From positions 186,001 through 250,000 of the forward strand of contig JAHCJZ010000003.1 of assembly GCA_026126025.1 (NCBI GenBank): DNA of 64,000 nt, written 5' to 3'. A program made the position numbers and the translations under genes. The DNA comes from Bauldia sp. (lineage in GTDB: Bacteria; Pseudomonadota; Alphaproteobacteria; Rhizobiales; Kaistiaceae). The notes under the pieces were generated by a model. That model searched no databases, was not told the origin of the DNA, and saw only the letters and a program-made list of their open reading frames with translations. Shown one piece after another: positions 1-64,000 of this stretch. Position 1 is the stretch's first letter. Each line of letters starts with the position of its first letter.

Positions 1-426
1 GCGGAGCGGCGGCGGGAAATTGCCGGCGCAGGGTGGCCCGAGATCGACGATCTCGTCGAGCGCGGCCGTCAGGGTCTCGCCGTTCCGCTCGGTCGAGAAG
101 GTGCAGGACCGCGCCGGCGCCTTGTCCTCGCAGCTGGCAAGGTCGATGAAGACGTGGCCGCTCATGGTTATGAGGTCGGCCCGCGCGGTCACCTGCGCGG
201 AGGAGAAGCTGGAGCGGTCGCGGTCGAGGTCGTCCACCCAGTAGCAGACCACCTCGCCGGACGCGGCGTAGCGCGCCTCGACCTCGGCGATGGGGAGGCC
301 GTTCTCTTCGGCCCATTCGGTGAAGGTCCGCCGGTCCGGCTCGCCGATGACGGCGGCATGGCCGGGCGACGCCGCAATGGTCGCGAGGCCGGCCAGGACG
401 AGAAGCGGGACGCCAACGCGCTGCAT
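1..426 (-). CDS. Secreted trypsin-like (S1 family) serine protease, 3' part missing
   Basis: The reading frame is open from an ATG at 426 to the left window edge (142 codons), so the C-terminal part lies outside. It begins with a Sec signal peptide (MQRVGVPLLVLAGLATIA, residues 1-18). Around residue 82-93 there is a strand and turn followed by MSGHVF and a Cys, which matches the TAxHVF catalytic-His region of bacterial S1/V8-like peptidases, although TA is replaced by MS. The Asp and Ser of the triad would lie beyond the edge, so activity cannot be judged. Assignment rests on this motif and the export signal; an inactive exported S1-like protein is possible. Confidence 0.45.
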   Translation of the reverse strand, partial: MQRVGVPLLVLAGLATIAASPGHAAVIGEPDRRTFTEWAEENGLPIAEVEARYAASGEVVCYWVDDLDRDRSSFSSAQVTARADLITMSGHVFIDLASCEDKAPARSCTFSTERNGETLTAALDEIVDLGPPCAGNFPPPLR

Positions 427-567
427 GCAGCCCCGCCTCCCCGCGGGGTGCCGCACTATATGGCGCAAGGCGCTGGCCGTTCCATGACCGGCCGCCATCG
501 CCCGTTCAATCCTCCGGCACCGAAGGGCGCGGCCGAAGGGATGCCCCTCCGGCCGCCCGTGACTGCC

Positions 568-2400
568 CTACTGGCTAGTCATCTCCGAGATGAACAGCGT
601 CGCCGCGGTGGGCGCGTCGGTGAACGAGCCGACCCACACGTCATACTGGCCGGCGACGGGCGTATCGAAGCGGACCGACGGGTTGAGACCTCCGCCGCTG
701 TCGTCGTCGCAGATCCAGTTGCCGTCGGGGTCGCTGACGACGAGCGTGGTGTCGCTCTCCGACGCGACCGAGATGATCAGCGGCCACGACTGGGCGGCAT
801 AGTTGATCCGCGCGGTGGGCGCGGCCGTCACATTGCCGATGCAGGACGGGTTGGCGGCGCCGAGCGCCGCGCCGGCGCTCAGCGGCCCGCCGGCGTCGAC
901 GAACACGGTCTGCGGGTCGGGCGCGAAGCCCGACGACAGGTCGAGCGCGCCGAACGCCGGGTCGAGCGTCCAGTCGAGCCCGGCGCCGTCGGAGACCGGC
1001 GGCGCGACCGGCTCATCCTCCACGAAGTCCGGCAGCTCGACATCGTCCGGGATCACCGGCGGGATCGACGGGATGATGTCCGGCGGCGGGTCGAAGAAGT
1101 CGTCCGACGGCGGCCCGAGTTCGGTGATCGACAGCGTCGCCGAACCGCCTCCCGACGAGCTGTAGGTCCCGATCCACACATCGTACTGACCGTCGAGCGG
1201 CGGGTCGAAGGTGATCGTCGGGTTGAGGCCGGGGCCGCTGTCGTCGTCGCAGTGGAAGGTGCCCTCGGGGTCTGCCACGACCAGGGTGGTGTCGGTGCCT
1301 GAATCGACCGCGAAGGTGAGCGGGAAGCCGCCGGCGATGTAGAACAGCCGATAGTCCGCCGCCGCGCTGGCGTAGCCGTAGCAGTTCCCGCCGAGATCGG
1401 CGTTGATGTCGATCGAGCCGCCCGGCGCAACCTCGATCACATGCGGGTCGGGGAGGAAGCCGGCCTCGAGGTCCACCGTCCCGAAATTGGGCGGCAGATC
1501 CCAGTTGAGACCGACCGCGGAGAAGTCCTCGTCTTCCGGACCGCCGATCTCCGAGATGCTCAGCGTCGCGCTGGCTCTGTCGGAACTGAAGGTGCCGACC
1601 CAGATGTCGTACTGGCCCGACAGCGGCGCGTCGATCGAGATCAGCGGATCGAGGCCGACGCCGCTGTCGTCGTCGCACAGCCACTCGCCGCTCGGCGTGT
1701 TGACGACGAGTGTGAGGTCGTTCGCCGCTTCGGCGAAGATGAACAGCGGGAAGCTTCCGGCGGTGTAGAACAGCCTGTAGGTCGGGGCTGCGGTGACGTA
1801 GCCGTAGCAATAGTCGCCGAGCGCACCATAGGCGTAGACGCTGCCGCCGGCGTTGACCGAGTACTGCTGGGGATCGGGCGTGAAGCCGGCGACGAGGGTG
1901 GCGACGCCGAACTCCGGATCGAGGTTCCAGTTGAGGCTGGACTCGGGCGGGAATTCCGACAGCCAGAGCGTCGCCGGGATGTTCTCGTCGCCGAACGTCC
2001 CGACCCAGATGTCGTACTGGCCCGACAGCGGGGATTCGAGGGTGACGCGCGGGTCGAGCGAGCCGCCGGAATCGTCGTTGCAGAACCAGTTGCCCTGCGG
2101 ATCGCTGACGAGGAGAAGCGTGTCCCGCGACGAGGTGACCGAGAAGCTCAGCGGCATCGAGCCGGCGGTGTAGAAGACGCGCAGGTCCGGCTCTTCGGTG
2201 ATGTAGCCGAAGCAGTCGCCGCCGAGCCATGAGGCGTCGATCGGCCCGCCCCCGAAAAGATCCACGGTGTACGGATCGGGTGTGAATCCGGTGGCGAGCT
2301 TGATCGAGCCGGCCTCCGGATTGAGGGTCCAGTCCTGTGCTTGCGCCGCGCCGATGCCGAGCATCAGCAGCGAGGCGGTGACGACCAACCTGCGAAGCAT
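568..2400 (-). CDS. Exported four-repeat protein (pre-peptidase C-terminal-like repeats)
   Basis: This 610-residue protein has a clear signal peptide (MLRRLVVTASLLMLGIGAAQAQ). The mature part is four copies of a module of about 130 residues, starting near 23, 155, 302 and 476. Each contains W-L-P-x-F/A-G, GFxPDP, an AGG, a Cys-x-Gly-Y/N-V/I-T, DTTLVV-x-P-x-G, a W/H-x-C-DDDSG motif and a closing GQYDxWVGTF/Y-ATLxISE. A Pro/Asp-rich linker (about 430-475) separates copies 3 and 4. Each copy carries two Cys, which probably form a disulfide in the periplasm or outside the cell. The jelly-roll-like pattern resembles PPC domains. No catalytic domain is present, so a binding or structural role is inferred. 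Confidence 0.7.
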   Translation of the reverse strand: MLRRLVVTASLLMLGIGAAQAQDWTLNPEAGSIKLATGFTPDPYTVDLFGGGPIDASWLGGDCFGYITEEPDLRVFYTAGSMPLSFSVTSSRDTLLLVSDPQGNWFCNDDSGGSLDPRVTLESPLSGQYDIWVGTFGDENIPATLWLSEFPPESSLNWNLDPEFGVATLVAGFTPDPQQYSVNAGGSVYAYGALGDYCYGYVTAAPTYRLFYTAGSFPLFIFAEAANDLTLVVNTPSGEWLCDDDSGVGLDPLISIDAPLSGQYDIWVGTFSSDRASATLSISEIGGPEDEDFSAVGLNWDLPPNFGTVDLEAGFLPDPHVIEVAPGGSIDINADLGGNCYGYASAAADYRLFYIAGGFPLTFAVDSGTDTTLVVADPEGTFHCDDDSGPGLNPTITFDPPLDGQYDVWIGTYSSSGGGSATLSITELGPPSDDFFDPPPDIIPSIPPVIPDDVELPDFVEDEPVAPPVSDGAGLDWTLDPAFGALDLSSGFAPDPQTVFVDAGGPLSAGAALGAANPSCIGNVTAAPTARINYAAQSWPLIISVASESDTTLVVSDPDGNWICDDDSGGGLNPSVRFDTPVAGQYDVWVGSFTDAPTAATLFISEMTSQ

Positions 2401-2552
2401 GGCGTTCCGTTCCTGGTGTGTCGCGCCCGCGGGAGCCGGGCGAAGATCCCCCCGAGCCGGAAGCCTAACATGGCCCGGAACGGGTTTGGAATGGCCGGCC
2501 GCCGCCGAATGGCGTCACGGCGCGCAATTCGTTACCGGCACGTCGAGCCGCG

Positions 2553-3044
2553 TCAGAAGCCGGCATCCTTGCCGATCGAGATGAAGAGACCGCCGCGGCG
2601 CTTCTCCACCACGATCCGGCCCATGATCTCGTCGCGGAGATGCGGAGGAAGCCGACGCAACTGCCAGCGCATCTCGCTCCCGACGCGCCCGACCGCGTCT
2701 TCATGGTCCAGCGCGGCAATCGCCTTCAGCGCGTAATAGGCGCCGCCATAGGCGTGCTGCGCGACATGGGCGGTCGCGACGGCCTGCCCGCAGGCGTGTG
2801 CGGCATGAGCGGCCGGCGGGTTCGCCTTCACGTCCTTCGCTGCCGCATGAGCATCGAGCGACGCGCGGCGGATGGTCGACATGCTGAATTGCCCGGTGCG
2901 GACCCAGTCGCGCCCGGCTTCCAGTGCCCGGCGGGGGCGGTCGTCATGAGGAGCGGCCGCCTCGAAGAGGCCGAGCACGCGTTCGGCGCAGTCGAGCGCC
3001 CAGCGCGCCAGAAGCACCTGATCCTCCCTGCTGTATTTCTTCAC
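2553..3044 (-). CDS. Putative immunity protein (Imm-5-like helical family)
   Basis: The protein is Ala- and His-rich and helical, about 163 residues long. It has the features of the family annotated as putative immunity protein: an N-terminal KKYSREDQ...LARWALDCAERVL, then D-D-R-P-R-x-A-L-E-A-G, a central run of AHAA/HACG repeats, A-T-A-H-V-A-Q-H-A-x-G-A-Y-Y-A-L-K-A and R-R-L-P-P-H-L-R. I chose the GTG at 3044 because it matches the usual family start at KKYS; an upstream in-frame GTG at 3065 would add seven residues. No toxin gene lies beside it, so it may be an orphan immunity gene. Function is by family resemblance only. Confidence 0.6.
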   Translation of the reverse strand: MKKYSREDQVLLARWALDCAERVLGLFEAAAPHDDRPRRALEAGRDWVRTGQFSMSTIRRASLDAHAAAKDVKANPPAAHAAHACGQAVATAHVAQHAYGGAYYALKAIAALDHEDAVGRVGSEMRWQLRRLPPHLRDEIMGRIVVEKRRGGLFISIGKDAGF

Positions 3045-3161
3045 GGCACACCCGGCGGCCGGCACATTTTTGCAGCATACTCACGTAACCGATTGCACAG
3101 CCGTCACGACATCCTAGATAGAACGGGCGGCGACGCGCGCCGCTATGAGGGGAGATGGGGA

Positions 3162-4349
3162 ATGGCCAGCACTCTGCCGAGCCCGATGCAGTATCTCGAC
3201 AAGGCGATGGGCGCCTTGCGCGACATGGGGCTTCTGCCCACGACGCCGACCGAGGCGCCGATCACACATCTTCTCGAACAGATCTCCGACCTCGACCAGG
3301 ACCGAGTCGTCGTGATTTCCCGCACGCTGTCGCAGACCTCGGTCTTCAACGACGTGGTCCGCGAGCAGATCGCCGCGATGAACATCGGCGAGCGCTACGA
3401 GAAGATTTCCAGCTCGTTCGATTCGATCCGCGACGACGCCAAGGCGATGGTCGACCAGCTCGAGGACGGCAAGATCTCGCTCCGCGAGCGCCTCGCCAAT
3501 ATGTGGACCAAGGTCAGCCGCGGCGACATCGCCGACCGCTTCGAGACGATCCGCAAGACCTATCTCGACGTGGCGCGCGACACCCGCGTCCAGATCGAGC
3601 GCGAGCACACCATCCTCGAAGCCTATCGCGACTTCCGCGGCGCGCTGAAGCAGTCCGAGGTCCTCGCCTTCGAGGTGCTGAAGACCGCGGAGAAGAAGCT
3701 CGACGACGCCAAGGCCGATCTCGCCGCCAAGGGCGCGGCCGCCGAAGAGGCGCCGGCCGAGGATGCCGTCGAGCGCTCGCAGCGCGAGCTCATGCGCGAC
3801 GAAGCCCTTCGCGCGCTCCAGGACATGGAACGACGTTACCAGATCGCCAAGGATCTCTCCGACAATCTGACCATCGGCTACAACACCTCCGAGGTGGTGA
3901 TGGCGCGGCTGATGCAGACGACCAGCGCCAAGGAGCGGGTCTATGCGCAGGCGGTGTCGTTCTTCTCGACCAACGAGACGGTGCTGACCGCGCTCAAGGC
4001 GTCGTTCACCGGCATTGCCGGCCTTCATGAATCGACCCGCACGGTCGAGGAGATGAAGGAGGGCGTCTCGAAGAGCCTCGAAACGCTCGCCGAGATCGGC
4101 GGCAAGGTCCAGGAGGCGGCGCTCAAGGCCGGCTACGGCCCGACGGTCCGCGCCGATGCGGTGCAGAAGCTGGTCGATTCCGTCGTCAGCTTCCAGGAGC
4201 GCTCGCGCGAGATCATCGCCGAGATGCGCGAGCTCGCGACGAAGAACGCCGAGGAGATCCGCAACTCGGTCGAGGACGGCAAGCGTCGCCTCGCGCGCCT
4301 CACCCAGGAGGCGGCCGCGCTGCCGCCGCCTGCCCCGGCCGCCGCCTAG
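3162..4349 (+). CDS. Conserved coiled-coil protein, first gene of a three-gene operon
   Basis: A 395-residue protein, almost wholly alpha-helical and charged, with a low-complexity Ala/Glu linker around residues 190-210 and an Ala/Pro tail. There is no signal peptide and no membrane segment. The start is the ATG at 3162, preceded by GGGGAGATGGGG-type purine-rich sequence; the longer open frame upstream overlaps the divergent immunity-like gene and looks non-coding. The next gene follows after 21 bp. I do not recognise a catalytic motif; heptad-rich helices suggest a cytoplasmic scaffold or polymer. The family occurs with DUF6384 proteins, as here. Confidence 0.65.
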   Translation: MASTLPSPMQYLDKAMGALRDMGLLPTTPTEAPITHLLEQISDLDQDRVVVISRTLSQTSVFNDVVREQIAAMNIGERYEKISSSFDSIRDDAKAMVDQLEDGKISLRERLANMWTKVSRGDIADRFETIRKTYLDVARDTRVQIEREHTILEAYRDFRGALKQSEVLAFEVLKTAEKKLDDAKADLAAKGAAAEEAPAEDAVERSQRELMRDEALRALQDMERRYQIAKDLSDNLTIGYNTSEVVMARLMQTTSAKERVYAQAVSFFSTNETVLTALKASFTGIAGLHESTRTVEEMKEGVSKSLETLAEIGGKVQEAALKAGYGPTVRADAVQKLVDSVVSFQERSREIIAEMRELATKNAEEIRNSVEDGKRRLARLTQEAAALPPPAPAAA

Positions 4350-4370
4350 CCCGAAGGATCAGCCGCAGCC

Positions 4371-5312
4371 ATGGCCGACACGGCCGTAGCCACCGTCGAG
4401 GCGCCGCCGCTCGACGAGGTCATGCTGGCGATGGATGTCGTCGACACCCTTCGCCATCAGGACCTCGTGGTCGAGCGCGAGCTCTCCGGCGAGGCGCGCC
4501 GTGTGCGGATGATCGAGCGGCTGCGCGAAATCTATCGCGGCCAGGGCATCACCGTGCCGGACCGCATCCTCGCCGAGGGCGTCGCTGCCCTCGAACAGGA
4601 GCGGTTCGTCTACAAGCCGCGGACCGGCGGCTTCGCCTTCACGCTGGCGCGGCTCTACGTCCGCCGCGGCGCGATCGGCCGGCGCGTCGGCATCATCGCG
4701 GCGGTGGTGCTGGTTCTGATCCTCGGCTGGTATTTCCTGATCGAGCGGCCGGGAAACCAGCGCGCCGAGGCGGAGCGGATCGAGCTCAGCGAAACGATCC
4801 CGGCCGACCTCGCCACGCTTTCGGCCGCGATCGCCGACGAGGCGAACGACCCGGCAGTGGCCGCATCGGCGGCGCAGACCGCGCGGGACGGCACCGCGGC
4901 CGCCGCCGCCGGCAACGCCGCCGAAGCGCGCGAGGCGGTCGCCGACCTTCGCGAGCTTCTCGGCGAGCTGCGGCTCACCTTCGACGTGCGTATCGTGTCG
5001 CGGCCGGGCGTGCTGTCGGGCATCGACCGCTATCCCGACGGCAGCGACACGCCGAACTACTACCTCATCGTCGAGGCGATCGGCCCGGATGGCGAAGCCA
5101 TTCCGCGGGCCATCACCAGCGAGGAGGACCAGCGAACGCGCACGGTGACGATGTGGGGCGTGCGGGTGCCGGAGGCGGTCTATGCCGCGGTCGAGGACGA
5201 CTATTTCGACGACGGCATCGTGAACGACACGCTGGTCGGCGAGAAGGAGCGCGGCGACCTCGCGATCGAATGGGCGAAGCCGGTGCTCGGCGGCATGATC
5301 ACCGAGTGGTAG
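4371..5312 (+). CDS. DUF6384-family single-pass membrane protein
   Basis: The product has 313 residues. Residues 1-100 form a charged helical domain, residues 106-124 (VGIIAAVVLVLILGWYFLI) are one transmembrane helix, residues 125-205 form an Ala/Glu-rich probable coiled coil, and the C-terminal 110 residues form a compact domain. The absence of a signal peptide and the single central helix suggest the N-terminus stays in the cytoplasm and the coiled coil and C-terminal domain face the periplasm. It is the middle gene of the operon, with the neighbouring gene's ribosome-binding site overlapping its stop codon, so the products are probably made together. Molecular function is unknown. Confidence 0.65.
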   Translation: MADTAVATVEAPPLDEVMLAMDVVDTLRHQDLVVERELSGEARRVRMIERLREIYRGQGITVPDRILAEGVAALEQERFVYKPRTGGFAFTLARLYVRRGAIGRRVGIIAAVVLVLILGWYFLIERPGNQRAEAERIELSETIPADLATLSAAIADEANDPAVAASAAQTARDGTAAAAAGNAAEAREAVADLRELLGELRLTFDVRIVSRPGVLSGIDRYPDGSDTPNYYLIVEAIGPDGEAIPRAITSEEDQRTRTVTMWGVRVPEAVYAAVEDDYFDDGIVNDTLVGEKERGDLAIEWAKPVLGGMITEW

Positions 5313-5324
5313 GAGGCGAAGGCG

Positions 5325-6776
5325 TTGGTCGTTTTCTCAACCGTCAGCACCGCGACGATGAACGGCGCGGAGGCCATGGCCGAAATGGACCGGGCGCTCG
5401 AGGCGTTGCGCAAGGAGGAGGATCGGCTGACGGCCGACCTCGCCGCGGTCACCGACAAGATCGCCCGCGCCCGCGCCGATGATACCCGCGCCCTCAGCGA
5501 TCTCGCGCGCTTCCGGCTGAAGAACGGCGAGGGCGTCGCCTCGCGGCTCGACGCCGCCGCCCGCGACGCCCAGGCGCTGATGGAGCGGCGGACGGCCGCC
5601 CAGGCGGAGCTGACGCGCGACCGCGACGCCCGCGCCGCGGCGCTGGCGAAGCATGAGGGCGACCGCGCGGCGCTGAAGGCCGACCTTGCGGCGGTCGAGC
5701 AGCGGATCGCAGCGCTCAGCGCCCAGCTGGAAGCGCGCCTTGCCGCCAACAGCGACCACATGGCGCTTGTGAAGGCCGCCGACGATGCCGACGCGGTCGC
5801 GAAGGCGGCCGCGGAAAAGGCCGAGCAGGCGGAGGCCGATCGCGCCGCCAAGAGCGTCGCCTACGAGCAGGATCCGCTCTTCATCTATCTCTGGCGCCGC
5901 CATTTCGGCACGCCGCAATACCGGTTCGGCGGCCTCACCCGCACGCTCGACCGCTGGGTCTCCAACCTCATCGGCTTCCTCGAAGCGCGGCCGGCCTACG
6001 CGCTCCTCAACGAGATTCCGGTGCGCCTCAAGGCGCATGCCGCGCGCGTCGACGCCGAGGCCGACGCCGCCGCGGCGCTGGTCGACCAGTCGGCCGACCA
6101 GGCGCTGGCCGAGCTCGCCGGCGAGGACATCGCCGGGAAGCGGGCCGCGCTTGAGGCGGGCGTCGAGGCCCAGGACGAGGCGATCGAGCCGGTCCAGGCG
6201 GAGCTCGCCGCGCTCGACGCGCGGGCCGCGGCCTTCGCCGCGGGCGAGGACGAGGAGTTCCGCAAGGCGATCGAGGCGCTGTCGAAGTCGCTGTCGGCCG
6301 ACGACGTGGCGGCGCTTCGCGCCGAGGCGGAGCGCACGCCGTCGCCGGAGGACGAGCGCTTCGTCGACCTGATGACGCGGTCGCGCCAAGAGATCGCCCG
6401 GCTCGAGCCGGACGCCCGCGCGCTGCGCACCAAGCTCGAGGAGGTCGCGCGCCGCCGCGAGGAGCTGCTGAAGGTGTCGCGCAATTTCCGGTCGCAGGGC
6501 TGGAACCGCCGCGACCACAGCTTCGATTTCGGCAATGTGCTGACCGGCTTCCTCATCGGCCAGATCACCTCGAACGCCCTGTGGGGCACCATTTCCCGCA
6601 GCCACCGTGGACCGAGCGCCGGCAGCGGCATCAACTGGGGCGGCGGCGGGTGGGGCGGCGGCTTCGGCGGAGGCCGCAGCGGCGGTTTCGGCGGCGGCCG
6701 CAGTGGCGGCTTCGGTGGCGGCGGCGGCTTCCGCAGCGGACGCGGCTTCGGCGGCGGCGGTTTCCGCAGCCGCTAA
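5325..6776 (+). CDS. Coiled-coil protein with a Gly-rich C-terminal tail
   Basis: A 483-residue protein. I chose the TTG start at 5325 because an ideal AGGAGG overlaps the previous gene's stop codon and lies eight bases upstream; an in-frame ATG at 5358 is the alternative. Residues 1-190 and 235-400 are long charged helices, with a conserved-looking insert around 195-230 (YLWRRHFGTPQYRFGG). A short hydrophobic stretch near 405-420 is followed by a tail of about 55 residues made of GGG, GFGGGRSG and FRS. Such tails are often flexible membrane- or surface-associated segments. Function is unknown; operon context links it to the two genes before it. Confidence 0.6.
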   Translation: MVVFSTVSTATMNGAEAMAEMDRALEALRKEEDRLTADLAAVTDKIARARADDTRALSDLARFRLKNGEGVASRLDAAARDAQALMERRTAAQAELTRDRDARAAALAKHEGDRAALKADLAAVEQRIAALSAQLEARLAANSDHMALVKAADDADAVAKAAAEKAEQAEADRAAKSVAYEQDPLFIYLWRRHFGTPQYRFGGLTRTLDRWVSNLIGFLEARPAYALLNEIPVRLKAHAARVDAEADAAAALVDQSADQALAELAGEDIAGKRAALEAGVEAQDEAIEPVQAELAALDARAAAFAAGEDEEFRKAIEALSKSLSADDVAALRAEAERTPSPEDERFVDLMTRSRQEIARLEPDARALRTKLEEVARRREELLKVSRNFRSQGWNRRDHSFDFGNVLTGFLIGQITSNALWGTISRSHRGPSAGSGINWGGGGWGGGFGGGRSGGFGGGRSGGFGGGGGFRSGRGFGGGGFRSR

Positions 6777-6805
6777 ATCGTCCGCCCTTGCGGGAGGTCG
6801 TCGCC

Positions 6806-7342
6806 TTGAGGGCAGGACGGGGCGCCGGTCTCCGGAGACGGACCACAAAGCCGGGCTCCGCCCGCATCCGCAACGCCCGGCCTTCGGACCTGCCGGCGCT
6901 GTTCGCCATCGAGCAGGCGGCCTTTCCCGGCGACCGCATGTCGTTGCGGAGCTTCCGGCGTCACCTCGCCGGCGCGAACATCCTGCGGGTCGCGGAGGTT
7001 GGCGGCGTGGTCGCCGGCTACGCGCTCGTCCTCCTTCGCAGCGACAGCCGGCGCTGCAGGCTCTATTCACTGGCGGTCGGCCCCGCTCACCAAGGCGCCG
7101 GTATCGGGGCACTGCTGCTGCGCGACGCGGAACGCCGGGCCCGCGCCGCGGGCGGGCATCGCCTCGGCCTCGAAGTGCGGGAAGACAACGCCGCGGCGAT
7201 CACGCTCTACCGCACGCATGGCTTCGCCGAGGCCGGGTCAGTCGCCGCGTATTACGACGACGGCGCCGCGGCGCTGCGCTTCGAGAAGGCCCTCGCCGGC
7301 GTGCCGGCTAGAACAGCCACAGGCGGTCGCGGCCGCCATTGA
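6806..7342 (+). CDS. GNAT-family N-acetyltransferase (RimI-like)
   Basis: This 178-residue acetyltransferase has a full GNAT fold: an N-terminal IRNARPSDLPALFAIE segment, LYSLAVGPAHQGAGIG (motif A, with the Q-x-x-G-x-G acetyl-CoA pyrophosphate loop), and LEVREDNAAAITLYRTHGF (motif B). I chose the TTG at 6806 because GGGAGG lies eight bases upstream. The gene converges on the C39-peptidase gene and overlaps its 3' end by 35 bp. In related clusters the GNAT domain and the C39 peptidase occur as one fused protein next to a RimK-type ATP-grasp enzyme, so the likely target is a peptide or a protein terminus. Confidence 0.8.
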   Translation: MRAGRGAGLRRRTTKPGSARIRNARPSDLPALFAIEQAAFPGDRMSLRSFRRHLAGANILRVAEVGGVVAGYALVLLRSDSRRCRLYSLAVGPAHQGAGIGALLLRDAERRARAAGGHRLGLEVREDNAAAITLYRTHGFAEAGSVAAYYDDGAAALRFEKALAGVPARTATGGRGRH

Positions 7343-7913
7343 GCCGCGACATTGCGAGGAGCTGGGCGAACGGGACGGTGAAGCAGTCGCCGCTGCGGGC
7401 GAGGTCGCGCTTCACGTTGTCATAGTGCGGCAGGTAGGGGTCGTAGACGCGGACGTCGGCGCCGATCCTGCGGGCGAAGATCCAGTGATAGTCGAGGTGG
7501 CGCGACAGATAGGTCTGCCGCACCAGGACGATGAAATCCTCGGCGGCATCGAGCCTGGCCGCGAAAGCCGGCTCGGCGAGGTCGAAGCGCTCCGGCGCGA
7601 GGCCGCGGCGGACGAGCTCGGCGCGCTGGTCGGCGACCACGGTCTGGATCAGCTCGCGCTTGTCGGGATCGCGCAGCGTGTCGGTGAAATCGAGCGGGCG
7701 CGCCGAATAGAGCCGAAGGCGCAGCCCGCGATCGTCGGCGGCGATGACGAGGCCTTCGCCGCTGCAGGCGGCCGGCTCGTCGGAGACCGCGACAATATTT
7801 GCGGTCCGCCAGATGGCGATTTGCTCTTGCAAACTATCCGGCGTATCGAATCCGCGGTCGCGTAGCAGGCGGATCAGTGCGGCGGGTCCGCATGTGAACG
7901 GAAGCAGCTGCAT
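7308..7913 (-). CDS. Peptidase C39-like protein of the RimK/GNAT-linked family
   Basis: The product has 201 residues. The N-terminus FTCGPAALI carries the expected catalytic Cys of a papain-like C39 fold (Cys8), while YHWIFARRIG (His near 143) and YDPYLPHYD supply the His and Asp. There is no transporter or leader-peptide domain, unlike bacteriocin-processing C39 proteases. It lies between a GNAT gene (convergent) and a RimK-like gene (divergent, sharing a promoter interval of about 95 bp). These three functions are fused or adjacent in many proteobacteria. It is likely cytoplasmic and acts on a peptide substrate that is not evident here. Confidence 0.75.
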   Translation of the reverse strand: MQLLPFTCGPAALIRLLRDRGFDTPDSLQEQIAIWRTANIVAVSDEPAACSGEGLVIAADDRGLRLRLYSARPLDFTDTLRDPDKRELIQTVVADQRAELVRRGLAPERFDLAEPAFAARLDAAEDFIVLVRQTYLSRHLDYHWIFARRIGADVRVYDPYLPHYDNVKRDLARSGDCFTVPFAQLLAMSRLNGGRDRLWLF

Positions 7914-8007
7914 ATCCCGATACGCCGAACAAAGTCACCGCTGCCGATGGCGGTGGATGACCTCTGTTGCCGAAAGCATTTCGCGGTCTATCGACAAGCC
8001 CTGATCG

Positions 8008-9462
8008 ATGTCAAGCTGGATTATCCTCGTCGACTCGCTGCGCGATTTCGAGAATGCCGCGACGCCGCACAAGGTGATTACCACCAAGGATTACCTGGCA
8101 CGTCCGCAGTTGTTTCAAGGAAGTCGGCCGCAGATTATCAATCTAGCCAGGTCGTTCGCCTACCAATCGCGGGGATACTACTGCGCGCTGCTGGCCGAGG
8201 CCCGCGGCCATCGCATGATGCCGTCGGTCGAGACGATGATCGAGCTCGGCACGCGGCAGCTCTATGCGCAGGCCCTGCCCGAGCTGGAAGACGCGCTGGC
8301 CAAGGCGATCGGCACCCTCACCGAGGAGCCGCCGGGCCGGATCGTGGTCATGTTCGGGCTCGCCGCCGACAGCCGGTTCGACCGCTTCGCGCGGCTCCTC
8401 TTCGACTGGTATCGCTGCCCGGCGCTGGAGGTGACGATCGAGAATGGCGACCGGCCGCAGATCCGCCGGCTGTCGCCGCTGTCGGTGACGCGGCTGACCG
8501 AGCAGGAGCTCCGCTTCTTCCACGACGCCATGCACCGCCACACCAGGCGGCAATGGCGCTCCAACAAGGCGCGGGCGGTCGCGCGCTATTCCTTCGCCAC
8601 GCTCTACGATCCGAAGGAGGCGATGCCGCCGTCGAGCCTCAAGACGCTGAAGCACTGGGCCAAGATCGCCGAGAAGCTCGGCGTCGAGGTGGAGCCGATC
8701 ACCAAACGCGACCTGTCGCGGCTTGCCGAGTTCGACGCGCTCTTCATCCGCGAGACGACCTCGATCGACAATCACACCTACCGCTTCGCGCGCCGCGCGG
8801 TGCAGGAGGGGATGCCGGTCATCGACGACCCGGTGTCGATGATCCGCTGCACCAACAAGATCTACATGCACGAGCTGATGAACGGGAACGGCATCCGCGT
8901 GCCGCCGACGATGACGGTCGCCAACCAGGCCGACCTCCAGCGCGCCGCCGACACGCTGAATTTCCCGATGGTGCTGAAGGTACCGGACTCGTCCTTCAGC
9001 CGCGGCGTCCGCAAGGCGGAATCGATGGCCGAGCTCCAGGAGCTCGCCAAGGCGTGGCTCGAAGACGCCGACCTCCTCCTGGCGCAGGCCTACATGCCGA
9101 CGACGTTCGACTGGCGGGTCGGCGTCCTCGGCGGCAAGCCGCTCTTCGTCGTGCAATATCTGATGGCGAAGCGCCACTGGCAGATCGTGAAGCACCAGCC
9201 CGACGGCACGGCGGTCGAGGGCGGCTTCAAATCGATGACCATCGGCGAGGCGCCGCCGGCGGTGATCGACATCGGCCTCCGCGCCGCGTCGCTGATCGGC
9301 GCCGGCCTCTACGGCGTCGACATCAAGGAGACGGCCGACGGCCTCTTCGTCGTCGAGATCAACGACAACCCCAACATCGAGCACGGCGTCGAGGACGCGT
9401 CGGAGAAGGACCAGGTCTGGGTCGAGCTGACCCGCTGGTTCATCGACCGGCTGCGGGCATGA
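8008..9462 (+). CDS. RimK-family ATP-grasp ligase with RLAN N-terminal domain
   Basis: A 484-residue protein. Residues 1-150 match the RimK-like ATP-grasp N-terminal (RLAN) domain, and the second half (about 270-484) is an ATP-grasp domain: it shows NKIYMHELMNGNGIRVPPT, FPMVLKVPDSSFSRGV, and the metal and ATP-binding end VVEINDNPNIEHG. ATP-grasp enzymes of the RimK clade form an amide bond between a carboxylate and an amino acid, typically adding residues to a protein or peptide terminus. With the neighbouring GNAT and C39 peptidase it forms a three-function peptide-modification set. The start is an ATG, and the substrate is unknown. Confidence 0.8.
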   Translation: MSSWIILVDSLRDFENAATPHKVITTKDYLARPQLFQGSRPQIINLARSFAYQSRGYYCALLAEARGHRMMPSVETMIELGTRQLYAQALPELEDALAKAIGTLTEEPPGRIVVMFGLAADSRFDRFARLLFDWYRCPALEVTIENGDRPQIRRLSPLSVTRLTEQELRFFHDAMHRHTRRQWRSNKARAVARYSFATLYDPKEAMPPSSLKTLKHWAKIAEKLGVEVEPITKRDLSRLAEFDALFIRETTSIDNHTYRFARRAVQEGMPVIDDPVSMIRCTNKIYMHELMNGNGIRVPPTMTVANQADLQRAADTLNFPMVLKVPDSSFSRGVRKAESMAELQELAKAWLEDADLLLAQAYMPTTFDWRVGVLGGKPLFVVQYLMAKRHWQIVKHQPDGTAVEGGFKSMTIGEAPPAVIDIGLRAASLIGAGLYGVDIKETADGLFVVEINDNPNIEHGVEDASEKDQVWVELTRWFIDRLRA

Positions 9463-9500
9463 CGGCCGCTCGTGCGCCGAATATCCCGATGTCCCATACT

Positions 9501-9706
9501 CACCGCTCATCCCGGCCCGCGTGCAGCGCAGCTGCATCGCGAGAGCCGGGACCCAGCGTGAAACTCGTCGCGTAGCGACGCATGTGGCGCGGCCAGCGCC
9601 ATGGCACTGGTCGTGCCTTTGGACGCGGCTTTGCCGCGAAGTCTTCCGCTGGGTCCCGGATCACGCGACGCGGCTGCGCCGCGCGCTGTCCGGGACGAGC
9701 GGTGAA
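9501..9706. repeat. Intergenic palindromic repeat (REP-like, type 1)
   Basis: The gap between the RimK-like gene and the receiver gene contains TCATCCCGGCCCGC, a matching GAGCCGGGACCCAGC arm, an inner GTCGCGTAGCGACG hairpin, GGGTCCCGGATCACGCGACGC and a closing GTCCGGGACGAGCGG. The outer arms are inverted complements, so the unit can fold into a long hairpin. Such repeats are common between genes in this group of bacteria and may end transcription of the two convergent genes. Confidence 0.7.
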
Positions 9707-9708
9707 AG

Positions 9709-10182
9709 CTAGTGGGCGAGCTCGATGGGGAGCGGGGCGGTGATGCCGATGCGGGCCTTGAGCGCGCGCAGCTCCGCGGCCCGGGCTTCGTTGTGCAGCA
9801 CGTACCAGACCTGGTGCGACAGGATCGGCCAGCTGATCGGCTTGTGGACGTAGCCGGTGGCGCCGAGCCCGAAGGCGCGCTCGGCGACCTCGTCCTCGGT
9901 GGCGGCCGACATGACGATGATCGGCAGCCGCATCAGATCGTCATTGACGCGGCAGCGCGCGATGAAGTCGTAGCCGGACAGCTCGGGCATGTTGAGGTCG
10001 ACGATCGCGAGGTCGACCACGTGCTCCTGGACGATGTTCCACGCCGTCAGGCCGTCGCCGGCGGTGTCGATGTTGTAGCCATAGGCGCTGAGCGCGGCCT
10101 GGACCATTTCACGGCTCGCCGGATCGTCGTCGGCGACGAGGAGATTGAGGGCGCGGCTCATCAGTCCTTCGCTGGTCAACAT
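9709..10182 (-). CDS. Stand-alone response-regulator receiver protein
   Basis: This 157-residue protein is a single CheY-like receiver domain with no output domain. LVADDDPASREMV supplies the acidic pocket, VDLNMPELSG the phosphoacceptor Asp62, VMSAAT the conserved Ser/Thr-side residue and YVHKPIS the Lys. A helical extension of about 25 residues follows. A GGGAGG six bases before the ATG at 10182 supports this start; ATG at 10161 is an alternative. No histidine kinase is adjacent, so the partner is unknown. Likely roles are phosphotransfer or control of a partner by direct binding. Confidence 0.85.
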   Translation of the reverse strand: MLTSEGLMSRALNLLVADDDPASREMVQAALSAYGYNIDTAGDGLTAWNIVQEHVVDLAIVDLNMPELSGYDFIARCRVNDDLMRLPIIVMSAATEDEVAERAFGLGATGYVHKPISWPILSHQVWYVLHNEARAAELRALKARIGITAPLPIELAH

Positions 10183-10335
10183 GCGGCACCTCCCAACGGT
10201 TGACCAACCCTAGGCCATCGGGGTTGCCCTTCGATTGCGTGAACCCGTAAAGATGATTCAACTTGCCGGAGAATGCGCCGACGGCAGTCGGGCCACGCCA
10301 ATTGACGGTCCGAGGTGCATCCACGCCCCTCTCTT

Positions 10336-10424
10336 CTCGTCATTCCGGCGAAGGCCGGAATCCAGGAGCCGAGAGCGCGGCGCTTGCCGCCTTCTGCACC
10401 CCGGCCTTCGCCGGGGTGACGCGG
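10336..10424. repeat. Intergenic palindromic repeat (REP-like, type 2)
   Basis: The unit runs from CGTCATTCCGGCGAAGGCCG through GGAATCCAG to ACCCCGGCCTTCGCCGGGGT. The CCGGCGAAGGCCGG core occurs twice in opposite senses and can fold as a double hairpin. Related units occur at 13990 and 23826. Confidence 0.75.
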
Positions 10425-10444
10425 AAATTGTTGCGACGCTTGAC

Positions 10445-10906
10445 CTACGGTATGTCGAGCCGCAGCAGCGGCGCCGGCCTGAACCGGGTCTCCGCGGTGC
10501 CGATGCGGCCGAAGCCGAACGCGACGTAGAACGGCAGTGCGTCGTCATTGCCGATGGTGACGACGCCGTTCGCCCCGGCCGAGCGTGCGATCTCGGTGAC
10601 ATGGGTGATGAGCGCGGTGCCGACGCCGGTCCGCCACTGCTCGGGCTCGACGAAGAGGCCCTCCAGCTCGTAGTCGCCGTCGTCGCGCGGCCGGATCACC
10701 GTGAAGCCGACGATCGCCCCACCCCGCTCGGCGACATGCACCTGCCCCGCGGCGAGGAAGGCCTCGGGCAGGCTGATCGCATCGGGATGGGCCAGGAGCG
10801 TCTCGCGATCGCCGGGATTGGCGAGCGAGGCGCGGCGCTGCAGATCCTCCAGCGTCGCGCGTTCCTCGGCCTGGCCGGTCCTGATCGAGATCGGGTTGAA
10901 CCTCAT
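10445..10906 (-). CDS. GNAT-family N-acetyltransferase
   Basis: A 153-residue single-domain acetyltransferase. [20 protein letters not shown] is motif A with the Q/R-x-x-G-x-G-type acetyl-CoA loop (W-R-T-G-V-G), and [11 protein letters not shown] is the motif B end. A preceding [17 protein letters not shown] gives the beta strands that hold the substrate. It is divergent from argB with about 105 bp between the starts, so the two may share a control region. The substrate cannot be inferred from sequence. Confidence 0.75.
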
Positions 10907-11010
10907 CGGCGGCGCGCATCCTCGGGGGTTGGTCCGGCCAGCGGCGGGGGCTATATCAGCATCCGCGCGGCGATAGCATCTGCCGCCATATCCGGGGAAG
11001 AGCCATCGTC

Positions 11011-11916
11011 ATGACCGCGCCGACCGTACCGGACGACGCCGATTCCGTCGCGCGGGCGCGCATCATCTCGCAGGCCCTGCCCTACATGCTGCGCTACGAC
11101 CAGAAGACGGTCGTGGTGAAATATGGCGGCTCGGCGATGGGCGACCCGGAGCTGCGCAAGGCCTTCGCCCGCGATATCACCCTCCTGGAGACCTCGGGCG
11201 TCTTCCCGGTCGTCGTCCATGGTGGCGGTCCGCAGATCGGCCGGATGCTGCAGCAGCTCGGCATCCAGTCCGAGTTCCGCAACGGGCTTCGCGTCACCGA
11301 CAAGGCCACCGTGGAGGTGGTCGAGATGGTCCTCGCCGGCTCGATCAACAAGGAGATCGTGCTCGCCATCAATGCCGAGGGCGGCAAGGCCGTCGGCCTT
11401 TGCGGCAAGGACGGCAATATGGTGTTCGCCGAGAAGCTGACGCGGCACGAGGTCGATCCAGACTCCGCGATCGAGCGCGTGATCGATCTCGGCTTCGTCG
11501 GCACGCCGAAGACCGTCAACCGCGCAGTGATCGACATGGTCGTCCATGCCGGGCTGATCCCGGTGATCGCCCCGGTGGCGCCCGGGAGCGACGGCGAGAC
11601 CTACAACGTCAACGCCGACACCTTCGCCGGCGCCATCGCCGGCGCGCTGTCGGCGGCGCGCCTTCTATTCCTCACCGACGTGCCGGGCGTCCTCGGCCGC
11701 GACGGCGCCCTGATCCGCGAGATGACGGTGAGCGAGGCGAAGAAGATGATCGGCTCCGGCGTCATCACCGGCGGCATGATTCCCAAGGTCGAGACCTGCA
11801 TCGAGGCGCTCGACCGCGGCGTCGAAGGCGTCGTCATCCTCGACGGCAAGACGCCCCATGCCGTGCTGCTGGAGCTCTTCACCGAGCACGGCGCCGGCAC
11901 GCTCATCACCCGCTGA
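11011..11916 (+). CDS. argB: Acetylglutamate kinase
   Basis: This 301-residue enzyme phosphorylates N-acetylglutamate, the second step of arginine synthesis. It has the amino-acid-kinase features: VVKYGGSAM (ATP-binding Lys and Gly loop), [13 protein letters not shown] (phosphate loop), FRNGLRVTD (substrate-binding Arg), [18 protein letters not shown] and [16 protein letters not shown], and [13 protein letters not shown]. The N-terminal extension ([19 protein letters not shown]) is the helix seen in arginine-inhibited hexameric forms, so feedback inhibition by arginine is likely. The gene leads a colinear block with the RidA, HAD-nucleotidase, dapD and dapE genes, a gene order typical of Hyphomicrobiales. 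Confidence 0.97.
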
Positions 11917-11932
11917 CCCACACGGAACCCCA

Positions 11933-12286
11933 ATGGCCGCGACGATCACCCGCCACGAATCCTCCGCCGTCTACTCCAAGGTCGTGGAGGCGAACGGTTT
12001 CGTCTTCACCGCCGGGATCGTCGCCGCCCGGCTCGACGCCGGCGTCGCCGGCCAGACCGAGGAGATCCTCGCCGAGATCGACCGCCTGCTCGCGCTGTGC
12101 GGCACCGACAGGAGCCGCATCGTTTCCGCCACCATCTGGCTCTCCGACATCCGCCACCGCGACGCGATGAACGAGGCGTGGCAGACCTGGACCGGCGGCC
12201 GCGACATGCCGACCCGCGCCTGCATCGAGGCCAAGCTCGCGCATCCCGACATGCTGGTCGAGATCGGGGTCGTCGCCGCGAAATGA
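11933..12286 (+). CDS. RidA-family enamine/imine deaminase-like protein
   Basis: A 117-residue protein of the YjgF/YER057c/UK114 (RidA) fold. It has VVEANGFVFTAGIVA, the helix QTEEILAEIDRLLALCGTDRSRIV, SATIWLSDIRHRDAMNEAW, and the end PTRACIEAKLAHPDMLVEIG. The Arg in TRACIE corresponds to the carboxylate-binding Arg of active RidA enzymes, which hydrolyse reactive 2-aminoacrylate. The start is the ATG at 11933, 16 bp after argB. It overlaps the next gene by ATGA, so translation is probably coupled. Which subfamily it belongs to is uncertain. Confidence 0.85.
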   Translation: MAATITRHESSAVYSKVVEANGFVFTAGIVAARLDAGVAGQTEEILAEIDRLLALCGTDRSRIVSATIWLSDIRHRDAMNEAWQTWTGGRDMPTRACIEAKLAHPDMLVEIGVVAAK

Positions 12287-13038
12287 CCCGTTCCCCGGCG
12301 CCGGGCGGAGCGCACCCCCGCGGCACCGATCCCGGCGACGACCTGCGGCCGTTCCGGAGCGTCCGGGCGTGGGTGTTCGACCTCGACAACACGCTCTACC
12401 CGCTGAGCTCCAACCTCTACGCGCAGATCGAGGACCGCATCCGCGCCTTCATCGCGACCCGGCTCGGCGTCGGCGCGGAGGAGGCGGCGCACCTCCAGGT
12501 CGACTTCCACATCCGCTACGGCGCGACGCTGCGCGGGCTGATGATCGAGCACGGCGTCAGCCCGGACGAATTCCTCAGCTTCGTCCACGATGTCGACCAC
12601 AGCGTGGTCGCGCCCGACCCGGCGCTCGCCGCGGTCATCCCGCGGCTTCCGGGACGCCGCTACATCCTGACCAACGGCTCGCGCGTCCATGCCGAGCGCG
12701 TCCTGAAGCGCGTCGGCATCGAGGCGCCGTTCGACGGCATCTTCGACATCGTCTGGGCGAAGCACACGGCAAAGCCGCTCGCCGCGGTCTACGAGCAGCT
12801 CGTCGCCGAGACCGGCGCGACCGGGGACGAGGTCGCGATCTTCGAGGATCTGGCGCGAAACCTCGCAGTGCCGCGTCAGCTTGGCATGACGACGGTGATG
12901 GTGCTGCCGCCCGGCACGCGCCCGCTGTTCTACGGCCGGTGGGATCTCGAAAGCGGCGCCGACCGCGAGGCGGATTTCCTCACCGAGGACCTCGCCGGCT
13001 TCCTCCAGGCCGTGCTGGCGACGCTCGAAACGCCGTGA
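12283..13038 (+). CDS. HAD-family pyrimidine 5'-nucleotidase
   Basis: This 251-residue HAD hydrolase has motif I WVFDLDNTLYP (nucleophile and acid Asp), motif II YILTNGSRVHA, the conserved Lys in WAKHTAKPLAAVYEQ, and motif IV IFEDLARNLAVPRQLGM. The DLDNTLYP form and overall layout match the pyrimidine 5'-nucleotidase/Sdt1-type group found next to argB in many Hyphomicrobiales. The likely reaction is removal of phosphate from pyrimidine mononucleotides. The ATG overlaps the RidA stop codon. An unstructured N-terminal stretch of about 25 residues precedes the domain. Confidence 0.88.
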   Translation: MTRSPAPGGAHPRGTDPGDDLRPFRSVRAWVFDLDNTLYPLSSNLYAQIEDRIRAFIATRLGVGAEEAAHLQVDFHIRYGATLRGLMIEHGVSPDEFLSFVHDVDHSVVAPDPALAAVIPRLPGRRYILTNGSRVHAERVLKRVGIEAPFDGIFDIVWAKHTAKPLAAVYEQLVAETGATGDEVAIFEDLARNLAVPRQLGMTTVMVLPPGTRPLFYGRWDLESGADREADFLTEDLAGFLQAVLATLETP

Positions 13039-13100
13039 ACGACCGCGTTTGGCGCAGCGAGGCGGCTCCCCTATAAGGGCGCCGACAATCGGAGCGCCCC

Positions 13101-13952
13101 ATGAACCAAGCCGACATCGCCGCCCTCAAGACGACCGTCGAGGCGGCCTATGAAGACCGCACGGCGATCACCGCCGACACCAGGGGGGCGGTGCGCGATG
13201 CCGTGGACCGGGCGCTGACCCTCCTCGACGACGGCACGGTTCGGGTCGCGGAGAAGGTCGATGGCAACTGGATCGTCCATGAATGGCTGAAGAAGGCGGT
13301 CCTCCTCCATTTCCGCCTGACGCCGACGCACGTCATCGAAGGCGGTCCTGGCGGCGCGGTCTGGTACGACAAGATGGAGCAGAAGTTCGCCGGTTGGGAC
13401 GAAGCGCGCTTCGCCGCCGCGGGCTTCCGCGCGGTGCCCGGCTGCGTCGTCCGCCGCTCGGCCTATATCGCGCCCGGCGCGGTGCTCCTGCCCTGCTTCG
13501 TCAATCTCGGCGCGCATGTCGCCTCCGGCGCGATGATCGACACCTGGGCGACCGTCGGCTCCTGCGCGCAGATCGGCCGGAACGTCCACCTGTCGGGCGG
13601 CGCCGGCATCGGCGGCGTGCTGGAGCCGCTGCAGGCGGCGCCCGTGATCATCGAGGACGACTGCTTCATCGGCGCCAGAGCCGAGGTCGCCGAGGGGGTC
13701 ATCGTCGGCGAGGGCTCGGTGCTGTCGATGGGCGTCTATATCGGCGCCTCGACCAAGATCGTCGACCGCGCCACCGGCGAGGTCCATATGGGCCGCGTCC
13801 CGCCCTATTCGGTGGTGGTGTCCGGCTCGATGCCCGGCAAGCCGCTGCCCGACGGCTCGCCCGGCCCGTCGCTCTACTGCGCCGTCATCGTCAAGCGCGT
13901 CGACGAGCGCACCCGCTCCAAGACCTCCATCAACGAGTTGCTGCGCGATTAG
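13101..13952 (+). CDS. dapD: 2,3,4,5-tetrahydropyridine-2,6-dicarboxylate N-succinyltransferase
   Basis: This 283-residue enzyme transfers succinyl from succinyl-CoA to tetrahydrodipicolinate in the succinylase branch of lysine and meso-diaminopimelate synthesis. It has the helical N-terminal domain and then a left-handed beta helix of hexapeptide repeats ([52 protein letters not shown]). The end ([21 protein letters not shown]) is typical. The ATG follows GGAGCGCCCC. Its pathway partner dapE lies just downstream, beyond a palindromic repeat. Confidence 0.97.
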
Positions 13953-13989
13953 GACGTGAACGCAACCCGCTTCACCCAACCACCAAACC

Positions 13990-14083
13990 CTCGTCACCCC
14001 GGCGAAGGCCGGGGTCCAGGACCACACGCAGGTTCGAAGAGTGCGGCTCTCTGGATTTCGGCCTGCGCCGGAATGACGAAAAG
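13990..14083. repeat. Intergenic palindromic repeat (REP-like, type 2)
   Basis: A second copy of the unit also seen at 10336: TCGTCACCCCGGCGAAGGCC, then GGGGTCCAGG, a spacer, and TTTCGGCCTGCGCCGGAATG ending GACG. The two arms pair with themselves and with each other. It separates dapD from dapE. Confidence 0.75.
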
Positions 14084-14125
14084 AGAGGACTCGGGTTGAG
14101 TACAGACCCTGGCCGCGCGAAATCC

Positions 14126-15283
14126 ATGCCCGCCGATCCCGTCGCCATCGCTCAGGATCTGATCCGCTGCCCCTCGGTCACGCCGGCCGAAGGCGGCGCG
14201 CTCGCCTATCTTGAGCGTGTGCTCTCTGCGGCCGGCTTTCGCGTGGACCGCCCGGTCTTCTCCGAACCCGGCCAGCCGGATGTCGAGAATCTCTTCGCCA
14301 CGATCGGCAGCGGCAAGCCGCATCTCGTCTTCGCCGGCCATACCGACGTCGTGCCACCCGGCCACGCCGAGGACTGGAGCCATCCGCCCTTCGCCGCGGA
14401 GATCGCCGACGGCTGGCTCTATGGCCGCGGCGCCGCCGACATGAAGGGCGGCATCGCGGCCTTCGTCGCCGCGGCGCTCGACCGCCTCGCCGCGAATTCG
14501 CTGCCGGGCACGCTGTCCTTCCTCATCACCGGCGACGAGGAGGGGCCTGCGGTCAACGGCACGGTCAAGCTGCTGCGCTGGGCCGCGGAGCGCGGCCACC
14601 GCTTCGACGCCTGCCTCGTCGGCGAGCCGACCAACCCCGCGACGCTCGGCGACGCCATCAAGGTCGGCCGCCGCGGCAGCCTGTCGGCGACGCTGACGGT
14701 GCGCGGCAGGCAGGGCCACGCCGCCAACCCGCAATGGGCCGACAACCCGGTGCCCCGCATGGTCGCGCTGCTCGCCGCCCTCGATGCCGAAATGTTCGAC
14801 GAGGGCACCGCGGACTTCCAGCCGACGAACCTCGAGATCACCAGCGTCGATGTGGGCAATCCGGCCTTCAACGTGATCCCTGCCGCAGCGACGGCGCGGT
14901 TCAACATCCGCTTCAACGACCGCTGGACCGGCGAGACGCTGACGGCGCGGCTCCGCGCGATCCTCGACGGCGCGAGCCCGCGCGGCGCGGCGGGGTATGA
15001 GATCGTGTTCGAGCCCTTCAACAGCCCGGCCTTCCTGACCGACGCCGACCGCCTGATCGGCCCGCTCTCCGACGCCGTCGCGGCGGTCACCGGCAAGGTG
15101 CCGCAGCGCTCGACCAGCGGTGGCACCTCGGACGCGCGCTTCATCAAGGACTATTGCCCGGTCGTGGAGTTCGGTCTGGTCGGCGCCACCATCCACCAGG
15201 TGGATGAACGCGTATCGGTCGAGGATGTGCGCATGTTGACACGCATCTACCGCGGCTTCATCAACCGTTTCTTCGCCGGCTAA
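14126..15283 (+). CDS. dapE: Succinyl-diaminopimelate desuccinylase
   Basis: This 385-residue M20-family metallohydrolase releases LL-diaminopimelate from its N-succinyl form. Zinc ligands and catalytic acids are visible: [11 protein letters not shown] (His and Asp), [11 protein letters not shown] (bridging Asp), TGDEEGPA (catalytic Glu pair) and the dimerization-domain His in GRQGHAANP. The end shows [14 protein letters not shown] and [12 protein letters not shown] with the final His ligand. I use the ATG at 14126; there is no strong ribosome site, and upstream in-frame codons run into the palindromic repeat. It works directly after DapD and DapC. Confidence 0.96.
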
Positions 15284-15298
15284 TTATCTGGGGCAGAC

Positions 15299-16111
15299 TC
15301 AAGGCCCTCGTCCTGAGGTCGGAGCGGGTGCCGGCCTTCGGCGGTGTGGTGACGGCGCGGCGGGCGCCGCCGGGGGATAGTCCACGCGCATCAGGTAGAG
15401 ACCATGGGGTGGCGCGAGGGGGCCGCAGCGCGTGCGGTCGCGGGCGGCGAGGGCATTGCCGACCGCGGAAGCCGGCCACGCGCCGGTGCCGACCTTGACC
15501 AGGGTGCCGACCATCGAGCGGACCTGGCTGTGGAGGAAGGACGGCGCCGAGGCGCTGAACCACACCTCGTCGCCAACGCGCTCCACGTCGAGCCGGTCGA
15601 GCGTCTTCACAGGCGATTTCGCCTGGCACTCCGCCGCGCGGAAGGTGCTGAAATCATGCCGGCCGATCAGAGCCCTGGCGCCCTCCCCCATCGCCGCGAG
15701 GTCGAGCGGGCGCGTCACGTGCCAGACGCGCATCCGGTCGAGCACCGCGGGCGCGCGGCGGTCGAGCACGCGGTAGAGGTAATGCCGCGCGACGGCGCGG
15801 AAGCGCGCGTCGAAATCGGCGGCGGCCGGCGCCGCGTCGAGGACGGCGATCGGGTGCGGCCGCAGATGCGCGTTGAGGCCGTCGCGGATGGTGTCGGTCG
15901 GAACCGCGCGCGGCAGATCGAAATGCGCGACCTGCCCATAGGCGTGGACGCCGGCGTCGGTCCGCCCCGCGCCGCGCACCGAAGCCTCCGCGCCCGTCAG
16001 CTTCAGGATCGCGGCCTCCAGCGCGCCCTGCACCGACAGGCCGTTCGCCTGGCGCTGCCAGCCCACGAAGGGCGTGCCGTCATATTCCACGGTGATGCGG
16101 TAGCGCAACAT
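15299..16111 (-). CDS. truA: tRNA pseudouridine(38-40) synthase
   Basis: The 270-residue enzyme makes pseudouridine at positions 38-40 of the tRNA anticodon arm. It shows [19 protein letters not shown] at the start, the catalytic Asp in [31 protein letters not shown], and [17 protein letters not shown] near the end. The ATG at 16111 shares one base with the uup stop (TGATG), so the genes are translationally coupled. The C-terminal 30 residues are Pro/Arg-rich and not conserved. It converges on dapE with a gap of only 15 bp. Confidence 0.96.
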
Positions 16112-17925
16112 CAGCCGTTCTCCAGCTCCTCGCGGAGCATTTCGAGGCGGAGCCATTCGTCCTCGGCGGCCGCAAGCGCGGCGCGCGCGGCCGCGAGAGC
16201 ATCGGAAGCATTGGCGAAGCTGGCCGGATCGCGGCCATAGAAGCCCGGATCGGCGAGGCGCGCTTCGAGGCGCGCGGCGTCCTCGCTCAGCGCGGCGATG
16301 CGGCCGGGGAGCGTTGCCAGCGCATGCTGGTCCTTGAAGGAGAGCTTCCGCGCCGCCGCCTTCGGCCGCGCCGCAGCCGGCTCCTTCGCACGCGGCGCAA
16401 CCGCCGCCTCCGCGGTCGCGCCGGGCCGCGCGCCGCGCTGCGCGATCATGTCGGAATAGCCGCCGGCATATTCCGTCCAGCGTCCGTCGCCTTCGGCGAC
16501 CAGCACCGATCCCGCGATGCGGTCGATGAAATCGCGGTCGTGGCTGATCAGGATCAGCGTGCCGTCATAGTCGGCGAGGAAATCCTGCAGGAGGTCGAGG
16601 GTCTCGAGGTCGAGATCGTTGGTCGGCTCGTCGAGCACCATGAGGTTCGACCGCCGGGCGAGCGCCCGCGCCAGCATCAGCCGCGCCCGCTCGCCGCCGG
16701 AGAGCCGCCCGACCGGCGTTCCCGCCTGCTCCGGCACGAAGAGGAAGTCGCGCATGTAGCCGATCACATGGCGCTGGCTGCTGCCGACCTGCACGGAATC
16801 CCCGCGGCCTTCGGTGAGCGTGTCGGCTAGCGAAACGTCGGGGTCGAGGCTTTCGCGGGTCTGGTCGAGCGTCACCATTTCGACATTGGCGCCGAGCCGC
16901 ACCGTGCCGGCGTCGGGCGCGAGCCGCCCGGTGAGGAGGTTCACCAGGGTGGTCTTGCCGGAGCCGTTGGGCCCGATGACGCCGAGCCGGTCGCCACGCG
17001 CGATGCGGATCGACACATCGCGGACCACCGCGCGCCCGCCATAGCTCTTGGTGATGCCGCTCGCCTCGATGACCAGCTTGCCCGAGCGCGGCCCGGCTTC
17101 AGTGGAGAGCGCGGCCTCGCCGACCGGCCCACGCGACAGCATCTGCCGGCGCTCGGCGCGCAGCGTGTGGAGCGCGCCCAGCCGGCGCATGTTGCGCTTT
17201 CGCCGCGCGCTGACGCCGTAGCGCAGCCAGTCGGCCTCGCGCGCGATCTTGCGGTCGAGCTTGTGGCCGGCGAGCTCCTCCTCCTCGAGGACCGCGTCGC
17301 GCCACGCCTCGAACGCGGCGAAGCCCTTGTCGAGACGCCGGGTGCGGCCGCGGTCGATCCACACCGTCGCCGAGGACAGCGCCTCGAGGAAACGCCGGTC
17401 GTGGCTGACGAAGACGAGCGCGCCGCGATGGGCGCGAAGCCGCTCCTCCAGCCACTCGATCGCCGGGAGGTCGAGGTGGTTGGTCGGCTCGTCGAGGAGG
17501 AGGATGTCGGGCTCCGCGGCAAGCGCCTGCACGATCGCCGCGCGCCGGAGTTCTCCGCCGGAAAGCCGCGCCGGATCCTCCTCGCCCGTCAGGCCGAGCG
17601 ACGCCAGCAGCGCATCGGCCCGGTGCGGGTCGTCGCCGGGGCCAAGGCCGGCAAGCGCGAAGGCGCGTGCGGTCGGAAACCCCGCCGGGTCGGGCTCCTG
17701 CGGCAGGTAGCGCAGCGTCGCCGACGGCTGCAGGAAGCGCGCGCCGCCATCGGCCGCCACCGCGCCGGCCGCGATCCTGAGGAGCGTGGATTTGCCCGAT
17801 CCGTTCCGCCCGATCAGGCAGATGCGGTCGCGCTGCCCGACCAGAAGGTCGGCACCTTCGAGCAGCGGCGTTCCGCCGAAGGTGAGGCGGATGTCCTGGA
17901 GCGTGAGGAGCGGCGGCTCGGCCAT
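16111..17925 (-). CDS. uup: ABC-F family ATPase, Uup type
   Basis: A 604-residue soluble protein with two ABC ATPase domains and no membrane segments. Domain 1 has [18 protein letters not shown] and [12 protein letters not shown]; domain 2 has [18 protein letters not shown] and [12 protein letters not shown], then [10 protein letters not shown]. Between them is the ABC-F linker with RKRNMRRL. The C-terminus is an Ala/Glu-rich coiled coil (last 80 residues), which marks Uup rather than EttA. Family members act on ribosomes or on branched DNA structures. The start is the ATG at 17925; the longer open frame upstream lacks support. Confidence 0.9.
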
Positions 17926-18081
17926 GGGGAGCCGTCTAACAGCCTGTCCGCGAAAAGGGAAAGTGGCCGGGAACCGCGCCCCGGCCGCCGGCATTCCCCC
18001 CGGGCGCCCGGCGGCGGACCGCCGCGAAAGTGCTAGTGTGGGCGCGCGGCAGGATTAATCCCACCCAACCGCGAGCGCATC

Positions 18082-19251
18082 ATGGCACCAAGGCCGCAAT
18101 CCTGGGAATCGATCAAGGCCGACCTGCTGCCGTATCTGCGACGGCTGATCCTGACGATCATCGTGATCGCGCTGGCGCTCCTGATCTGGGCGCTGCGCGA
18201 CGTCGCGCTCCTCGCCTTCGCGTCGGTGCTGGTCGCGATCGTGCTTCTGGCGGAGACGCGCCTCATCCGCCGGGTTACCGGCCTCGGCCACAAGACCTCC
18301 CTCGCGATCGCCGGGGCGCTGACGGTCCTCATCCTCGGGGGCACGATCGGCCTGTCGTGGCCGGCCTTCGAGGAGCAGATGTCCAGCCTCTTCGTGCGGC
18401 TGCAGGCCTCGATCGGAGAGCTGGAGGACATTCTCGGCATCCAGCTGCCTTCCTCGGCCGAGGAGGTCGGCGCAGACTTCGGCGGCATCGTCGACCGGGT
18501 CTGGTCGGTGATGGTCACCGTCGCGCAGGCGGCGGTCACCATCGTCACCAGCTTCTTCCTCGTCGTCATCGCCGGCGCCTTCATCGCCGCCGACCCCGCG
18601 ACCTACAAGGCCGGCCTCGTCCTCCTCTTTCCCAAGACCTGGCACGACATCGTCCGCGCCGCCCTCGACAAGACCGGCCGCGGCCTTCGCCTCTGGCTGC
18701 AGGCCCAGCTCCTGACGATGCTGATCGTCGGCACGCTGGTCGGCATCGGCGCCACCATCATCGGCCTGCCGTCGCCGCTGGCGCTCGGCCTGATCGCCGG
18801 GCTCACCGAATTCGTGCCGATCATCGGACCGTTCGCCGGCGCGGCGCCGGCGGTGCTGATCGCGGCCAGCATCGACACGCCGACGCTGGTCTGGACGGTG
18901 CTCCTCTATGTCTTCGTCCAGCAGCTGGAAGGCAACCTCATCACGCCGCTGATGCAAAAGCGCATCGCGGCGGTGCCGCCGGTGCTCCTCCTCTTCGCCT
19001 TCGTCGCCTTCGGCCTCCTGTTCGGCGTCCCCGGCATCATCGTCGCCGCGCCGCTGACCATCGCGCTCTACATCCTGGTGCGGGAGTTCTACGTCGCCGA
19101 GCTCCTCAACGAGCGCGAGCAGCTCGACAATTCGGCCCTACCCCTTCCCGGCCAAGCCGCGCCTGATCCCGACCCGAAAGGAGCCGAGGAGGCCGCCAAG
19201 GCACCCACCCGCCGCCGCGTGCGTAAGCCCCCGACGAAGCGGAAGAGCTAG
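18082..19251 (+). CDS. AI-2E-family (PerM/TqsA-like) inner-membrane permease
   Basis: This 389-residue integral membrane protein has about seven or eight hydrophobic helices: two near the N-terminus (24-65), one near 75-95, one near 155-175, and a dense set from 220 to 340. A soluble loop (105-150) holds ELEDILGIQLPSS. Typical AI-2E features are LIAGLTEFVPIIGPFAGAAPA and QQLEGNLITPLMQKR. The C-terminus is a Lys/Arg/Pro-rich cytoplasmic tail. Family members are proposed exporters or sodium/proton-linked transporters; the substrate here is unknown. Confidence 0.88.
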   Translation: MAPRPQSWESIKADLLPYLRRLILTIIVIALALLIWALRDVALLAFASVLVAIVLLAETRLIRRVTGLGHKTSLAIAGALTVLILGGTIGLSWPAFEEQMSSLFVRLQASIGELEDILGIQLPSSAEEVGADFGGIVDRVWSVMVTVAQAAVTIVTSFFLVVIAGAFIAADPATYKAGLVLLFPKTWHDIVRAALDKTGRGLRLWLQAQLLTMLIVGTLVGIGATIIGLPSPLALGLIAGLTEFVPIIGPFAGAAPAVLIAASIDTPTLVWTVLLYVFVQQLEGNLITPLMQKRIAAVPPVLLLFAFVAFGLLFGVPGIIVAAPLTIALYILVREFYVAELLNEREQLDNSALPLPGQAAPDPDPKGAEEAAKAPTRRRVRKPPTKRKS

Positions 19252-19281
19252 CGTCGACGGGATCTCACGCACCGCTCACTT

Positions 19282-19409
19282 CAACCCTCCCCTTGCGGGA
19301 GGGTCGAAACGCGAAGCGTTTCGGGGAGGGGTGCTGAGTCCGAGGCTGAACGCAAGCGCAGCACCCCCTCCCGAACCGGCTGCGCCGGTTCGACCTCCCC
19401 GCAAGGGGG
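19282..19409. repeat. Intergenic palindromic repeats (REP-like, type 3), broken by the insertion sequence
   Basis: Two related units lie in tandem: CCCTCCCCTTGCGGGAGGG followed by TCGAAACGCGAAGCGTTTCG and GGGAGGGG, then CCCCCTCCCGAACCGGCTGC with CGGTTCGACCTCCCCGC. The second unit's terminal palindrome (CCTCCCCGCAAGGGGGAGG) is split by the IS element and continues at 20566-20588. A third, intact relative is at 57918. Confidence 0.75.
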
Positions 19410-20569
19410 ACCGTTGCGTAATTCGCTGTCTGTGATTCGCTCTGCTTGGATCGGCGGGGGATGAGTCGCGATGGCGGTGAGGAAGACGGGTCAGTTCAGC
19501 TTCGTTGAAGCACTGCTACCTCAGGGATTGGGTCCGGCGAGCCGGCTGGACCGGCTAGCGGAGGTGGTGAAGTGGTACCGGTTTGAGAAGGTGCTGCGGC
19601 GGCTTCGCGACGAGGGTCCGGGTCGGGCGGGCTATCCTCCGCTGGTGATGTTCCGTGCGCTGTTGCTGCAGTCGCTTTACGGTCTGTCGGATGCGGAGCT
19701 GGAGGAGGCGCTGGGGGACCGGCTGTCGTTCCGTCGCTTTGCCGGGCTGAGCCTGACCGACGCGATCCCGGACCACACGACGCTGTGCCGGTTCCGGTTG
19801 GCGCTGATCGGTGAAGGCTTGCTGGAGAAGCTGTTCGGCGAGTTGGACCGGCAGCTGGAGCAGGCCGGTCTGGTGCTGAAGCGGGGAACGATGCTGGACG
19901 CGACGCTGATCGAGACGGTGGCGCGACAGCCGGGCGAGGACGAAGCGCCGCGGGACCCGGATGCGCGGCTGACCGCCCGCAAGGGCAAACGCGGAGTGAC
20001 CTATGGCTACAAGGCCCATGTCGGTGTGGACGAGGGCAGCGGCCTGATCCGGTCGGTTGCCACGACCCCTGCCAACGTCAACGACACGGTGATGGCCGAT
20101 GGCCTGATCCGCGGAGACGAGGCGGTGGTGTGGGGCGATGCGGCCTACCACACTAGGGCACGTCAAGCGGCGCTGAAGGCGCGGGGGATCAAGCCGCGTC
20201 TGGCACGGCGGCCGAACCGCTACCATCCCGAACTGCCACCGCGGCTGAAGCGCTACAACCGCCTGATCGCCCGGCGGCGGGCAGCCGTCGAGACGACCTT
20301 CGCCACATGGAAGCGGCGCATGGGCCTGGTCGCGATCCGCTACATCGGCCTTGCCAAGGCGACGGCCCAGGTGACGCTGGCGGCGATGGCCTTCAACCTG
20401 CGGCGCTGGACAGTGCTCAGCCCGGGCTGATCACGCCCGCACTCCGTCCACCATCGCCCCCGGACCCGCCCAACCAGCTCAAAACGAACCCTACCAAGGG
20501 GCTCCTCGGCAGCCTGACCTCGCCGCATGCCCGTCCGTCGCAACCGTGAGCCGTAACGCAACGGTCCCC
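19406..20569 (+). mobile_element. IS5-family insertion sequence (about 1.16 kb)
   Basis: The ends carry matching inverted repeats: GGGGACCGTTGCGT at the left (from 19406) and its complement ACGCAACGGTCCCC at the right (to 20569). One full transposase gene lies between. The flanks repeat GCAAG on both sides, and removing the element plus one copy restores an uninterrupted palindrome of the REP-like type. Because the target is itself palindromic, the exact ends and duplication length (5 to 12 bp) are ambiguous. Confidence 0.8.
19471..20430 (+). CDS. IS5-family transposase
   Basis: This 319-residue DDE transposase has the IS5 N-terminal domain (FRALLLQSLYGLSDAELEEALGDRLSFRRFAGL, then DHTTLCRFR). 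The catalytic triad is DATLIE, VWGDAAYH and the late Glu in RRAAVETTFATWKRRMG. The frame is intact and of normal length, so the element may still be active. A purine-rich GCGGGGGATGAG precedes the start at 19471. It is the only complete insertion sequence I see in the window. Confidence 0.92.
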   Translation: MAVRKTGQFSFVEALLPQGLGPASRLDRLAEVVKWYRFEKVLRRLRDEGPGRAGYPPLVMFRALLLQSLYGLSDAELEEALGDRLSFRRFAGLSLTDAIPDHTTLCRFRLALIGEGLLEKLFGELDRQLEQAGLVLKRGTMLDATLIETVARQPGEDEAPRDPDARLTARKGKRGVTYGYKAHVGVDEGSGLIRSVATTPANVNDTVMADGLIRGDEAVVWGDAAYHTRARQAALKARGIKPRLARRPNRYHPELPPRLKRYNRLIARRRAAVETTFATWKRRMGLVAIRYIGLAKATAQVTLAAMAFNLRRWTVLSPG

Positions 20570-20616
20570 GCAAGGGGGAGGTTGAAATGATGGTGGCAGC
20601 CTGCGCGGAGCGCAGC

Positions 20617-21009
20617 CTAGACTGCCGGCTCCAGCCGCGTGCGCTGGCCGTTCTCGATCCGGAAGTAGCGGTTGCCGTTGCGCTCGATGGTGAAGGTGCG
20701 CACCGTCTCGCCGATCCGTGTGACGACGCCGTCCGGCGATACCGACCATGTGCCGGTGAGCGTCTGCGGCGAAATCGCATTGCGAACCGCCGCTCCCGAC
20801 CACGTGCCGTTGGCGAAGTAAGTATAGATGTAGTCCGCACCGCGGATCGGCGCGGCGAGCAGGAAGGCGCGCACCTGCGCACCGTCGAGCTGTCCCTCGG
20901 GCAGGTTGAGCGCCGCGTAGGGCGAGCCCTGCTGCGCGATCGCGACGGATGCGGGTGCGGTGCCGGCGAGGATCGCCGCAAGCAGCACTGTGAAAGGTTT
21001 CAGACGCAT
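20617..21009 (-). CDS. Small exported protein of unknown function
   Basis: A 130-residue protein with a clear signal peptide (about residues 1-26, ending ASVAIAQ). The mature part is about 100 residues and looks beta-rich (DYIYTYFANGTWSGAAV, GTWSVSPDGVVTRIG, ERNGNRYFRIENGQRTRL), consistent with a small periplasmic beta-barrel such as a lipocalin- or SH3-like fold. It has no Cys and no catalytic motif I recognise. It lies alone between the IS element and a divergent FAH-family gene. Confidence 0.6.
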   Translation of the reverse strand: MRLKPFTVLLAAILAGTAPASVAIAQQGSPYAALNLPEGQLDGAQVRAFLLAAPIRGADYIYTYFANGTWSGAAVRNAISPQTLTGTWSVSPDGVVTRIGETVRTFTIERNGNRYFRIENGQRTRLEPAV

Positions 21010-21214
21010 AGAGGAGTCCTCGGCTAGCCTCTGTTCCGTTCACTTTAGGCTAAATCGGCGTTCATCGCATCAGGACGACTGCGCTCGCGCGTTGAAAGCC
21101 CCTGCGGCGAGCGCGGGCAGCATGCGCCGGACGTGCTTCAGCGTGTCATCCGGCCCGCTTGCTTTGCCGCTGGCCGGCGGCTATCGCCGCTCAACCGAAG
21201 CGGTGGAGAAGCCC

Positions 21215-22063
21215 GTGAAGCTCGCGAGTTACCTGGTCGCCGGACGGCCGTCCTTCGGCATCGTCACCGGCGAGGGCGTGATCGACGTGCCGCGGCGGCT
21301 CCCCGAGATCCCCGACCTCAAATCGGCGCTCGCCATGATCGGCGGCCTCGACTGGCTCCGCGGGATCGAACACGAGACGCCGGACCTTCAGCCAGACGCG
21401 CTGCGATTCCTTCCGCCGATCGTCCATCCCGACAAGGTGCTGTGCATCGGGCTCAACTACCGGGAGCATGCCGCCGAAGTGGCCAAGGCGCTGCCGCCGC
21501 ATCCCACCGTCTTCGTGCGTTTCGCCGACGCCCAGACCGGCCATGGCGAGCCGATGATCCGGCCGAAGGTCTCGACCCGGTACGACTATGAGGGCGAGCT
21601 GGCGGTGGTGATCGGGCGCGACGCCCGCCACGTGAAGGCCGGGGACGCGTTGTCCTATGTGGCCGGCTACACCTGCTTCAACGACGGCTCGGTCCGCGAC
21701 TGGCAGGGCCACACCACGCAGTTCACCGCGGGGAAGAACTTCTACCGCTCCGGCGCGATGGGGCCGTTCCTGGTGACGGCCGACGAGGCGCCCGACCCGT
21801 CGACGCTCACGGTCGTCACCCGGCTGAACGGCACGGTAGTGCAGGACGGGCAGACATCCGACATGATCTTCGACGTGCCGGCGCTGATCGCCTATGTCTC
21901 GACCTTCACCCCGCTGTCGGCCGGCGACGTCATCGCCACCGGCACGCCGAGCGGCGTCGGCCAGGCCCGCAAGCCGCCGCTCTACATGAAGGGCGGCGAC
22001 GTGGTCGAGGTGGAGATCGAAGGGATCGGGCTGCTGCGCAACCCGATCGCCGACGAGGCCTGA
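21215..22063 (+). CDS. Fumarylacetoacetate hydrolase (FAH) family protein
   Basis: This 282-residue enzyme of the FAH superfamily cleaves or isomerises 2-oxo acids with a bound divalent metal. Signature parts are VLCIGLNYREHAAEV, FVRFADAQTGHGEP, YDYEGELAVVIGR (metal ligands Glu and Glu), FNDGSVRDWQ (Asp ligand), GKNFYRSGAMGPFLV, and IATGTPSGVGQAR. I chose the GTG at 21215 because GGAG sits six bases upstream and the protein then begins at the usual VKLASYL; the open frame runs further upstream without support. The physiological substrate cannot be deduced. Confidence 0.88.
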   Translation: MKLASYLVAGRPSFGIVTGEGVIDVPRRLPEIPDLKSALAMIGGLDWLRGIEHETPDLQPDALRFLPPIVHPDKVLCIGLNYREHAAEVAKALPPHPTVFVRFADAQTGHGEPMIRPKVSTRYDYEGELAVVIGRDARHVKAGDALSYVAGYTCFNDGSVRDWQGHTTQFTAGKNFYRSGAMGPFLVTADEAPDPSTLTVVTRLNGTVVQDGQTSDMIFDVPALIAYVSTFTPLSAGDVIATGTPSGVGQARKPPLYMKGGDVVEVEIEGIGLLRNPIADEA

Positions 22064-22064
22064 C

Positions 22065-22865
22065 CTACGCGACCTTCTTGCTGGTCGCCGCGGTCTCGAA
22101 GAACAGCACCTGGCTGATCATCGCCCGCACCGCGGCGGGATCGTAGGGCTTGGAGATGAGGAAGGTCGGCTCCGGCCGCTCGCCCGTGAGAAGCCGCTCC
22201 GGATAGGCGGTGATGAAGATCACCGGCGGCGACGACTGCTCGAGAATGTCGTTCACCGCATCGATGCCCGAGCTGCCGTCGGCAAGGTGGATGTCGGCCA
22301 GCACGAGGCCCGGGCGTTCGCGGCGGATCGCCTCGATCGCCTCCTTATGGGTGCGCGCGGTCGCGATCACCTCATGGCCGAGGCCGGTCACCAGGGTCTC
22401 GATGTCGAGCGCGGTCAGCGGCTCGTCCTCGATGATGAGGACGCGGGTGGCGATCTGGCCGGCGATGTCGGCATTCGCCTGGTCGATCAGGCGGTTCGCC
22501 TCGGTCTCGTCGATGCCCATGATCTCGGCGATGTCGGCGACCGGGAAGCCCTCCAGCACCCGCAGCAGGAACGCCACGCGCTCGGCGGGGAGGATGGCGG
22601 CAAGGCGCTGGTCGGCATTCGCCTCCCACGCCGCCGGGGCGGGGTCGGGCTTGCCGTTCAGCGGGACCGTGTTCCAGATCCGGTAGAACATCGTGTAGAG
22701 CGCCACGGTCCGGCTCGCGCCGGCCGGGAGGCTCTTGGGGTCGGCTGCAATGGCTTCCAGCACCGCGGCGACATAGGCGTCGCCGCTGGCCTGGCTACCG
22801 GTCAGCGCGCGGGCGAAGCGTCTGAGATGCGGGATCATCGCCGCCAGTTCCTGCGCGAGGGTCAT
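22065..22865 (-). CDS. phyR: General stress response regulator PhyR
   Basis: A 266-residue protein with the diagnostic PhyR layout: an N-terminal ECF-sigma-like domain (about 1-130, with ERVAFLLRVLEGFPVADIAEIMG like sigma region 4) fused to a C-terminal receiver domain (142-260). The receiver has EDEP, the phosphoacceptor Asp191 (VLADIHLADG), ITAYPE and the Lys in ISKPYDP. When phosphorylated, PhyR's sigma-like domain binds NepR and frees EcfG. It is divergent from nepR-ecfG with an interval of 150 bp, the standard alphaproteobacterial arrangement. Confidence 0.96.
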   Translation of the reverse strand: MTLAQELAAMIPHLRRFARALTGSQASGDAYVAAVLEAIAADPKSLPAGASRTVALYTMFYRIWNTVPLNGKPDPAPAAWEANADQRLAAILPAERVAFLLRVLEGFPVADIAEIMGIDETEANRLIDQANADIAGQIATRVLIIEDEPLTALDIETLVTGLGHEVIATARTHKEAIEAIRRERPGLVLADIHLADGSSGIDAVNDILEQSSPPVIFITAYPERLLTGERPEPTFLISKPYDPAAVRAMISQVLFFETAATSKKVA

Positions 22866-22905
22866 TCAGGCCTCCTGCTTGACAGACATGTGAAAAACGC
22901 CCCTT

Positions 22906-22929
22906 TGCTTGCATCCCCGATGCGAAGCA
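22906..22929. promoter_or_regulatory. Inverted repeat in the phyR-nepR intergenic region
   Basis: TGCTTGCAT and ATGCGAAGCA form an imperfect inverted repeat around a CCCCG loop, midway between the divergent phyR and nepR genes. It could be an operator or RNA hairpin. I do not see a convincing GGAAC-N16/17-CGTT sigma-EcfG promoter in this interval; a GGAAC at 22952-22956 on the minus strand lacks a good second half. Confidence 0.3.
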
Positions 22930-23015
22930 GGGCGAGGGGGTATAGGGGCTTGTTCCCCGCCTGCGCTGGCACGCCGGGGCAGATCGTGTCGCTAGCGCAC
23001 CATGACGGCATAAAT

Positions 23016-23210
23016 ATGAAGCCCACCGATCCGAAGCGTCAACGCCAACCGCGCGAGGGGAGCCCCGGCCGGCCCCCCGGCCAGGAATCGGCAGCCGCCA
23101 TCGGACGTCGGCTGCGCGAGATGTATGACGGCGTACTGACCGAACCGGTTCCCGATCATCTGCTCGCCCTGGTCGCAAAATTGGACGGCGGGCCTGACGG
23201 CAAGCCATGA
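23016..23210 (+). CDS. nepR: Anti-sigma factor NepR
   Basis: This 64-residue protein has the NepR core IGRRLREMYDGVLTEPVPDHLLALVAKLD: two amphipathic helices that clamp either EcfG or the sigma-like domain of PhyR. The first 25 residues are disordered and basic/Pro-rich. The ATG at 23016 begins the frame. Its last codons overlap the ecfG start as ATGA, which ties synthesis of the anti-sigma to its sigma factor. Confidence 0.95.
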   Translation: MKPTDPKRQRQPREGSPGRPPGQESAAAIGRRLREMYDGVLTEPVPDHLLALVAKLDGGPDGKP

Positions 23211-23749
23211 CCGGCGCCATCCGCGACCAGATGCTGGCCGCCATTCCGAGCCTGCGCGCCTTCGCCGTATCGCTCGGCGGAACGCGCGGCTGGGCCGACG
23301 ACCTCGTCCAGGAGACCCTGACCCGGGCCTGGGCCAACCAGCATTCCTTCCGGCCCGGCACCAACCTCACCGCCTGGCTTTTCACCATTCTGCGCAACGA
23401 GTTCTACACCCAGCTCCGCAAGCGCCGGCGCGAGGTCGAGGACGCCGACGACGCCTATGCCCAGCAGCTCGCCACCCCGCCCTCGCAAGGCGGCCACATG
23501 GACCTCGTCGATTTCGGCAAGGCGCTGGCCGAGCTTCCCGCCGAACAGCGCGAGGCGCTGATCCTCACCGGCGGCTCCGGCTTTTCCTACGAGGAAGCCG
23601 CGGAAATCTGTGGTTGCGCGGTGGGGACCATCAAGAGCCGCGTCAACCGGGCCCGCGCGACGCTGTCCGGCAAGCTCAAGCTCGACGAGACCGACACCTT
23701 CGGCCTCGACGGCGCCACGATCGGCATCGTGGCGGGCGGCCCGCGCTAG
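23207..23749 (+). CDS. ecfG: ECF sigma factor EcfG (general stress sigma factor)
   Basis: A 180-residue two-domain ECF sigma factor. Region 2 has DDLVQETLTRAWANQHSF and NLTAWLFTILRNEFYTQLRKRRRE; region 4 has LPAEQREALILTGGSGFSYEEAAEICGCAVGTIKSRVNRARATL. Position directly after nepR, with overlapping start and stop, identifies it as the EcfG of this locus. It would direct RNA polymerase to stress genes when PhyR removes NepR. Region 4 carries the usual G-F-S-Y-E-E-A-A helix-turn-helix entry. Confidence 0.95.
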   Translation: MTGAIRDQMLAAIPSLRAFAVSLGGTRGWADDLVQETLTRAWANQHSFRPGTNLTAWLFTILRNEFYTQLRKRRREVEDADDAYAQQLATPPSQGGHMDLVDFGKALAELPAEQREALILTGGSGFSYEEAAEICGCAVGTIKSRVNRARATLSGKLKLDETDTFGLDGATIGIVAGGPR

Positions 23750-23825
23750 CGGCGTCCGCCAGTCGGCGGAAGCGGTAGCGTGGCCACGCTGTGAAGCCAA
23801 CGGCCACGGACCGCCAAAGACCTCA

Positions 23826-23912
23826 CCCTCATCACCCCGGCGAAAGGCCGGGCTCCAGGGCGGCAGACCCGGCGCGCGCGGCTTCTGGATTGCGGCCTTC
23901 GCCGGAATGACG
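23826..23912. repeat. Intergenic palindromic repeat (REP-like, type 2)
   Basis: Third copy of the unit at 10336 and 13990: TCATCACCCCGGCGAAAGGC with CGGGCTCCAGG, and GCGGCCTTCGCCGGAATGAC. It lies in the gap of about 500 bp between ecfG and tRNA-Phe. Confidence 0.7.
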
Positions 23913-24017
23913 AAGGGAAGGGAAGAATTCCGCAATCCCGGCAAGGGCTTGCCTGCCGCAGAAAAAAGTCGGGCGTCCGCAGGAACTCCGCCGCGGGGTC
24001 GCGCATTGATAGCTTCG

Positions 24018-24119
24018 GATGGCGGGCTTGACCCGCTGACCAGCCGGCACCGCTATCCCCCCTCGTCCCCCAAGAGGTGCCGGCATTGACAAGCCGGTGG
24101 TGCGGGTCAACCCCGCATC
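24018..24119. repeat. Large imperfect inverted repeat upstream of tRNA-Phe
   Basis: GATGGCGGGCTTGACCCGC...ACCAGCCGGC on the left is echoed in reverse complement by GCCGGTGGTGCGGGTCAACC...GCATC on the right, with GCCGGCACC and GGTGCCGGC as inner arms. It is GC-rich and could fold as one long hairpin. It is unlike the other three repeat types in the window. Nothing else that looks coding lies between ecfG and the tRNA. Confidence 0.5.
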
Positions 24120-24185
24120 GCCGGCTTTCCCCTTCCCGATCCGCGGCCGCTCCCGAAACGGCCGGTACCGCGCCGATCGGCAGGG

Positions 24186-24214
24186 TGGACAGCTTTTTGG
24201 GCCTCCCCTATAAA
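24186..24214 (+). promoter_or_regulatory. Likely sigma-70-type promoter of tRNA-Phe
   Basis: TGGACA (24186-24191), a 17-base spacer and TATAAA (24209-24214) lie 40 bases before the tRNA gene, a good match to a housekeeping promoter. Confidence 0.6.
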
Positions 24215-24253
24215 CCGCGGGCTTCGCTGGGCCGCACGGCCCGGACCGGGCGC

Positions 24254-24331
<78 letters not shown>

Positions 24332-24364
24332 CTTTTCAATGACTTAGTGAGAAGAGGCGATGGT

Positions 24365-24385
24365 CTTAGGCTCGCCCTAGGCTCT
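24365..24385 (+). repeat. Candidate integrase arm-type site, left end
   Basis: Two TAGGCTC words start at 24367 and 24378, exactly 11 bp apart. The same 21-bp arrangement, with only two differences in the spacer, occurs at 52499 near the other end of the element. Position and helical phasing suggest binding sites for the integrase N-terminal domain or excisionase. Confidence 0.5.
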
Positions 24386-24450
24386 CCTCAACGCGGCGTT
24401 TCCATGCGCTGCGCTGCGCGCGATTACGCAATTGTGAGAACCGGCGCCGC

Positions 24451-26052
24451 TCACAGCTCCAGTCCGAAGTCCCGACCAGGGTGCTTCTTCCGCCATTCGC
24501 GCATTTCGCGGCGGATGCGGTCGGACTCCTTCTCGGGCGCGCGGGCGGGATCGGCGGCCTTGGCGAACTGATCCCTGGCCTTGGGCGTGTCCGCGAAGAA
24601 GCCGCCGGCATCGGCGATGGCGATGTCGCCGCCGGGACCGATGGACGGGGCGGCCGGCGGCTGGAGGACGATCGCGGCGGGCGCCTGCGCGAGGTCCTCC
24701 GCCGCGCGCGACCGCATGACGTTCTCGTTCTCCGACCGCAGGGTGTGATCGAGGAGGTCGGCTTCGAGCTGCTGGCGCTGCTGAAGGCTATGCAGGTCGA
24801 TCTGGTGCTCCTGCCGCACCGCGCCGATCGCGGCCTCGACCGACTTCCGGTTCTCGTCCTTGAGCTGGACCCGTTCCTTCTCCTGCGCCTTCTGGACGCG
24901 CTGCGTCAGCGCCTTGCCCGACAGCGCCATCATCAGCATGTCGCGCTTGCGCAGCGGGCCGGCGGAGGAGAGCAGGTCGCGGTGCTGCCGGATGAACACG
25001 GCGCGGTGCAGCGGTCCCCGCGGGCACCGCACCCCCAGCTCCTGCTGAACGTCAGCCTGCCGGATTTCCAGACGGTCCCAGGTCGGCCTCAGCTTGGCGT
25101 TCGCCTCGGCGCGCCGGCGTTCGGCGTTGGTTGCTGCTTGCGCCTTCAGGGCGGCCAGCTCGGCGCGATGCCGTTCCGCCATGTCGCCGCGCTGCTTCTG
25201 ATGCACCAGGCCGCGATAGCGGTCCTGGTCCGCACGGAGACGATCCTGCCGGGCCTTCTCGGCGCGCTCCTGCGCCTCGTATTGCCGGCGATTCAGCGAC
25301 ACCAAATCCTTGACCGGCTTCCCGCCGCGCCGAAGCTCGTTGTTGCGCACGCGCTGCTCGCAGCGGATGCCGCCGTGGTCGCGCTCGTACTGCTCCGCCC
25401 ATTGCGACAGCACGATCTTGTCGAAGGACACGCGCCGCGGCCGCGAGCCGTCCCGCTCGATGCGGTTGACCAGGACATGGATGTGCGGCTGCGGCTCGTC
25501 GAGGTGCTGGACGACTAGGGTCTGCAAGCCCTCCAGCCGCAGCGCCTTGAGGCTCGACTGCGCCGCGTCGAGCATTTCCTCGCGCGACGGATTCTCGTCC
25601 GGCGCCCATGACAGCGAATAGGCGAAGAGCGGTTTCCTGAGCTTCCGGCCGCGCTTGTGCGCTTCCTTCTCGCGGTAGCGCTCGAAGCTGGCATTCATCT
25701 GGCCGATCGCCTGCTCCGGCGTCTCGGCCTCCATGTTCATGATCTCGGTGAAGCCGACCCGGTAGGCGGTGCGCCGGTCGCCCTTGTCGTGCAGGGCATA
25801 GTCCCCGAACCGGCTGAACGCCTCCGTCTCGTAGTCGGCCTCCACCTGTTTGATCCAGGCGTCGTGGTCGGCCTTGTCCATGAGGTAGTAGGCGCCCGCC
25901 TCGCCGATCGAGATGCCTGACTGAGCGACGCGCGGGATCACGTTCTGGGCCCTCCGACAACATTCGCCGCAGGCGAATTTGTCCATCTTGCGAGGCGTTC
26001 TGCTCTCATGTCGCAAGCGTGCTCTCATGTATCCCCCGGCGTGAGTCAGCAT
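24451..26052 (-). CDS. MobA/VirD2-like relaxase
   Basis: A protein of about 533 residues with an N-terminal relaxase domain and a long charged C-terminal half. The metal-binding motif is the H-x-D-E-P-Q-P-H-I-H-V-L-V-N stretch near residue 190, preceded by the strand FAYSLSWAPDENP. Residues 250-420 are highly charged and coiled-coil-like. The enzyme would nick the element's transfer origin and lead the strand out. The ATG at 26052 has AGAGG five bases upstream; ATG at 26028 (after GGGGGA) and 25986 are alternatives. It is divergent from the coupling-protein gene; the 158-bp gap between them is the natural place for an oriT. Confidence 0.85.
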   Translation of the reverse strand: MLTHAGGYMRARLRHESRTPRKMDKFACGECCRRAQNVIPRVAQSGISIGEAGAYYLMDKADHDAWIKQVEADYETEAFSRFGDYALHDKGDRRTAYRVGFTEIMNMEAETPEQAIGQMNASFERYREKEAHKRGRKLRKPLFAYSLSWAPDENPSREEMLDAAQSSLKALRLEGLQTLVVQHLDEPQPHIHVLVNRIERDGSRPRRVSFDKIVLSQWAEQYERDHGGIRCEQRVRNNELRRGGKPVKDLVSLNRRQYEAQERAEKARQDRLRADQDRYRGLVHQKQRGDMAERHRAELAALKAQAATNAERRRAEANAKLRPTWDRLEIRQADVQQELGVRCPRGPLHRAVFIRQHRDLLSSAGPLRKRDMLMMALSGKALTQRVQKAQEKERVQLKDENRKSVEAAIGAVRQEHQIDLHSLQQRQQLEADLLDHTLRSENENVMRSRAAEDLAQAPAAIVLQPPAAPSIGPGGDIAIADAGGFFADTPKARDQFAKAADPARAPEKESDRIRREMREWRKKHPGRDFGLEL

Positions 26053-26178
26053 CAATCCTCTATCCAGAAGATTCTTTTCACAGACTCCAAATCAACATGC
26101 GTGCGCATTCGAGAACGATACTGAACATCGTAGCGCGTGGCAGAACGGTTACTTATGGAAGGTGCGTAAATATGTAGG

Positions 26179-26207
26179 AACCTCCTGCAACGCGAATCGC
26201 GGAGGTT
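26179..26207 (+). promoter_or_regulatory. Hairpin that would hide the coupling-protein ribosome-binding site
   Basis: AACCTCC (26179-26185) is the exact complement of GGAGGTT (26201-26207), which contains the GGAGG Shine-Dalgarno of the next gene; the loop is 15 bases. In RNA this stem would block translation initiation. It could equally be a DNA operator near the transfer origin. Confidence 0.45.
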
Positions 26208-26210
26208 GCC

Positions 26211-27614
26211 TTGTCAGATTCGTTTCCACCACGCGGCTCGGGCACGCCCGGCCGGCACGAGACACCGCCCGACGCAGTCTGGGGCCACCCGCAGACGCTG
26301 AGCAAACGATGGGACTGGCGGCCCGGCAAGGTGCTGCTCGGTGAGGATGAGAACGGCCGGCCGATCGGAGACCCCGACCGCGACGGCACGCAAGGCAAGG
26401 GCGACGACCGGCACATCGTCACCAAGGCCGGCAGCCGGGCGGGCAAATCCTCGACCGTGCTGATTCCCAACCTCCTGCGCTATCCGGGCTCGGCCCTCGT
26501 GATCGATCCGAAGGGCGAACTGGCGCGCGCGACCGCTGCCGCGCGCCGCGCGATGGGGCAGGACGTGTTCGTCCTCGACGCGTTCGGCGCGTCGGGCAGG
26601 CCGTCCGCCGCCCACAATCCGTTCGACGAACTCGGCGGCGACAGCACCGATCCGGTGGCGGCCAATGCCGCCCAGTTCGCTGACGCACTGCTGGTGCCGA
26701 ACGAGCGCGACCCGCACTGGACCGATGCCGGCCGCAACCTGATCCGCGGCCTGGCGCTACACCTGCGCAGCACATCGGCGACGACGCCCACGCTGCGCGA
26801 CATCCGCCGGCTGGTGAACGGCACTCCGGCGGAGCTGGACGAGGTGTTCGGCGCGATGGCGGACTCCGAGGCATATGACGGCGTGGTGCGGAACATCGGC
26901 CGCGCCTTTCTCGGCAAGGCGGCCGCGAGCGAGCGTGAGCTTCAGGGCATCCTCTCCACCGTGCAGGAGCAGACCGCTCCGCTCGACGACATCGTCCACG
27001 TCACCGACCGCTCGGACTTCCGGCTGTCCGACCTCAAGGCCCGGCCGACCACGATCTATCTCGTGCTGCCGGGAATGCGGATGGGCACGCACTTCCGCTG
27101 GCTGCGCCTTGAGGTGCAGCAGGCGCTGATCGCCATGGAGCGCACCGCGTCGGCGCGGGACGCGCTGCCGGTGTGGTTCGTGCTGGAGGAGTTCGCCGCG
27201 CTCGGCTTCATGCGCTCGATCGAGACGGCGGCCGGCTTCATCGCCGGCTTCGGTGTGAAGCTGTGGACCGTCCTTCAGGACCTGAGCCAACTCCGCAACC
27301 TCTATCCGAAGTCCTGGGAGACATTCCTCGGCAATGCCGGCGTCATCCAGGCCTTCGCCAACGCCGACCACACCACCGCCGACTATTTGTCGAAGCGGAT
27401 GGGCACAACCACCGTGGTCGAGCGCCAGCAGGGGCCCACCTCCGGCCAAGCCATGCAGCACGGCGATCTCGGCGAGCGAGAGCACATCCGCTCCGTGCCG
27501 CTGCTCACGCCGGACGAGGTGACGCTGCACTTCGCCCGCGAGACGGGCCGCCAGCTCATTCTGGTTCCCGGCCGCCCCCCGATCTATCTCATGCGGAGCC
27601 GCCGCGATGACTAG
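26211..27614 (+). CDS. Type IV coupling protein (VirD4/TraG family)
   Basis: This 467-residue ATPase links the relaxase-DNA complex to a secretion channel. Walker A is GSRAGKSS (74-81), Walker B-like is VWFVLEEFAALG, and the family signature LIRGLALHLRS and QDLSQLRNLYPKSWETFLGNAG are present. It lacks the N-terminal transmembrane helices of classical VirD4; the next gene encodes a two-helix membrane protein and overlaps by 8 bp, so the membrane anchor may be supplied in trans. The start is a TTG with GGAGG five bases upstream. Confidence 0.9.
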   Translation: MSDSFPPRGSGTPGRHETPPDAVWGHPQTLSKRWDWRPGKVLLGEDENGRPIGDPDRDGTQGKGDDRHIVTKAGSRAGKSSTVLIPNLLRYPGSALVIDPKGELARATAAARRAMGQDVFVLDAFGASGRPSAAHNPFDELGGDSTDPVAANAAQFADALLVPNERDPHWTDAGRNLIRGLALHLRSTSATTPTLRDIRRLVNGTPAELDEVFGAMADSEAYDGVVRNIGRAFLGKAAASERELQGILSTVQEQTAPLDDIVHVTDRSDFRLSDLKARPTTIYLVLPGMRMGTHFRWLRLEVQQALIAMERTASARDALPVWFVLEEFAALGFMRSIETAAGFIAGFGVKLWTVLQDLSQLRNLYPKSWETFLGNAGVIQAFANADHTTADYLSKRMGTTTVVERQQGPTSGQAMQHGDLGEREHIRSVPLLTPDEVTLHFARETGRQLILVPGRPPIYLMRSRRDD

Positions 27615-28185
27615 GCAAGGCCGCTATCTCGACAAGGTCCGCCAGACGGACGCTTCGGGCCGCCTCATCGCCGCCGGTGTCCACTGGGAGGAGTTGCACC
27701 CGCTATCCACCTTCTGCCAGGCCCTGGCGGGCGTGATCATCGTCATCGTCGCACTCGCCACCTGGCTTGCGTTCAACTTGCGCCCGGACGCCGCCTGGCC
27801 GTCCGTCCTGTTCCTGACGATGGCCGGCCTTCTGTTCTTCGACGCCTGGCGGGCGCGGCGCGACCGGCTGCTGCTGTTCCATGAGGACGGCCGCATCACC
27901 ATGCCCTGGCGGCTGCGACCGTGGGGCTGGAAGAGGACTATACCGGGCGACCACGCCAACCTCGTCTCGATCGAGGCGGAAGCCGATCGGGACCATTGGT
28001 CCCGCGTGGTGATGTTCTCGCGCGGCGGCGACAAACTCTACCTGACCGGCGGCCGTCTTCACTCCGACACGTCGCGCAAGATCGCCGTGCAACTCACTCG
28101 CGCGCTGGCCGCGATCCGCGAGGCCGTCGCCGCTGGAGCGGACGCCCCCGCCGCAGGGGTCGAGGTAACGGTGCTGATCGACTGA
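27607..28185 (+). CDS. Two-helix membrane protein coupled to the coupling protein gene
   Basis: A 192-residue protein with two adjacent transmembrane helices (about 36-58 and 62-81), short N-terminal and longer C-terminal cytoplasmic parts. The C-terminal part (RLRPWGWKRTIPGDHANLVSIEAEADRDHWSRVVMF) looks like a small PH-like beta domain. Its ATG lies inside the last codons of the coupling-protein gene, so they are translated together. Because that coupling protein lacks membrane helices, this may be its anchor. This is inference from context; I do not recognise the family. Confidence 0.6.
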   Translation: MTRQGRYLDKVRQTDASGRLIAAGVHWEELHPLSTFCQALAGVIIVIVALATWLAFNLRPDAAWPSVLFLTMAGLLFFDAWRARRDRLLLFHEDGRITMPWRLRPWGWKRTIPGDHANLVSIEAEADRDHWSRVVMFSRGGDKLYLTGGRLHSDTSRKIAVQLTRALAAIREAVAAGADAPAAGVEVTVLID

Positions 28186-28194
28186 GCCGAAAAT

Positions 28195-28221
28195 GGCCGG
28201 ACGCCGCGTCGGCGTCCGGCC
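28195..28221. terminator. Bidirectional hairpin terminator
   Basis: GGCCGGACGCCG, a CGT loop and CGGCGTCCGGCC form a perfect 12-bp stem between two convergent genes. The T-run is weak (CTTCACTT on the plus side; ATTTTCGG on the minus side), so it probably works both ways with moderate strength. Confidence 0.75.
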
Positions 28222-28226
28222 TTCAC

Positions 28227-28577
28227 TTAAGCGGCCTCGTTCAGCTCTTCGGCCAGGGCGAACCGCAGCACCCGGCGGGTCTTCGCCGGGTCGGCCGGGT
28301 CCGTCGACGGACGCCGCAGGTCGGGCGTCAGATAGTCGATGAACCAGTAGACCTGATGGTCCGCCACGTCGAAGGCTCCGGTCTCGTGCTCGGCGTAGTC
28401 GTCGCCGGGCGTGAAGCCTTCATAGTTGCGCACCTGCTCGATGAAGTACGGTAGCGATATCCTCCCGAATGTCAGGATGAAGGTCTCGCTGGCCGCGACC
28501 GGGTCCGGGTCGGCCCGGAAGCGGTCGTTGAGGCCGCGGATGCGCGCGGCGCGGTGGAGGTGGGAAAGGGAGGTCAT
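28227..28577 (-). CDS. DUF3768-family protein
   Basis: A 116-residue soluble protein with the DUF3768 features IRGLNDRFRAD near the start, the strand TFILTFGRISLP, and DYAEHETGAFDVADHQVYWFIDYL. The family is common on alphaproteobacterial plasmids and integrated elements, usually near ArdC and other accessory genes, as here. No catalytic residues are known to me. Its start overlaps the stop of the upstream small gene (ATGA), so the two form an operon. Confidence 0.7.
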   Translation of the reverse strand: MTSLSHLHRAARIRGLNDRFRADPDPVAASETFILTFGRISLPYFIEQVRNYEGFTPGDDYAEHETGAFDVADHQVYWFIDYLTPDLRRPSTDPADPAKTRRVLRFALAEELNEAA

Positions 28578-28774
28578 TGCTGACCTCCTTCCACGTCGAC
28601 CTCACGGATGACGGTGCGGCCGGTGAGGGCGATTGCGTCCATACGCAGGCTGATGCCCTTGCCGTCGCTGTTTGCCCATCCGGCGCCGAGGCGGGTCCAG
28701 CGGGCCTTGTCGCCTTCACCGTTTACCTGCCAGACGATGTGGGTCGGGCGGTTGTGTTCGTTTTCCTTGGTCAT
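28574..28774 (-). CDS. Small conserved accessory protein, copy A
   Basis: A 66-residue protein: PTHIVWQVNGEGDKARWTRL, then GAGWANSDGKG-IS-LRMDAI and a short beta strand. It matches the 79-residue product at 29305 in length, order and key residues (P-S/T-H-I-x-W/Y, R-x-F/W-T, G-x-A/G-W-x-x-x-D-G-K/R-G). It probably folds as a small beta sheet. The family is often seen on mobile elements; function is unknown. It is co-translated with the DUF3768 gene. Confidence 0.6.
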   Translation of the reverse strand: MTKENEHNRPTHIVWQVNGEGDKARWTRLGAGWANSDGKGISLRMDAIALTGRTVIREVDVEGGQQ

Positions 28775-29304
28775 TGGTCTTCTCCTTCGTTGTCAGCCGG
28801 GCACCATTGCCTGGCCTGATGGGGGCCGAAGGGACCGCGACCACAGGACGGGGGATCAAACGCCCTGCGAAGCGGGCCGGAGGGGCGGAGCTGCACAAGC
28901 GAAGCGCGGAAGCGAGCCGCGTTGAACACACGGCCGGGCGCGGTCAGGACCCCATCCATCAAGGCCAGGCCCGGGTTGCCCGGCACTCACGAGGACGAGG
29001 GGAGACTATGACGAGCGAAGGACCGCCGTCCGCATCGTCGTCGCAGTGAATCGAGGGGACCGGCCGCACCCCGCCGCGGCGCGGACTGTTGCGGCGAAGG
29101 CAGGGCGACGAGCGCATGGCTGGCGCTCCCGGGCGGCGTCCTGGGCGGGCGGCGCAAGGTCCGCAGACCTTCCGCCAGCGTCCACCGCAACGCGCAAACC
29201 GGCAAATGTAGATTTGGGTAGATCGACCGAAAACTTAGGCCCTTCACAAGATCGGAACGGATGTTCTAAGAGATATCCGTACAACCATCGACCAGTGAGG
29301 CTAT
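28775..29304. other. GC-rich interval without a supported gene
   Basis: About 530 bases between the two copies of the small accessory gene. It is rich in GGCCGG, GGGGCGG and GCGAAGCG words, has no long plausible coding frame, and becomes AT-richer near 29200-29300, where a promoter for the rightward genes could lie. It shares the word TGGCCTTGAYGG with the interval at 32665-33184, on opposite strands. I see no defined oriT or RNA. Confidence 0.4.
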
Positions 29305-29544
29305 TTGGCAGCAGATGAAAGCGGAGTATCGAACAAACCTTCCCACATAGCGTATTTTGTCAAGGACGGCGCCGAACGCAGCTTCTGGACCGAATGCGGC
29401 GTCGCCTGGCCGCACAAGGACGGCAGGGGCTTCCGCCTCAAGCTCGATGCCGTGCCGGTCGGCGGCGTGATCGAGCTTCGCGTCAACGAGCCTTCGGCAC
29501 GCAAGCAGTCCGACAGTGATCCGACGAACACGGAGGCGCTGTGA
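29305..29544 (+). CDS. Small conserved accessory protein, copy B
   Basis: A 79-residue protein that is a clear paralogue of the one encoded at 28574: PSHIAYFVKDGAERSFWTEC, GVAWPHKDGRG, FRLKLDAVPVGG and VIELRV. It differs by a tail of 20 polar residues (EPSARKQSDSDPTNTEAL). The start is a TTG with TGAGG upstream. Its stop overlaps the GTG of the following secreted protein gene (GTGA), so the pair is co-translated. Function is unknown. Confidence 0.6.
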   Translation: MAADESGVSNKPSHIAYFVKDGAERSFWTECGVAWPHKDGRGFRLKLDAVPVGGVIELRVNEPSARKQSDSDPTNTEAL

Positions 29545-31754
29545 GGCTCCCGGCGGCCGTCGCCGCCGTCGCCCTTCTGTCGCTTCCGCTGCCCGCCTTC
29601 GCCGCCTGCACCGGCTCCCCGCACGCCTGGCAGGTCTTCGCCCTCACCGGCGGCAGCGCCGTCTATTGCGCCGACGGCAACAATTGGACCACGCTCGGCC
29701 TGAGTGTCGGCGACGGCACGGTAACCAATGCGAAGCTGGCCAACATGGCCGCCAACACCGTGAAAGGAAACAACACCGGCTCGCCCGCTGCACCGATCGA
29801 TCTCACCATGGCGCAGCTCCGCGCCATCCTCGGCTCGGGTACGGCCAATTCCACGACTTTCCTGCGCGGCGATGGCACCTGGGCTGCGCCAGCCGGGGAC
29901 AATCTTGGCAACCACACGGCCACAACGACGCTCGCCATGGGCAGCAACCTGCTGTCCTTCGCCGGCGGTGCCGGAGACAAGATAAACCTCAACGGCAACA
30001 CCTACGGCGTCGGCATCGAATCAAGCACGGTCACGCAATGGTCGCCGGCCAATTTTCGATGGCGTGCCGGTGGCACTTCGGCCACCACCGGCACCGAGAA
30101 GATGCTTCTCAACGGAACAACGTTGTCTGTCATCGGCGAGAACGCCGGGACGAACAACGTGCTCAACATTCTCAATCTGACGCGCACGTCATCCGGCACG
30201 TCGCCGGCAGCGGGTATCGGCGCCAGCCTTCAGTTCACGGTCGAGACGGCGGACGGCAATAACGAGGTCGGCGCGGCCATCCAGGCGGTGACCACCGATG
30301 TGACGGCCGCATCGGAGGATTTCGACATCCGCTTCCTGACCATGGTGAACGGCGCCGCGGCGTCCGAGGTGATGCGCCTGACCTCCGACAATCAGATGGG
30401 TCTGGGTACCACCAACCCCAATGCTTCCGCGATCATGGACCTCACCTCCACGACGCTCGGTTTTCTGCCGCCGCGGATGACGACTGCCCAGGTGAACGCA
30501 ATTGCATCACCTGCCAACGGCCTGGTCGCCTATGACTCTTCCCTGCACCAACTGAAGCTTCGCGCGAACGGCGCATGGGTGTCACTGGCGGCCGGCGCCG
30601 GACTGACCGACGGCGACAAGGGCGACATCACGGTGTCCGGCTCGGGCGCGACCTGGAGCATCGATAGCAACGCCGTCGTCACCGCCAAGATCAACAACAG
30701 CGCCGTCACGAACGCCAAGCTCGCCAACATGGCAGCGAACACGGTGAAGGGGAACAACACCGGCTCTGCCGCTGCGCCGGTCGATATGACCATGGCGCAG
30801 CTACGCGCAATCCTCGGCTCCGGCACGCCGGGGTCGGGCAACTATCTGCGCGGCGACGGCACGTGGGCGACGCCGGCAGGCGGGGGCAGCACCAACTATC
30901 AGGCGTTCACGGCGACCGGGACATGGAACAAACCTGCCGGCCTGACCGGCAACGAAGTCGTGATGGTGATGGCCTGGGGCGCCGGCGGGGCCGGCGGCGG
31001 GCGAAGCTCTGTCAACAATCACGGCGGCGCCGGTGGCGGCGGTGGGGCGTGCGTTCTCGGCCACTTCCGCGCCGGCGACCTCGGCAGCAGCGTCGCGGTG
31101 ACGGTTGCCGGACAGACCGCCGGCGGCACCGGCAACGGTGCCAACGGCGGCAACACCACATTCGGATCGCATCTCACGGCCTATGGCGGCGGTGGCGGTA
31201 CAGGCGGCACCTCGAATGGCTTCGGGGGCACTTTCGGTGGTGGCGGCGGAGGAACGCTTGGCGCGGGTGCTTTGAAAACGCCAGGAAAACCAAACGAGAC
31301 GCTCAGCTTCATCGTCCCTGACGCCATCTACCAGTGCGAGGATGAAGACACCTGCGAATATGTCGATCTTGTCATCCATCAGAAGGATGCCGCTGCGGGC
31401 GGCGGGCGATCGGGGCTCGTCTCAGGCAATGACGCCGAATATCTGGATGGCGGCCTTTCTCACTGGGGCGGCGGCGCCGGCGGAGGTGCATACAGCAGCG
31501 CTGGCGGCGTGGGCGGTTCGAGCTACTGCGGCGGCGGGGGCGGCGGCGCCGGCGGCAGCAGCAGCAACAAGGCGGGCGGCACATCGGTCTTGGGCGGTGC
31601 GGGCGGTGCCGGTAAAAGCAATGCCGCGACCGGTGCCGGCACCGCCGGTAGCGCGCCTGGCGGCGGCGGTGGGGGTGGCTATCGCACGACTTCCGGCACG
31701 GCCAACGGCGGCGCCGGTGCCCGCGGCGAGGTTCGCGTGTGGGTCCTGCCGTAG
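29541..31754 (+). CDS. Secreted tail-fibre-like, Gly-rich repeat protein
   Basis: A 737-residue protein with a Sec signal peptide (about residues 1-22, ending AFA). Two near-identical tail-fibre modules follow, near 70-115 and 390-435: NAKLANMAANTVKGNNTG, then MAQLRAILGSGT and LRGDGTWA-PAG. Between them is a beta-rich region with FDIRFLTMVNGAAASEVMRL and MDLTSTTLGFLPPRMT, typical of phage receptor-binding proteins. The C-terminal 250 residues are a GGGG-rich domain ending in RGEVRVWVLP, as in phage tail Gly-rich domains, with a non-glycine insert holding two Cys pairs. A phage-type fibre with a signal peptide suggests a secreted or surface adhesin. The start is a GTG. Confidence 0.75.
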   Translation: MRLPAAVAAVALLSLPLPAFAACTGSPHAWQVFALTGGSAVYCADGNNWTTLGLSVGDGTVTNAKLANMAANTVKGNNTGSPAAPIDLTMAQLRAILGSGTANSTTFLRGDGTWAAPAGDNLGNHTATTTLAMGSNLLSFAGGAGDKINLNGNTYGVGIESSTVTQWSPANFRWRAGGTSATTGTEKMLLNGTTLSVIGENAGTNNVLNILNLTRTSSGTSPAAGIGASLQFTVETADGNNEVGAAIQAVTTDVTAASEDFDIRFLTMVNGAAASEVMRLTSDNQMGLGTTNPNASAIMDLTSTTLGFLPPRMTTAQVNAIASPANGLVAYDSSLHQLKLRANGAWVSLAAGAGLTDGDKGDITVSGSGATWSIDSNAVVTAKINNSAVTNAKLANMAANTVKGNNTGSAAAPVDMTMAQLRAILGSGTPGSGNYLRGDGTWATPAGGGSTNYQAFTATGTWNKPAGLTGNEVVMVMAWGAGGAGGGRSSVNNHGGAGGGGGACVLGHFRAGDLGSSVAVTVAGQTAGGTGNGANGGNTTFGSHLTAYGGGGGTGGTSNGFGGTFGGGGGGTLGAGALKTPGKPNETLSFIVPDAIYQCEDEDTCEYVDLVIHQKDAAAGGGRSGLVSGNDAEYLDGGLSHWGGGAGGGAYSSAGGVGGSSYCGGGGGGAGGSSSNKAGGTSVLGGAGGAGKSNAATGAGTAGSAPGGGGGGGYRTTSGTANGGAGARGEVRVWVLP

Positions 31755-31759
31755 AAGAA

Positions 31760-31779
31760 GCCGCGGCTCACGCCGCGGC
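31760..31779. terminator. Hairpin between convergent genes
   Basis: GCCGCGGC, a TCAC loop and GCCGCGGC form a perfect 8-bp stem just after the tail-fibre-like gene. It overlaps the last codons of ardC, which end in Ala codons and use one arm. No T-run follows, so termination efficiency is uncertain. Confidence 0.5.
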
Positions 31780-32664
31780 CTCCGTTTCATGGGGCTGTAA
31801 CCCATTCAAGAAGTCAGCCGCCCGCTGCGCGTGCGCGGCGGCCGTGAAGATCGCTCGGCTGTCGCCTTTCAGAACCTTGAGCCAGGACGCGATATAAGAA
31901 GCGTGCTCCTCGCGCGTTGCCGGCATCAGGTCGAGGTCGGCGCAGACGAACGCTGCGCCAAGCTCCGCGACCAGTTCTTCCATGGCATAGCCTTCATCGC
32001 CCCAACGCTTGCGGCCGAGGTCGCGGCCAAGGCGGTCCGGGTGCTTCGTCCAGTGCGTCGCCTCATGGGCGAGCGTCGCACAGTAGGATTCCGCGTCGCG
32101 GAAAGCCTCGAAGGGCGGCATGAGGATGACGTCGTCCACAGCGCGGTAAGCGGCCATGTTGCCGCCATGCCGGATGATTGCGCCGGTCGCGGCGAAGAAG
32201 GCTTCTGCCGTCGCAATGCGCTGCACCGGATCGAGCCGCGACGCGGGTTTGCCGTAGAAGTGCTTCGGCAGTCCGTCGACCTGCTCGACGTTGAACACTG
32301 TGTAGCCCTTGAGGAAGGGGATATCGCGCTCCTCCTCAGCGCCGGTGTCCGGGTCGGTCTCGGTGCGGGAGAAGGTCGAGGCGTAGACGACCGTGCTGCC
32401 GCGCTCGCCCTTGCGCACATGTCCGCCGAGTTCCTGGGCTTGCTTGAAGGTGATCCAGATAGGTGCGGCGTGGCCGGCACCGACCGCGGCCGCCCACAGC
32501 ATCAAGACGTTGATGCCGCGATAGGGGATGCCGTTGGATCGCAGCGGCCGTGTGATGCGCCCGGCCGCGTGCTCGGCATTCCAGGGCTTGTGCCAGGGCC
32601 GGACGCCCTGTTCCAGGTCGGCCACGATCTGCGCGGTGATGCGCTCATAAACATCTGTTCTCAT
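31768..32664 (-). CDS. ardC: ArdC-like antirestriction / ssDNA-binding zincin protein
   Basis: A 298-residue protein with an N-terminal ssDNA-binding domain (YERITAQIVADLEQGVRPWHKPW, then SNGIPYRGINVLMLW and FLKGYTVFNVEQVDGLP) and a C-terminal zincin-like metallopeptidase domain with HEATH near residue 212 and EELVAELGAAFVC. ArdC proteins coat the incoming strand and protect mobile DNA from restriction in a new host. The ATG at 32664 has GGAGAAAG upstream; the longer open frame is not supported. It fits the transfer functions of this element. Confidence 0.9.
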   Translation of the reverse strand: MRTDVYERITAQIVADLEQGVRPWHKPWNAEHAAGRITRPLRSNGIPYRGINVLMLWAAAVGAGHAAPIWITFKQAQELGGHVRKGERGSTVVYASTFSRTETDPDTGAEEERDIPFLKGYTVFNVEQVDGLPKHFYGKPASRLDPVQRIATAEAFFAATGAIIRHGGNMAAYRAVDDVILMPPFEAFRDAESYCATLAHEATHWTKHPDRLGRDLGRKRWGDEGYAMEELVAELGAAFVCADLDLMPATREEHASYIASWLKVLKGDSRAIFTAAAHAQRAADFLNGLQPHETEAAA

Positions 32665-33184
32665 TGCTCTTTCTCCAGTCTGAAAGCGGGTTGCGCCATG
32701 CAACCCGACTAGCCGGAGCGGCAATGAGCGGGGGTTGGCCGTCATAGGCCGGAAAGCGTGGGGGTGGGGCGGGCCGGAGGCCGGAGGCCGACTACACGGC
32801 CCGCGCTTTCCGCCCGAAGGGCTTGGCCTTGACGGCCGGGGGGCCGCAGGCCCCATCCTTCAATTCAGGAGAAGCGCAGTCGCAGGAGCGTCAGCATCGC
32901 GGCCGCCGGCACGGCGGGACGCGGGATCGTCTGGGGTGACGAGACCGGAATCAAAGGCAGCCGCAGGAGCGAGGTCTGCCGAGCGGGACCGACTGCCTCC
33001 GGCGAGGAGCGCCGCATCGCCCTTGCGCGAGGGATCGTCACCGGATGGCCGGGACGCCGCGCATCCGCGGGAGCGGATCTGGCGGCGGCCCGGTGAGGCC
33101 GAAGGCCGAGTAGAGCCCGACCGCCGAAGGCGGGCGCGCCACGACAGCGCAGCCGGCGCTGGCTGAAACTATGCTAGCTTTAAA
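32665..33184. other. GC-rich interval without a supported gene
   Basis: About 520 bases between the divergent ardC and HEPN-motif genes. The left two-thirds is made of GGCCGG, GGCCTTGACGGCC and CGCAGGAGCG words; the last 60 bases turn AT-rich and probably contain the promoter of the rightward gene. No convincing coding frame, RNA or inverted-repeat array is visible. Confidence 0.4.
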
Positions 33185-34558
33185 TTGACCTACATTGTTC
33201 ACAATAAATTGCTGGATGGACCCGCCGTGCAATCAGGTCAGATCATCACTGAATTCAAGAAACGGACGCTTCACATCGATCTTCACGAAATGTCTTTGGT
33301 ACAAAACAAAATTAGTGACAATAAAATCCTGTATCGTGGCAACGGCTACATCGCACAAACCAGTGCTGACGTTCTTACCTTTCGCCTATATCCCAACGAA
33401 ACAAACAACACAGACTTCGCCTCCAGTTTCAATCACCTGAATGCGACGAAGGCGGGAGAGCTCTATTCAAACGAATCTTACTACACTCTCAGTGGCATAG
33501 CGGCTGACGGTGCGGTGTGGAAGTGTGACCAGGTTCTACCTGCGTGCGACTGGAGCACAAATCACAGCCATCCCGTGGTCCACGGTAGCCTCTCAACGAT
33601 AGTCGTTGGCGACCTGTCACCTCACCCATCGAAATTCGTGTTGCACTTCTTCGAGAAGGCCGATCTTCCCGTGCCGACCAGCCAAGCGACGTTTACAGCC
33701 GCCGGCTACCAATTCCATGTCGAGAAGAGCGATGATAGCTTCATCGTCGGAGTGAATTCCGAGACTGTGCTCCCGGACTATTTCGACGTTCGCGTAGAGG
33801 AAGCCCTGCGGTTCCTTCTGGCACAGCCCGTCGCCGTGCGCGCTCTAATTCATCCGGGCTGCGTAGCCTTAAGATCGAAGCCGGCGAACTCGTCCGAGGT
33901 CCGATTGGGTCCACCAATCTCTCGCGGGACTGCCGCTTTCCACGAGCACTCCTGGGACCTTCTTGGCGCGTATCTCGCCTTTGTCGCTCGCGAAGCCAAG
34001 GAAACAGGTTGGCATCCGTGCACGGGCTATCTGCATATGGCTCAACAGGCCAGCGCGAGCTCCTTGGACGTCTGGGCCACAGGACTCGGGGTAGCGGTCG
34101 AAGGCTTAGCTAGTCTTGTTGATGTCGAACGAGCCGACGGACGAGACACGGAAAGGCAGCAGCTAGAGCAACTCCAGAAATTCATCGTTGGGCAGATCGC
34201 AGGCCATAGCCAGTTCGACGTGTTTGTTGATCGAATTCGGGGGCTCGTGAGAGGGCTGACCTCGGTGCGGGCGATCGATCGGATGAAGTGGCTGGCTGAC
34301 AACGGCGGAGCCAATCCTGCCCTCATCGATGCTTGGAGGAGCCTCCGCAATCGGAGCGTCCATCCGATAGGACGCGATTTCGACATTGCATCGCTCGACT
34401 TTCAGAAGGTCGTTGACGAGCTGCATAGCGTGACGACGCTCCTCTACCAGATCGTGTTTCATCTGATCGGATATCGCGGCCCGCACACCGACTACGCCTC
34501 ACATGGATTCCCTGAGACAGTCTATCCGCCGCTCTCGCGGACGGCAGAGGCAGGGTAA
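33185..34558 (+). CDS. HEPN-motif protein, possible abortive-infection factor
   Basis: A 457-residue soluble protein. Residues 1-200 look beta-rich and may be a sensor domain (ITEFKKRTLHIDLHEMSL, YYTLSGIAADGAVWKCDQVLP). The C-terminal 200 residues are helical and contain LRNRSVHPIGRDFD near 390-403: the R-x4-H pattern of HEPN RNases sits in AWRSLRNRSVHP, the usual local context. The layout (large N-terminal domain plus C-terminal HEPN) recalls ApeA-type phage-defence proteins, but I cannot confirm that family. Base composition is visibly less GC-rich than the neighbours, indicating a separate origin. The start is uncertain; TTG at 33185 or GTG at 33227 are possible. Confidence 0.55.
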   Translation: MTYIVHNKLLDGPAVQSGQIITEFKKRTLHIDLHEMSLVQNKISDNKILYRGNGYIAQTSADVLTFRLYPNETNNTDFASSFNHLNATKAGELYSNESYYTLSGIAADGAVWKCDQVLPACDWSTNHSHPVVHGSLSTIVVGDLSPHPSKFVLHFFEKADLPVPTSQATFTAAGYQFHVEKSDDSFIVGVNSETVLPDYFDVRVEEALRFLLAQPVAVRALIHPGCVALRSKPANSSEVRLGPPISRGTAAFHEHSWDLLGAYLAFVAREAKETGWHPCTGYLHMAQQASASSLDVWATGLGVAVEGLASLVDVERADGRDTERQQLEQLQKFIVGQIAGHSQFDVFVDRIRGLVRGLTSVRAIDRMKWLADNGGANPALIDAWRSLRNRSVHPIGRDFDIASLDFQKVVDELHSVTTLLYQIVFHLIGYRGPHTDYASHGFPETVYPPLSRTAEAG

Positions 34559-34732
34559 GGCCCGACCACGGAAAGCCGGACGCTAGGGCCAGTCCCAACG
34601 AGAAGACCGAGGGCAATCGTGCGGACGCCTTGGTTACGTGGTGGCCGTGTTGCTCGATTTGAGTAACGCTATCCACACAGCACTTGCGAGTCGGCCGGCG
34701 GTGTCGGCGGACCGAACAGCCTAGGTGGATTC

Positions 34733-36208
34733 GTGGGCACGTTCTTTACCGACACGTTTGGCGTCGATCAGGAGACTCTTGAGGCTTACGGCGCTTTCGA
34801 TATCTCGTTGATCAACGACCTGCCCCTTTTCATCGACCCGTTTCTGCTGTTTCAGAGCGAGAGGGATGAATACCAGGCCCTCCACCAGCAGATCATCGAC
34901 TATCTGGTGTTTCTGCGAGACCGAGCGGCGGCGGGGCCCGTGAGCGAGGGAATGTTGCGAAACTGGTACTGCTTTCCCGAGATCAAGCAGAACTGGTTGG
35001 GTTTCTCATTGGTTGGCAACGGAGGGAGCGGCCTCGGTATCGACTTTGCCCGAGAACTGCATGCGAACCTCGGTGCCGTGTTCAGCGATTTTGGCGGCGA
35101 AAAGATTACAGAGAGCAGCCATTTGGAGAAGGTATGCCTGATCGCCGACGGTGTCGGCAGAGATAACATCAGCGACTTCGTCACCAATCTTATTCAGGAC
35201 TTCCTCTGTCTCTACACTGAAGAATTCGCGAAGGCACACCTGAGCGCCGATCAGGTGAGGTCGGTATCAATCGATCGGGCCGTGTTCAATCTCGACACCG
35301 AAAGCTGGCAGCGCCGGACATACCGGCTGCCTTGGCACCAAGGCGACTTCATCCTGCTCACGCCCAAAGACATGCTCACGCGCGATGAGAACTGGATCAA
35401 CCGCGGAGACATGATTGAAGGCTTTGAACGAATTCCAACCGCGATCCCTGATGAACAGCTTCGGGCTTCGGTGGCGAACTACTTCCGCTTGGCCCTCAGC
35501 CGCCGGGCAAAGCCGAAGAAGCCGCCTACGGCGGCGGAGCGGCACGCCGCAGCGGCCGACACCATCAGGCAATTCCCCGCGCTCATAGATTACTACATCA
35601 AGCTCAAGGAGATGACCGGCGATGACGCCGCTGATTTGAGCGCCGAGAAGGTATTGTTGACTGAGATATTCTTTTCGCATCGCCTCCGTGAAATCTTACG
35701 GCCACAGCTCCAGCAAGCCGGCTTCTACCAAATCGCCGGAGGGACATACGCGGAAGCTCACGCGCGCCTTGCCTATCTGAAGCACGCGATCGAAGACCAA
35801 GGTTGCTGGCGCATCTTCTACGATCAGGATGACAACCCGGTCGAGCGCGAAAGAGACGTTCAGGTTCTCTTCCGGCTCGTTTGGTTTGGCACAGAATCGG
35901 ATATCGGTGCAGAAGCAAACGATGGGAGAGGGCCGGTCGATTTCAAGGTGTCTCGTGGGCGCAACAAGACACTGGTAGAGATGAAGCTCGCAAAGAATAG
36001 CAAGCTGGAAGCCAACCTTCAAAAGCAGGTCGAAACCTACCAGGTCGCGGCTGATGCCGAGCGAGGGATCAAAGCCATTGTCTTCTTTAGCTATCAACAA
36101 CTGAAGCGCGTACAGGACATCCTGAAGCGCCTCAAGTTGGAGAACAATCCCGACATTGTCCTGATCGATGCGCGCAGCGACAACAAGCCTTCAGCGTCCA
36201 AGGCTTAG
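34733..36208 (+). CDS. PD-(D/E)XK-type nuclease-like protein, candidate defence gene
   Basis: A 491-residue soluble protein. The N-terminus (FGVDQETLEAYGAFDISLINDLPLFIDPFLLF) is a conserved block I have met in uncharacterised proteins of defence-rich regions. Near the C-terminus, GPVDFKVSRGRNKTLVEMKLAKNSKLEANLQKQVETYQ gives an Asp, then E-M-K in a beta strand, and a following Gln/Glu helix, the pattern of PD-(D/E)XK nucleases. The GTG at 34733 has AGGTGGA upstream. It follows the HEPN-motif gene in the same direction. Its 3' end overlaps a convergent recombinase gene by 18 bp. Target unknown. Confidence 0.55.
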   Translation: MGTFFTDTFGVDQETLEAYGAFDISLINDLPLFIDPFLLFQSERDEYQALHQQIIDYLVFLRDRAAAGPVSEGMLRNWYCFPEIKQNWLGFSLVGNGGSGLGIDFARELHANLGAVFSDFGGEKITESSHLEKVCLIADGVGRDNISDFVTNLIQDFLCLYTEEFAKAHLSADQVRSVSIDRAVFNLDTESWQRRTYRLPWHQGDFILLTPKDMLTRDENWINRGDMIEGFERIPTAIPDEQLRASVANYFRLALSRRAKPKKPPTAAERHAAAADTIRQFPALIDYYIKLKEMTGDDAADLSAEKVLLTEIFFSHRLREILRPQLQQAGFYQIAGGTYAEAHARLAYLKHAIEDQGCWRIFYDQDDNPVERERDVQVLFRLVWFGTESDIGAEANDGRGPVDFKVSRGRNKTLVEMKLAKNSKLEANLQKQVETYQVAADAERGIKAIVFFSYQQLKRVQDILKRLKLENNPDIVLIDARSDNKPSASKA

Positions 36209-36829
36209 GGGATCATTGCTAGCCCACATCCGCGCCGCGATCGCGCGTTCCTCGTCACCCATAACCTGGAGATAGATAGTGGTGGTGGACAGGCTGGCGT
36301 GGCCGAGCCAGCGCTGCACGAGGTTGATCGGGACGCCGGATCGCACGGCATGGACGCCGAAGCCATGACGTAGGCCCTTGGCGGTCCGGTGCGGTCCCGG
36401 CGCGATGCCGGCCCGATCCATGACGCGTTTAACCAGCCGCCAGGCCTGGCTGCGCGACAGCGCCCACAGCTTCTTGCCCGGATGACTTTCGTTGAGGCCG
36501 TGAACCTCGCCGAGCACGCGAACGAGGTCCGGCGGGATCGGCACTTCGCGCATGACCGCCGCGCGCGTCCGCTTCTTGAGAGAGCGGATGGCGATGAAGC
36601 CGTCGTCGACCTCGATCGACGACGCCACCAGCGCAACGGCCTCCGATATGCGACAACCGGTGTAGGCGAGCGTGAGGCAGAGGGTGCAAAGATCGTCGCG
36701 GGCGTCGCCGCGCGCCGCGGCAATGAAGCGCCGGCGTTCGTCGGCGGTGAGATACTTCCGCTGACCTCCCGGCGTGTAGAGAGAGCCGCGCTCCCCGCGT
36801 CGCTCCTGCATGTTCGTCGCTCCCGGCAA
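36191..36829 (-). CDS. Tyrosine recombinase, catalytic-domain-only form
   Basis: A 212-residue XerC/D-like recombinase with little more than the catalytic domain. It has the first Arg in YTGCRISEAVAL, the Lys-bearing beta hairpin SLKKRTRAAVMREVPIP, LRHGFGVHAV for the R-H motif (with the first His position not in the standard H-x-x-R form), WLGHASLSTTTIYLQ with the Tyr nucleophile. The usual N-terminal SAM-like core-binding domain is absent, so it may act with a partner or be a relic. It converges with the PD-(D/E)XK gene. Confidence 0.75.
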   Translation of the reverse strand: MPGATNMQERRGERGSLYTPGGQRKYLTADERRRFIAAARGDARDDLCTLCLTLAYTGCRISEAVALVASSIEVDDGFIAIRSLKKRTRAAVMREVPIPPDLVRVLGEVHGLNESHPGKKLWALSRSQAWRLVKRVMDRAGIAPGPHRTAKGLRHGFGVHAVRSGVPINLVQRWLGHASLSTTTIYLQVMGDEERAIAARMWASNDPLSLGR

Positions 36830-37099
36830 GCCGGCGGCGGGACGCGACAGAATTGCCTACAGTGTTGAACGCTCCTGAAAATGCGGTCTTCCGCCACTTC
36901 GGAGGGAGTCCGCCCCACTTTCGTAGCAATGCGATTCGAGTTTGACAATCCGCATTGCGCGGGAAACTGCCAGACGCAACGGAATAGGCAATTCTGTTTC
37001 ACAGGTGAACGATGAACCTAGTCGTTCGTCTGTATTGCGACAGAGTTGTGGGTCAGAGGCAATTGTGCGTGGCGCTCACCTGGGCTGCCGGGGGTAGGA

Positions 37100-37798
37100 A
37101 TGGGATTCGCTGACAAGCTGGAGACTGTCGAGGAAGGCGGCGTCGTTACCAAGGTCGACCGGATCGGCTCGGAGACGGAAGCGGAGATGAAGTTCTCTGC
37201 GACCGGAGCGAGCACGACCGATGCCTTCCACGGCAGGGGACGAATCGATCTCCGCGGCCGTGGAAAGTCAGTGGGTACCGTACGGCATCGGTGGAGCGTC
37301 TACGTCGATGTTGGGAGTGACGTGCGTCGCGTCTACAACGTTGGCGCTTCTCTGAAGGTCGAAGTGGGCGATCGGGTCGAGGCGCTGTGGGTACGGCGAG
37401 GACAGAACCTCCTGCCCGTCATGATCGTCAATCGCCAGACCGGCAGTTCTTCCGACCTGGGGACGACACCCAAAATACTGGTAAATCAGCCATGGGCGGC
37501 GATCGTACTGATAGGCTTGCCCATTCTGGGGTTTGCCATGGGCATCATGTACTCTTTGAGATACATTTCGAGCGGCGAACTTGGACGATCCGGCGACATC
37601 CTGGGAACGCTGAGCGGACCACCAGGCTTGGCCCTTCTTGGGGGGATTGCGGCACTGATCGTTACCGCTCCTCATTGGCTACGTCGATTTGAAGCGCGCG
37701 GCTATCTCAACCGCATCAAGAAGCAGTTCACGCAACGCCACCTCGCTGGACGACCATCGGTCGGGAGCGTCGGCGCGCCGTCGGCGGCTATCAGATAG
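37100..37798 (+). CDS. Membrane protein of unknown function between two recombinases
   Basis: A 232-residue protein. Residues 1-135 are soluble and beta-rich (ATGASTTDAFHGRGRIDLRGRG, RHRWSVYVDVGSDVRRVYNVG, GDRVEALWVRRGQNLLPVMIVN), like a small OB- or SH3-type domain. Two transmembrane helices follow (about 152-172 and 190-212), and the C-terminus is basic. I chose the ATG at 37100, preceded by GGGGTAGGA; an upstream GTG at 37046 would add 18 residues. It lies alone between two convergently pointing recombinase genes and may be element cargo. Function not recognised. Confidence 0.5.
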   Translation: MGFADKLETVEEGGVVTKVDRIGSETEAEMKFSATGASTTDAFHGRGRIDLRGRGKSVGTVRHRWSVYVDVGSDVRRVYNVGASLKVEVGDRVEALWVRRGQNLLPVMIVNRQTGSSSDLGTTPKILVNQPWAAIVLIGLPILGFAMGIMYSLRYISSGELGRSGDILGTLSGPPGLALLGGIAALIVTAPHWLRRFEARGYLNRIKKQFTQRHLAGRPSVGSVGAPSAAIR

Positions 37799-37827
37799 GC
37801 AGCCCTGGACAGGCGGGTACCGACTCA

Positions 37828-38784
37828 TCAGATCAGCACGCGCTCGACTTCGTCGAGGCTGACCTCGTCGCGCCGGCGGTCGTAGAGCTGCGTAGTGCGC
37901 GTCGAGCTGTGGTTAGCCATCGCGGCGGCGCGCTCCAGGGTGCCGCCGTTCTTGAGATAGGCGGTGATGCCGGTGGCGCGGAACGTGTGATTGCCGATCT
38001 TCGTTGCGATGCCGGCATCGGTCGCGCGTCGCTGCACCATCTGCCACGCATCCGACTGGCACATTGAGCGGCCTGAAAGACGTTTGGTCTTCCGGTCGAT
38101 CGTCTGAAACAGCGGTGCGTTCGGATCGGCCGTCAGCCCGCAGCGGTCGACGTATTCCTGGAGGTAGGCTTCAAGATTGTGGTGGCACGGCATCTCATGC
38201 CGCTTGCCACCCTTCTCAAGGAGCCGTGCCCAAAGCCGGCGATTCTGGATGAACAGGTCGTCGACATCCATGCGCAGAGCCGCGCCGATGCGCGCGAACG
38301 AGTAGACCATTATCCCGATCAGCGCGCGATCGCGAAGGCCGGCAACGGAGCCGGCGTCGATCGCGTCGAGGAGCTGACGCGCTTCCGCGGGGGTCAGGAC
38401 GGGCGTGCGGCCGCTGCGCACGACGTGACTTGGCCCGCGCACCGAAAGGGCGGGATTCACCGCCACGACATGGCCGGTGACGAACCAATCGAACAGATGC
38501 CGGATCGCTGCGAGCCGCGCCTTGGCTGTGGGGGCCGAGCGCGTCTCCGTCAGCTCCTCGATATAGGTGGCGACATGGACCGGCTCGACCGCGGTGATCG
38601 ACGCGATGCCGGCCGCCTCGCACCAAAGCAGGAACTCGCCGACCGCACGTCGATAGGCGCGCCTGGTGTTCGGGTTGCGGATGCGGGCGGTGAAGAACTC
38701 GATGAAGCGTCGCCGCGTTACGTCATCGGCAGCAATGACAAGAGAAGTATTACGTAAAGGTGCTAGCGGCAGGCGTGAATGCAT
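37828..38784 (-). CDS. Tyrosine recombinase (XerD-like), full length
   Basis: A 318-residue recombinase with an N-terminal SAM-like domain (FIEFFTARIRNPNTRRAYRRAVGEFLLWC) and a complete catalytic domain: Arg in YSFARIGAALRM, the Lys strand LLEKGGKRHEMPCH, HTFRATGITAYLKNGG (H-x-x-R), and ANHSSTRTTQLYDRR with the Tyr nucleophile. This resembles recombinases found on alphaproteobacterial plasmids and islands. It is separate from the element's own integrase at the right end. An inverted repeat precedes the gene. Confidence 0.88.
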   Translation of the reverse strand: MHSRLPLAPLRNTSLVIAADDVTRRRFIEFFTARIRNPNTRRAYRRAVGEFLLWCEAAGIASITAVEPVHVATYIEELTETRSAPTAKARLAAIRHLFDWFVTGHVVAVNPALSVRGPSHVVRSGRTPVLTPAEARQLLDAIDAGSVAGLRDRALIGIMVYSFARIGAALRMDVDDLFIQNRRLWARLLEKGGKRHEMPCHHNLEAYLQEYVDRCGLTADPNAPLFQTIDRKTKRLSGRSMCQSDAWQMVQRRATDAGIATKIGNHTFRATGITAYLKNGGTLERAAAMANHSSTRTTQLYDRRRDEVSLDEVERVLI

Positions 38785-38792
38785 GGAGTCCT

Positions 38793-38812
38793 ATGATAAA
38801 GGACATTATCAT
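38793..38812. promoter_or_regulatory. Inverted repeat before the recombinase gene
   Basis: ATGATAA, a six-base spacer and TTATCAT form a perfect 7-bp inverted repeat eight bases before the recombinase start codon. It is AT-rich in a GC-rich setting. It could be an operator or a recombinase binding site. Confidence 0.45.
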
Positions 38813-38862
38813 ACATTCATGCTGCTGTGGGCAAATTCCGCGATAGCTTCCATAAGACAGAA

Positions 38863-39033
38863 TTACTTTGCCCAGTGACCGAGAACCCATTCCCATTGGT
38901 GGCGATCATAATCCCATCGCCAGTGCGCCCGGACCCACTTCGTCTTGCCGATCGGGCGAATGGTCTGGAGGTTCTGAAGACGATCCGGTGGCTTGGGAGG
39001 CCTGGGCGGACGGATGCGCGGTATACGTCTCAT
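38863..39033 (-). CDS. Very small Trp-rich protein (W-x-x-G-H-W type)
   Basis: A 56-residue frame from ATG at 39033 to TAA at 38863, with GGAG eight bases before the start. The N-terminal half is Arg/Pro-rich (RRIPRIRPPRPPKPP). The C-terminal half has regularly spaced tryptophans (KTKWVRAHWRWDYDRHQW, then EWVLGHWAK), a pattern seen in WxxGxW-type repeat proteins. The same strand carries another small gene 58 bases upstream, so the two are probably one transcript. Composition and the ribosome site make it unlikely to be chance. Function unknown. Confidence 0.5.
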   Translation of the reverse strand: MRRIPRIRPPRPPKPPDRLQNLQTIRPIGKTKWVRAHWRWDYDRHQWEWVLGHWAK

Positions 39034-39091
39034 GGTGGTTGCTCCGTATTGTGAGGGGGGCGCGCGAGACGCCCCCCTTCATCGAACATCG

Positions 39092-39310
39092 TCAGTCTTC
39101 CCGGACGGTCGTGCTCGGGCTTGCCTTGCCGTGCTTGGTCGTCACATACCGGCCGCTGATCGCACTCCGGTAGTGCGGCCCGCTCGAACCGCTCGGGCCG
39201 GGCGATTCCTTCACGGTCGTGTTCGGGCTCGCCTTGCCATGCTTCGAAGTGACGTAGCGGCCGCTGATCGCGCTGCGATAGCCGCCGCCGGATGAGGACT
39301 TTCCAGCCAA
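39092..39310 (-). CDS. Small basic protein made of a tandem duplicated 26-residue motif
   Basis: A 72-residue protein from a TTG at 39310, with GGAG six bases upstream. It contains two near-identical copies of YRSAISGRYVT-KHGKASP-TTV-E (about 9-34 and 46-71) joined by a Ser/Gly/Pro linker. Single-copy relatives of about 45-60 residues are widespread in proteobacteria and are often mislabelled as transporters; they have no membrane segment. The motif is basic, so nucleic-acid or ribosome binding is possible. The longer open frame upstream of this start overlaps a regulator gene and looks spurious. Confidence 0.65.
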   Translation of the reverse strand: MAGKSSSGGGYRSAISGRYVTSKHGKASPNTTVKESPGPSGSSGPHYRSAISGRYVTTKHGKASPSTTVRED

Positions 39311-39422
39311 CTTGATCTCCTGTTCAGGCTCCAGCTGTTGCCAGAGGGGAATCGAATTGCTAGGCAGCAATTCTTGTCCTCTTATTGCTGGAGAGAACCG
39401 TGATTGCAAGAGCGCAATTCTG

Positions 39423-39776
39423 ATGCCAACGGGAAAGTTCGATGGAGAGGCATTCTTCGCGGCAATCGATGCACAGCGGGTGGCCCGCGGCCTGACATGG
39501 AAGAAGGTAGCGGAGCAGGCGCAAGTCCCCGCATCCACGCTGACCAGGATGTCCCAGGGTCGCCGGCCGGACGTTGATTCATTGTCGGCGCTTTGTGTCT
39601 GGTCAGGCATCAGCGCCGATGATTTCTTCCGGGTGGAAGCAGCATCACGCGGATCAGCCGAACCACTCGCAAAACTGACCGCCCATTTTCGGGCCGACCC
39701 AAACCTTTCCAAGGAAAGCGCCGTCGCCCTAGAGACGCTTATTAAGACGGCGTATCAGCAGTTCCGGAAGAGATAG
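39423..39776 (+). CDS. XRE-family transcriptional regulator
   Basis: A 117-residue protein with an N-terminal Cro/C1-type helix-turn-helix: ARGLTWKKVAEQAQVPASTLTRMSQGRRPDVDSLSALCVWSG. The C-terminal 45 residues are helical and likely dimerise. It lies five bases before the gene for an ImmA/IrrE-type metalloprotease. In ICEBs1 and many prophages, such a protease cleaves its neighbouring XRE repressor to trigger excision; the same logic is plausible here. ATG at 39423. Confidence 0.8.
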   Translation: MPTGKFDGEAFFAAIDAQRVARGLTWKKVAEQAQVPASTLTRMSQGRRPDVDSLSALCVWSGISADDFFRVEAASRGSAEPLAKLTAHFRADPNLSKESAVALETLIKTAYQQFRKR

Positions 39777-39781
39777 GCGGA

Positions 39782-40348
39782 ATGGGGTTGCGACGAGGGT
39801 TCAAGGCCGAAGCCAATTGGTATGCCCGTGAGGTTCGGCGCGAACTCGGGCTGATGGCGCACGCTCCGATCAACCCGTGGCAACTCGCGGAACATCTTGG
39901 CTTCCCGGTACTGCCATTGAGCGAATACGCGTCCACAATTCCCGACGCGGTTCGCTATCTGCGGTCGGCCGCCGGGCAGAACGATTTCTCCGCGATCACA
40001 CTATTCGCTGGTCAGGAGCGTTGGATCATCTACAACGACGGTCACGATCCAAAGCGGCAGGCCGCCGATATCTCGCACGAACTTGCGCACGGGCTGTTAC
40101 TTCATCCGCCGAAGGCGCCATTCGACAAACACGGGTCTCGTCACTACGACGCCGATCGCGAGGCGGAGGCGAACTGGCTCGGTCCCGCGTTGTTGATATC
40201 GGATGAGGCAGCGATACACATCGCGGAGCGTGGGCTCTCGCTTCAGGTAGCGTCGAACCGCTACGGCGCGAGCCAACCCCTCGTGAGGATGCGGCTGAAT
40301 GTGAGCGGAGCCTCGCGGCGCGTTGCCCGGCGCCGTCTAGTCGCCTGA
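39782..40348 (+). CDS. ImmA/IrrE-family metallo-endopeptidase
   Basis: A 188-residue protein with the zincin active site DISHELAHGLLLH (His, Glu and His) and a downstream Glu in DREAEANWLGPALLIS as third ligand. The C-terminal helix-turn-helix-like part (AIHIAERGLSLQVASNRYGASQPLVRMRLNVSG) is typical of the family and holds the substrate. Its probable substrate is the XRE repressor from the gene just upstream. It could also be the toxin half of an XRE/COG2856 toxin-antitoxin pair. Confidence 0.85.
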   Translation: MGLRRGFKAEANWYAREVRRELGLMAHAPINPWQLAEHLGFPVLPLSEYASTIPDAVRYLRSAAGQNDFSAITLFAGQERWIIYNDGHDPKRQAADISHELAHGLLLHPPKAPFDKHGSRHYDADREAEANWLGPALLISDEAAIHIAERGLSLQVASNRYGASQPLVRMRLNVSGASRRVARRRLVA

Positions 40349-40370
40349 TGATGTCCAAGTGGGTGCGCGA

Positions 40371-41555
40371 CTACACGACCATCCGCTTGAGCGATGCCGA
40401 GTGTGGATCATAGGCATAGTCGGTGATCGTCCCGTCCCTGATCTTCTCGACTGCCTGGTCGATGACGAACAGCGGGACCAGGAACCATTCGCGGGGGATC
40501 ACCGGGCGGCCGAAGCGATCCTTGATCTCGATGTCGAGGCGCGCTGGATCGAAGATGCGGTGGATCAGGTTTTCAAGTTTGATTCGATTGATGTTGGCCA
40601 GCTTGTATGTGGCGACGACTTCCACGTCGGCGAGAAGGTAGGTCGCATCATTCCTGGCTTCAGCAATTCGGGCTCTCACATCACCGCCGGTCACGCCGAT
40701 TTTGTGCAGCACGTCGCGGCTGGCGGCGATGGCCGGATCGTCGGACTTGCTGCGCAGCACGTAGATTGTGCCGCTGGCGAGGTCGCCGTCCTCGCTCTCC
40801 CCCGAAAACAACGGACCCGCGGTAGGGTCGGTGATGCGCCGGCCGGCTTCGTCGCGGTGAAGAGCGCGCTGCAACGAGCGCAGTAGCACGTCGCTCTCGG
40901 TTCCGTTGTCGTAAATCACGCGTAACCGGCTGTCGCGCCGGTCGTATTCGGTCATGAATTCCTCGCCGACTTCCGCGACATAGGCGATCTGGCCGCCGAC
41001 GATGAAGAACTCACCCTGCCTTATCTCCGCCATCGTTTGGAAACGTCTCGTCTGACGAACACCGGTGTCCAGGTCCTTCTTCACCTGCGCGAACAGCGGC
41101 TTGAAGCTCTCGAAGTCCGCGCAGGGGGTGCGGTTGGCGATTTCCTCGGCGGCACGCTTGTCGGCGGCCGTGCGGACATGGCGAAGCTCGGTGATGTCGG
41201 AGTCACCGATCCCCTCCAGCTCGGCCAGCAGTTCGTCGTCATCTATCGACTCGGCGGGTTCGGCCGCGATCGCAACCGCACCGGCCAACAGTCCCTGCTT
41301 GTCGAGCGGTGCGAGAAGCGAACGGCATTCCTCGAGCCCGCGCAGCCGGTCGAGGCGCACGGCATACAGCCGCTCGAAAATGTCGTTGTTCTCGCCATGC
41401 GCTGGCGCGCGGCCGTAGGTTTCGACGAAACGCTGAATCTCCTCGAAGCCGGCGATAATGCGCTCCTCGCGTGGGCTGCGTCCGCCCTTCTTCTCCGGCG
41501 GAGCGAAGTCGGCAAGGTCCGCCGCCAGCTCGTCAAGATCGAGGTCATCCGTCAT
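40371..41555 (-). CDS. GIY-YIG nuclease-domain protein, last gene of the defence operon
   Basis: A 394-residue protein. Residues 1-250 are helical and acidic and may bind partners. The GIY-YIG domain starts near residue 265: GTIYVLRSKSDDPAI, HKIGVTGGDVRARIAEA (the YIG position reads KIG, with the catalytic Arg in RARI), and the metal Glu in KLENLIHRIF. This is the T5orf172/MUG113-like branch, found in restriction and homing enzymes. The ATG lies 11 bases inside the helicase gene, so synthesis is coupled. It is the only intact nuclease motif I see in the operon. Confidence 0.85.
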   Translation of the reverse strand: MTDDLDLDELAADLADFAPPEKKGGRSPREERIIAGFEEIQRFVETYGRAPAHGENNDIFERLYAVRLDRLRGLEECRSLLAPLDKQGLLAGAVAIAAEPAESIDDDELLAELEGIGDSDITELRHVRTAADKRAAEEIANRTPCADFESFKPLFAQVKKDLDTGVRQTRRFQTMAEIRQGEFFIVGGQIAYVAEVGEEFMTEYDRRDSRLRVIYDNGTESDVLLRSLQRALHRDEAGRRITDPTAGPLFSGESEDGDLASGTIYVLRSKSDDPAIAASRDVLHKIGVTGGDVRARIAEARNDATYLLADVEVVATYKLANINRIKLENLIHRIFDPARLDIEIKDRFGRPVIPREWFLVPLFVIDQAVEKIRDGTITDYAYDPHSASLKRMVV

Positions 41556-43617
41556 ATCGGCCCTCCTTCTTGAAGCGCATGAATGCTACTGCCCCTTCGG
41601 CCATGCGTCTTTCCCAAGGGTCCTGCGCGTCGATGGCGGGCAGCCGGCCGCGCTCCTTCTTGAACCGCGAGGCGCGAACGGCAAGCTCTTTCGCTTCATC
41701 GGGCGTCAGACTAGTGCGCTTGGCGGCGATCGCCGCGGCGACCTGTTTCAAGCTGTCCTCGCTCATGGTCTTGGCGAGAATAGCGTAGGCTTCGCCGAAC
41801 GGATTGATCCGATCGATCAAGTCGATATCGAGTTCGCGCACGTCCATTGCGAATTTGCGCACGCCGTCGATCAGCGCGGTGTTGGCGCTCGGTTGGTCGT
41901 CCTCGCCGCGAGGCCCGGCACCGTCGCCGCCAAGCGCGATCTGCTTGGCTTTTTGCGTGATGTTGAGGGCGGCAATGGCGTGCTGGCGCACGGCCTCCTG
42001 ATCTTCCTCGTCGAGTTCGGGATATTTGTCCTTGATGATCTTCCCCATCTTCACTTGGGTCAGTTCCTCGGGGATCAGTTCCTCGTCGAACAGGCCGCGC
42101 TCGATGGCCGTCTTGTCCTGCACGAAGGCGGCGATGACCTCATTCAGATCCTCGGTGCAGATGCGTTCGGCCTCCTTGCTCTTGGGTTCGGCGAGGCCCT
42201 TAATCTCGATGTGGAACTGGCCGGTGTCTTCGTTGAAGCCGACATTGGGCTTCTCGGCGCTGTAGCCGCCTTCGCCATAGTCGAAGCCTTCGACCGGGCC
42301 GCTCTGCGGATTCTTCGGCGTGAAGTTGAAGCGTGGCGCGAGCACCTGCTCCATCAGCAGGCTGGCGGCGATGGCTTTCAGCGTATCGTTGACGGCCTCG
42401 GTGACGGCATCCTCGGCGGCATCAGGCTCAGCGATCAAATTGGTGAAGCGCGCGCGGGTCTTGCCCGGCGCGTCGCGGGTGGCGCGGCCGATGATCTGCA
42501 CGATCTCGGTGAGGCTCGACCGATAGCCGACGGTCAGCGCATGTTCGCACCAAATCCAGTCGAAGCCCTCCTTCGCCATGCCGAGTGCGATGATGATGTC
42601 GACATGGTCGCGGTTGTTCTTCTGCGCCGGGTCCTTCAGCGCGGCGGACACCTTGTCGCGCTTGCCGGCGTCGTCATCGACCAGGTCGGCGATGCGGAGC
42701 GTCCGGCCGTCGGGCGTCTTGACCAGCTGAAAGCCGGTGGCGGGGTCGGTCCCCTGCCAGTCGCCCAGGGCCTCGATGATGTGCTCCACCTCCTTGATCT
42801 TGTCCTTCGTGCTTTCGCGCGAATTGACGCTCGGGATGTGGATGATGGTCTTCTCGGCCGGGTCGAGGACGGCGAGAATGTCGTCGGCATAGGAGCCGGA
42901 ATAGAAGAAGTAGCCGATATCGAGCTGCTTCAGGAACTCGTAACCGTTGAGCTGCTCGTAGTAGGTGTAGGTGACGGTGTCGAACTTGGCTTCGTCCTGC
43001 GGGGCCAGCACGGGCATGGCGTCGCCCCGGAAGTATGAGCCGGTCATGGCGACGACATGCACCTTGTCGCGGGCGATGAACGCGCCAAGGTGCTGGCCGA
43101 GCTTGCTGTCGGGATCGGCGGAAACATGGTGGAACTCGTCCACTGCGATCAGCCTTCCGTCGAACTTCTCGACACCGAACTTGTCCACGGCGAAGCGGAA
43201 GGTCGCATGGGTGCAGACCAGCACCTTGTCATCGCTGTCAAGGAATGCGCCGAGCGAGTTGACCTTGCCGCCATTGTCCGCGCCGGGCGCGTTGCAGAGG
43301 TTCCACTTCGGCTCGACATGCCAGTCGGCCGAAAAGCCGTATTTGGTCAGCGGCTCGTCGTTAAAGCTCGCGCCGATGGATTTTTCGGGAACGACGATGA
43401 TGGCCTGCTTCAATCCCTGATTGGCGAGCTTGTCGAGGGCGATGAACATCAAGGCGCGGCTCTTGCCGGAGGCCGGCGGCGACTTGATGAGAAGATACTG
43501 CTCGCCGCGCCGCTCGAAGGCGCGCTCCTGCATCGGACGCATACCGAGCGCATTGGCCTTGGTCGATGAGCCGTTGCGGGCATAGGAAACGGAGACGGAG
43601 GGGACGGTGCTGACCAT
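41545..43617 (-). CDS. SF2 DEAD/DEAH-box helicase of the defence operon
   Basis: A 690-residue superfamily 2 ATPase of the restriction-enzyme type. Walker A is SPPASGKSR (46-54), motif II is VDEFHHV (near 158), motif III MTGSYF, and motif VI QIIGRATRD. The linker between the RecA-like domains and the C-terminal helical third (DEEDQEAVRQHAIAALNITQKAKQ) are not conserved in other helicases I know. It overlaps the GIY-YIG gene and follows the 286-residue gene with one base between. It probably moves along DNA and delivers the GIY-YIG nuclease. Confidence 0.88.
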   Translation of the reverse strand: MVSTVPSVSVSYARNGSSTKANALGMRPMQERAFERRGEQYLLIKSPPASGKSRALMFIALDKLANQGLKQAIIVVPEKSIGASFNDEPLTKYGFSADWHVEPKWNLCNAPGADNGGKVNSLGAFLDSDDKVLVCTHATFRFAVDKFGVEKFDGRLIAVDEFHHVSADPDSKLGQHLGAFIARDKVHVVAMTGSYFRGDAMPVLAPQDEAKFDTVTYTYYEQLNGYEFLKQLDIGYFFYSGSYADDILAVLDPAEKTIIHIPSVNSRESTKDKIKEVEHIIEALGDWQGTDPATGFQLVKTPDGRTLRIADLVDDDAGKRDKVSAALKDPAQKNNRDHVDIIIALGMAKEGFDWIWCEHALTVGYRSSLTEIVQIIGRATRDAPGKTRARFTNLIAEPDAAEDAVTEAVNDTLKAIAASLLMEQVLAPRFNFTPKNPQSGPVEGFDYGEGGYSAEKPNVGFNEDTGQFHIEIKGLAEPKSKEAERICTEDLNEVIAAFVQDKTAIERGLFDEELIPEELTQVKMGKIIKDKYPELDEEDQEAVRQHAIAALNITQKAKQIALGGDGAGPRGEDDQPSANTALIDGVRKFAMDVRELDIDLIDRINPFGEAYAILAKTMSEDSLKQVAAAIAAKRTSLTPDEAKELAVRASRFKKERGRLPAIDAQDPWERRMAEGAVAFMRFKKEGRYDG

Positions 43618-43618
43618 A

Positions 43619-44479
43619 TCAAGCCGCCTTTCGTTGACTGAATCGGCGAAGGAAAAGGCGGGCGGTTATCAGTGTTATCTGAAGCCTGAAAGTCGCATCT
43701 TCTTCTTCGGATAGACCTGGATGCCCACCGTGCGGGTGCATCCGGCTCATTAGCCCCTGAACGTACTGGGGCTTCTGGTTGTTGGCGTTCCACTCGTTGT
43801 AATCCGCGAGCAAGAACGGCGGCTGCACGCGAGCGCCAAGGAAATCGCGCTTTGCCCTGCTGTCATCGCTGCCGACATAGCCGAGAGCGACGGCGATCTC
43901 GTTTAGATAGCTCTCATAGAAATTGCGAAGCTCGCCGTTCGCGGACGACCATTCGCCCCTCTGAAATGCCGACACCGCTTGTTTCAGATGCCCCTTGGCA
44001 ACGGTGAATCCGCTGTCATCCAGAAGGGCGATGACTTCGCTCTCTGCCTCCCGAAAATCCAATCCAGGAATGTCTTCCGGCAGCATCCGGACAAGCGTCA
44101 GAATCTTCTTGGTCGCTTCGCCATCCCAAGAAAACCTAGAGGCAACACTGACCTCCGTTTCGACAACCTCGAAGCCATCGAACCGAAGGCCCGCGACCAG
44201 CTTCTTCCACGATACTGAATCTCGGCCCGCCTCGGGAGCGGTGATTGCGGTTTCGATCAACGCCCGATCAAGCGAGACACGGCCATTCTCGGTCATCACG
44301 GTAAGCTCTTCGTCGCAGGCGAGTTTCGCCCAGCTCGCAACGCGCGCGGGCTTGCTGGATGCGCTGCATCGTCCATCAATGCCCCATTGAACCTCCAAGA
44401 CTTCCATATCGCTGTGCGAATTGAAGTCGGCGACCACCTCGGCCGCGGCAACGATTGTCATGCGATTGAACTCGCTCAT
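43619..44479 (-). CDS. Helical protein of the defence operon (possibly HEPN-like or a specificity adaptor)
   Basis: A 286-residue protein with an N-terminal beta/alpha part (1-110) and a helical C-terminal half. The conserved-looking part is FQRGEWSSANGELRNFYESYLNEIAVALGY and HPHGGHPGLSEEEDATFRLQITLITARLFLRRF. The helix arrangement recalls HEPN-type proteins, but I see no R-x4-6-H pair, so RNase activity is not supported. Its ATG overlaps the methyltransferase stop codon, so the products are made in fixed ratio. It may be a structural or recognition subunit. Confidence 0.55.
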   Translation of the reverse strand: MSEFNRMTIVAAAEVVADFNSHSDMEVLEVQWGIDGRCSASSKPARVASWAKLACDEELTVMTENGRVSLDRALIETAITAPEAGRDSVSWKKLVAGLRFDGFEVVETEVSVASRFSWDGEATKKILTLVRMLPEDIPGLDFREAESEVIALLDDSGFTVAKGHLKQAVSAFQRGEWSSANGELRNFYESYLNEIAVALGYVGSDDSRAKRDFLGARVQPPFLLADYNEWNANNQKPQYVQGLMSRMHPHGGHPGLSEEEDATFRLQITLITARLFLRRFSQRKAA

Positions 44480-47253
44480 GCCGCCCCCGCCCTGCGTTTC
44501 TTTGCCGGCACCGGCGACACAATCATTTTGGTGTAAAGATCGAACAGCTTTTCCAGCCGCTCCGTGTCGTTGCGGAAGCGGCGGCCGACATAGATGCGCT
44601 CGAGCACCTCATCGTTGTGCTCGTGCGCCGCGCGCAGATCGGCCGGCATGTTCTCCGGGTCGTAGAGATCGGCGATGGTCGCCGGGAAATGCGCCTCGCG
44701 CGCCAGCAAAATGTCTTCGGCGCAGCGGGTCAGGTCGGCCTTGTTCTTCTCGGTGAGCGTCGGGACCGGGAAGGTGTTCCAGCCGAGTGTGTTGGAATAG
44801 CGATAGTCAGTCTTCAGTTTGCCGCAGACGGTGCCGATCCAGACAAGATGCAAGCGCGATGCGATCAGTGCCATTGTCCAGAGCGGCGCGTCATAGAGTG
44901 CAAATGCTAGGTTGGACACGATTGTGCCCTTGGGAAGTATCCCGCATGGAAGGAATGGACGCCGCTCTGACGACGCGCTCGGAACAACTACCGTCGAAGC
45001 GCATTCTCGATGAGGGCGGTAGGCAAACTGGAATGGATACCGAGCAAGCTCGACAGTTTCTGCACGATCACTTTCCGCCCTGAATTTCGCTACGCTGGCG
45101 ACCTTGGAGGCGATGGTGCCATTCGTCTTGGCGGTGGTTTCGTCCTCGGGATTGATCCAAAGGCACCATCGCTCGATGCCATTGATGAACTCTCTCGACC
45201 CAACATATCGGCGAACAAACTGTTCAAACTCATCGCCCTCTTTTCGTATCGCTTCCCTCTCCGAAGGTAGGACGGTGAAGTGGCCACCGTCGATAGGCTG
45301 GTTGCCGAACGTCATGGTCGACAACGCCGATATGGGTTTTGACGACTTTTCTACCTCGATGTTCCTGCCGGGAACCAGGTAGGCATTGATATTCTCCGCC
45401 TCACGCGCGGTTACCTCTCCTGTTTGCGTGAGCGAATAGAGAGTCCTGACTCGTCCGGCCCGACGGGAAATGCCGACGATAGCAACTGTGACGCCGGCAT
45501 TGTGGCTAGCAAGATTGGCCCATTTGAATGAAGTATGGGCGAAAGCGATTTCGTGTCCGGTCTTGAAGATGAGTGGCCAAAGGATAGGAACCTGCTTTCC
45601 TTGGCAGATGGAGTTTGTGGCCACAAAGGCGGCGACAGAAGCGGTCTGTGTGCCGTAGTCGGCCGCCTTCATGAACCAGCCCGCCACGTAGTCGAGCGAC
45701 TTCCAGCTTTTCACTCGCCGGTCGAAGATCGTCTTGAGATCGGACTTGTGATCGTCAGATTGTCCTTGGCTTCCGAGATATGGCGGATTCCCGCAGATAT
45801 AGGTTTCCCCACCCTGATTCTCGAAGTCGATCTGCGCCTGATCCAGTGGCGTGTGAAACAAGTCCTCTGCCTGCAACTTCACACCCGTTCCGGTCGGCGG
45901 GCAGATGCTCAGCCAGTCGAGCCGCAGGGCATTGCCGCAGGTGATCCAGTTCTGCGCGTCGAGCGGCAGGAAGTCCTGCAAGGCTTCCTGCTGCCCACGA
46001 TAGAGCACGTCGCACTGAAACTCCGCGATGATGAGCGCCAACCGCGCAACCTCGGCCGGAAAGTCGCGCAACTCGATGCCTCGGAAGTTCGTGAGCGGGA
46101 TTTCGGTACGGCGGTCGGCCTCGCCGCGCCGCCTGTTGATCTCGGCCTCGATCTCCCGCATCGCCTTGTAGGCGATGACAAGGAAATTGCCTGAGCCGCA
46201 GGCAGGGTCGAAGACCCTGATCTTCGCCATGCGGTTGCGCAGGTTCAAGAGCTTGCGGGAATTGTCGCCCGCTTCTTCCAGCTGCGCCCGCAAATCGTCG
46301 AGAAACAACGGGTTCAACACTTTCAGGATGTTCGGCACGGACGTGTAGTGCATGCCGAGCGCGCCGCGCTCCTCGTCCTCGGCGACGGCCTGGATCATCG
46401 ACCCGAAAATGTCCGGGTTGATCTTCGTCCAGTCGAGGCTGCCGATGTGCATGAGGTAGGAGCGCGCGATCTTGGAAAAATGCGGCGCGTCCACGCTGCC
46501 GGAAAACAATTCGCCGTTCACATAAGGAAAGGCGTCGGCCCATCGCGGAACGCCAGCGCTCGCGCGGTCCTCGCGCTTGGTATTCATGGCGCGGAACAAC
46601 TCGCCGATCACTTCATGGGTGTTGGACGAATCCTTGGCGCTCATGCGCTCGACGGTCTGCGTGAACAGGCCGATGCCGTGGAAAATGTCGGTGCGCTCGG
46701 CGAAGAAGCAGAAGATCAGCCGCGCCATGAAATGATTCATGTCGTGGCGGCGCGCGGCGGTGCCCCAATCGGGGTTATCTTTCAGAAGCTCGACATAGAG
46801 CCGGTTCATGCGGCTCGTGGCGCGGATATCAAAGGAGCTTTCGCGGACCTGCTTGACGGTGGTGATGCCGGCGAGCGGCAGGAAGAATCCGAAATGATCG
46901 GGGAAGTCGGCATAGGAACAGGCGACAGTTTCGCCGGTATCCAGGTCTTCAGCCTCGAAGTCCGCGCCGTCGGTGGCGAGGATGAAGCGCGCCTTCGCCT
47001 TCGCCGTGGCGGGGCTGGCTTTCAGCGCGGCCAAGGTCTTCGTCACCGTGCCCGGCGCGGCGACGGCGATATGGATGTGATTGCGTTGCAGGACGCCGCC
47101 CAGATCGGAGCTGTTCGACGCTCCGGCCCGCAGCTTCTTGATCGTGGTTTCCTTGTTGCCGAAGGCTCGCAGAAAGGCGAACGGGAACTCGGCGGCGTCA
47201 AACGGTTGCTCGGCGAGCGCCGATATCGCTTCCTCAATCTCCACTGCGTTCAT
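44476..47253 (-). CDS. MmeI-family adenine methyltransferase with a degenerate nuclease domain
   Basis: A 925-residue protein that follows the MmeI type IIL restriction-modification enzyme along its length: helical spacer (HYTSVPNILKVLNPLFLDDLRAQ), methylase motif I FDPACGSGNFLVIAYK (near 350), motif IV GNPPYLGS (near 486), target-recognition region (RYVGSREFINGIERWCLWI) and C-terminal helices (DLYDPENMPADLRAAHEHND). In MmeI the first 150 residues hold a D-x9-E-x-K nuclease centre; the matching region here (NHIHIAVAAPGTVTKTL, ARFILATDGADFEAEDL) lacks that pattern. It therefore probably methylates but does not cut. Confidence 0.88.
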   Translation of the reverse strand: MNAVEIEEAISALAEQPFDAAEFPFAFLRAFGNKETTIKKLRAGASNSSDLGGVLQRNHIHIAVAAPGTVTKTLAALKASPATAKAKARFILATDGADFEAEDLDTGETVACSYADFPDHFGFFLPLAGITTVKQVRESSFDIRATSRMNRLYVELLKDNPDWGTAARRHDMNHFMARLIFCFFAERTDIFHGIGLFTQTVERMSAKDSSNTHEVIGELFRAMNTKREDRASAGVPRWADAFPYVNGELFSGSVDAPHFSKIARSYLMHIGSLDWTKINPDIFGSMIQAVAEDEERGALGMHYTSVPNILKVLNPLFLDDLRAQLEEAGDNSRKLLNLRNRMAKIRVFDPACGSGNFLVIAYKAMREIEAEINRRRGEADRRTEIPLTNFRGIELRDFPAEVARLALIIAEFQCDVLYRGQQEALQDFLPLDAQNWITCGNALRLDWLSICPPTGTGVKLQAEDLFHTPLDQAQIDFENQGGETYICGNPPYLGSQGQSDDHKSDLKTIFDRRVKSWKSLDYVAGWFMKAADYGTQTASVAAFVATNSICQGKQVPILWPLIFKTGHEIAFAHTSFKWANLASHNAGVTVAIVGISRRAGRVRTLYSLTQTGEVTAREAENINAYLVPGRNIEVEKSSKPISALSTMTFGNQPIDGGHFTVLPSEREAIRKEGDEFEQFVRRYVGSREFINGIERWCLWINPEDETTAKTNGTIASKVASVAKFRAESDRAETVELARYPFQFAYRPHRECASTVVVPSASSERRPFLPCGILPKGTIVSNLAFALYDAPLWTMALIASRLHLVWIGTVCGKLKTDYRYSNTLGWNTFPVPTLTEKNKADLTRCAEDILLAREAHFPATIADLYDPENMPADLRAAHEHNDEVLERIYVGRRFRNDTERLEKLFDLYTKMIVSPVPAKKRRAGAA

Positions 47254-47444
47254 GCGTTCCTCTGCGCACGCGGTCGCGGAGTCCCGACGACCTCGTCGGC
47301 GGCCCTATCTTGAGCGCGCAGCCAGGTAGCGACGCGGCTTGCCGCGGCTGCCTCTGCCTCAGCGGCTATCCCCTGCTGCTCCAGGAAACTGTCTAACGTC
47401 GTCCCGATGTACCCCTTCTCGGCGTCGGCCAATGGCTTGGTCAT
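47250..47444 (-). CDS. Small Fis/XRE-like regulator or antitoxin-type protein
   Basis: A 64-residue protein with KGYIGTTLDSFLEQQGIAAEAEAAAASRVATWLRAQ. This resembles the short antitoxin-like proteins with G-S/T-x-F/L-D-x-F-L-E-E-E-G-I...A...R-V-x-A-W. The rest is a basic tail. Both ends overlap neighbours: its ATG sits on the stop of the 56-residue gene, and its stop overlaps the methyltransferase ATG. It is likely a regulator of the operon. It is short, so the assignment is tentative. Confidence 0.55.
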   Translation of the reverse strand: MTKPLADAEKGYIGTTLDSFLEQQGIAAEAEAAAASRVATWLRAQDRAADEVVGTPRPRAQRNA

Positions 47445-47611
47445 GGTGTCCCTGCCTCGCCATCGTCGACGGCACCGTCATTGCTGCCAGCCTTGGTCCG
47501 TGCTGCTGCGCGGACGAATTCCGCCTCCAAGGCGTCGTAGGCCGCTACGTATTCGGGGTCCTTGCGCCATTCGGCGAAGGCCTCAGTGACAGGGATGAGC
47601 TGACGATTCAC
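47441..47611 (-). CDS. Very small protein resembling the N-terminus of an XRE antitoxin
   Basis: A 56-residue frame from GTG at 47611 to TGA at 47441, with GGAG nine bases upstream of the start. FAEWRKDPEYVAAYDALEAEFVRAAART matches the helical N-terminal arm of HigA/XRE antitoxins (D-P-E-Y/F-x-A-A-Y-D-A-L-E-x-E-F), but the helix-turn-helix that should follow is missing. It overlaps the next gene by ATGA. It may be a remnant that is still translated for coupling, or a small toxin-binding peptide. Confidence 0.5.
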   Translation of the reverse strand: MNRQLIPVTEAFAEWRKDPEYVAAYDALEAEFVRAAARTKAGSNDGAVDDGEAGTP

Positions 47612-47626
47612 GGTTCCTCCACTCCC

Positions 47627-48000
47627 TTAGCCTGGCTGCATGGAGCGCAGCGGCATGGCGAGCACGATGTCGGTGTAGCCGACGCGCGGTGCCAACTGTC
47701 GACCGCGGCCCTTCTCGAACCGCACCAAGCCGTAACGCTCCATCGTCCGCAGGGTCCGGGACAGGTTAGAGGCGCACGGCCGGTCTTCTCGGCCAGTTCG
47801 TTCATCGACGCCGGCTCGGTCTCAGCGATCAGCGCCAGGAGTGCCCGATTCTCGTCGGACAGCACCTTGGCGAAGCTCTCGACCGACGTGAACCATGCCT
47901 TCGGATCATCGGCCGCCGGCTTGAACGCGCCGCGGGCGATCGCCATGGTCCTGGCCTTGTACTGGTCGTAGGTGGCAATCCCAACCCGCAGTGTCGTCAT
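47627..48000 (-). pseudogene. Helix-turn-helix regulator (HVO_A0114/MarR-like) with a frameshift
   Basis: The N-terminal 77 residues are normal (RVGIATYDQYKARTMAIARG, AFKPAADDPKAWFTSVESFAKVLSDENRALLALI, MNELAEKTGRA). Near 47770 one base is missing: adding it back restores ASNLSRTLRTMERYGLVRFE and then a normal end (RVGYTDIVLAMPLRSMQPG) at a TAA at 47627. Without the repair the protein is read into a Cys-rich non-homologous tail. The gene overlaps higA by ATGA. It is either a real recent mutation or a sequencing error. Confidence 0.75.
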
Positions 48001-48311
48001 GCAACCCCCGGCCTCGGCAAGCTCACCGCCGGCACGTGGATCGTCGCGACGATCTCCGCCTCACGCTCACGCGCCTGAGCCAGGTCGTAGGCCGTCTGCA
48101 TCGCAAGCCAGGTGTCGGCGCTCGACCCGAACACCTTCTCGAAGCGGATCGCCATGTCCGGCGTCACGCTGCCGCGCTCGTTGACGATCTTGTCGAGGGT
48201 CTGCCGGCTGACGCCAAGAGCCTCGGCCGCCTTGCCGATGGTCAGGTTCAACTCCGGCAGGCAGTCCTCGCGGACGATGCGGCCGGGATGGGGCGGGTTC
48301 TTCATACGCAT
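47997..48311 (-). CDS. higA: HigA-family antitoxin
   Basis: A 104-residue protein with PPHPGRIVREDCLPELNLTIGKAAEALGVSRQTLDKIVNERGSVTPDMAIRFEKVFG, the HigA form of the Cro/C1 helix-turn-helix, and a helical end (WLAMQTAYDLAQARERE). It neutralises HigB and represses their shared promoter. ATG at 48311 has GGAG seven bases upstream. The final codon overlaps the ATG of the next (frameshifted) regulator, which places the toxin-antitoxin pair in the same transcript as the downstream defence genes. Confidence 0.93.
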   Translation of the reverse strand: MRMKNPPHPGRIVREDCLPELNLTIGKAAEALGVSRQTLDKIVNERGSVTPDMAIRFEKVFGSSADTWLAMQTAYDLAQAREREAEIVATIHVPAVSLPRPGVA

Positions 48312-48321
48312 TGCCAATCTC

Positions 48322-48600
48322 CTAGTGGTAGTCCACGTGATCCACGTCGAAGGCATCGCCATCGACGAAACGGAACACGATGCGCCAGTTCCCGGTGACC
48401 CAGACGGCATGAAAGCCCTTGTAGTCACCACTGAGCGCGTGCAGCCGGTATCCCGCCACGTTGCAATCCTCGATCCGCCGCGCGGCCTCGATCGTTGCGA
48501 GGCGGTTCTCGATACGGCTGATCTGGTCGGCGGGAAGTCCGCGGCTATCCCCCTTCTCGAACAGGTTCCGCAGCTTCTTGCTCTTGAAAGTCCGGATCAT
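48322..48600 (-). CDS. higB: HigB-family (RelE/ParE-like) mRNA interferase toxin
   Basis: A 92-residue toxin with IRTFKSKKLRNLFEKGDSRGLP, RIENRLATIEAARRIEDCNVAGYRLHALSGDYKG and FHAVWVTGNWRIVFRFVDGDAFDVDHVDYH. This is the standard HigB layout with the toxin gene first, and the family cuts mRNA on the ribosome. ATG at 48600 is used; the open frame extends ten codons upstream through the promoter region. HigA follows after ten bases. Confidence 0.93.
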   Translation of the reverse strand: MIRTFKSKKLRNLFEKGDSRGLPADQISRIENRLATIEAARRIEDCNVAGYRLHALSGDYKGFHAVWVTGNWRIVFRFVDGDAFDVDHVDYH

Positions 48601-48615
48601 GCCCGCCTCGCAATC

Positions 48616-48644
48616 AATGTAAACTGACAATAGTCAGTTGTCAA
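48616..48644 (-). promoter_or_regulatory. higBA promoter with embedded operator
   Basis: On the minus strand, TTGACA (48644-48639), a 17-base spacer and TACATT (48621-48616) form a strong sigma-70-type promoter 16 bases before higB. The spacer contains the perfect palindrome ACTGACAATAGTCAGT (48623-48638), well placed for repression by HigA. All genes from higB to the GIY-YIG gene overlap or nearly touch, so this probably drives the whole operon. Confidence 0.75.
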
Positions 48645-48675
48645 TGGAACTCCCGACCGTTTGAATGGTAGCGCA

Positions 48676-49026
48676 TCAGGACTCGGGTTGCCGGCTGCCC
48701 CTGAGCCGCCGTCCATCCTCGATCATGTCCTCGTCTCGGATGGTGAGGCCGTACTGGCGGAGGGCGTCCATGACGACATGGCGGACGCTCGCCTCCTGCC
48801 GGACGGCCAGAATCTTCAACTCGGTCCAGAGGTAATCGGGAAGCACCATGTTGAGGGGCTTGGTGCGGGTGTGGGGAAACCCACCTGAAGCGTCAGGGGA
48901 CGCCTTTACGGTCGGCTGCGGGGCGACCAGGGCGGCGACCCCCTTCTCCTTCGCCAGCCGTTCTATGCCGGCATCGAGCGGGTCCTTGTCGAGGGGCTGG
49001 AACGGGGCGCGGGAACGCTGGCTCAT
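48676..49026 (-). CDS. Ribbon-helix-helix-like partner of ParA
   Basis: A 116-residue protein with a disordered N-terminal half (Pro/Lys-rich, 30-58) and a C-terminal domain LNMVLPDYLWTELKILAVRQEASVRHVVMDALRQYG, which fits a ribbon-helix-helix DNA-binding fold. Its ATG overlaps the ParA stop codon. The pair recalls ParAG-type partition or the VirC1/VirC2 pair that helps relaxosome formation. Either segregation of an excised circle or transfer stimulation is possible. Confidence 0.7.
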   Translation of the reverse strand: MSQRSRAPFQPLDKDPLDAGIERLAKEKGVAALVAPQPTVKASPDASGGFPHTRTKPLNMVLPDYLWTELKILAVRQEASVRHVVMDALRQYGLTIRDEDMIEDGRRLRGSRQPES

Positions 49027-49685
49027 GCGGCGCTCCTAGTGACGGAAGCCGCCCCGACGACGGCCTTCATTTCGGCGACGAGCGCGGCAATTTCGGCCCC
49101 TGCCCGGTTGGGCTCGGTCAGCGTCGGCGGCTCGCCGTTGAGGAACATCTCCCGGTAAGACGCACGCTCGATCAGCACCGTCTCGAAGCGCGGCAGCCTG
49201 TGGCGCTCCAGTTCGGCGAACGCGAACTCGCTGACGCGGGTGCGCAGCGGGAACATCTTGGTCAGCAGGACGCGGAACGGAATCTCCCGGCCGGCCGTCT
49301 CCGCCACGTCCCGCAGGTCGTCAGCGATGACGAGGGCTTCCCGCATGTCCGGCTCGGACGCCTGGGCAGGGATGATGACAAGGTCCGCCCGCGCCAGGGC
49401 TTTGAGCAGCGTCACCTCGCGGCTGCCGGCCAGGTCGATCAGGATGTGGTCGAACTCGCCCGACTCCTGACTTTCGCGGCAGAACGCGGTGAAGGCCGGC
49501 GGCTCGATCGCCGTAACGGTGAGATTCGGAATAGACGTGCGCAGTGCCCACCGTTTGAGGGTGCCGTTCTGGTCGAGGTCGATGACCTGGACCCCCTCCC
49601 CGCCGAGCGCGAGATGGGCCGCAACGGCGGCGCAGGTGGTGGACTTGCCGACCCCTCCCTTGGAGGATGCGAATGTGACGATCAT
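49023..49685 (-). CDS. parA: ParA/VirC1-family partition ATPase
   Basis: A 220-residue deviant-Walker ATPase: FASSKGGVGKSTTCAAVA (motif A with signature Lys), VIDLDQNGTLKRWA (A'), HILIDLAGSREV (B) and VIIPAQASEPDMREAL. There is no N-terminal helix-turn-helix, as in small ParA and VirC1 proteins. The ATG at 49685 begins MIVTFASSKGG; TTG-type codons upstream are not needed. It is divergent from the RepL-like gene across a 450-bp control and origin-like interval. Confidence 0.9.
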   Translation of the reverse strand: MIVTFASSKGGVGKSTTCAAVAAHLALGGEGVQVIDLDQNGTLKRWALRTSIPNLTVTAIEPPAFTAFCRESQESGEFDHILIDLAGSREVTLLKALARADLVIIPAQASEPDMREALVIADDLRDVAETAGREIPFRVLLTKMFPLRTRVSEFAFAELERHRLPRFETVLIERASYREMFLNGEPPTLTEPNRAGAEIAALVAEMKAVVGAASVTRSAA

Positions 49686-49727
49686 GAAGAACAATCTGCT
49701 TGGGTGAGTGAATATAACTGCAAATAG

Positions 49728-50133
49728 TGTCTCATGGCTTTGCTTGTATGAACAAGCCGATTCTTGACCAGCAATGCAAATCTACATTTGCTCTGATATA
49801 TGATTGTAGAGCATTGGAGTACACCCCAAGTCCAGACCACCCGGATGCCTTTTCGGACTGTCCGCAGCTCCGGCAGTGACGGGGGAGCGTGCCAAACACC
49901 CGTTCCGAACTTGGGCAGTAGAGCCTTTCGGTTCTTCGTCGTCCCTCAGTCGCTACGGCGCGCTGTGGGGGCGCGCGCTCCTTCGGGCCTCCTTATTGAG
50001 TCTATAAGAAGGGAATCCCTGCAAACCCGCAGAAAACCGTCAGAAAAGAATCAGTTTCTGATTCAATTTGCTCAATTCCTGTTCAAATATGCTCAAAATA
50101 CACTTGTCAGACTGAACAAATACAGTCAGGCTC
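49728..50133. other. Origin-like interval between parA and the RepL-like gene
   Basis: The last 120 bases are AT-rich. They contain a perfect inverted repeat GAATCAG-TTT-CTGATTC (50048-50064), then three copies of G-C/T-TCAA at 50070, 50081 and 50091, one helical turn apart, and an inverted relative CTGAACAAA near 50112. Phased short repeats beside an initiator gene resemble iterons. The left part is mixed-composition with GCGCGC hairpins near 49960. No gene is visible. Confidence 0.5.
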
Positions 50134-50748
50134 ATGTCTGTAATTGTACAGAACAGGAGGCCGAAACTGAGCAAAATCGAACAGAACTCCGAAGTCATCC
50201 GCAAGAAACACGGAATGCCGGTCTATCGCTCCAATCCGAGCGTCCCCAGCACCGGCGAGATCGCCCGCACCAAGCGGGTGCAGATCGGCGACGATTACAA
50301 GGGCTTCGTCGTCGATCGCGGCACCGGGGAAATCCTGGGGCACGGCGGCGCCATCTCCTACGAGTTCGAGGAGGTGGACAAGGAGCGCTTCGTGAAGCTC
50401 TACCTTGCCGGCCTGAAGCAGGCATCCGGGCTATCCAAGGCCGGGCTGGCGGTGTTCGAGATCGTCTACAACGAGCTGCGCGGATCGCCTGGCAGGGACA
50501 CCGTGCTCCTCAGCCAGGACGCCAGCCCGCTGGCGCCGGCGACGTTCCGGCGCGGCCTACGGGAACTGCTGGAAAAGGAGTTCCTGTTCCGCAGCCCCTA
50601 TGACGGCACCTTCTTCGTCAACATCCGCTTCATGTTCAACGGCGACCGGCTGGCCTTCGTGAAGGGCTACCGCCTCAAGAACGCCGATACAGGGCAGGCG
50701 TCGCTGCCTCTGGCCCTGCCGGAGCCCGGCAGCGACGCCTTGGTCTGA
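50134..50748 (+). CDS. RepL-like replication initiator
   Basis: A 204-residue protein whose core is a winged-helix domain: FVKLYLAGLKQASGLSKAGLAVFEIVYNELRG, ATFRRGLRELLEKEFLFRSPYDGTFFVNIRFMFNGDRLAFVKGYR. That ending matches plasmid RepL proteins (...NxxxxFNGDRxxFV). It probably allows the excised circle to replicate, which helps an integrated element persist and transfer. The ATG at 50134 has weak ribosome support; a strong AGGAGG at 50155-50160 lies inside the frame, so a downstream start near 50167 or the ATG at 50215 is possible. Confidence 0.7.
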   Translation: MSVIVQNRRPKLSKIEQNSEVIRKKHGMPVYRSNPSVPSTGEIARTKRVQIGDDYKGFVVDRGTGEILGHGGAISYEFEEVDKERFVKLYLAGLKQASGLSKAGLAVFEIVYNELRGSPGRDTVLLSQDASPLAPATFRRGLRELLEKEFLFRSPYDGTFFVNIRFMFNGDRLAFVKGYRLKNADTGQASLPLALPEPGSDALV

Positions 50749-50750
50749 CG

Positions 50751-50996
50751 CTAAGCCGGCGAAGCGGAGAGGCTGAGCGATGCGCGGCTTTTCAACTCGG
50801 CCGCGCGCGGCCGGTCGCGCATCCAGGCCAGCACCTCGTGCTCGTACCAGCCGACTCGGTTGGGGCCGAGTTGGATGCGTTGCGGGAACTGGCCGGCCTT
50901 CTCCATCCGCGCGATGTGCTGGAGGGAGTAGGGCACGAGCTTCCGCAGTTCCTTCTTGTCGATAATCCGGAAGTGGTTGTCATCGATAATAGGCAT
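50751..50996 (-). CDS. AlpA-family excisionase / helix-turn-helix regulator
   Basis: An 81-residue protein with FRIIDKKELRKLVPYSLQHIARMEKAGQFPQRIQLGPNRVGWYEHEVLAWMRDRP, the AlpA winged-helix form that acts as excisionase or as integrase regulator. ATG at 50996 has AGGAG seven bases upstream; the longer open frame is unsupported. It lies 320 bases downstream of the integrase on the same strand, as expected for an Int/Xis pair. Confidence 0.88.
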   Translation of the reverse strand: MPIIDDNHFRIIDKKELRKLVPYSLQHIARMEKAGQFPQRIQLGPNRVGWYEHEVLAWMRDRPRAAELKSRASLSLSASPA

Positions 50997-51318
50997 ATTC
51001 GTCTCCTGTCGTGAGGCGCAAAAAACCACAGGATCGCTGTGGATTCGGACTTTGAGCACCCACGGACAGACAGGAGGTTCGATGACGGCGAACCAAGATG
51101 CATGAGTAGCGCGATTCGGGGGGGGCACGCTAGGCTCCGAGCGCTAAGGTCGGACCAATCTGGCTGGAATTGGCCTGCGCCGCGAAGGGGATGCGGCCGC
51201 GCAGACGGCGGCCTTCGCTCAGAGGCACTGCGCATAGCGACACAAGCAGCAACATCGCGACGCGCGGGCCTTGCGATCGGAGGCCAACGCGATGCGACGC
51301 TCTGCCGCGCTTTCCCCG
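50997..51318. other. Interval between integrase and excisionase genes
   Basis: About 320 bases. I see no supported coding frame, RNA or repeat. A promoter for the AlpA-like gene should lie near its right-hand part of the start, but no clear -35/-10 pair stands out. Confidence 0.4.
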
Positions 51319-52497
51319 CTACGATATGAGTGCGGTCAGTCTGGCCTCCCAAGCGGCGACCGCCGTCCGCATCTCGCCCATGTAGCTGTGGCGGTTGTAG
51401 ACGGCCGCAACACCGGAAATAGTGCCTGAGACGTGATTGAGCAGCTTCTCGGTGACGTGCACGGGGATGCTCAAGGCCGCTAGTTGTGTGGCGAAGGTCC
51501 GGCGGAGGTCGTGCAAAGTCCAGTGCGGCAGTAGCTTGTCCCCGTGACCCTGCTCGGCCAACGCAGTCGCAATGGCCGCATCCAGGGCATCCTTCGCCTT
51601 GCCCCATCCGTTGAAGATTGTCGTCTCCCTACCCCTGGCGATCGGCCGGGCGGCAGGGAAGACGAACTCCGATGTCCGGGGCAGACGCTCAAGGATGCCG
51701 GCAACGAGGTCGCCGTAGGGAAACGTGTGCGCCCGCCGGTTCTTGGTGGCGGCCGCGGGAAGGGTGATCGTCCGGTTGGCCGTGTCGATCCAATCCCATT
51801 GCAGCGTCGCGATTTCACCGCGCCGCTGCCCGGTCAGGGCAATGAGCTGAACAAGCGGCCCGAACGGGAAGGGCTGACCGCGAGCGGCCCGAAGGACGGT
51901 CACGAGCTCCGCGTCGGACAATGCGCGCTCCCGTTCGGATTTGACCGGCGCAAGCTGAACCTGGTCGCAGGGGTTCGCGTGAACGTAACCGCGGCGCATG
52001 GCCCACCGGAAGAACACCTTGACCGCCACATAGGCATGGTGGCGCTCCGACGGCGTGTCCTTCAGACGATCGAGCCGTCTCGTCACGTCGCCTGACCGAA
52101 TCTCGGCCATCTGCATCCGCTCCAGGGACGAGAAGTGCCGGTTGAGCAAACGGCGGTAGCCAGCGACGGTCCGGGGCTTGTTCCGCCCATCGCACATTTC
52201 GAGGAACTCGGCCGTGGCCTTCTCCCACGAAATGGTGGCCGGCCGCGTGCGGCCGAGGGTGGCTTCCGCAAGCAGCCGTTTCGCTTCGGCGCGAGCGTCG
52301 GTCAGCGACACGACGGGATAGCGGCCGATCGAGATGCGACGTCGGTCGGCACCGTGCATGACGATGAACGTCTTCGTCCCGCCCTGGGAGACGCGAACGC
52401 CGAAGCCGGGTAGGCTCTCGTCCCAATGTGTTTGCTGGCCGCTTCCGGGCGGACTGAGCGCCCGAAGGGCAAGGTCTGTCAGGCGAAAGGGGGCCAT
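51319..52497 (-). CDS. Site-specific tyrosine integrase of the element
   Basis: A 392-residue P4-type integrase with an N-terminal arm-binding domain (DESLPGFGVRVSQGGTKTFIVMHG, ISIGRYPVVSLTDARAEAKRLL), a core-binding domain (120-210) and a catalytic domain with Arg in LTGQRRGEIATL, HDLRRTFATQLA, and LLNHVSGTISGVAAVYNRHSY containing the Tyr nucleophile. ATG at 52497 is the natural start; the frame stays open upstream through the attachment site to 53046. It lies 145 bases from attR and is the enzyme that inserts the element into tRNA-Phe. Confidence 0.93.
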   Translation of the reverse strand: MAPFRLTDLALRALSPPGSGQQTHWDESLPGFGVRVSQGGTKTFIVMHGADRRRISIGRYPVVSLTDARAEAKRLLAEATLGRTRPATISWEKATAEFLEMCDGRNKPRTVAGYRRLLNRHFSSLERMQMAEIRSGDVTRRLDRLKDTPSERHHAYVAVKVFFRWAMRRGYVHANPCDQVQLAPVKSERERALSDAELVTVLRAARGQPFPFGPLVQLIALTGQRRGEIATLQWDWIDTANRTITLPAAATKNRRAHTFPYGDLVAGILERLPRTSEFVFPAARPIARGRETTIFNGWGKAKDALDAAIATALAEQGHGDKLLPHWTLHDLRRTFATQLAALSIPVHVTEKLLNHVSGTISGVAAVYNRHSYMGEMRTAVAAWEARLTALIS

Positions 52498-52498
52498 T

Positions 52499-52519
52499 CT
52501 TAGGCTCGCTATAGGCTCT
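52499..52519 (+). repeat. Candidate integrase arm-type site, right end
   Basis: Two TAGGCTC words at 52501 and 52512, 11 bp apart, match the pair at 24367/24378 in the same orientation. The site lies directly before the integrase start codon, so integrase bound here could also repress its own gene. Confidence 0.5.
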
Positions 52520-52641
52520 TTCGAGGGGCGCGTAGGGGCGTTTCCGGACGTTCTCCTATGTCGGAAAAATCGGGCAAAAAGCAAGTCCATAGAATGGCTT
52601 ATGAGATACCCTGCGCAACCCTGAGAAGGCGCGGAAAAAGC

Positions 52642-52688
52642 CTGAAAATCCGCGTGTCGGTGGTTCGATTCCGCCCCTGGGCACCATT
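52642..52688 (+). other. attR: right attachment site of the integrated element
   Basis: Exact 47-bp copy of the tRNA-Phe 3' part at 24285-24331. It lacks the 5' half of the tRNA, so it is not a functional tRNA gene. The base before it differs from the tRNA (GCCTGAAAA here, GACTGAAAA there), which fixes the left limit of the crossover. Confidence 0.92.
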
Positions 52689-52747
52689 TGTTCTCCTCAT
52701 CAGAGATCATAGAGACCCAAACCAGCCACGGCGATCGGCGGTGGGGG

Positions 52748-53458
52748 CTAGCTGTGGTCCCCGGCTCCAGAAATCGCGCCCACACCGATGCCGCCTGCCA
52801 TCCCGCCGCCACCACTGCCGCTGCCTTCTCCCCCGGCGCCCCGGCCGCCGCCCCCTTGCCGATCTTCCCTGCCACGCTCGCCGCCTCCCCGTCCGCCCTG
52901 GCCGGACGGGCGCGTCGGCCCCTGCTCGGGAATGGCGAGGTCGGACGGGATCGGGTCGATGTCGAGCGCCTTCCGGATGAAATCGCGGAGTGAGATGACG
53001 AGGTCGCGGGTGCGCACGGGGCGGCCGGCGACGAGATCGTGCGCAACCTGGTCGGCGAGCCGGACCTGCTCCTCCGTTCCGAGCAGGATGATGTCGGAGA
53101 GGGATGCCTCGACCGCGTCGCGGATGCGGCGGCGGCGCTCGGACAGGTCGCCGTCGCCGGACGTTTCGGGCAGGGCCGCGGACGACTCCTCCTCGCTCGC
53201 CGGACCAGCCGGCCGGTGCCGGTCGCGCCGATGGCTGGGGTCGACGATCAAGTCGCCGGTAAACGAGCCGCCCAGGACCTTGTAGGCTGCGATCAGCGTG
53301 CGGAGGCGCTCGTTGATCTGACGGTTGAGGCGCTCGCGGCGCCGCTGGATGGTGACCATGAGAAGGAGGCGCAGGCCGACGCCGATGAGCGCCAGCAACG
53401 CCAGGCCGATCAGCGTCGTCAGCACGCCCTGCCAGGAGCCAAAATCAAAACCGCGCAA
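52748..53458 (-). CDS. Membrane-anchored protein with a Gly-rich tail
   Basis: A 236-residue protein with one N-terminal transmembrane helix (about residues 10-35, GVLTTLIGLALLALIGVGLRLLLMV), then a charged region (ERLNRQINERLRTLIAAYKVLGGSFTGDL, RRIRDAVEASLSDIILLGTEEQV) and a C-terminal tail of about 50 residues rich in GGG, RGG and GSG. Proteins of this layout are often found near tRNA-associated insertion hot spots, but I do not know their function. It is the only gene between attR and the relic attachment site at 53648. Confidence 0.65.
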   Translation of the reverse strand: MRGFDFGSWQGVLTTLIGLALLALIGVGLRLLLMVTIQRRRERLNRQINERLRTLIAAYKVLGGSFTGDLIVDPSHRRDRHRPAGPASEEESSAALPETSGDGDLSERRRRIRDAVEASLSDIILLGTEEQVRLADQVAHDLVAGRPVRTRDLVISLRDFIRKALDIDPIPSDLAIPEQGPTRPSGQGGRGGGERGREDRQGGGGRGAGGEGSGSGGGGMAGGIGVGAISGAGDHS

Positions 53459-53647
53459 CGTCCGCCTCCAGAATCCGATGATGCCGGCCGCATCTTAGTC
53501 GGCTTTCGCGTCAGTGACGCTGGGCCGCGCGTAGGCGCCTATGCGGAAGGTAGTTGCTGGTGCGTTAGGCTCGCGCCGCAAATGCGGGTATCCACCGGCA
53601 GTCGGCGCGCAGAAATGCTCTTTTGTCAAAACGATGGGTGCGACTGC

Positions 53648-53680
53648 GATTCCGCCCTGGCACCATCATTTCAATCACTT
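53648..53680 (+). other. Degenerate third attachment-site copy
   Basis: GATTCCGCC-CTGG-CACCAT followed by CATTTCAATCACTT resembles the tRNA-Phe end and the bases just inside attL (GATTCCGCCCCTGGGCACCAT, TCTTTTCAATGACTT) with a few deletions and changes. It marks the edge of an older, decayed insertion at the same tRNA. Confidence 0.6.
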
Positions 53681-53856
53681 GGAAGCTCGGGTCGGCCGCT
53701 CTCAGACGTGCCCGCGCCCCTCGCGAAGCGTGGCGACATCCAGCATCGACTCCGCCAGACCCGTGGTGTGGTTTCATGACTTGTGTGGCGGCGGGTGCGT
53801 GCTAGCCTCGACAGCTGGGGCACGGATTTCATTTCCATTCATGCAGGACCTGGAAA

Positions 53857-54546
53857 ATGCGTCTCGTGCTTTGCCTTTTTCTCGGCGTGCTTGCCGTTCC
53901 GGCACTGGCCGATACCGGTGTTCAGATCATCGCGGCAACACCAGAGGCGCAGGCGGATGCCGATGCCCTGGGCGCCGCCCTGACCGACGCGCTGGCGCCC
54001 GGAGGAGACCGGGCGGATTGCCCGGTGGTCCTGTCCGCAACCGGCGAGATCCTGGCCAGCGTCGCCCATGATCCCGGCCCGCCGCCGGGCTGGACGCTGG
54101 CTCTTGGCCCCACCGATAACCCCTTGGCCACCGTATCCGGGCCGGCGGGGGACGTGTCGGCGGCGACGCTGGCCATTCTCGAAAACCTGTGTCCGAGGAT
54201 CGGCGGCGACGGCGCCTATGCCGGCCCGTGGACGGCAAGCGGCGGCGGCAATGGAACCGTGGTTACCGGCATGGTCCAGTCGGTGTCGCAGATCTTCACA
54301 CTGGAATGCAGCTTTCCCGGCGGCACCTGCGTGTTCAGATATGTGCCCTTCGGCGGAGGCGGCATCGTGGAAGGCCACCTGCAAGGGGGCGGTGCGACCG
54401 CCTTCGTGGAGGGTCTGTATTCGCTGACCCGGCTGCCCGGCGATGTCTATGTCATCGAGCAGACCACCTCCGGCTGCGTGGACGGGGTGCCGAACAGTTG
54501 CCGGACCAACGATCACACGATCACCCTGACCCCTTTCGGGAGCTAG
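53857..54546 (+). CDS. Exported protein of unknown function
   Basis: A 229-residue protein with a signal peptide (MRLVLCLFLGVLAVPALA). The mature part begins with a TPEAQADADALGAALTDAL helix and a Gly/Pro-rich centre, and has four late Cys in two spaced pairs (LECSFPGGTC and GCVDGVPNSC), which suggests disulfides. No known catalytic motif. It lies in the relic zone, outside the integrated element. ATG at 53857 follows AGGACCTGGAAA. Confidence 0.6.
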   Translation: MRLVLCLFLGVLAVPALADTGVQIIAATPEAQADADALGAALTDALAPGGDRADCPVVLSATGEILASVAHDPGPPPGWTLALGPTDNPLATVSGPAGDVSAATLAILENLCPRIGGDGAYAGPWTASGGGNGTVVTGMVQSVSQIFTLECSFPGGTCVFRYVPFGGGGIVEGHLQGGGATAFVEGLYSLTRLPGDVYVIEQTTSGCVDGVPNSCRTNDHTITLTPFGS

Positions 54547-54621
54547 GCGTCTGATCCGTCGGAAGCTTCCTCAGCTTGCGGTTCCCGTCCTCGAGGCTCC
54601 CCGGGCAAATGCGAAACGAAA

Positions 54622-54828
54622 GACTGGCGCACCGGACTTCGGCACAGCAACGCCGGTGTAGCGAACGACCTGGGGTTCACGGAATCGACCGTGGCAGCGC
54701 TGCTTGGCCACGCCCAAGGCACCGTGACCAGCGCCTACATCCATAGGGTCGATACCGCCTTGATCATGGCCGCAGATGCCGTCGCCGGCTATATCCAGGG
54801 CCAGCTCGACGGCGTGGAGTTCAAGCGA
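54622..54828 (+). pseudogene. Remnant of a tyrosine integrase (C-terminal piece)
   Basis: In one frame the sequence reads DWRTGLRHSNAGVANDLGF, then TESTVAALLGHAQGTVTSAYIHRVDTALIMAADAVAGYI. This is the end of a P4-like integrase with the R-H motif, L-L-G-H and Tyr nucleophile. The first 300 residues are missing and the region before 54622 does not continue the protein. It shows that an older element, now mostly deleted, was integrated here. Confidence 0.8.
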
Positions 54829-55056
54829 AGCTGCTCGATTGGGCAGCCTGATTTTCCGCAAAGCCGGAACGCGGATAACCGCATCTTCGGCTTTCCAGGA
54901 ACTGAGCCGATATGCCTGAACCTTGCGCGCGACGAGTGGCGTGGGCCAACTCGACTAGCGTGTCTGATGGGCATCAGGTCTTGTCGATCACATTGCTCTG
55001 GTTCTTCGGTATTGAATGACCTTTTCCGTTGTGGCGAACTACACTTGGAGGTAGCG

Positions 55057-56385
55057 ATGGGCGTCAATCTACCGAAGGACAGGACGCTGGCAGGGTTTCA
55101 GCTGACACAGGTCAAGCAGGCCTTGAAAACATACGCTCGAACCGGCCAAGAGGAGAATTTCTTCGAGGCGAAGTCATTCGCGTCCTCGCGAATGGAAGCG
55201 GCCGCGCTTTACGAGGAACTGCTCGAACGAAAGCTCATCGACCCGAAGGCCCTATCCTACGAGCACTATTTGACGGAGGCCGGCCTTGCGATTGCGGAAG
55301 GGAAAATGCGTCGTAGCCCGCTGAGCACCGCCCGTCGGGTTCTGCATGATCTACTGGCCCGAATTGAACAGATGAATGAGCACTCCGCGCCGCTCAACGT
55401 TGTGCAGCGGGTTTGGCTATTCGGATCGGTCATGCGTGGGCATGATACAGTTGGGGATATCGACCTCGCAATCGAAACCGCCCATAATCCCGCGTTTAGT
55501 GACGACGCATCGCGTTCGGCGCGACTTCGTGAACTGGTTGATCAGGCGCCGGGTCATCTACTGTATTTCCGGAAACTCAGCTGGCACGAGGAGCGAGGTA
55601 TCTTTGGCGAACGCCGACATCCACTCTTGGCCGGCGCTCACATCGGTTCAGACGAACTCCGGCGAATGGGTGTGCCCTGCCAACTTATCTTTGACCGAAG
55701 CAGGGGCGGCAGGGTTGATGACGAAGTAGTCCCCCGGCACCCAGACTCTCCCGGACGCAGCAACGAGATGGATGCTCCAAGGGAACTGCCCGACCTCGCA
55801 CCACTTTCCTCGGTACCGAGGCCCATGGATGCTCGTTGGATGTCTTCATACAAGGTCGACGGGCGCATCTATCCCCGCCGGCTGTTCACCGAGAAGCGGA
55901 CAGTTCTTGGTTCGGGCTCCTTCGTGATGACCGATGATACCGAACTCCGCTGGCACGACTGGCGCCCGTCTTCGTTGAAGGCTGGCGGCTATAACGGAGT
56001 GTCGGAGGTTCTCTTGAAGTATCACGATAGCTGGTTGGATCCGAAGGCGCGAGACGCGGCATCCTTAGTGCTGCGAAGGGCGATCCGAGACCTCGAAACG
56101 GAGATCGAACTGCATATCGAGCTTTCCGACTTTGAGCGCCCACGTCGGTTAAAGCCGGCACTAGAAGGTCCGTTCGTCCATCTGTGCGGGATGGTGGCTA
56201 TGATCATATGCGGCGACATCCACCGCCAGACCACTCGTTTGAATGAACGCCAAGTACACAAGCAGATTGCCATAGTTTTTGACGCGAGCGGGCTGCCCGA
56301 CGAAATCCGAGATGTCGCGCCAGTTTGGATCGAAAGCCTGCTGCAGGAGCTAGCTCCTCCGGCGCTCGATGGATTGTCACTCTGA
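55057..56385 (+). CDS. Nucleotidyltransferase-domain protein
   Basis: A 442-residue protein. Residues 1-115 are helical and may bind DNA or a partner. The nucleotidyltransferase core is VWLFGSVMRGHDTVGDIDLAIE (near 125-146), with G-S and the D-I-D metal pair. The remaining 290 residues are mixed and have no known motif. ATG at 55057 has GGAGG upstream; the open frame continues back into the integrase remnant but is not supported there. MNT-type nucleotidyltransferases act in toxin-antitoxin and defence systems; this one has no evident HEPN partner. Confidence 0.65.
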   Translation: MGVNLPKDRTLAGFQLTQVKQALKTYARTGQEENFFEAKSFASSRMEAAALYEELLERKLIDPKALSYEHYLTEAGLAIAEGKMRRSPLSTARRVLHDLLARIEQMNEHSAPLNVVQRVWLFGSVMRGHDTVGDIDLAIETAHNPAFSDDASRSARLRELVDQAPGHLLYFRKLSWHEERGIFGERRHPLLAGAHIGSDELRRMGVPCQLIFDRSRGGRVDDEVVPRHPDSPGRSNEMDAPRELPDLAPLSSVPRPMDARWMSSYKVDGRIYPRRLFTEKRTVLGSGSFVMTDDTELRWHDWRPSSLKAGGYNGVSEVLLKYHDSWLDPKARDAASLVLRRAIRDLETEIELHIELSDFERPRRLKPALEGPFVHLCGMVAMIICGDIHRQTTRLNERQVHKQIAIVFDASGLPDEIRDVAPVWIESLLQELAPPALDGLSL

Positions 56386-56609
56386 GGTTGAGCCTACGTG
56401 ATCAAACGGAAAGCTCTTTTTGCTTCCGCTTCGCGAATCCCGCCGCGTCTCTACCAATGCAACGATGACGAGTCTGGCCGGGAGGATGTCCGTCGCCGTC
56501 AGCTCGGCACGTCAGCCACACTATCGTCTGCTCGCCGCGGGCGATGGTTGAGACCCAACGTCGTCCCAAGAGCCATTGAGAGACGCACGTATTTTTTAGC
56601 TTGTGAGTA
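56386..56609. other. Gap before the decayed tRNA
   Basis: About 220 bases after the nucleotidyltransferase gene. There is no supported gene or repeat; a T-run near 56590 (ATTTTTTAGC) might end transcription of the gene upstream. Confidence 0.3.
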
Positions 56610-56678
56610 GCGCACCGCCGTGATTTCGAACGCGGGACATCTACCGAGGTGGCGCTCTATCCAACTGAGCGACGGGGC
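56610..56678 (-). pseudogene. Decayed tRNA gene
   Basis: On the minus strand, GCCCCGTCGCTCAGTTGGAT-AGAGCG gives a normal 5' acceptor strand and D arm, and GCGTTCGAAATCAC is a T-loop-like stretch. The anticodon stem does not pair and the 3' acceptor strand is mismatched, so it cannot be functional. It lies 94 bases from the intact tRNA-Arg. Confidence 0.55.
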
Positions 56679-56771
56679 ATCTGTTGCTTACGCAGTGCTT
56701 CCGCGACGCATTTATAAGCGCCACGCGAACGAAACGATGCCTTACTAAACGCATGAAATTGTAGGAGAAAA

Positions 56772-56848
<77 letters not shown>

Positions 56849-57022
56849 TTCGGCGCAAGCGGGCGTCCGCCCGGTTGATACAGGAAGGCCGGCGGGGGGA
56901 CAACCGCGGCGCAGGCTCGCGCCGCGGCGGCGGACGCGGCTGCTTTCGCGGCGGGGGCGGGCGTGTCACGCTTGGCGTGGCGCTTGAGCGGGAAGCCGCG
57001 GCGGCCGAAGCGGGAGGGGCCA

Positions 57023-57850
57023 ATGGGGGATGGGCAGGAGCAGCGGCCGGCGAGTCCGGCCGATGTGTATGAGGCGGTGTTCGTGCCGGCGATCTTCGAG
57101 CCGCTCACGCGGGCGACGCTCGACCTCGCGCGGCCGCAGCCTGGCGAGCGGGTGCTCGACCTCGCCTGCGGCACGGGCATCGTGGCGCGGCGGGCGGCGC
57201 CGCTCGTCGGCGATGGCGGCAGCGTCGTCGGGCTCGATCTGCGGCCGGGGATGATCGCCAAGGCGCGGTCCCTGCCGGCGCCGGAGGGCGCGGCGATCGA
57301 CTGGCGGGAGGGCGACGCGACAGCGCTTCCCTTCGCCGCCGGCACGTTCGACCTCGTGCTGTGCCAGCAAGGCCTCCAGTTCTTCCCCGACCGCACGGCG
57401 GCCGCGGCCGAGATGCGCCGCGTCCTCGCCGACGGCGGGCGCGCAGTCCTCGCCGTGTGGCGGGGCCTGGAGCATCTGACGCTGTTTCGCGAGCTGACCG
57501 AGGCCGAGGCCCGCCATCTGGCGAAGCTCGGCGTCAGCTATGAGGAGATCGCGCTGCCGTTCCTGATGGGGGACGAAGGCGAGATCCGCGCCGCGCTCGC
57601 CGCCGGCGGCTTCACCGCGATCACGATCAGCGAGGCGACGATCACGGCCTCGTTCCCGTCCGCGGACCGCTTCGTGCGCGACGTCGAGACGGCCTATGCT
57701 TCGGTCATGCCGCAATTCGTCGACGACCCGTCGGCGTTCGAGGCGTTCGTCGCGGCGGTGGCGGCGGATCTCGCGCCGGCGCTGGCGCGCTATCGTGACG
57801 GCGACGGCGTGCGGTTCACCCTCAAGGCGCACATGGCAGTCGCGCAGTAG
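57023..57850 (+). CDS. Class I SAM-dependent methyltransferase (UbiE-like)
   Basis: A 275-residue methyltransferase: motif I VLDLACGTGIVAR, the acidic residue at the end of strand 2 in VVGLDLRPGMIAKAR, motif II GDATALPFAAGTFDLVLCQQGLQFF and motif III MRRVLADGGRAVLAVW. The pattern matches small-molecule methyltransferases of the UbiE/COQ5 type. I use the ATG at 57023, which gives the typical family start (ADVYEAVFVPAIFEPLTRATL); the frame is open further upstream over the tRNA-Arg flank. It stands alone, so the substrate is unknown. Confidence 0.85.
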   Translation: MGDGQEQRPASPADVYEAVFVPAIFEPLTRATLDLARPQPGERVLDLACGTGIVARRAAPLVGDGGSVVGLDLRPGMIAKARSLPAPEGAAIDWREGDATALPFAAGTFDLVLCQQGLQFFPDRTAAAAEMRRVLADGGRAVLAVWRGLEHLTLFRELTEAEARHLAKLGVSYEEIALPFLMGDEGEIRAALAAGGFTAITISEATITASFPSADRFVRDVETAYASVMPQFVDDPSAFEAFVAAVAADLAPALARYRDGDGVRFTLKAHMAVAQ

Positions 57851-57917
57851 GGATGACCGGCCGCTCGTCAGTTCGCTGGCGTGAGCGGGTCTACCAGCGG
57901 CGCCGTCGCTGGGCAGA

Positions 57918-57967
57918 CCCCTCCCCGAAACGCTGCGCGTTTCGACCCTCCCGCAAGGGGAGGGTTG
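57918..57967. repeat. Intergenic palindromic repeat (REP-like, type 3)
   Basis: CCCTCCCCGAAACGCTGCGC then GTTTCGACCCTCCCGCAAGG and GGAGGGTTG. It is an intact relative of the units at 19282-19409, inverted relative to the first of them. Confidence 0.75.
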
Positions 57968-58018
57968 ATTCCAGCGTGCTCGGCCTTCGCTCCACCTCGC
58001 TCGCGGCCGGCGGTTCGC

Positions 58019-59566
58019 CTACTGCGCGGGGCGGCCGTCGGGCATGATGGTGCCGGCGAAGATGGCATCGGTGAAGTCGGCGCCGCTGGAGCGGGCGAGG
58101 TTCAGGGTGGCGTCGGTGAGGTCGGTGCCGACCAGGACGGCGTTGGTGAGGTCGGTCAGGCGGAGGTCCGCCCCGGTAGCGGTCGCGCCGGAGAGGTCGG
58201 CGCTGATGAACCGCACCTGGTAGAACGACGCCCCGGTCAGGTCGGCGCCGACCAGCGTGGCGCGCTGGAAATCGGATTCGGCGAAGAAGGTCTCGGTCAG
58301 CACCGCGCCCGTCAGGTTCGCGCCGGCATAGTTGCCGTTGCGGGCGAGCGAGCCGCGGAACTGTGCGCCGGTGAGGTTGGCGCCGGTGAAGCGCGCCCTC
58401 TGCGCCCGGGTGCGGTCGAGAACGGCGCCGGCGAAGACTGCCGCCGCCGCATCGGTGCCATACATCAGCGCCTCGGTGAGATCGGCGCCGGAAAGGTTCG
58501 CCCGCTTCAGATCCGCGAGGTTGAGGTCGGTGCCGCGAAGGTCGGCGCCTTCGAGGTTGGCGCCGGCGAGGATCGTGCGGTGCAGCATCGAGAAGGAGAG
58601 ATTCGCGCCGGATAGATCGGCGCCGGCAAGGTTGCGGCGGCGCAGATCGACACCCGCAAGGTCGCAGTCGGGGCAATCATCGGTCAGGCCGGCGAGGAAG
58701 GCCTCGCGGCCGGTGGCGTCGGCGGGAAGGTCCTCGACGGTCTCGTCGACGATTTCGGCCGCGACGACCCCGGAACCGCCGAAGAGGGCTGAATCGTAGA
58801 TCTCCAGACGGCCGATGCTCTCGAAATAGCCGACGCGGATCTGGGCGTTGGCGGGATCGACCAGCGTCTGGCCCGGCTTGCGCAGAAGCCGCGACACGGT
58901 GAAGGCGACGCGGCCATCGTCGAAGGCCTTGGTGCAGTCTTCCTTGATCAGGAAGGCGCCCAGCGGCTCCTCGCCCGGCTCGGGCGGGACGTCGACGCAT
59001 TCCCACCCGCCGGCACCGAGATAGGTGCGCACCCCGCCCGGCATCGAATAGGCGAGCTGGCGGCGGGCGATCGAGACGCGGTTGTCGGTGACCGCGCGGA
59101 TGCCGCGAACGATACCGTCATCGTCGATCAGGACCGACAGCACCACCTCGTAGGTGAGGAGGCGGGTGCCCTGCGTGCGCTCGACGATCGGGGCGAACTC
59201 CATCGCCCGCGCCCAGTATTCCAGCGCGTCGTCATAGTTGAAGGTGACTTCGTGGAGGCCGTTGGCGTCAGCCGGGCAGGTCGCGAAGTCGGCGAAGCCC
59301 GCCAGCCGCAGCGACGGCGGGCCGCCATTGGTGCCGCAGGCGAATTCCTGGAACGCCTGAGGCTGCTGCGACCAGTGCACGCCGACGGCGAGGTTCCAGA
59401 AGTCGGGAACGTCGATGCGGAGCCCCTGCGCACCCGACGCGGCATGCTGCGCGGAGGCGGCAGCCGGAAGCAGCATCGCGGCGAGCGCCGCCGCGACGAG
59501 GCGCGCCGCCCGCCACCCCTGGCGGCGGCCGGACAGAACCGCGGCGGATGCCCGGCCAGGACCCAT
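58019..59566 (-). CDS. Exported pentapeptide-repeat protein
   Basis: A 515-residue protein with a signal peptide (residues about 18-40, ending AAASAQ). Residues 45-300 form an N-terminal domain with several Cys and no known motif. From about 315 to 510 there is a long run of pentapeptide repeats A(D/N)L-x-x (LAGVDLRRRNLAGADLSGAN, and so on), which folds as a right-handed beta helix. It is the last gene of the PQQ-dehydrogenase cluster, five bases after the cytochrome gene, so it may help assemble or anchor that periplasmic complex. ATG at 59566. Confidence 0.8.
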   Translation of the reverse strand: MGPGRASAAVLSGRRQGWRAARLVAAALAAMLLPAAASAQHAASGAQGLRIDVPDFWNLAVGVHWSQQPQAFQEFACGTNGGPPSLRLAGFADFATCPADANGLHEVTFNYDDALEYWARAMEFAPIVERTQGTRLLTYEVVLSVLIDDDGIVRGIRAVTDNRVSIARRQLAYSMPGGVRTYLGAGGWECVDVPPEPGEEPLGAFLIKEDCTKAFDDGRVAFTVSRLLRKPGQTLVDPANAQIRVGYFESIGRLEIYDSALFGGSGVVAAEIVDETVEDLPADATGREAFLAGLTDDCPDCDLAGVDLRRRNLAGADLSGANLSFSMLHRTILAGANLEGADLRGTDLNLADLKRANLSGADLTEALMYGTDAAAAVFAGAVLDRTRAQRARFTGANLTGAQFRGSLARNGNYAGANLTGAVLTETFFAESDFQRATLVGADLTGASFYQVRFISADLSGATATGADLRLTDLTNAVLVGTDLTDATLNLARSSGADFTDAIFAGTIMPDGRPAQ

Positions 59567-59570
59567 GGCG

Positions 59571-60173
59571 CTAGCGGAAGATGGCGTCGCAGGGCGCCTC
59601 GTCGCCGAAGAACAGCAGGCACTCATCGTAGGTCGGCTGGTTGGGCAGACCGACGACGCGCGCCATCAGATAGACGACGATGTCGTCGAGCTGCTGCTGG
59701 CTGAAATTGGTGCGTCCGCGGGGCGGCAGCTGCATGTCGCCGACATTGAACCGGTCGATGCCGTAGCAGCGGCCGTCCATGTTGTAGGCCTGCTGGTCGT
59801 AGCGCGGCATGATCGCGCCCGGGCGGCCGCAGGCGATCGTCAGCCGCAGCAGCTCCGGCGTCAGCAGCGACGCGCGCAGCGACGGCCCCTGCGGGTTCTC
59901 ACCCTCGCGCACGCCATTGGCTGCCCAGCCATGGCAGGCGCGGCAGCCGCCTTCCTTGTAGACCTGGAGGCCGGCTTCGACCTGCGCTTCGTCATAGGTG
60001 ACGGCCGCGTCCCCGTCGGCGGGCGCTTCCTCGCCGGCTGCCGGCGGATCGTCCTCCGCGACCGCGATCGCCGTGCCGGCGCCGCCGATCAGGGCGACCG
60101 CGAAGACGGCAAGGACCGTCCGGCGGATGCCGCCGGCCGGGATGACTGCGCCCCATCGTGCAAGAAGGCTCAT
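59571..60173 (-). CDS. Periplasmic c-type cytochrome of the PQQ dehydrogenase cluster
   Basis: A 200-residue monohaem cytochrome with an N-terminal membrane or signal segment (about 18-40). The haem site is GGCRACHGWAANG, and AIMPRYDQQAY provides the likely Met ligand. Three further Cys (IACGRPG, GRCYGID and the end ECLLFFGDEAPC) may form disulfides. It probably accepts electrons from the PQQ dehydrogenase encoded upstream and passes them to the respiratory chain. ATG at 60173 is used; an upstream frame start exists at 60209. Confidence 0.85.
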   Translation of the reverse strand: MSLLARWGAVIPAGGIRRTVLAVFAVALIGGAGTAIAVAEDDPPAAGEEAPADGDAAVTYDEAQVEAGLQVYKEGGCRACHGWAANGVREGENPQGPSLRASLLTPELLRLTIACGRPGAIMPRYDQQAYNMDGRCYGIDRFNVGDMQLPPRGRTNFSQQQLDDIVVYLMARVVGLPNQPTYDECLLFFGDEAPCDAIFR

Positions 60174-60272
60174 GAATGTCGAACTCCGATGCTCATGCGA
60201 AAACAACAAACGCCCAGCCGGGCAAAAGTGCGGCGGCCAATGGCCGCCGCACTCCAGTTCATCGACGCTCGC

Positions 60273-62039
60273 CTAGAGCGAGAAGAACAGCATGATCGCC
60301 GCGGGATTGGCGTTCGCCATCGCCGAAGCGTTCGGGTCGTCGCCATGCTCGGCGTAGCGGTGGAAGTCGGCACCCACGCCGCCCGGACCGACCGGGAGGG
60401 CGATGTACTGCTTGCCGTTCACCGCAAAGCTGATCGGCGGCGCCTCGATGCCGGTGCCGGTGTTGAAGTTCCACAGCACCTCCATCGTCTCGTCGTCGAG
60501 GGCGAAGAAGTCGCCGTTCAGCGAGGCGCTGAACACCAGGCCGCCGGCCGTGGTCAGGACGCCGGCGCGGCCGATATACGGCATCGAGTGCCGCGCGACG
60601 ACCGTGCCGGTGGCCGAATCGACTGCCGTCACGCTGCCGGTCAGCGGGGTGTCGCCGGTGACGCCGCCGACCTGGCCGAACCCGGCGAAGCCGGTGGCGA
60701 AGTCGTTGCAGCCTTCCATCGCCGAGCCATAGGCGTAGCCGGTCAGCTCGCTGTAGCTGGTCGGGTAGAAGTTCACGCCACCTTCCCAGTACGGGCAGAA
60801 GTTCAGGTTGCGGTCCGGCATCATCTGCGGCGCGCCGCCGAAGCCCGGCAGCTCGAGCAGCTCGCCCGCGCCGCGATAGATCTGAACGTCGAGGTTCGGA
60901 TCGTACTCGACCGGCTTGCCGGTCTTCGGGTCGAGGCCCTCCGACCAGGTCAGCTGCTCGACATACTGGCCGCCATTGATGAACTCGCCGGTGATGGCGT
61001 CGAGCTGGTAGAAGAAGCCGTTGCGGCCGAAATGGGCCAGCGTCGCACGACCGTCGACCTCGTAGAGCAGCTGGGTACCGACCTCGTCATAGTCCCAGCT
61101 GTCGTTCGGGGTGTACTGGAAGTACCACACCAGCTCGCCGGTATCGGCGTTCAGCGCCACGGTGCTGTCGGTGTAGAGATTGTCGCCGGGACGGAGCGTC
61201 GGATCCCAGTCGGGCTGCGGGTTGCCGATGCCCCAGACCACGAGGTTCTGGTTGACGTCGTAGGAGCCGGTCGCCCAGACAGCGCCGCCGCCGATTTCCG
61301 CGGTTTCGGGGATGACCCAGGTCTCGGAGCCGGGCTCGCCCGGTCCGGGGATGGTGTAGAACGTCCACACCGGATCGCCATTGGCGGCGTCACGCGCTTC
61401 GAGGCGGCCGCGCATCGGGCCGTCGCCGCCGGCGGGGCCCATGATGACCTTGCCGTCGATGGCGAGCGGGGCCATCGTGAAGTACTCGACCGGGTTCCGC
61501 TCGGTCGGGACCGCCCACATGAGCTCGCCCGTGGTGGCGTCGGTGCCGAACAGATAGCCGTCGAGGCCGATGCTGTAGATGGTGTTGCCGAGAAGGGCGA
61601 CGCCGCGATTGTTGGTGATGCCGTCGGTCTCGCGCGGGGTCTGCGGGTCCATGACCCAGCGGATGAAGGCGCGGTCGCCGGCCGTCAGGTCGATGCCATA
61701 GACGCGGCCCCAGCCGTCGACCATGTACATCGTGCCGTTGTCGACCAGCGGCGTGGCGTGCAGCGAGGAGATGGCGAAACCGCCGGCCTCCGGCAGCGCC
61801 AGCGGCAGCATGTGGCTTACCCGCAGGCCCGCGACGTTGTCGGTGTTGATCTCGTCGAGCGGCGAGAAGCGGTGGCTGTCATAGGTGCGGCCGTAGGAGA
61901 GCCAGTTCTCCGGCTCGGGATTGACGAGGCGGTCGAAGGCGACGTCGGCAGCCTGAACCATCGCCGTGGTGGCGAGCAGGCCGGCCGCGGCAAAACCAAG
62001 TCGCGCCAGACGACGCGACGACTTCGCGATAGTGCTCAT
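60273..62039 (-). CDS. PQQ-dependent alcohol dehydrogenase, methanol/ethanol family
   Basis: A 588-residue periplasmic quinoprotein with a signal peptide (ending MVQAAD) and eight-bladed propeller repeats (W-x-x-x-G and A/G-x-D-x-x-T-G-x). The active-site region has GNPQPDWDPTLRPGDNLYTDS with the metal-ligand Asn and NDSWDYDEV with the catalytic Asp; a second Asp two residues later is the mark of lanthanide-using enzymes. Two usual features are changed: the metal-ligand Glu of GAEFGVRG is Asp in GGDGPMRG, and the vicinal Cys pair before NRG is absent (TDGITNNRG). ATG at 62039 has GGGAGG upstream. Cytochrome genes flank it. Confidence 0.9.
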   Translation of the reverse strand: MSTIAKSSRRLARLGFAAAGLLATTAMVQAADVAFDRLVNPEPENWLSYGRTYDSHRFSPLDEINTDNVAGLRVSHMLPLALPEAGGFAISSLHATPLVDNGTMYMVDGWGRVYGIDLTAGDRAFIRWVMDPQTPRETDGITNNRGVALLGNTIYSIGLDGYLFGTDATTGELMWAVPTERNPVEYFTMAPLAIDGKVIMGPAGGDGPMRGRLEARDAANGDPVWTFYTIPGPGEPGSETWVIPETAEIGGGAVWATGSYDVNQNLVVWGIGNPQPDWDPTLRPGDNLYTDSTVALNADTGELVWYFQYTPNDSWDYDEVGTQLLYEVDGRATLAHFGRNGFFYQLDAITGEFINGGQYVEQLTWSEGLDPKTGKPVEYDPNLDVQIYRGAGELLELPGFGGAPQMMPDRNLNFCPYWEGGVNFYPTSYSELTGYAYGSAMEGCNDFATGFAGFGQVGGVTGDTPLTGSVTAVDSATGTVVARHSMPYIGRAGVLTTAGGLVFSASLNGDFFALDDETMEVLWNFNTGTGIEAPPISFAVNGKQYIALPVGPGGVGADFHRYAEHGDDPNASAMANANPAAIMLFFSL

Positions 62040-62057
62040 AATTCCTCCCAAAGACAG

Positions 62058-62103
62058 GCCGTTATCGGCCTTATTGATTCGCCGTTATCGGCCTTATTGA
62101 TTC
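62058..62103. repeat. Two tandem copies of a 23-bp unit in the dehydrogenase leader
   Basis: The unit GCCGTTATCGGCC-TTATTGATTC occurs at 62058-62080 and directly again at 62081-62103, just upstream of the dehydrogenase ribosome-binding site. Each copy holds a small palindrome (GGCCgttatcGGCC). It may be a slipped duplication in an untranslated leader. Confidence 0.85.
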
Positions 62104-62205
62104 AATGCGGATCGGGGGTTGCCGCCGTCTCCGGGCGACCCGCCGTTTCCTGATCCGGACCCCCATCTGGGGTATCCGCCCCCACCTCTAGCAGGTCGGC
62201 GTCCG

Positions 62206-62601
62206 TTAGCGAAGGGCCGCAACGTCCGCTTCGCTCACGATGCCGAAATCATTGCTCCCCAGATTGAGGACGAAGGTTGCGATGGCCGCGATCTCGTGGT
62301 CGTCGAGCCGGGTGGCGAAGGACGGCATGTAGATCGACCCGCGCAATATCTGCGTGGCGACGCGGTCGGGCCGGGCGAGGCGCGCATTGCCGACGAGCCT
62401 CGGGCCGATCCCGCCCTCGGCGCCTTCGCCGTGGCAGCGCGCGCAATGGGTCAGGAACAGCGCGCCGCCTTCGTCGATCAGACTCGCGGCAGCATCATCG
62501 GCCGGAGCGGTGGCGACGACGTCATGCGCGCTGGCGGACGCCATAGCGAGCGCGGCCGCCACGAGGCCCGCGGCCAGCGCCATGCCCCTGCGACGGGTCA
62601 C
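62206..62601 (-). CDS. Small c-type cytochrome of the PQQ dehydrogenase cluster
   Basis: A 131-residue monohaem cytochrome with a signal peptide and a THCARCHGEGAEGGIGP haem site; IYMPSFATRLDDHEIAAIATFV supplies the Met ligand and the final helix. I chose the GTG at 62601 because GGGAGG lies seven bases upstream and the protein then starts with a normal basic signal-peptide start; an in-frame ATG upstream at 62649 is less well supported. It precedes the dehydrogenase on the same strand and is probably its electron acceptor. Confidence 0.85.
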   Translation of the reverse strand: MTRRRGMALAAGLVAAALAMASASAHDVVATAPADDAAASLIDEGGALFLTHCARCHGEGAEGGIGPRLVGNARLARPDRVATQILRGSIYMPSFATRLDDHEIAAIATFVLNLGSNDFGIVSEADVAALR

Positions 62602-62719
62602 GGTCTTCCTCCCTGCCGGTATTTCCCGATCTTGGACGGAGACTAGCATCCGGCCTGCCGGAATGGAAAAGGCCGCGAACCTTGCGGTCCGCGGCCTTCC
62701 GGAAGCGCAATGCGAAGGC

Positions 62720-64000
62720 TCAGAGCGCCATCGCGCCCGGCCGCGTCGTGGGCCGGCCGTTGGGGAGGATGAGGAACATCACGATGCCGGCGAGGGCGAT
62801 CAGCCCGGCGCCGACCATGAGGCCGGTGCCCCAGCCCTGGACCGTCGCGGCCGGGTCGAACGGCACGCCCTCGGGCAGGTTGGCGTTGGTGACGCCGATG
62901 GCGACGGCCAGGAGGACCGCAAGGCCAACCGAGCCGCCGATCTGCTGGCTGGCGTTCAGCACCGCCGAGGCGCTGCCGGCATTCTCCTGCGGGATGCCCG
63001 ACACCGCCGCGCTGGTCAGCGCGACGAAGCCGAGGCCCATGCCGGTGGCGAGCAGGATGAAGCCCGGAAGGATGTCCGACACGTAGCGCGAATCCGGCTC
63101 GAGGGAGATGCCGATATAGAGGAGCCCGGCCGCGGCGATGAACGGCCCGATCGTCGCCAGCGGCCGCGGCCCGACGCGGTTGAGCATCACCGAGGCGATG
63201 CCGGCGCCGACCACGATGAAGGCGGTGATCGGCAGGGCGCCGAAACCGCTCTGGATCGGCGTCCATCCGTTGATCTGCTGCATCCACAGCACCACGAAAT
63301 AGAACACCGAGAAGAGGCCGCAGGCGATCAGGAAGCCGCCGAGATTGGCGCCGGTGACCCACCGCGAGCGGAACAGCGACAATGGCAGGAGCGGCGACCG
63401 GAGGCGCTGCTGGAGGAGGACGAACGCCACCAGAAGCACGGCGGATCCGGCAAGCGTGAGGAGGGTCTGGGCCGAGCCCCAGCCGACGTCATTGGCGTTG
63501 ACGAGGCCGTAGACCAGCGCGGCGAGGCCGGCGGTCGCCAGCACCGCGCCGACGAAATCGAAGCCCCGCGCATTCTCGTCCCGGCTCTCCGGCACGTAGC
63601 GCAGGACGCCCCAGACCGCGAAGAGCGCGATCGGGGTGTTAACGAACAGCACCCAGCGCCACGACGCCCATTCGGTGAGGACGCCGCCGAGAATGAGGCC
63701 GAGCGCGGCGCCGCCGGCGGAGATCGCCGCCCAGACGCCGAAGGCGCGGTCGCGCTCCCGGCCTTCCTCGAACACCACCGTGAGGAGCGACAGGGCGGCC
63801 GGCGCCATCAGCGCGCCGCCGAGGCCCTGGAGCGCGCGGGCGGCGATGAGGAGGCCGAGGTCATTGGCGAAGCCGCCGGCGAGCGAGGCAAGGCCGAACA
63901 GGCCCGCGCCGATCGTGAAGACCAGCCTGCGGCCGATGCGGTCCGCCAGCTTGCCGCCGAGCAACAGGAAGCCGCCGAAGGCGAGGGTGTAGCCGGTGAC
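62720..64000 (-). CDS. MFS multidrug exporter (DHA2/EmrB-QacA type), 5' end outside the window
   Basis: The frame is open to the right edge, so the N-terminus is missing. The visible 427 residues contain the MFS signature LLGGKLADRIGRRLVF, ARALQGLGGALMAPAALSLL, the DHA2 motif C ISAGGAALGLILGGVLTEWASWRWVLFVN, and eleven or more transmembrane helices, with a long cytoplasmic link near YVPESRDENARGFD. DHA2 proteins have 14 helices and export drugs or metabolites using the proton gradient. No regulator is visible nearby. Confidence 0.92.
   Translation of the reverse strand, partial: VTGYTLAFGGFLLLGGKLADRIGRRLVFTIGAGLFGLASLAGGFANDLGLLIAARALQGLGGALMAPAALSLLTVVFEEGRERDRAFGVWAAISAGGAALGLILGGVLTEWASWRWVLFVNTPIALFAVWGVLRYVPESRDENARGFDFVGAVLATAGLAALVYGLVNANDVGWGSAQTLLTLAGSAVLLVAFVLLQQRLRSPLLPLSLFRSRWVTGANLGGFLIACGLFSVFYFVVLWMQQINGWTPIQSGFGALPITAFIVVGAGIASVMLNRVGPRPLATIGPFIAAAGLLYIGISLEPDSRYVSDILPGFILLATGMGLGFVALTSAAVSGIPQENAGSASAVLNASQQIGGSVGLAVLLAVAIGVTNANLPEGVPFDPAATVQGWGTGLMVGAGLIALAGIVMFLILPNGRPTTRPGAMAL

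Follow-up and report, generated by a model that had tools for sequence, protein, structure and literature searches.

A predicted Sec-exported mosaic fibre protein built from phage tail-fibre parts and encoded on an integrative mobilizable element of Bauldia sp.

Introduction

Why should a mobilizable element encode a protein that is composed of phage tail-fibre modules and begins with an export signal? The question is raised by a gene of Bauldia sp. (Rhizobiales) that lies in a 64,000-nucleotide stretch of contig JAHCJZ010000003.1 (hereafter the window; all coordinates refer to it). An initial annotation, made from the letters of the DNA, had noticed the combination and proposed that the secreted product could be a surface adhesin, a decoy receptor or a mating-contact protein. 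As developed below, the product is best explained as a Sec-exported, modular mosaic fibre adhesin made from phage tail-fibre parts and spread within the order by mobilizable elements, a reading that we consider likely. The question then becomes what such a fibre might serve for, and several answers of unequal probability are weighed.

The fibre gene and its carrier element

The reading frame originally delimited at 29541-31754 (+) is indeed open and intact at these coordinates, and encodes a protein of 737 amino acids from a GTG start with GGAGG directly 5' of it. Its third-position GC (0.80) is like that of the neighbouring genes, and its GC content by codon position fits a real gene. In the tetranucleotide GTGA, this GTG overlaps with the TGA that ends a gene for 79 amino acids (29305-29544, +; TTG start assumed), for which a Pfam search returned no match. 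This gene is one of two window copies of a family, called 'small' here, of 60-80-amino acid proteins whose genes recur throughout the order next to those of relaxases and coupling proteins; the other copy (66 amino acids) occupies 28574-28774 (−). With the fibre protein as query, a sequence search of the PDB gave no matches, a search of a plasmid collection gave a single partial match, and the full-length search within the family matched Bauldia and one unrelated fibre.

The gene resides in a 28.36-kb integrative element delimited by a 47-bp perfect direct repeat. The left copy (attL, 24285-24331, +) comprises the 3' end of the tRNA-Phe gene (24254-24329) plus two bases, and the right copy (attR, 52642-52688, +) adjoins a tyrosine integrase at the right end of the element (51319-53046, −; Phage_integrase, 1e-16; Arm-DNA-bind_3, 4e-12), whose true start is probably nearer 52600. 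Between them are found a relaxase with a MobA/VirD2-like nuclease domain (24451-26055, −; PF03432, 1.5e-19) and a VirD4/TraG-type coupling protein (26211-27614, +; PF02534, 1.3e-66) in which no obvious N-terminal membrane anchor was seen. The end of the coupling-protein gene is overlapped by a hypothetical gene (27607-28185, +) that recurs beside some relatives of the coupling protein, and a DUF3768 protein is encoded at 28227-28577 (−; PF12599, 2.4e-15). On the other side of the fibre gene lies an ArdC-type antirestriction protein (31768-32856, −; PF08401, 8.5e-43; PF18818, 8.5e-52). Two further tyrosine recombinases are present inside the element, and its other cargo includes an MmeI-type IIG restriction-modification enzyme (44476-47253, −). 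No mating-pore gene was found in the element, several of whose genes are without a Pfam match.

Judged by its gene content, with 47-bp repeats, an integrase, a relaxase of its own and no pore genes found, it qualifies as an integrative mobilizable element. The carrier that had been postulated at the outset can thus be given att boundaries, a relaxase, a coupling protein and ArdC. Elsewhere in the same genome, a trb-type system (VirB8, TrbL, CagX, TrbI, VirB4 and TraG) is encoded on contigs C16 and C1, the only two contigs of the genome with PF03135 (VirB4/TrbE), so that a possible helper for the element exists. As a separate observation, the protein encoded at 34733-36208 matches the candidate defence family PDC-M36A in PADLOC (E 7e-19) and stands beside an unknown 457-amino acid gene (33185-34558), with which it possibly forms a defence pair.

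An export signal followed by a conserved head

Residues 1-21 of the fibre protein (MRLPAAVAAVALLSLPLPAFA; 29541-29603, +) are predicted, by inspection of the sequence and by conservation, to be a Sec signal peptide cleaved after A21. They precede a head of 31 residues (residues 23-53; 29607-29699, +) with two cysteines, C23 and C43: CTGSPHAWQVFALTGGSAVYCADGNNWTTLG. In 18 of the 18 head-bearing proteins that were inspected, the window protein and that of the relative G009 (see below) included, the first head cysteine directly follows an AxA-type site, with a hydrophobic stretch ahead of it; this conservation strengthens the early view that the signal peptide is a clear one. Neither an outer-membrane anchor nor a lipobox or an exporter was identified for the fibre protein.

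The head search of viral contigs gave no match, and that of genome contigs matched a Bauldia metagenome-assembled genome (MAG) only. Weak N-terminal matches at L088-L091 were set aside, as no forward reading frame with a head was seen there (one orientation was read per locus). A clear signal-peptide-like start was present in only one of 90 viral reading frames; this sole case among the viral homologues is a fibre-type protein of 1710 amino acids encoded on a viral contig (L076, 7187-12319).

Shaft and glycine-rich tip

The head is followed by a phage-fibre repeat with viral homologues (residues 54-119; 29700-29897, +), and a second repeat occupies residues 381-448 (30681-30884, +). The presence of two tail-fibre repeats was correctly recognized at first sight, whereas their description as almost identical was too strong: they are rather similar, with 78% identity in protein and 82% in DNA (29713-29843 against 30697-30827). 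The middle region between them (29898-30680, +) contains the motifs GLGTTNP and GFLPPRMT, common in phage fibres, and a match to PHROG 863 (E 1e-17) spans residues 287-575, which supports the tail-fibre identity of the protein. The middle is receptor-binding-like, as described at first. The closest relatives of the fibre body are viral tail-fibre proteins. The structural model of residues 1-448 is poor (pLDDT 45), being confident only at residues 311-350, and was given no weight.

The C-terminal residues 449-737 (30885-31751, +) contain 32% glycine. Their AlphaFold model, computed from an alignment of 18 sequences (pLDDT 69, pTM 0.72), finds as its top match in the PDB the fibre of cyanophage Pam3 (7ypx; Z 16.6 over 188 residues, rmsd 2.8) and next the tail tip of mycobacteriophage Bxb1 (9d93; Z 14.9), and has strong matches among viral predicted structures. 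The fold common to the window protein, Pam3 and Bxb1 extends over the whole Gly-rich tip. The Gly-rich domains of ALK/LTK reach Z 7-8, far below the phage matches, and this value was read as a shared arrangement only. As modelled, the Gly-rich end clearly has a phage tail-tip fold, in agreement with the tail tip domain first proposed, though Pfam Gly_rich_2 matches it below cut-off only. Gly-rich relatives were found by BLAST without composition correction, a result biased by composition. The Pam3 fibre and the Bxb1 tail tip belong to virions, whereas the window protein is predicted to be exported and has no virion genes nearby. Within the tip, a non-glycine insert (residues 578-618; 31272-31394, +; partly of low confidence in the model) is present as initially described, but it holds one cysteine pair (C599, C605) instead of two; the other cysteines of the protein are C23 and C43 in the head, C504 and C663.

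Absence of virion genes from the surroundings

A phage-like body calls for the question of whether the gene is what is left of a prophage or tailocin, its hydrophobic N-terminus merely resembling a signal peptide. The kinship of the fibre body with viral tail-fibre proteins speaks for such an origin. The surroundings argue against it: among 25 of the 27 PHROG families assigned to 56 neighbouring proteins of nine loci, the window and eight related ones, there was no capsid, portal, terminase, tube, tape-measure or baseplate family, in line with the first impression that no other phage structural gene is near. The PHROG families of these neighbours include integrases, invertases and methyltransferases, and Pfam identifies relaxases, coupling proteins and resolvases. 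Also opposed to a remnant are the conservation of signal peptide and head in 18 of 18 proteins and the absence of the head from the viral contigs searched, and L076 is the only viral homologue seen with a clear signal peptide. The homologues that share signal peptide and head lie outside prophage tail operons, and the same head recurs in other loci of mobilizable type. A remnant is therefore highly improbable, as the initial annotation had already maintained.

A closely related element and exchange of the tips

The closest relative is provided by a Bauldia MAG (G009), one contig of which begins inside a related element. Identity to the window amounts to 73% for the coupling protein, 67% for DUF3768, 85% for the small gene and 80% for the head. 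The body of the G009 fibre is a different one, ending in a C-terminal S74 chaperone with an SDxxxK motif (SDSRLK); the flanks and the head have thus been kept and the binding end changed. The next gene of the G009 operon overlaps the fibre gene by 4 bases and encodes a second protein, which is secreted and Gly-rich. A match to the distal subunit of PDB 6f45 (E 1e-4) lies at the end of the G009 fibre; we take 6f45 to be the S16-type long tail fibre gp37 with its Gly-rich adhesin gp38. The likeness to gp37/gp38 consists in the Gly-rich protein gene standing directly 3' of the fibre gene. Unlike in S16, both G009 proteins have predicted signal peptides and are not part of a virion, and, unlike in S16 and in G009, where fibre and Gly-rich part are separate proteins, the window protein joins the two in one chain. 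The second protein of the operon has an N-terminal domain (TVTxDEHGxCKxxTNN) that was also observed in secreted proteins of other alphaproteobacteria (L199 of G584, L200 of G410, L203 of G425), where mobility genes were absent from the vicinity; an S74 gene is present at two of these loci as well.

Of 297 genomes sampled from the order, 11 contain the head according to its profile; they belong to 11 genera and include the window's own. Behind this one head, the tips are exchanged between relatives: S74 in G009, G216, G123 and G104; Lcl_C, above cut-off, in G123, G011, G183 and G210; Gly-rich domains in the window, G011 (Gly_rich_2 above cut-off), G291 and G079; and Cys-rich or collar-like ends, which were judged by eye. 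In G011, several secreted fibre proteins, some of them paired, are encoded within about 35 kb of contig C19 (L189-L191), an element-like region that has ArdC and a coupling protein, with resolvase-like genes nearby.

Association of the head with mobility genes

A relaxase, coupling protein, ArdC or 'small' gene is present in the fetched stretch at 10 of the 13 head loci of the order, and the count rises to 12 of 13 when integrases are included. The 20 control windows, of 20 kb each and hand-picked on head-bearing contigs at positions away from the heads, contain none of the former genes, and one of them contains an integrase (10/13 against 0/20, Fisher p 3e-6). As some of the head loci had gone into building the mobility HMMs, a separate test was made of the eight loci that had no part in defining the head, giving 5/8 (p 6e-4) with HMMs that had been iterated over all fetched loci, these eight included. 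Six loci with S74 proteins lacking the head (L152-L157) showed no mobility genes. Fibre homologues with a signal peptide do therefore occur beside relaxase- or ArdC-type genes in the order, where integrative mobilizable or conjugative elements are the main carriers of the fibre gene.

The picture differs in the class-wide sample, in which relaxase, coupling-protein or ArdC genes were present in two of 15 fetched stretches and an integrase in one more; the link to mobile elements thus belongs to the order and not to the family of heads as a whole. Several of the class-wide stretches are chromosomal clusters of multiple head-bearing genes. Clusters of this kind, in which the secreted fibres have the head and in part S74 or Lcl tips, were noted in small-genome alphaproteobacteria (L261 and L262 of G507, L259 of G546, L258 of G691 and L255 of G676), G507 having 18 head copies, and could represent adhesin arrays of a predator type.

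Relation to known secreted fibres and adhesins

The nearest published kind is that of the mosaic adhesive trimer (MAT) fibres of Bdellovibrio bacteriovorus, encoded on a predator's chromosome and reported to serve in prey recognition (Caulton et al. 2024, PMC10769870). Both kinds combine a signal peptide, a conserved N-terminal part, a phage-fibre-like shaft and exchangeable C-terminal tips. Some MAT tips are S74 domains with the SDxxxK motif, which reads SDSRLK in the G009 relative, and others are C-type-lectin-like or other binding domains; here, S74, Lcl_C and Gly_rich_2 are found behind one head, and a Gly-rich tip in the window. MATs possess a conserved beta-rich domain of ~130 amino acids right after the signal peptide (PMC10769870). 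The window protein has instead the 31-residue two-Cys head, with fibre modules ~38 residues after the predicted cleavage site and the first phage-fibre repeat starting at residue 60 at the latest. As this leaves no room for a domain of ~130 amino acids, the protein, compared by description, is not filed as a MAT. A further difference is that the head fibres of the order ride mobilizable elements. By analogy, the best reading is that the window protein would work like a MAT with a different, short head.

Another point of comparison is TraN of the mobilizable island SGI1, which supports SGI1 transfer through a hybrid pore (PMC5389848). TraN is an adhesin which, like the fibre protein, has a signal peptide and is encoded on a mobilizable element; it differs in belonging to PF06986, in working with an F-type pore and in having no phage-fibre modules (PMC5389848). 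With the window protein, Pfam at E up to 0.1 returned no TraN (PF06986), VirB5 or PilV family, a search that leaves room for remote similarity.

Possible functions of the fibre

The early proposal of a secreted fibre finds support in the conserved export signal, the tail-fibre modules and the location on a mobilizable element. In the mechanism that we favour, the protein would be exported by Sec and, after crossing the outer membrane, displayed at the surface. The two-Cys head may form a disulfide and stay at the cell end, the repeats and the middle would make up a shaft that trimerises as in phage fibres, and the Gly-rich domain would be the tip that binds a surface. A conserved head with tips exchanged between relatives is what would be expected if varied surfaces are recognised, and the swapping of tips, as read from sequence, favours an adhesin.

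What the adhesion would be for is less certain. The fibre might serve the host cell in general attachment or biofilm formation and be mere cargo of the element, an explanation that we rate somewhat short of an even chance. It accords with the chromosomal clusters of several head-bearing genes in other alphaproteobacteria, with the ordinary restriction-modification gene that the element also carries, and with the generic binding nature of Lcl-type and Gly-rich tips; what argues for something beyond random cargo is that in the order the gene stands repeatedly next to backbone genes of mobilization, and that it overlaps the 'small' gene. These same features are what suggests a contact function in mating, a variant of the adhesin reading that differs from it in purpose: a donor would display the fibre to hold or select recipients during mobilization of the element by way of a helper type IV secretion system. 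The gene is situated among the mobilization genes, where it overlaps one of backbone type, and in the order the association is with genes for relaxases and coupling proteins. The same genome encodes a trb-type secretion system, and SGI1 with its own TraN adhesin offers a precedent (PMC5389848). Against this stand the other inspected elements of the order that have a related coupling protein and showed no such fibre, the related head proteins of other alphaproteobacteria in chromosomal clusters devoid of mobility genes, and the fact that no TraN, VirB5 or PilV family match was seen. We rate a role in mating as possible but rather unlikely.

It has also been considered that fibres, released or kept at the surface, occupy the host cell's own phage receptors and so act as decoys or interfere with infection. 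Tip and shaft are phage receptor-binding modules, and defence-like genes are carried on the same element; Lcl, S74 and Cys-rich tips behind a shared head suggest instead anchored adhesins of varied specificity, and we regard a decoy as improbable. An exported fibre adhesin of modular, mosaic construction thus remains the preferred reading.

Significance

Our literature search, with most subscription journals outside its scope, did not turn up any account of mobilizable elements with such fibres. The locus presents a design similar to that of the MATs, with another head and on mobilizable elements, in which phage receptor-binding parts are predicted to circulate among bacteria as exported proteins. 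A mobile element may in this way supply its host cell with a grappling fibre, which makes the locus a testable case of mobile elements shaping cell-to-cell contact. Such contact is a step of conjugation, and recipient specificity in elements of this kind is poorly known. That the mobilizable elements of the order carry phage-type fibres, exported by the donor, which choose or hold recipients for conjugation is a proposal we hold to be doubtful; if true, it would mean that an element travelling by the secretion system of a helper contributes an exchangeable recognition part of its own.
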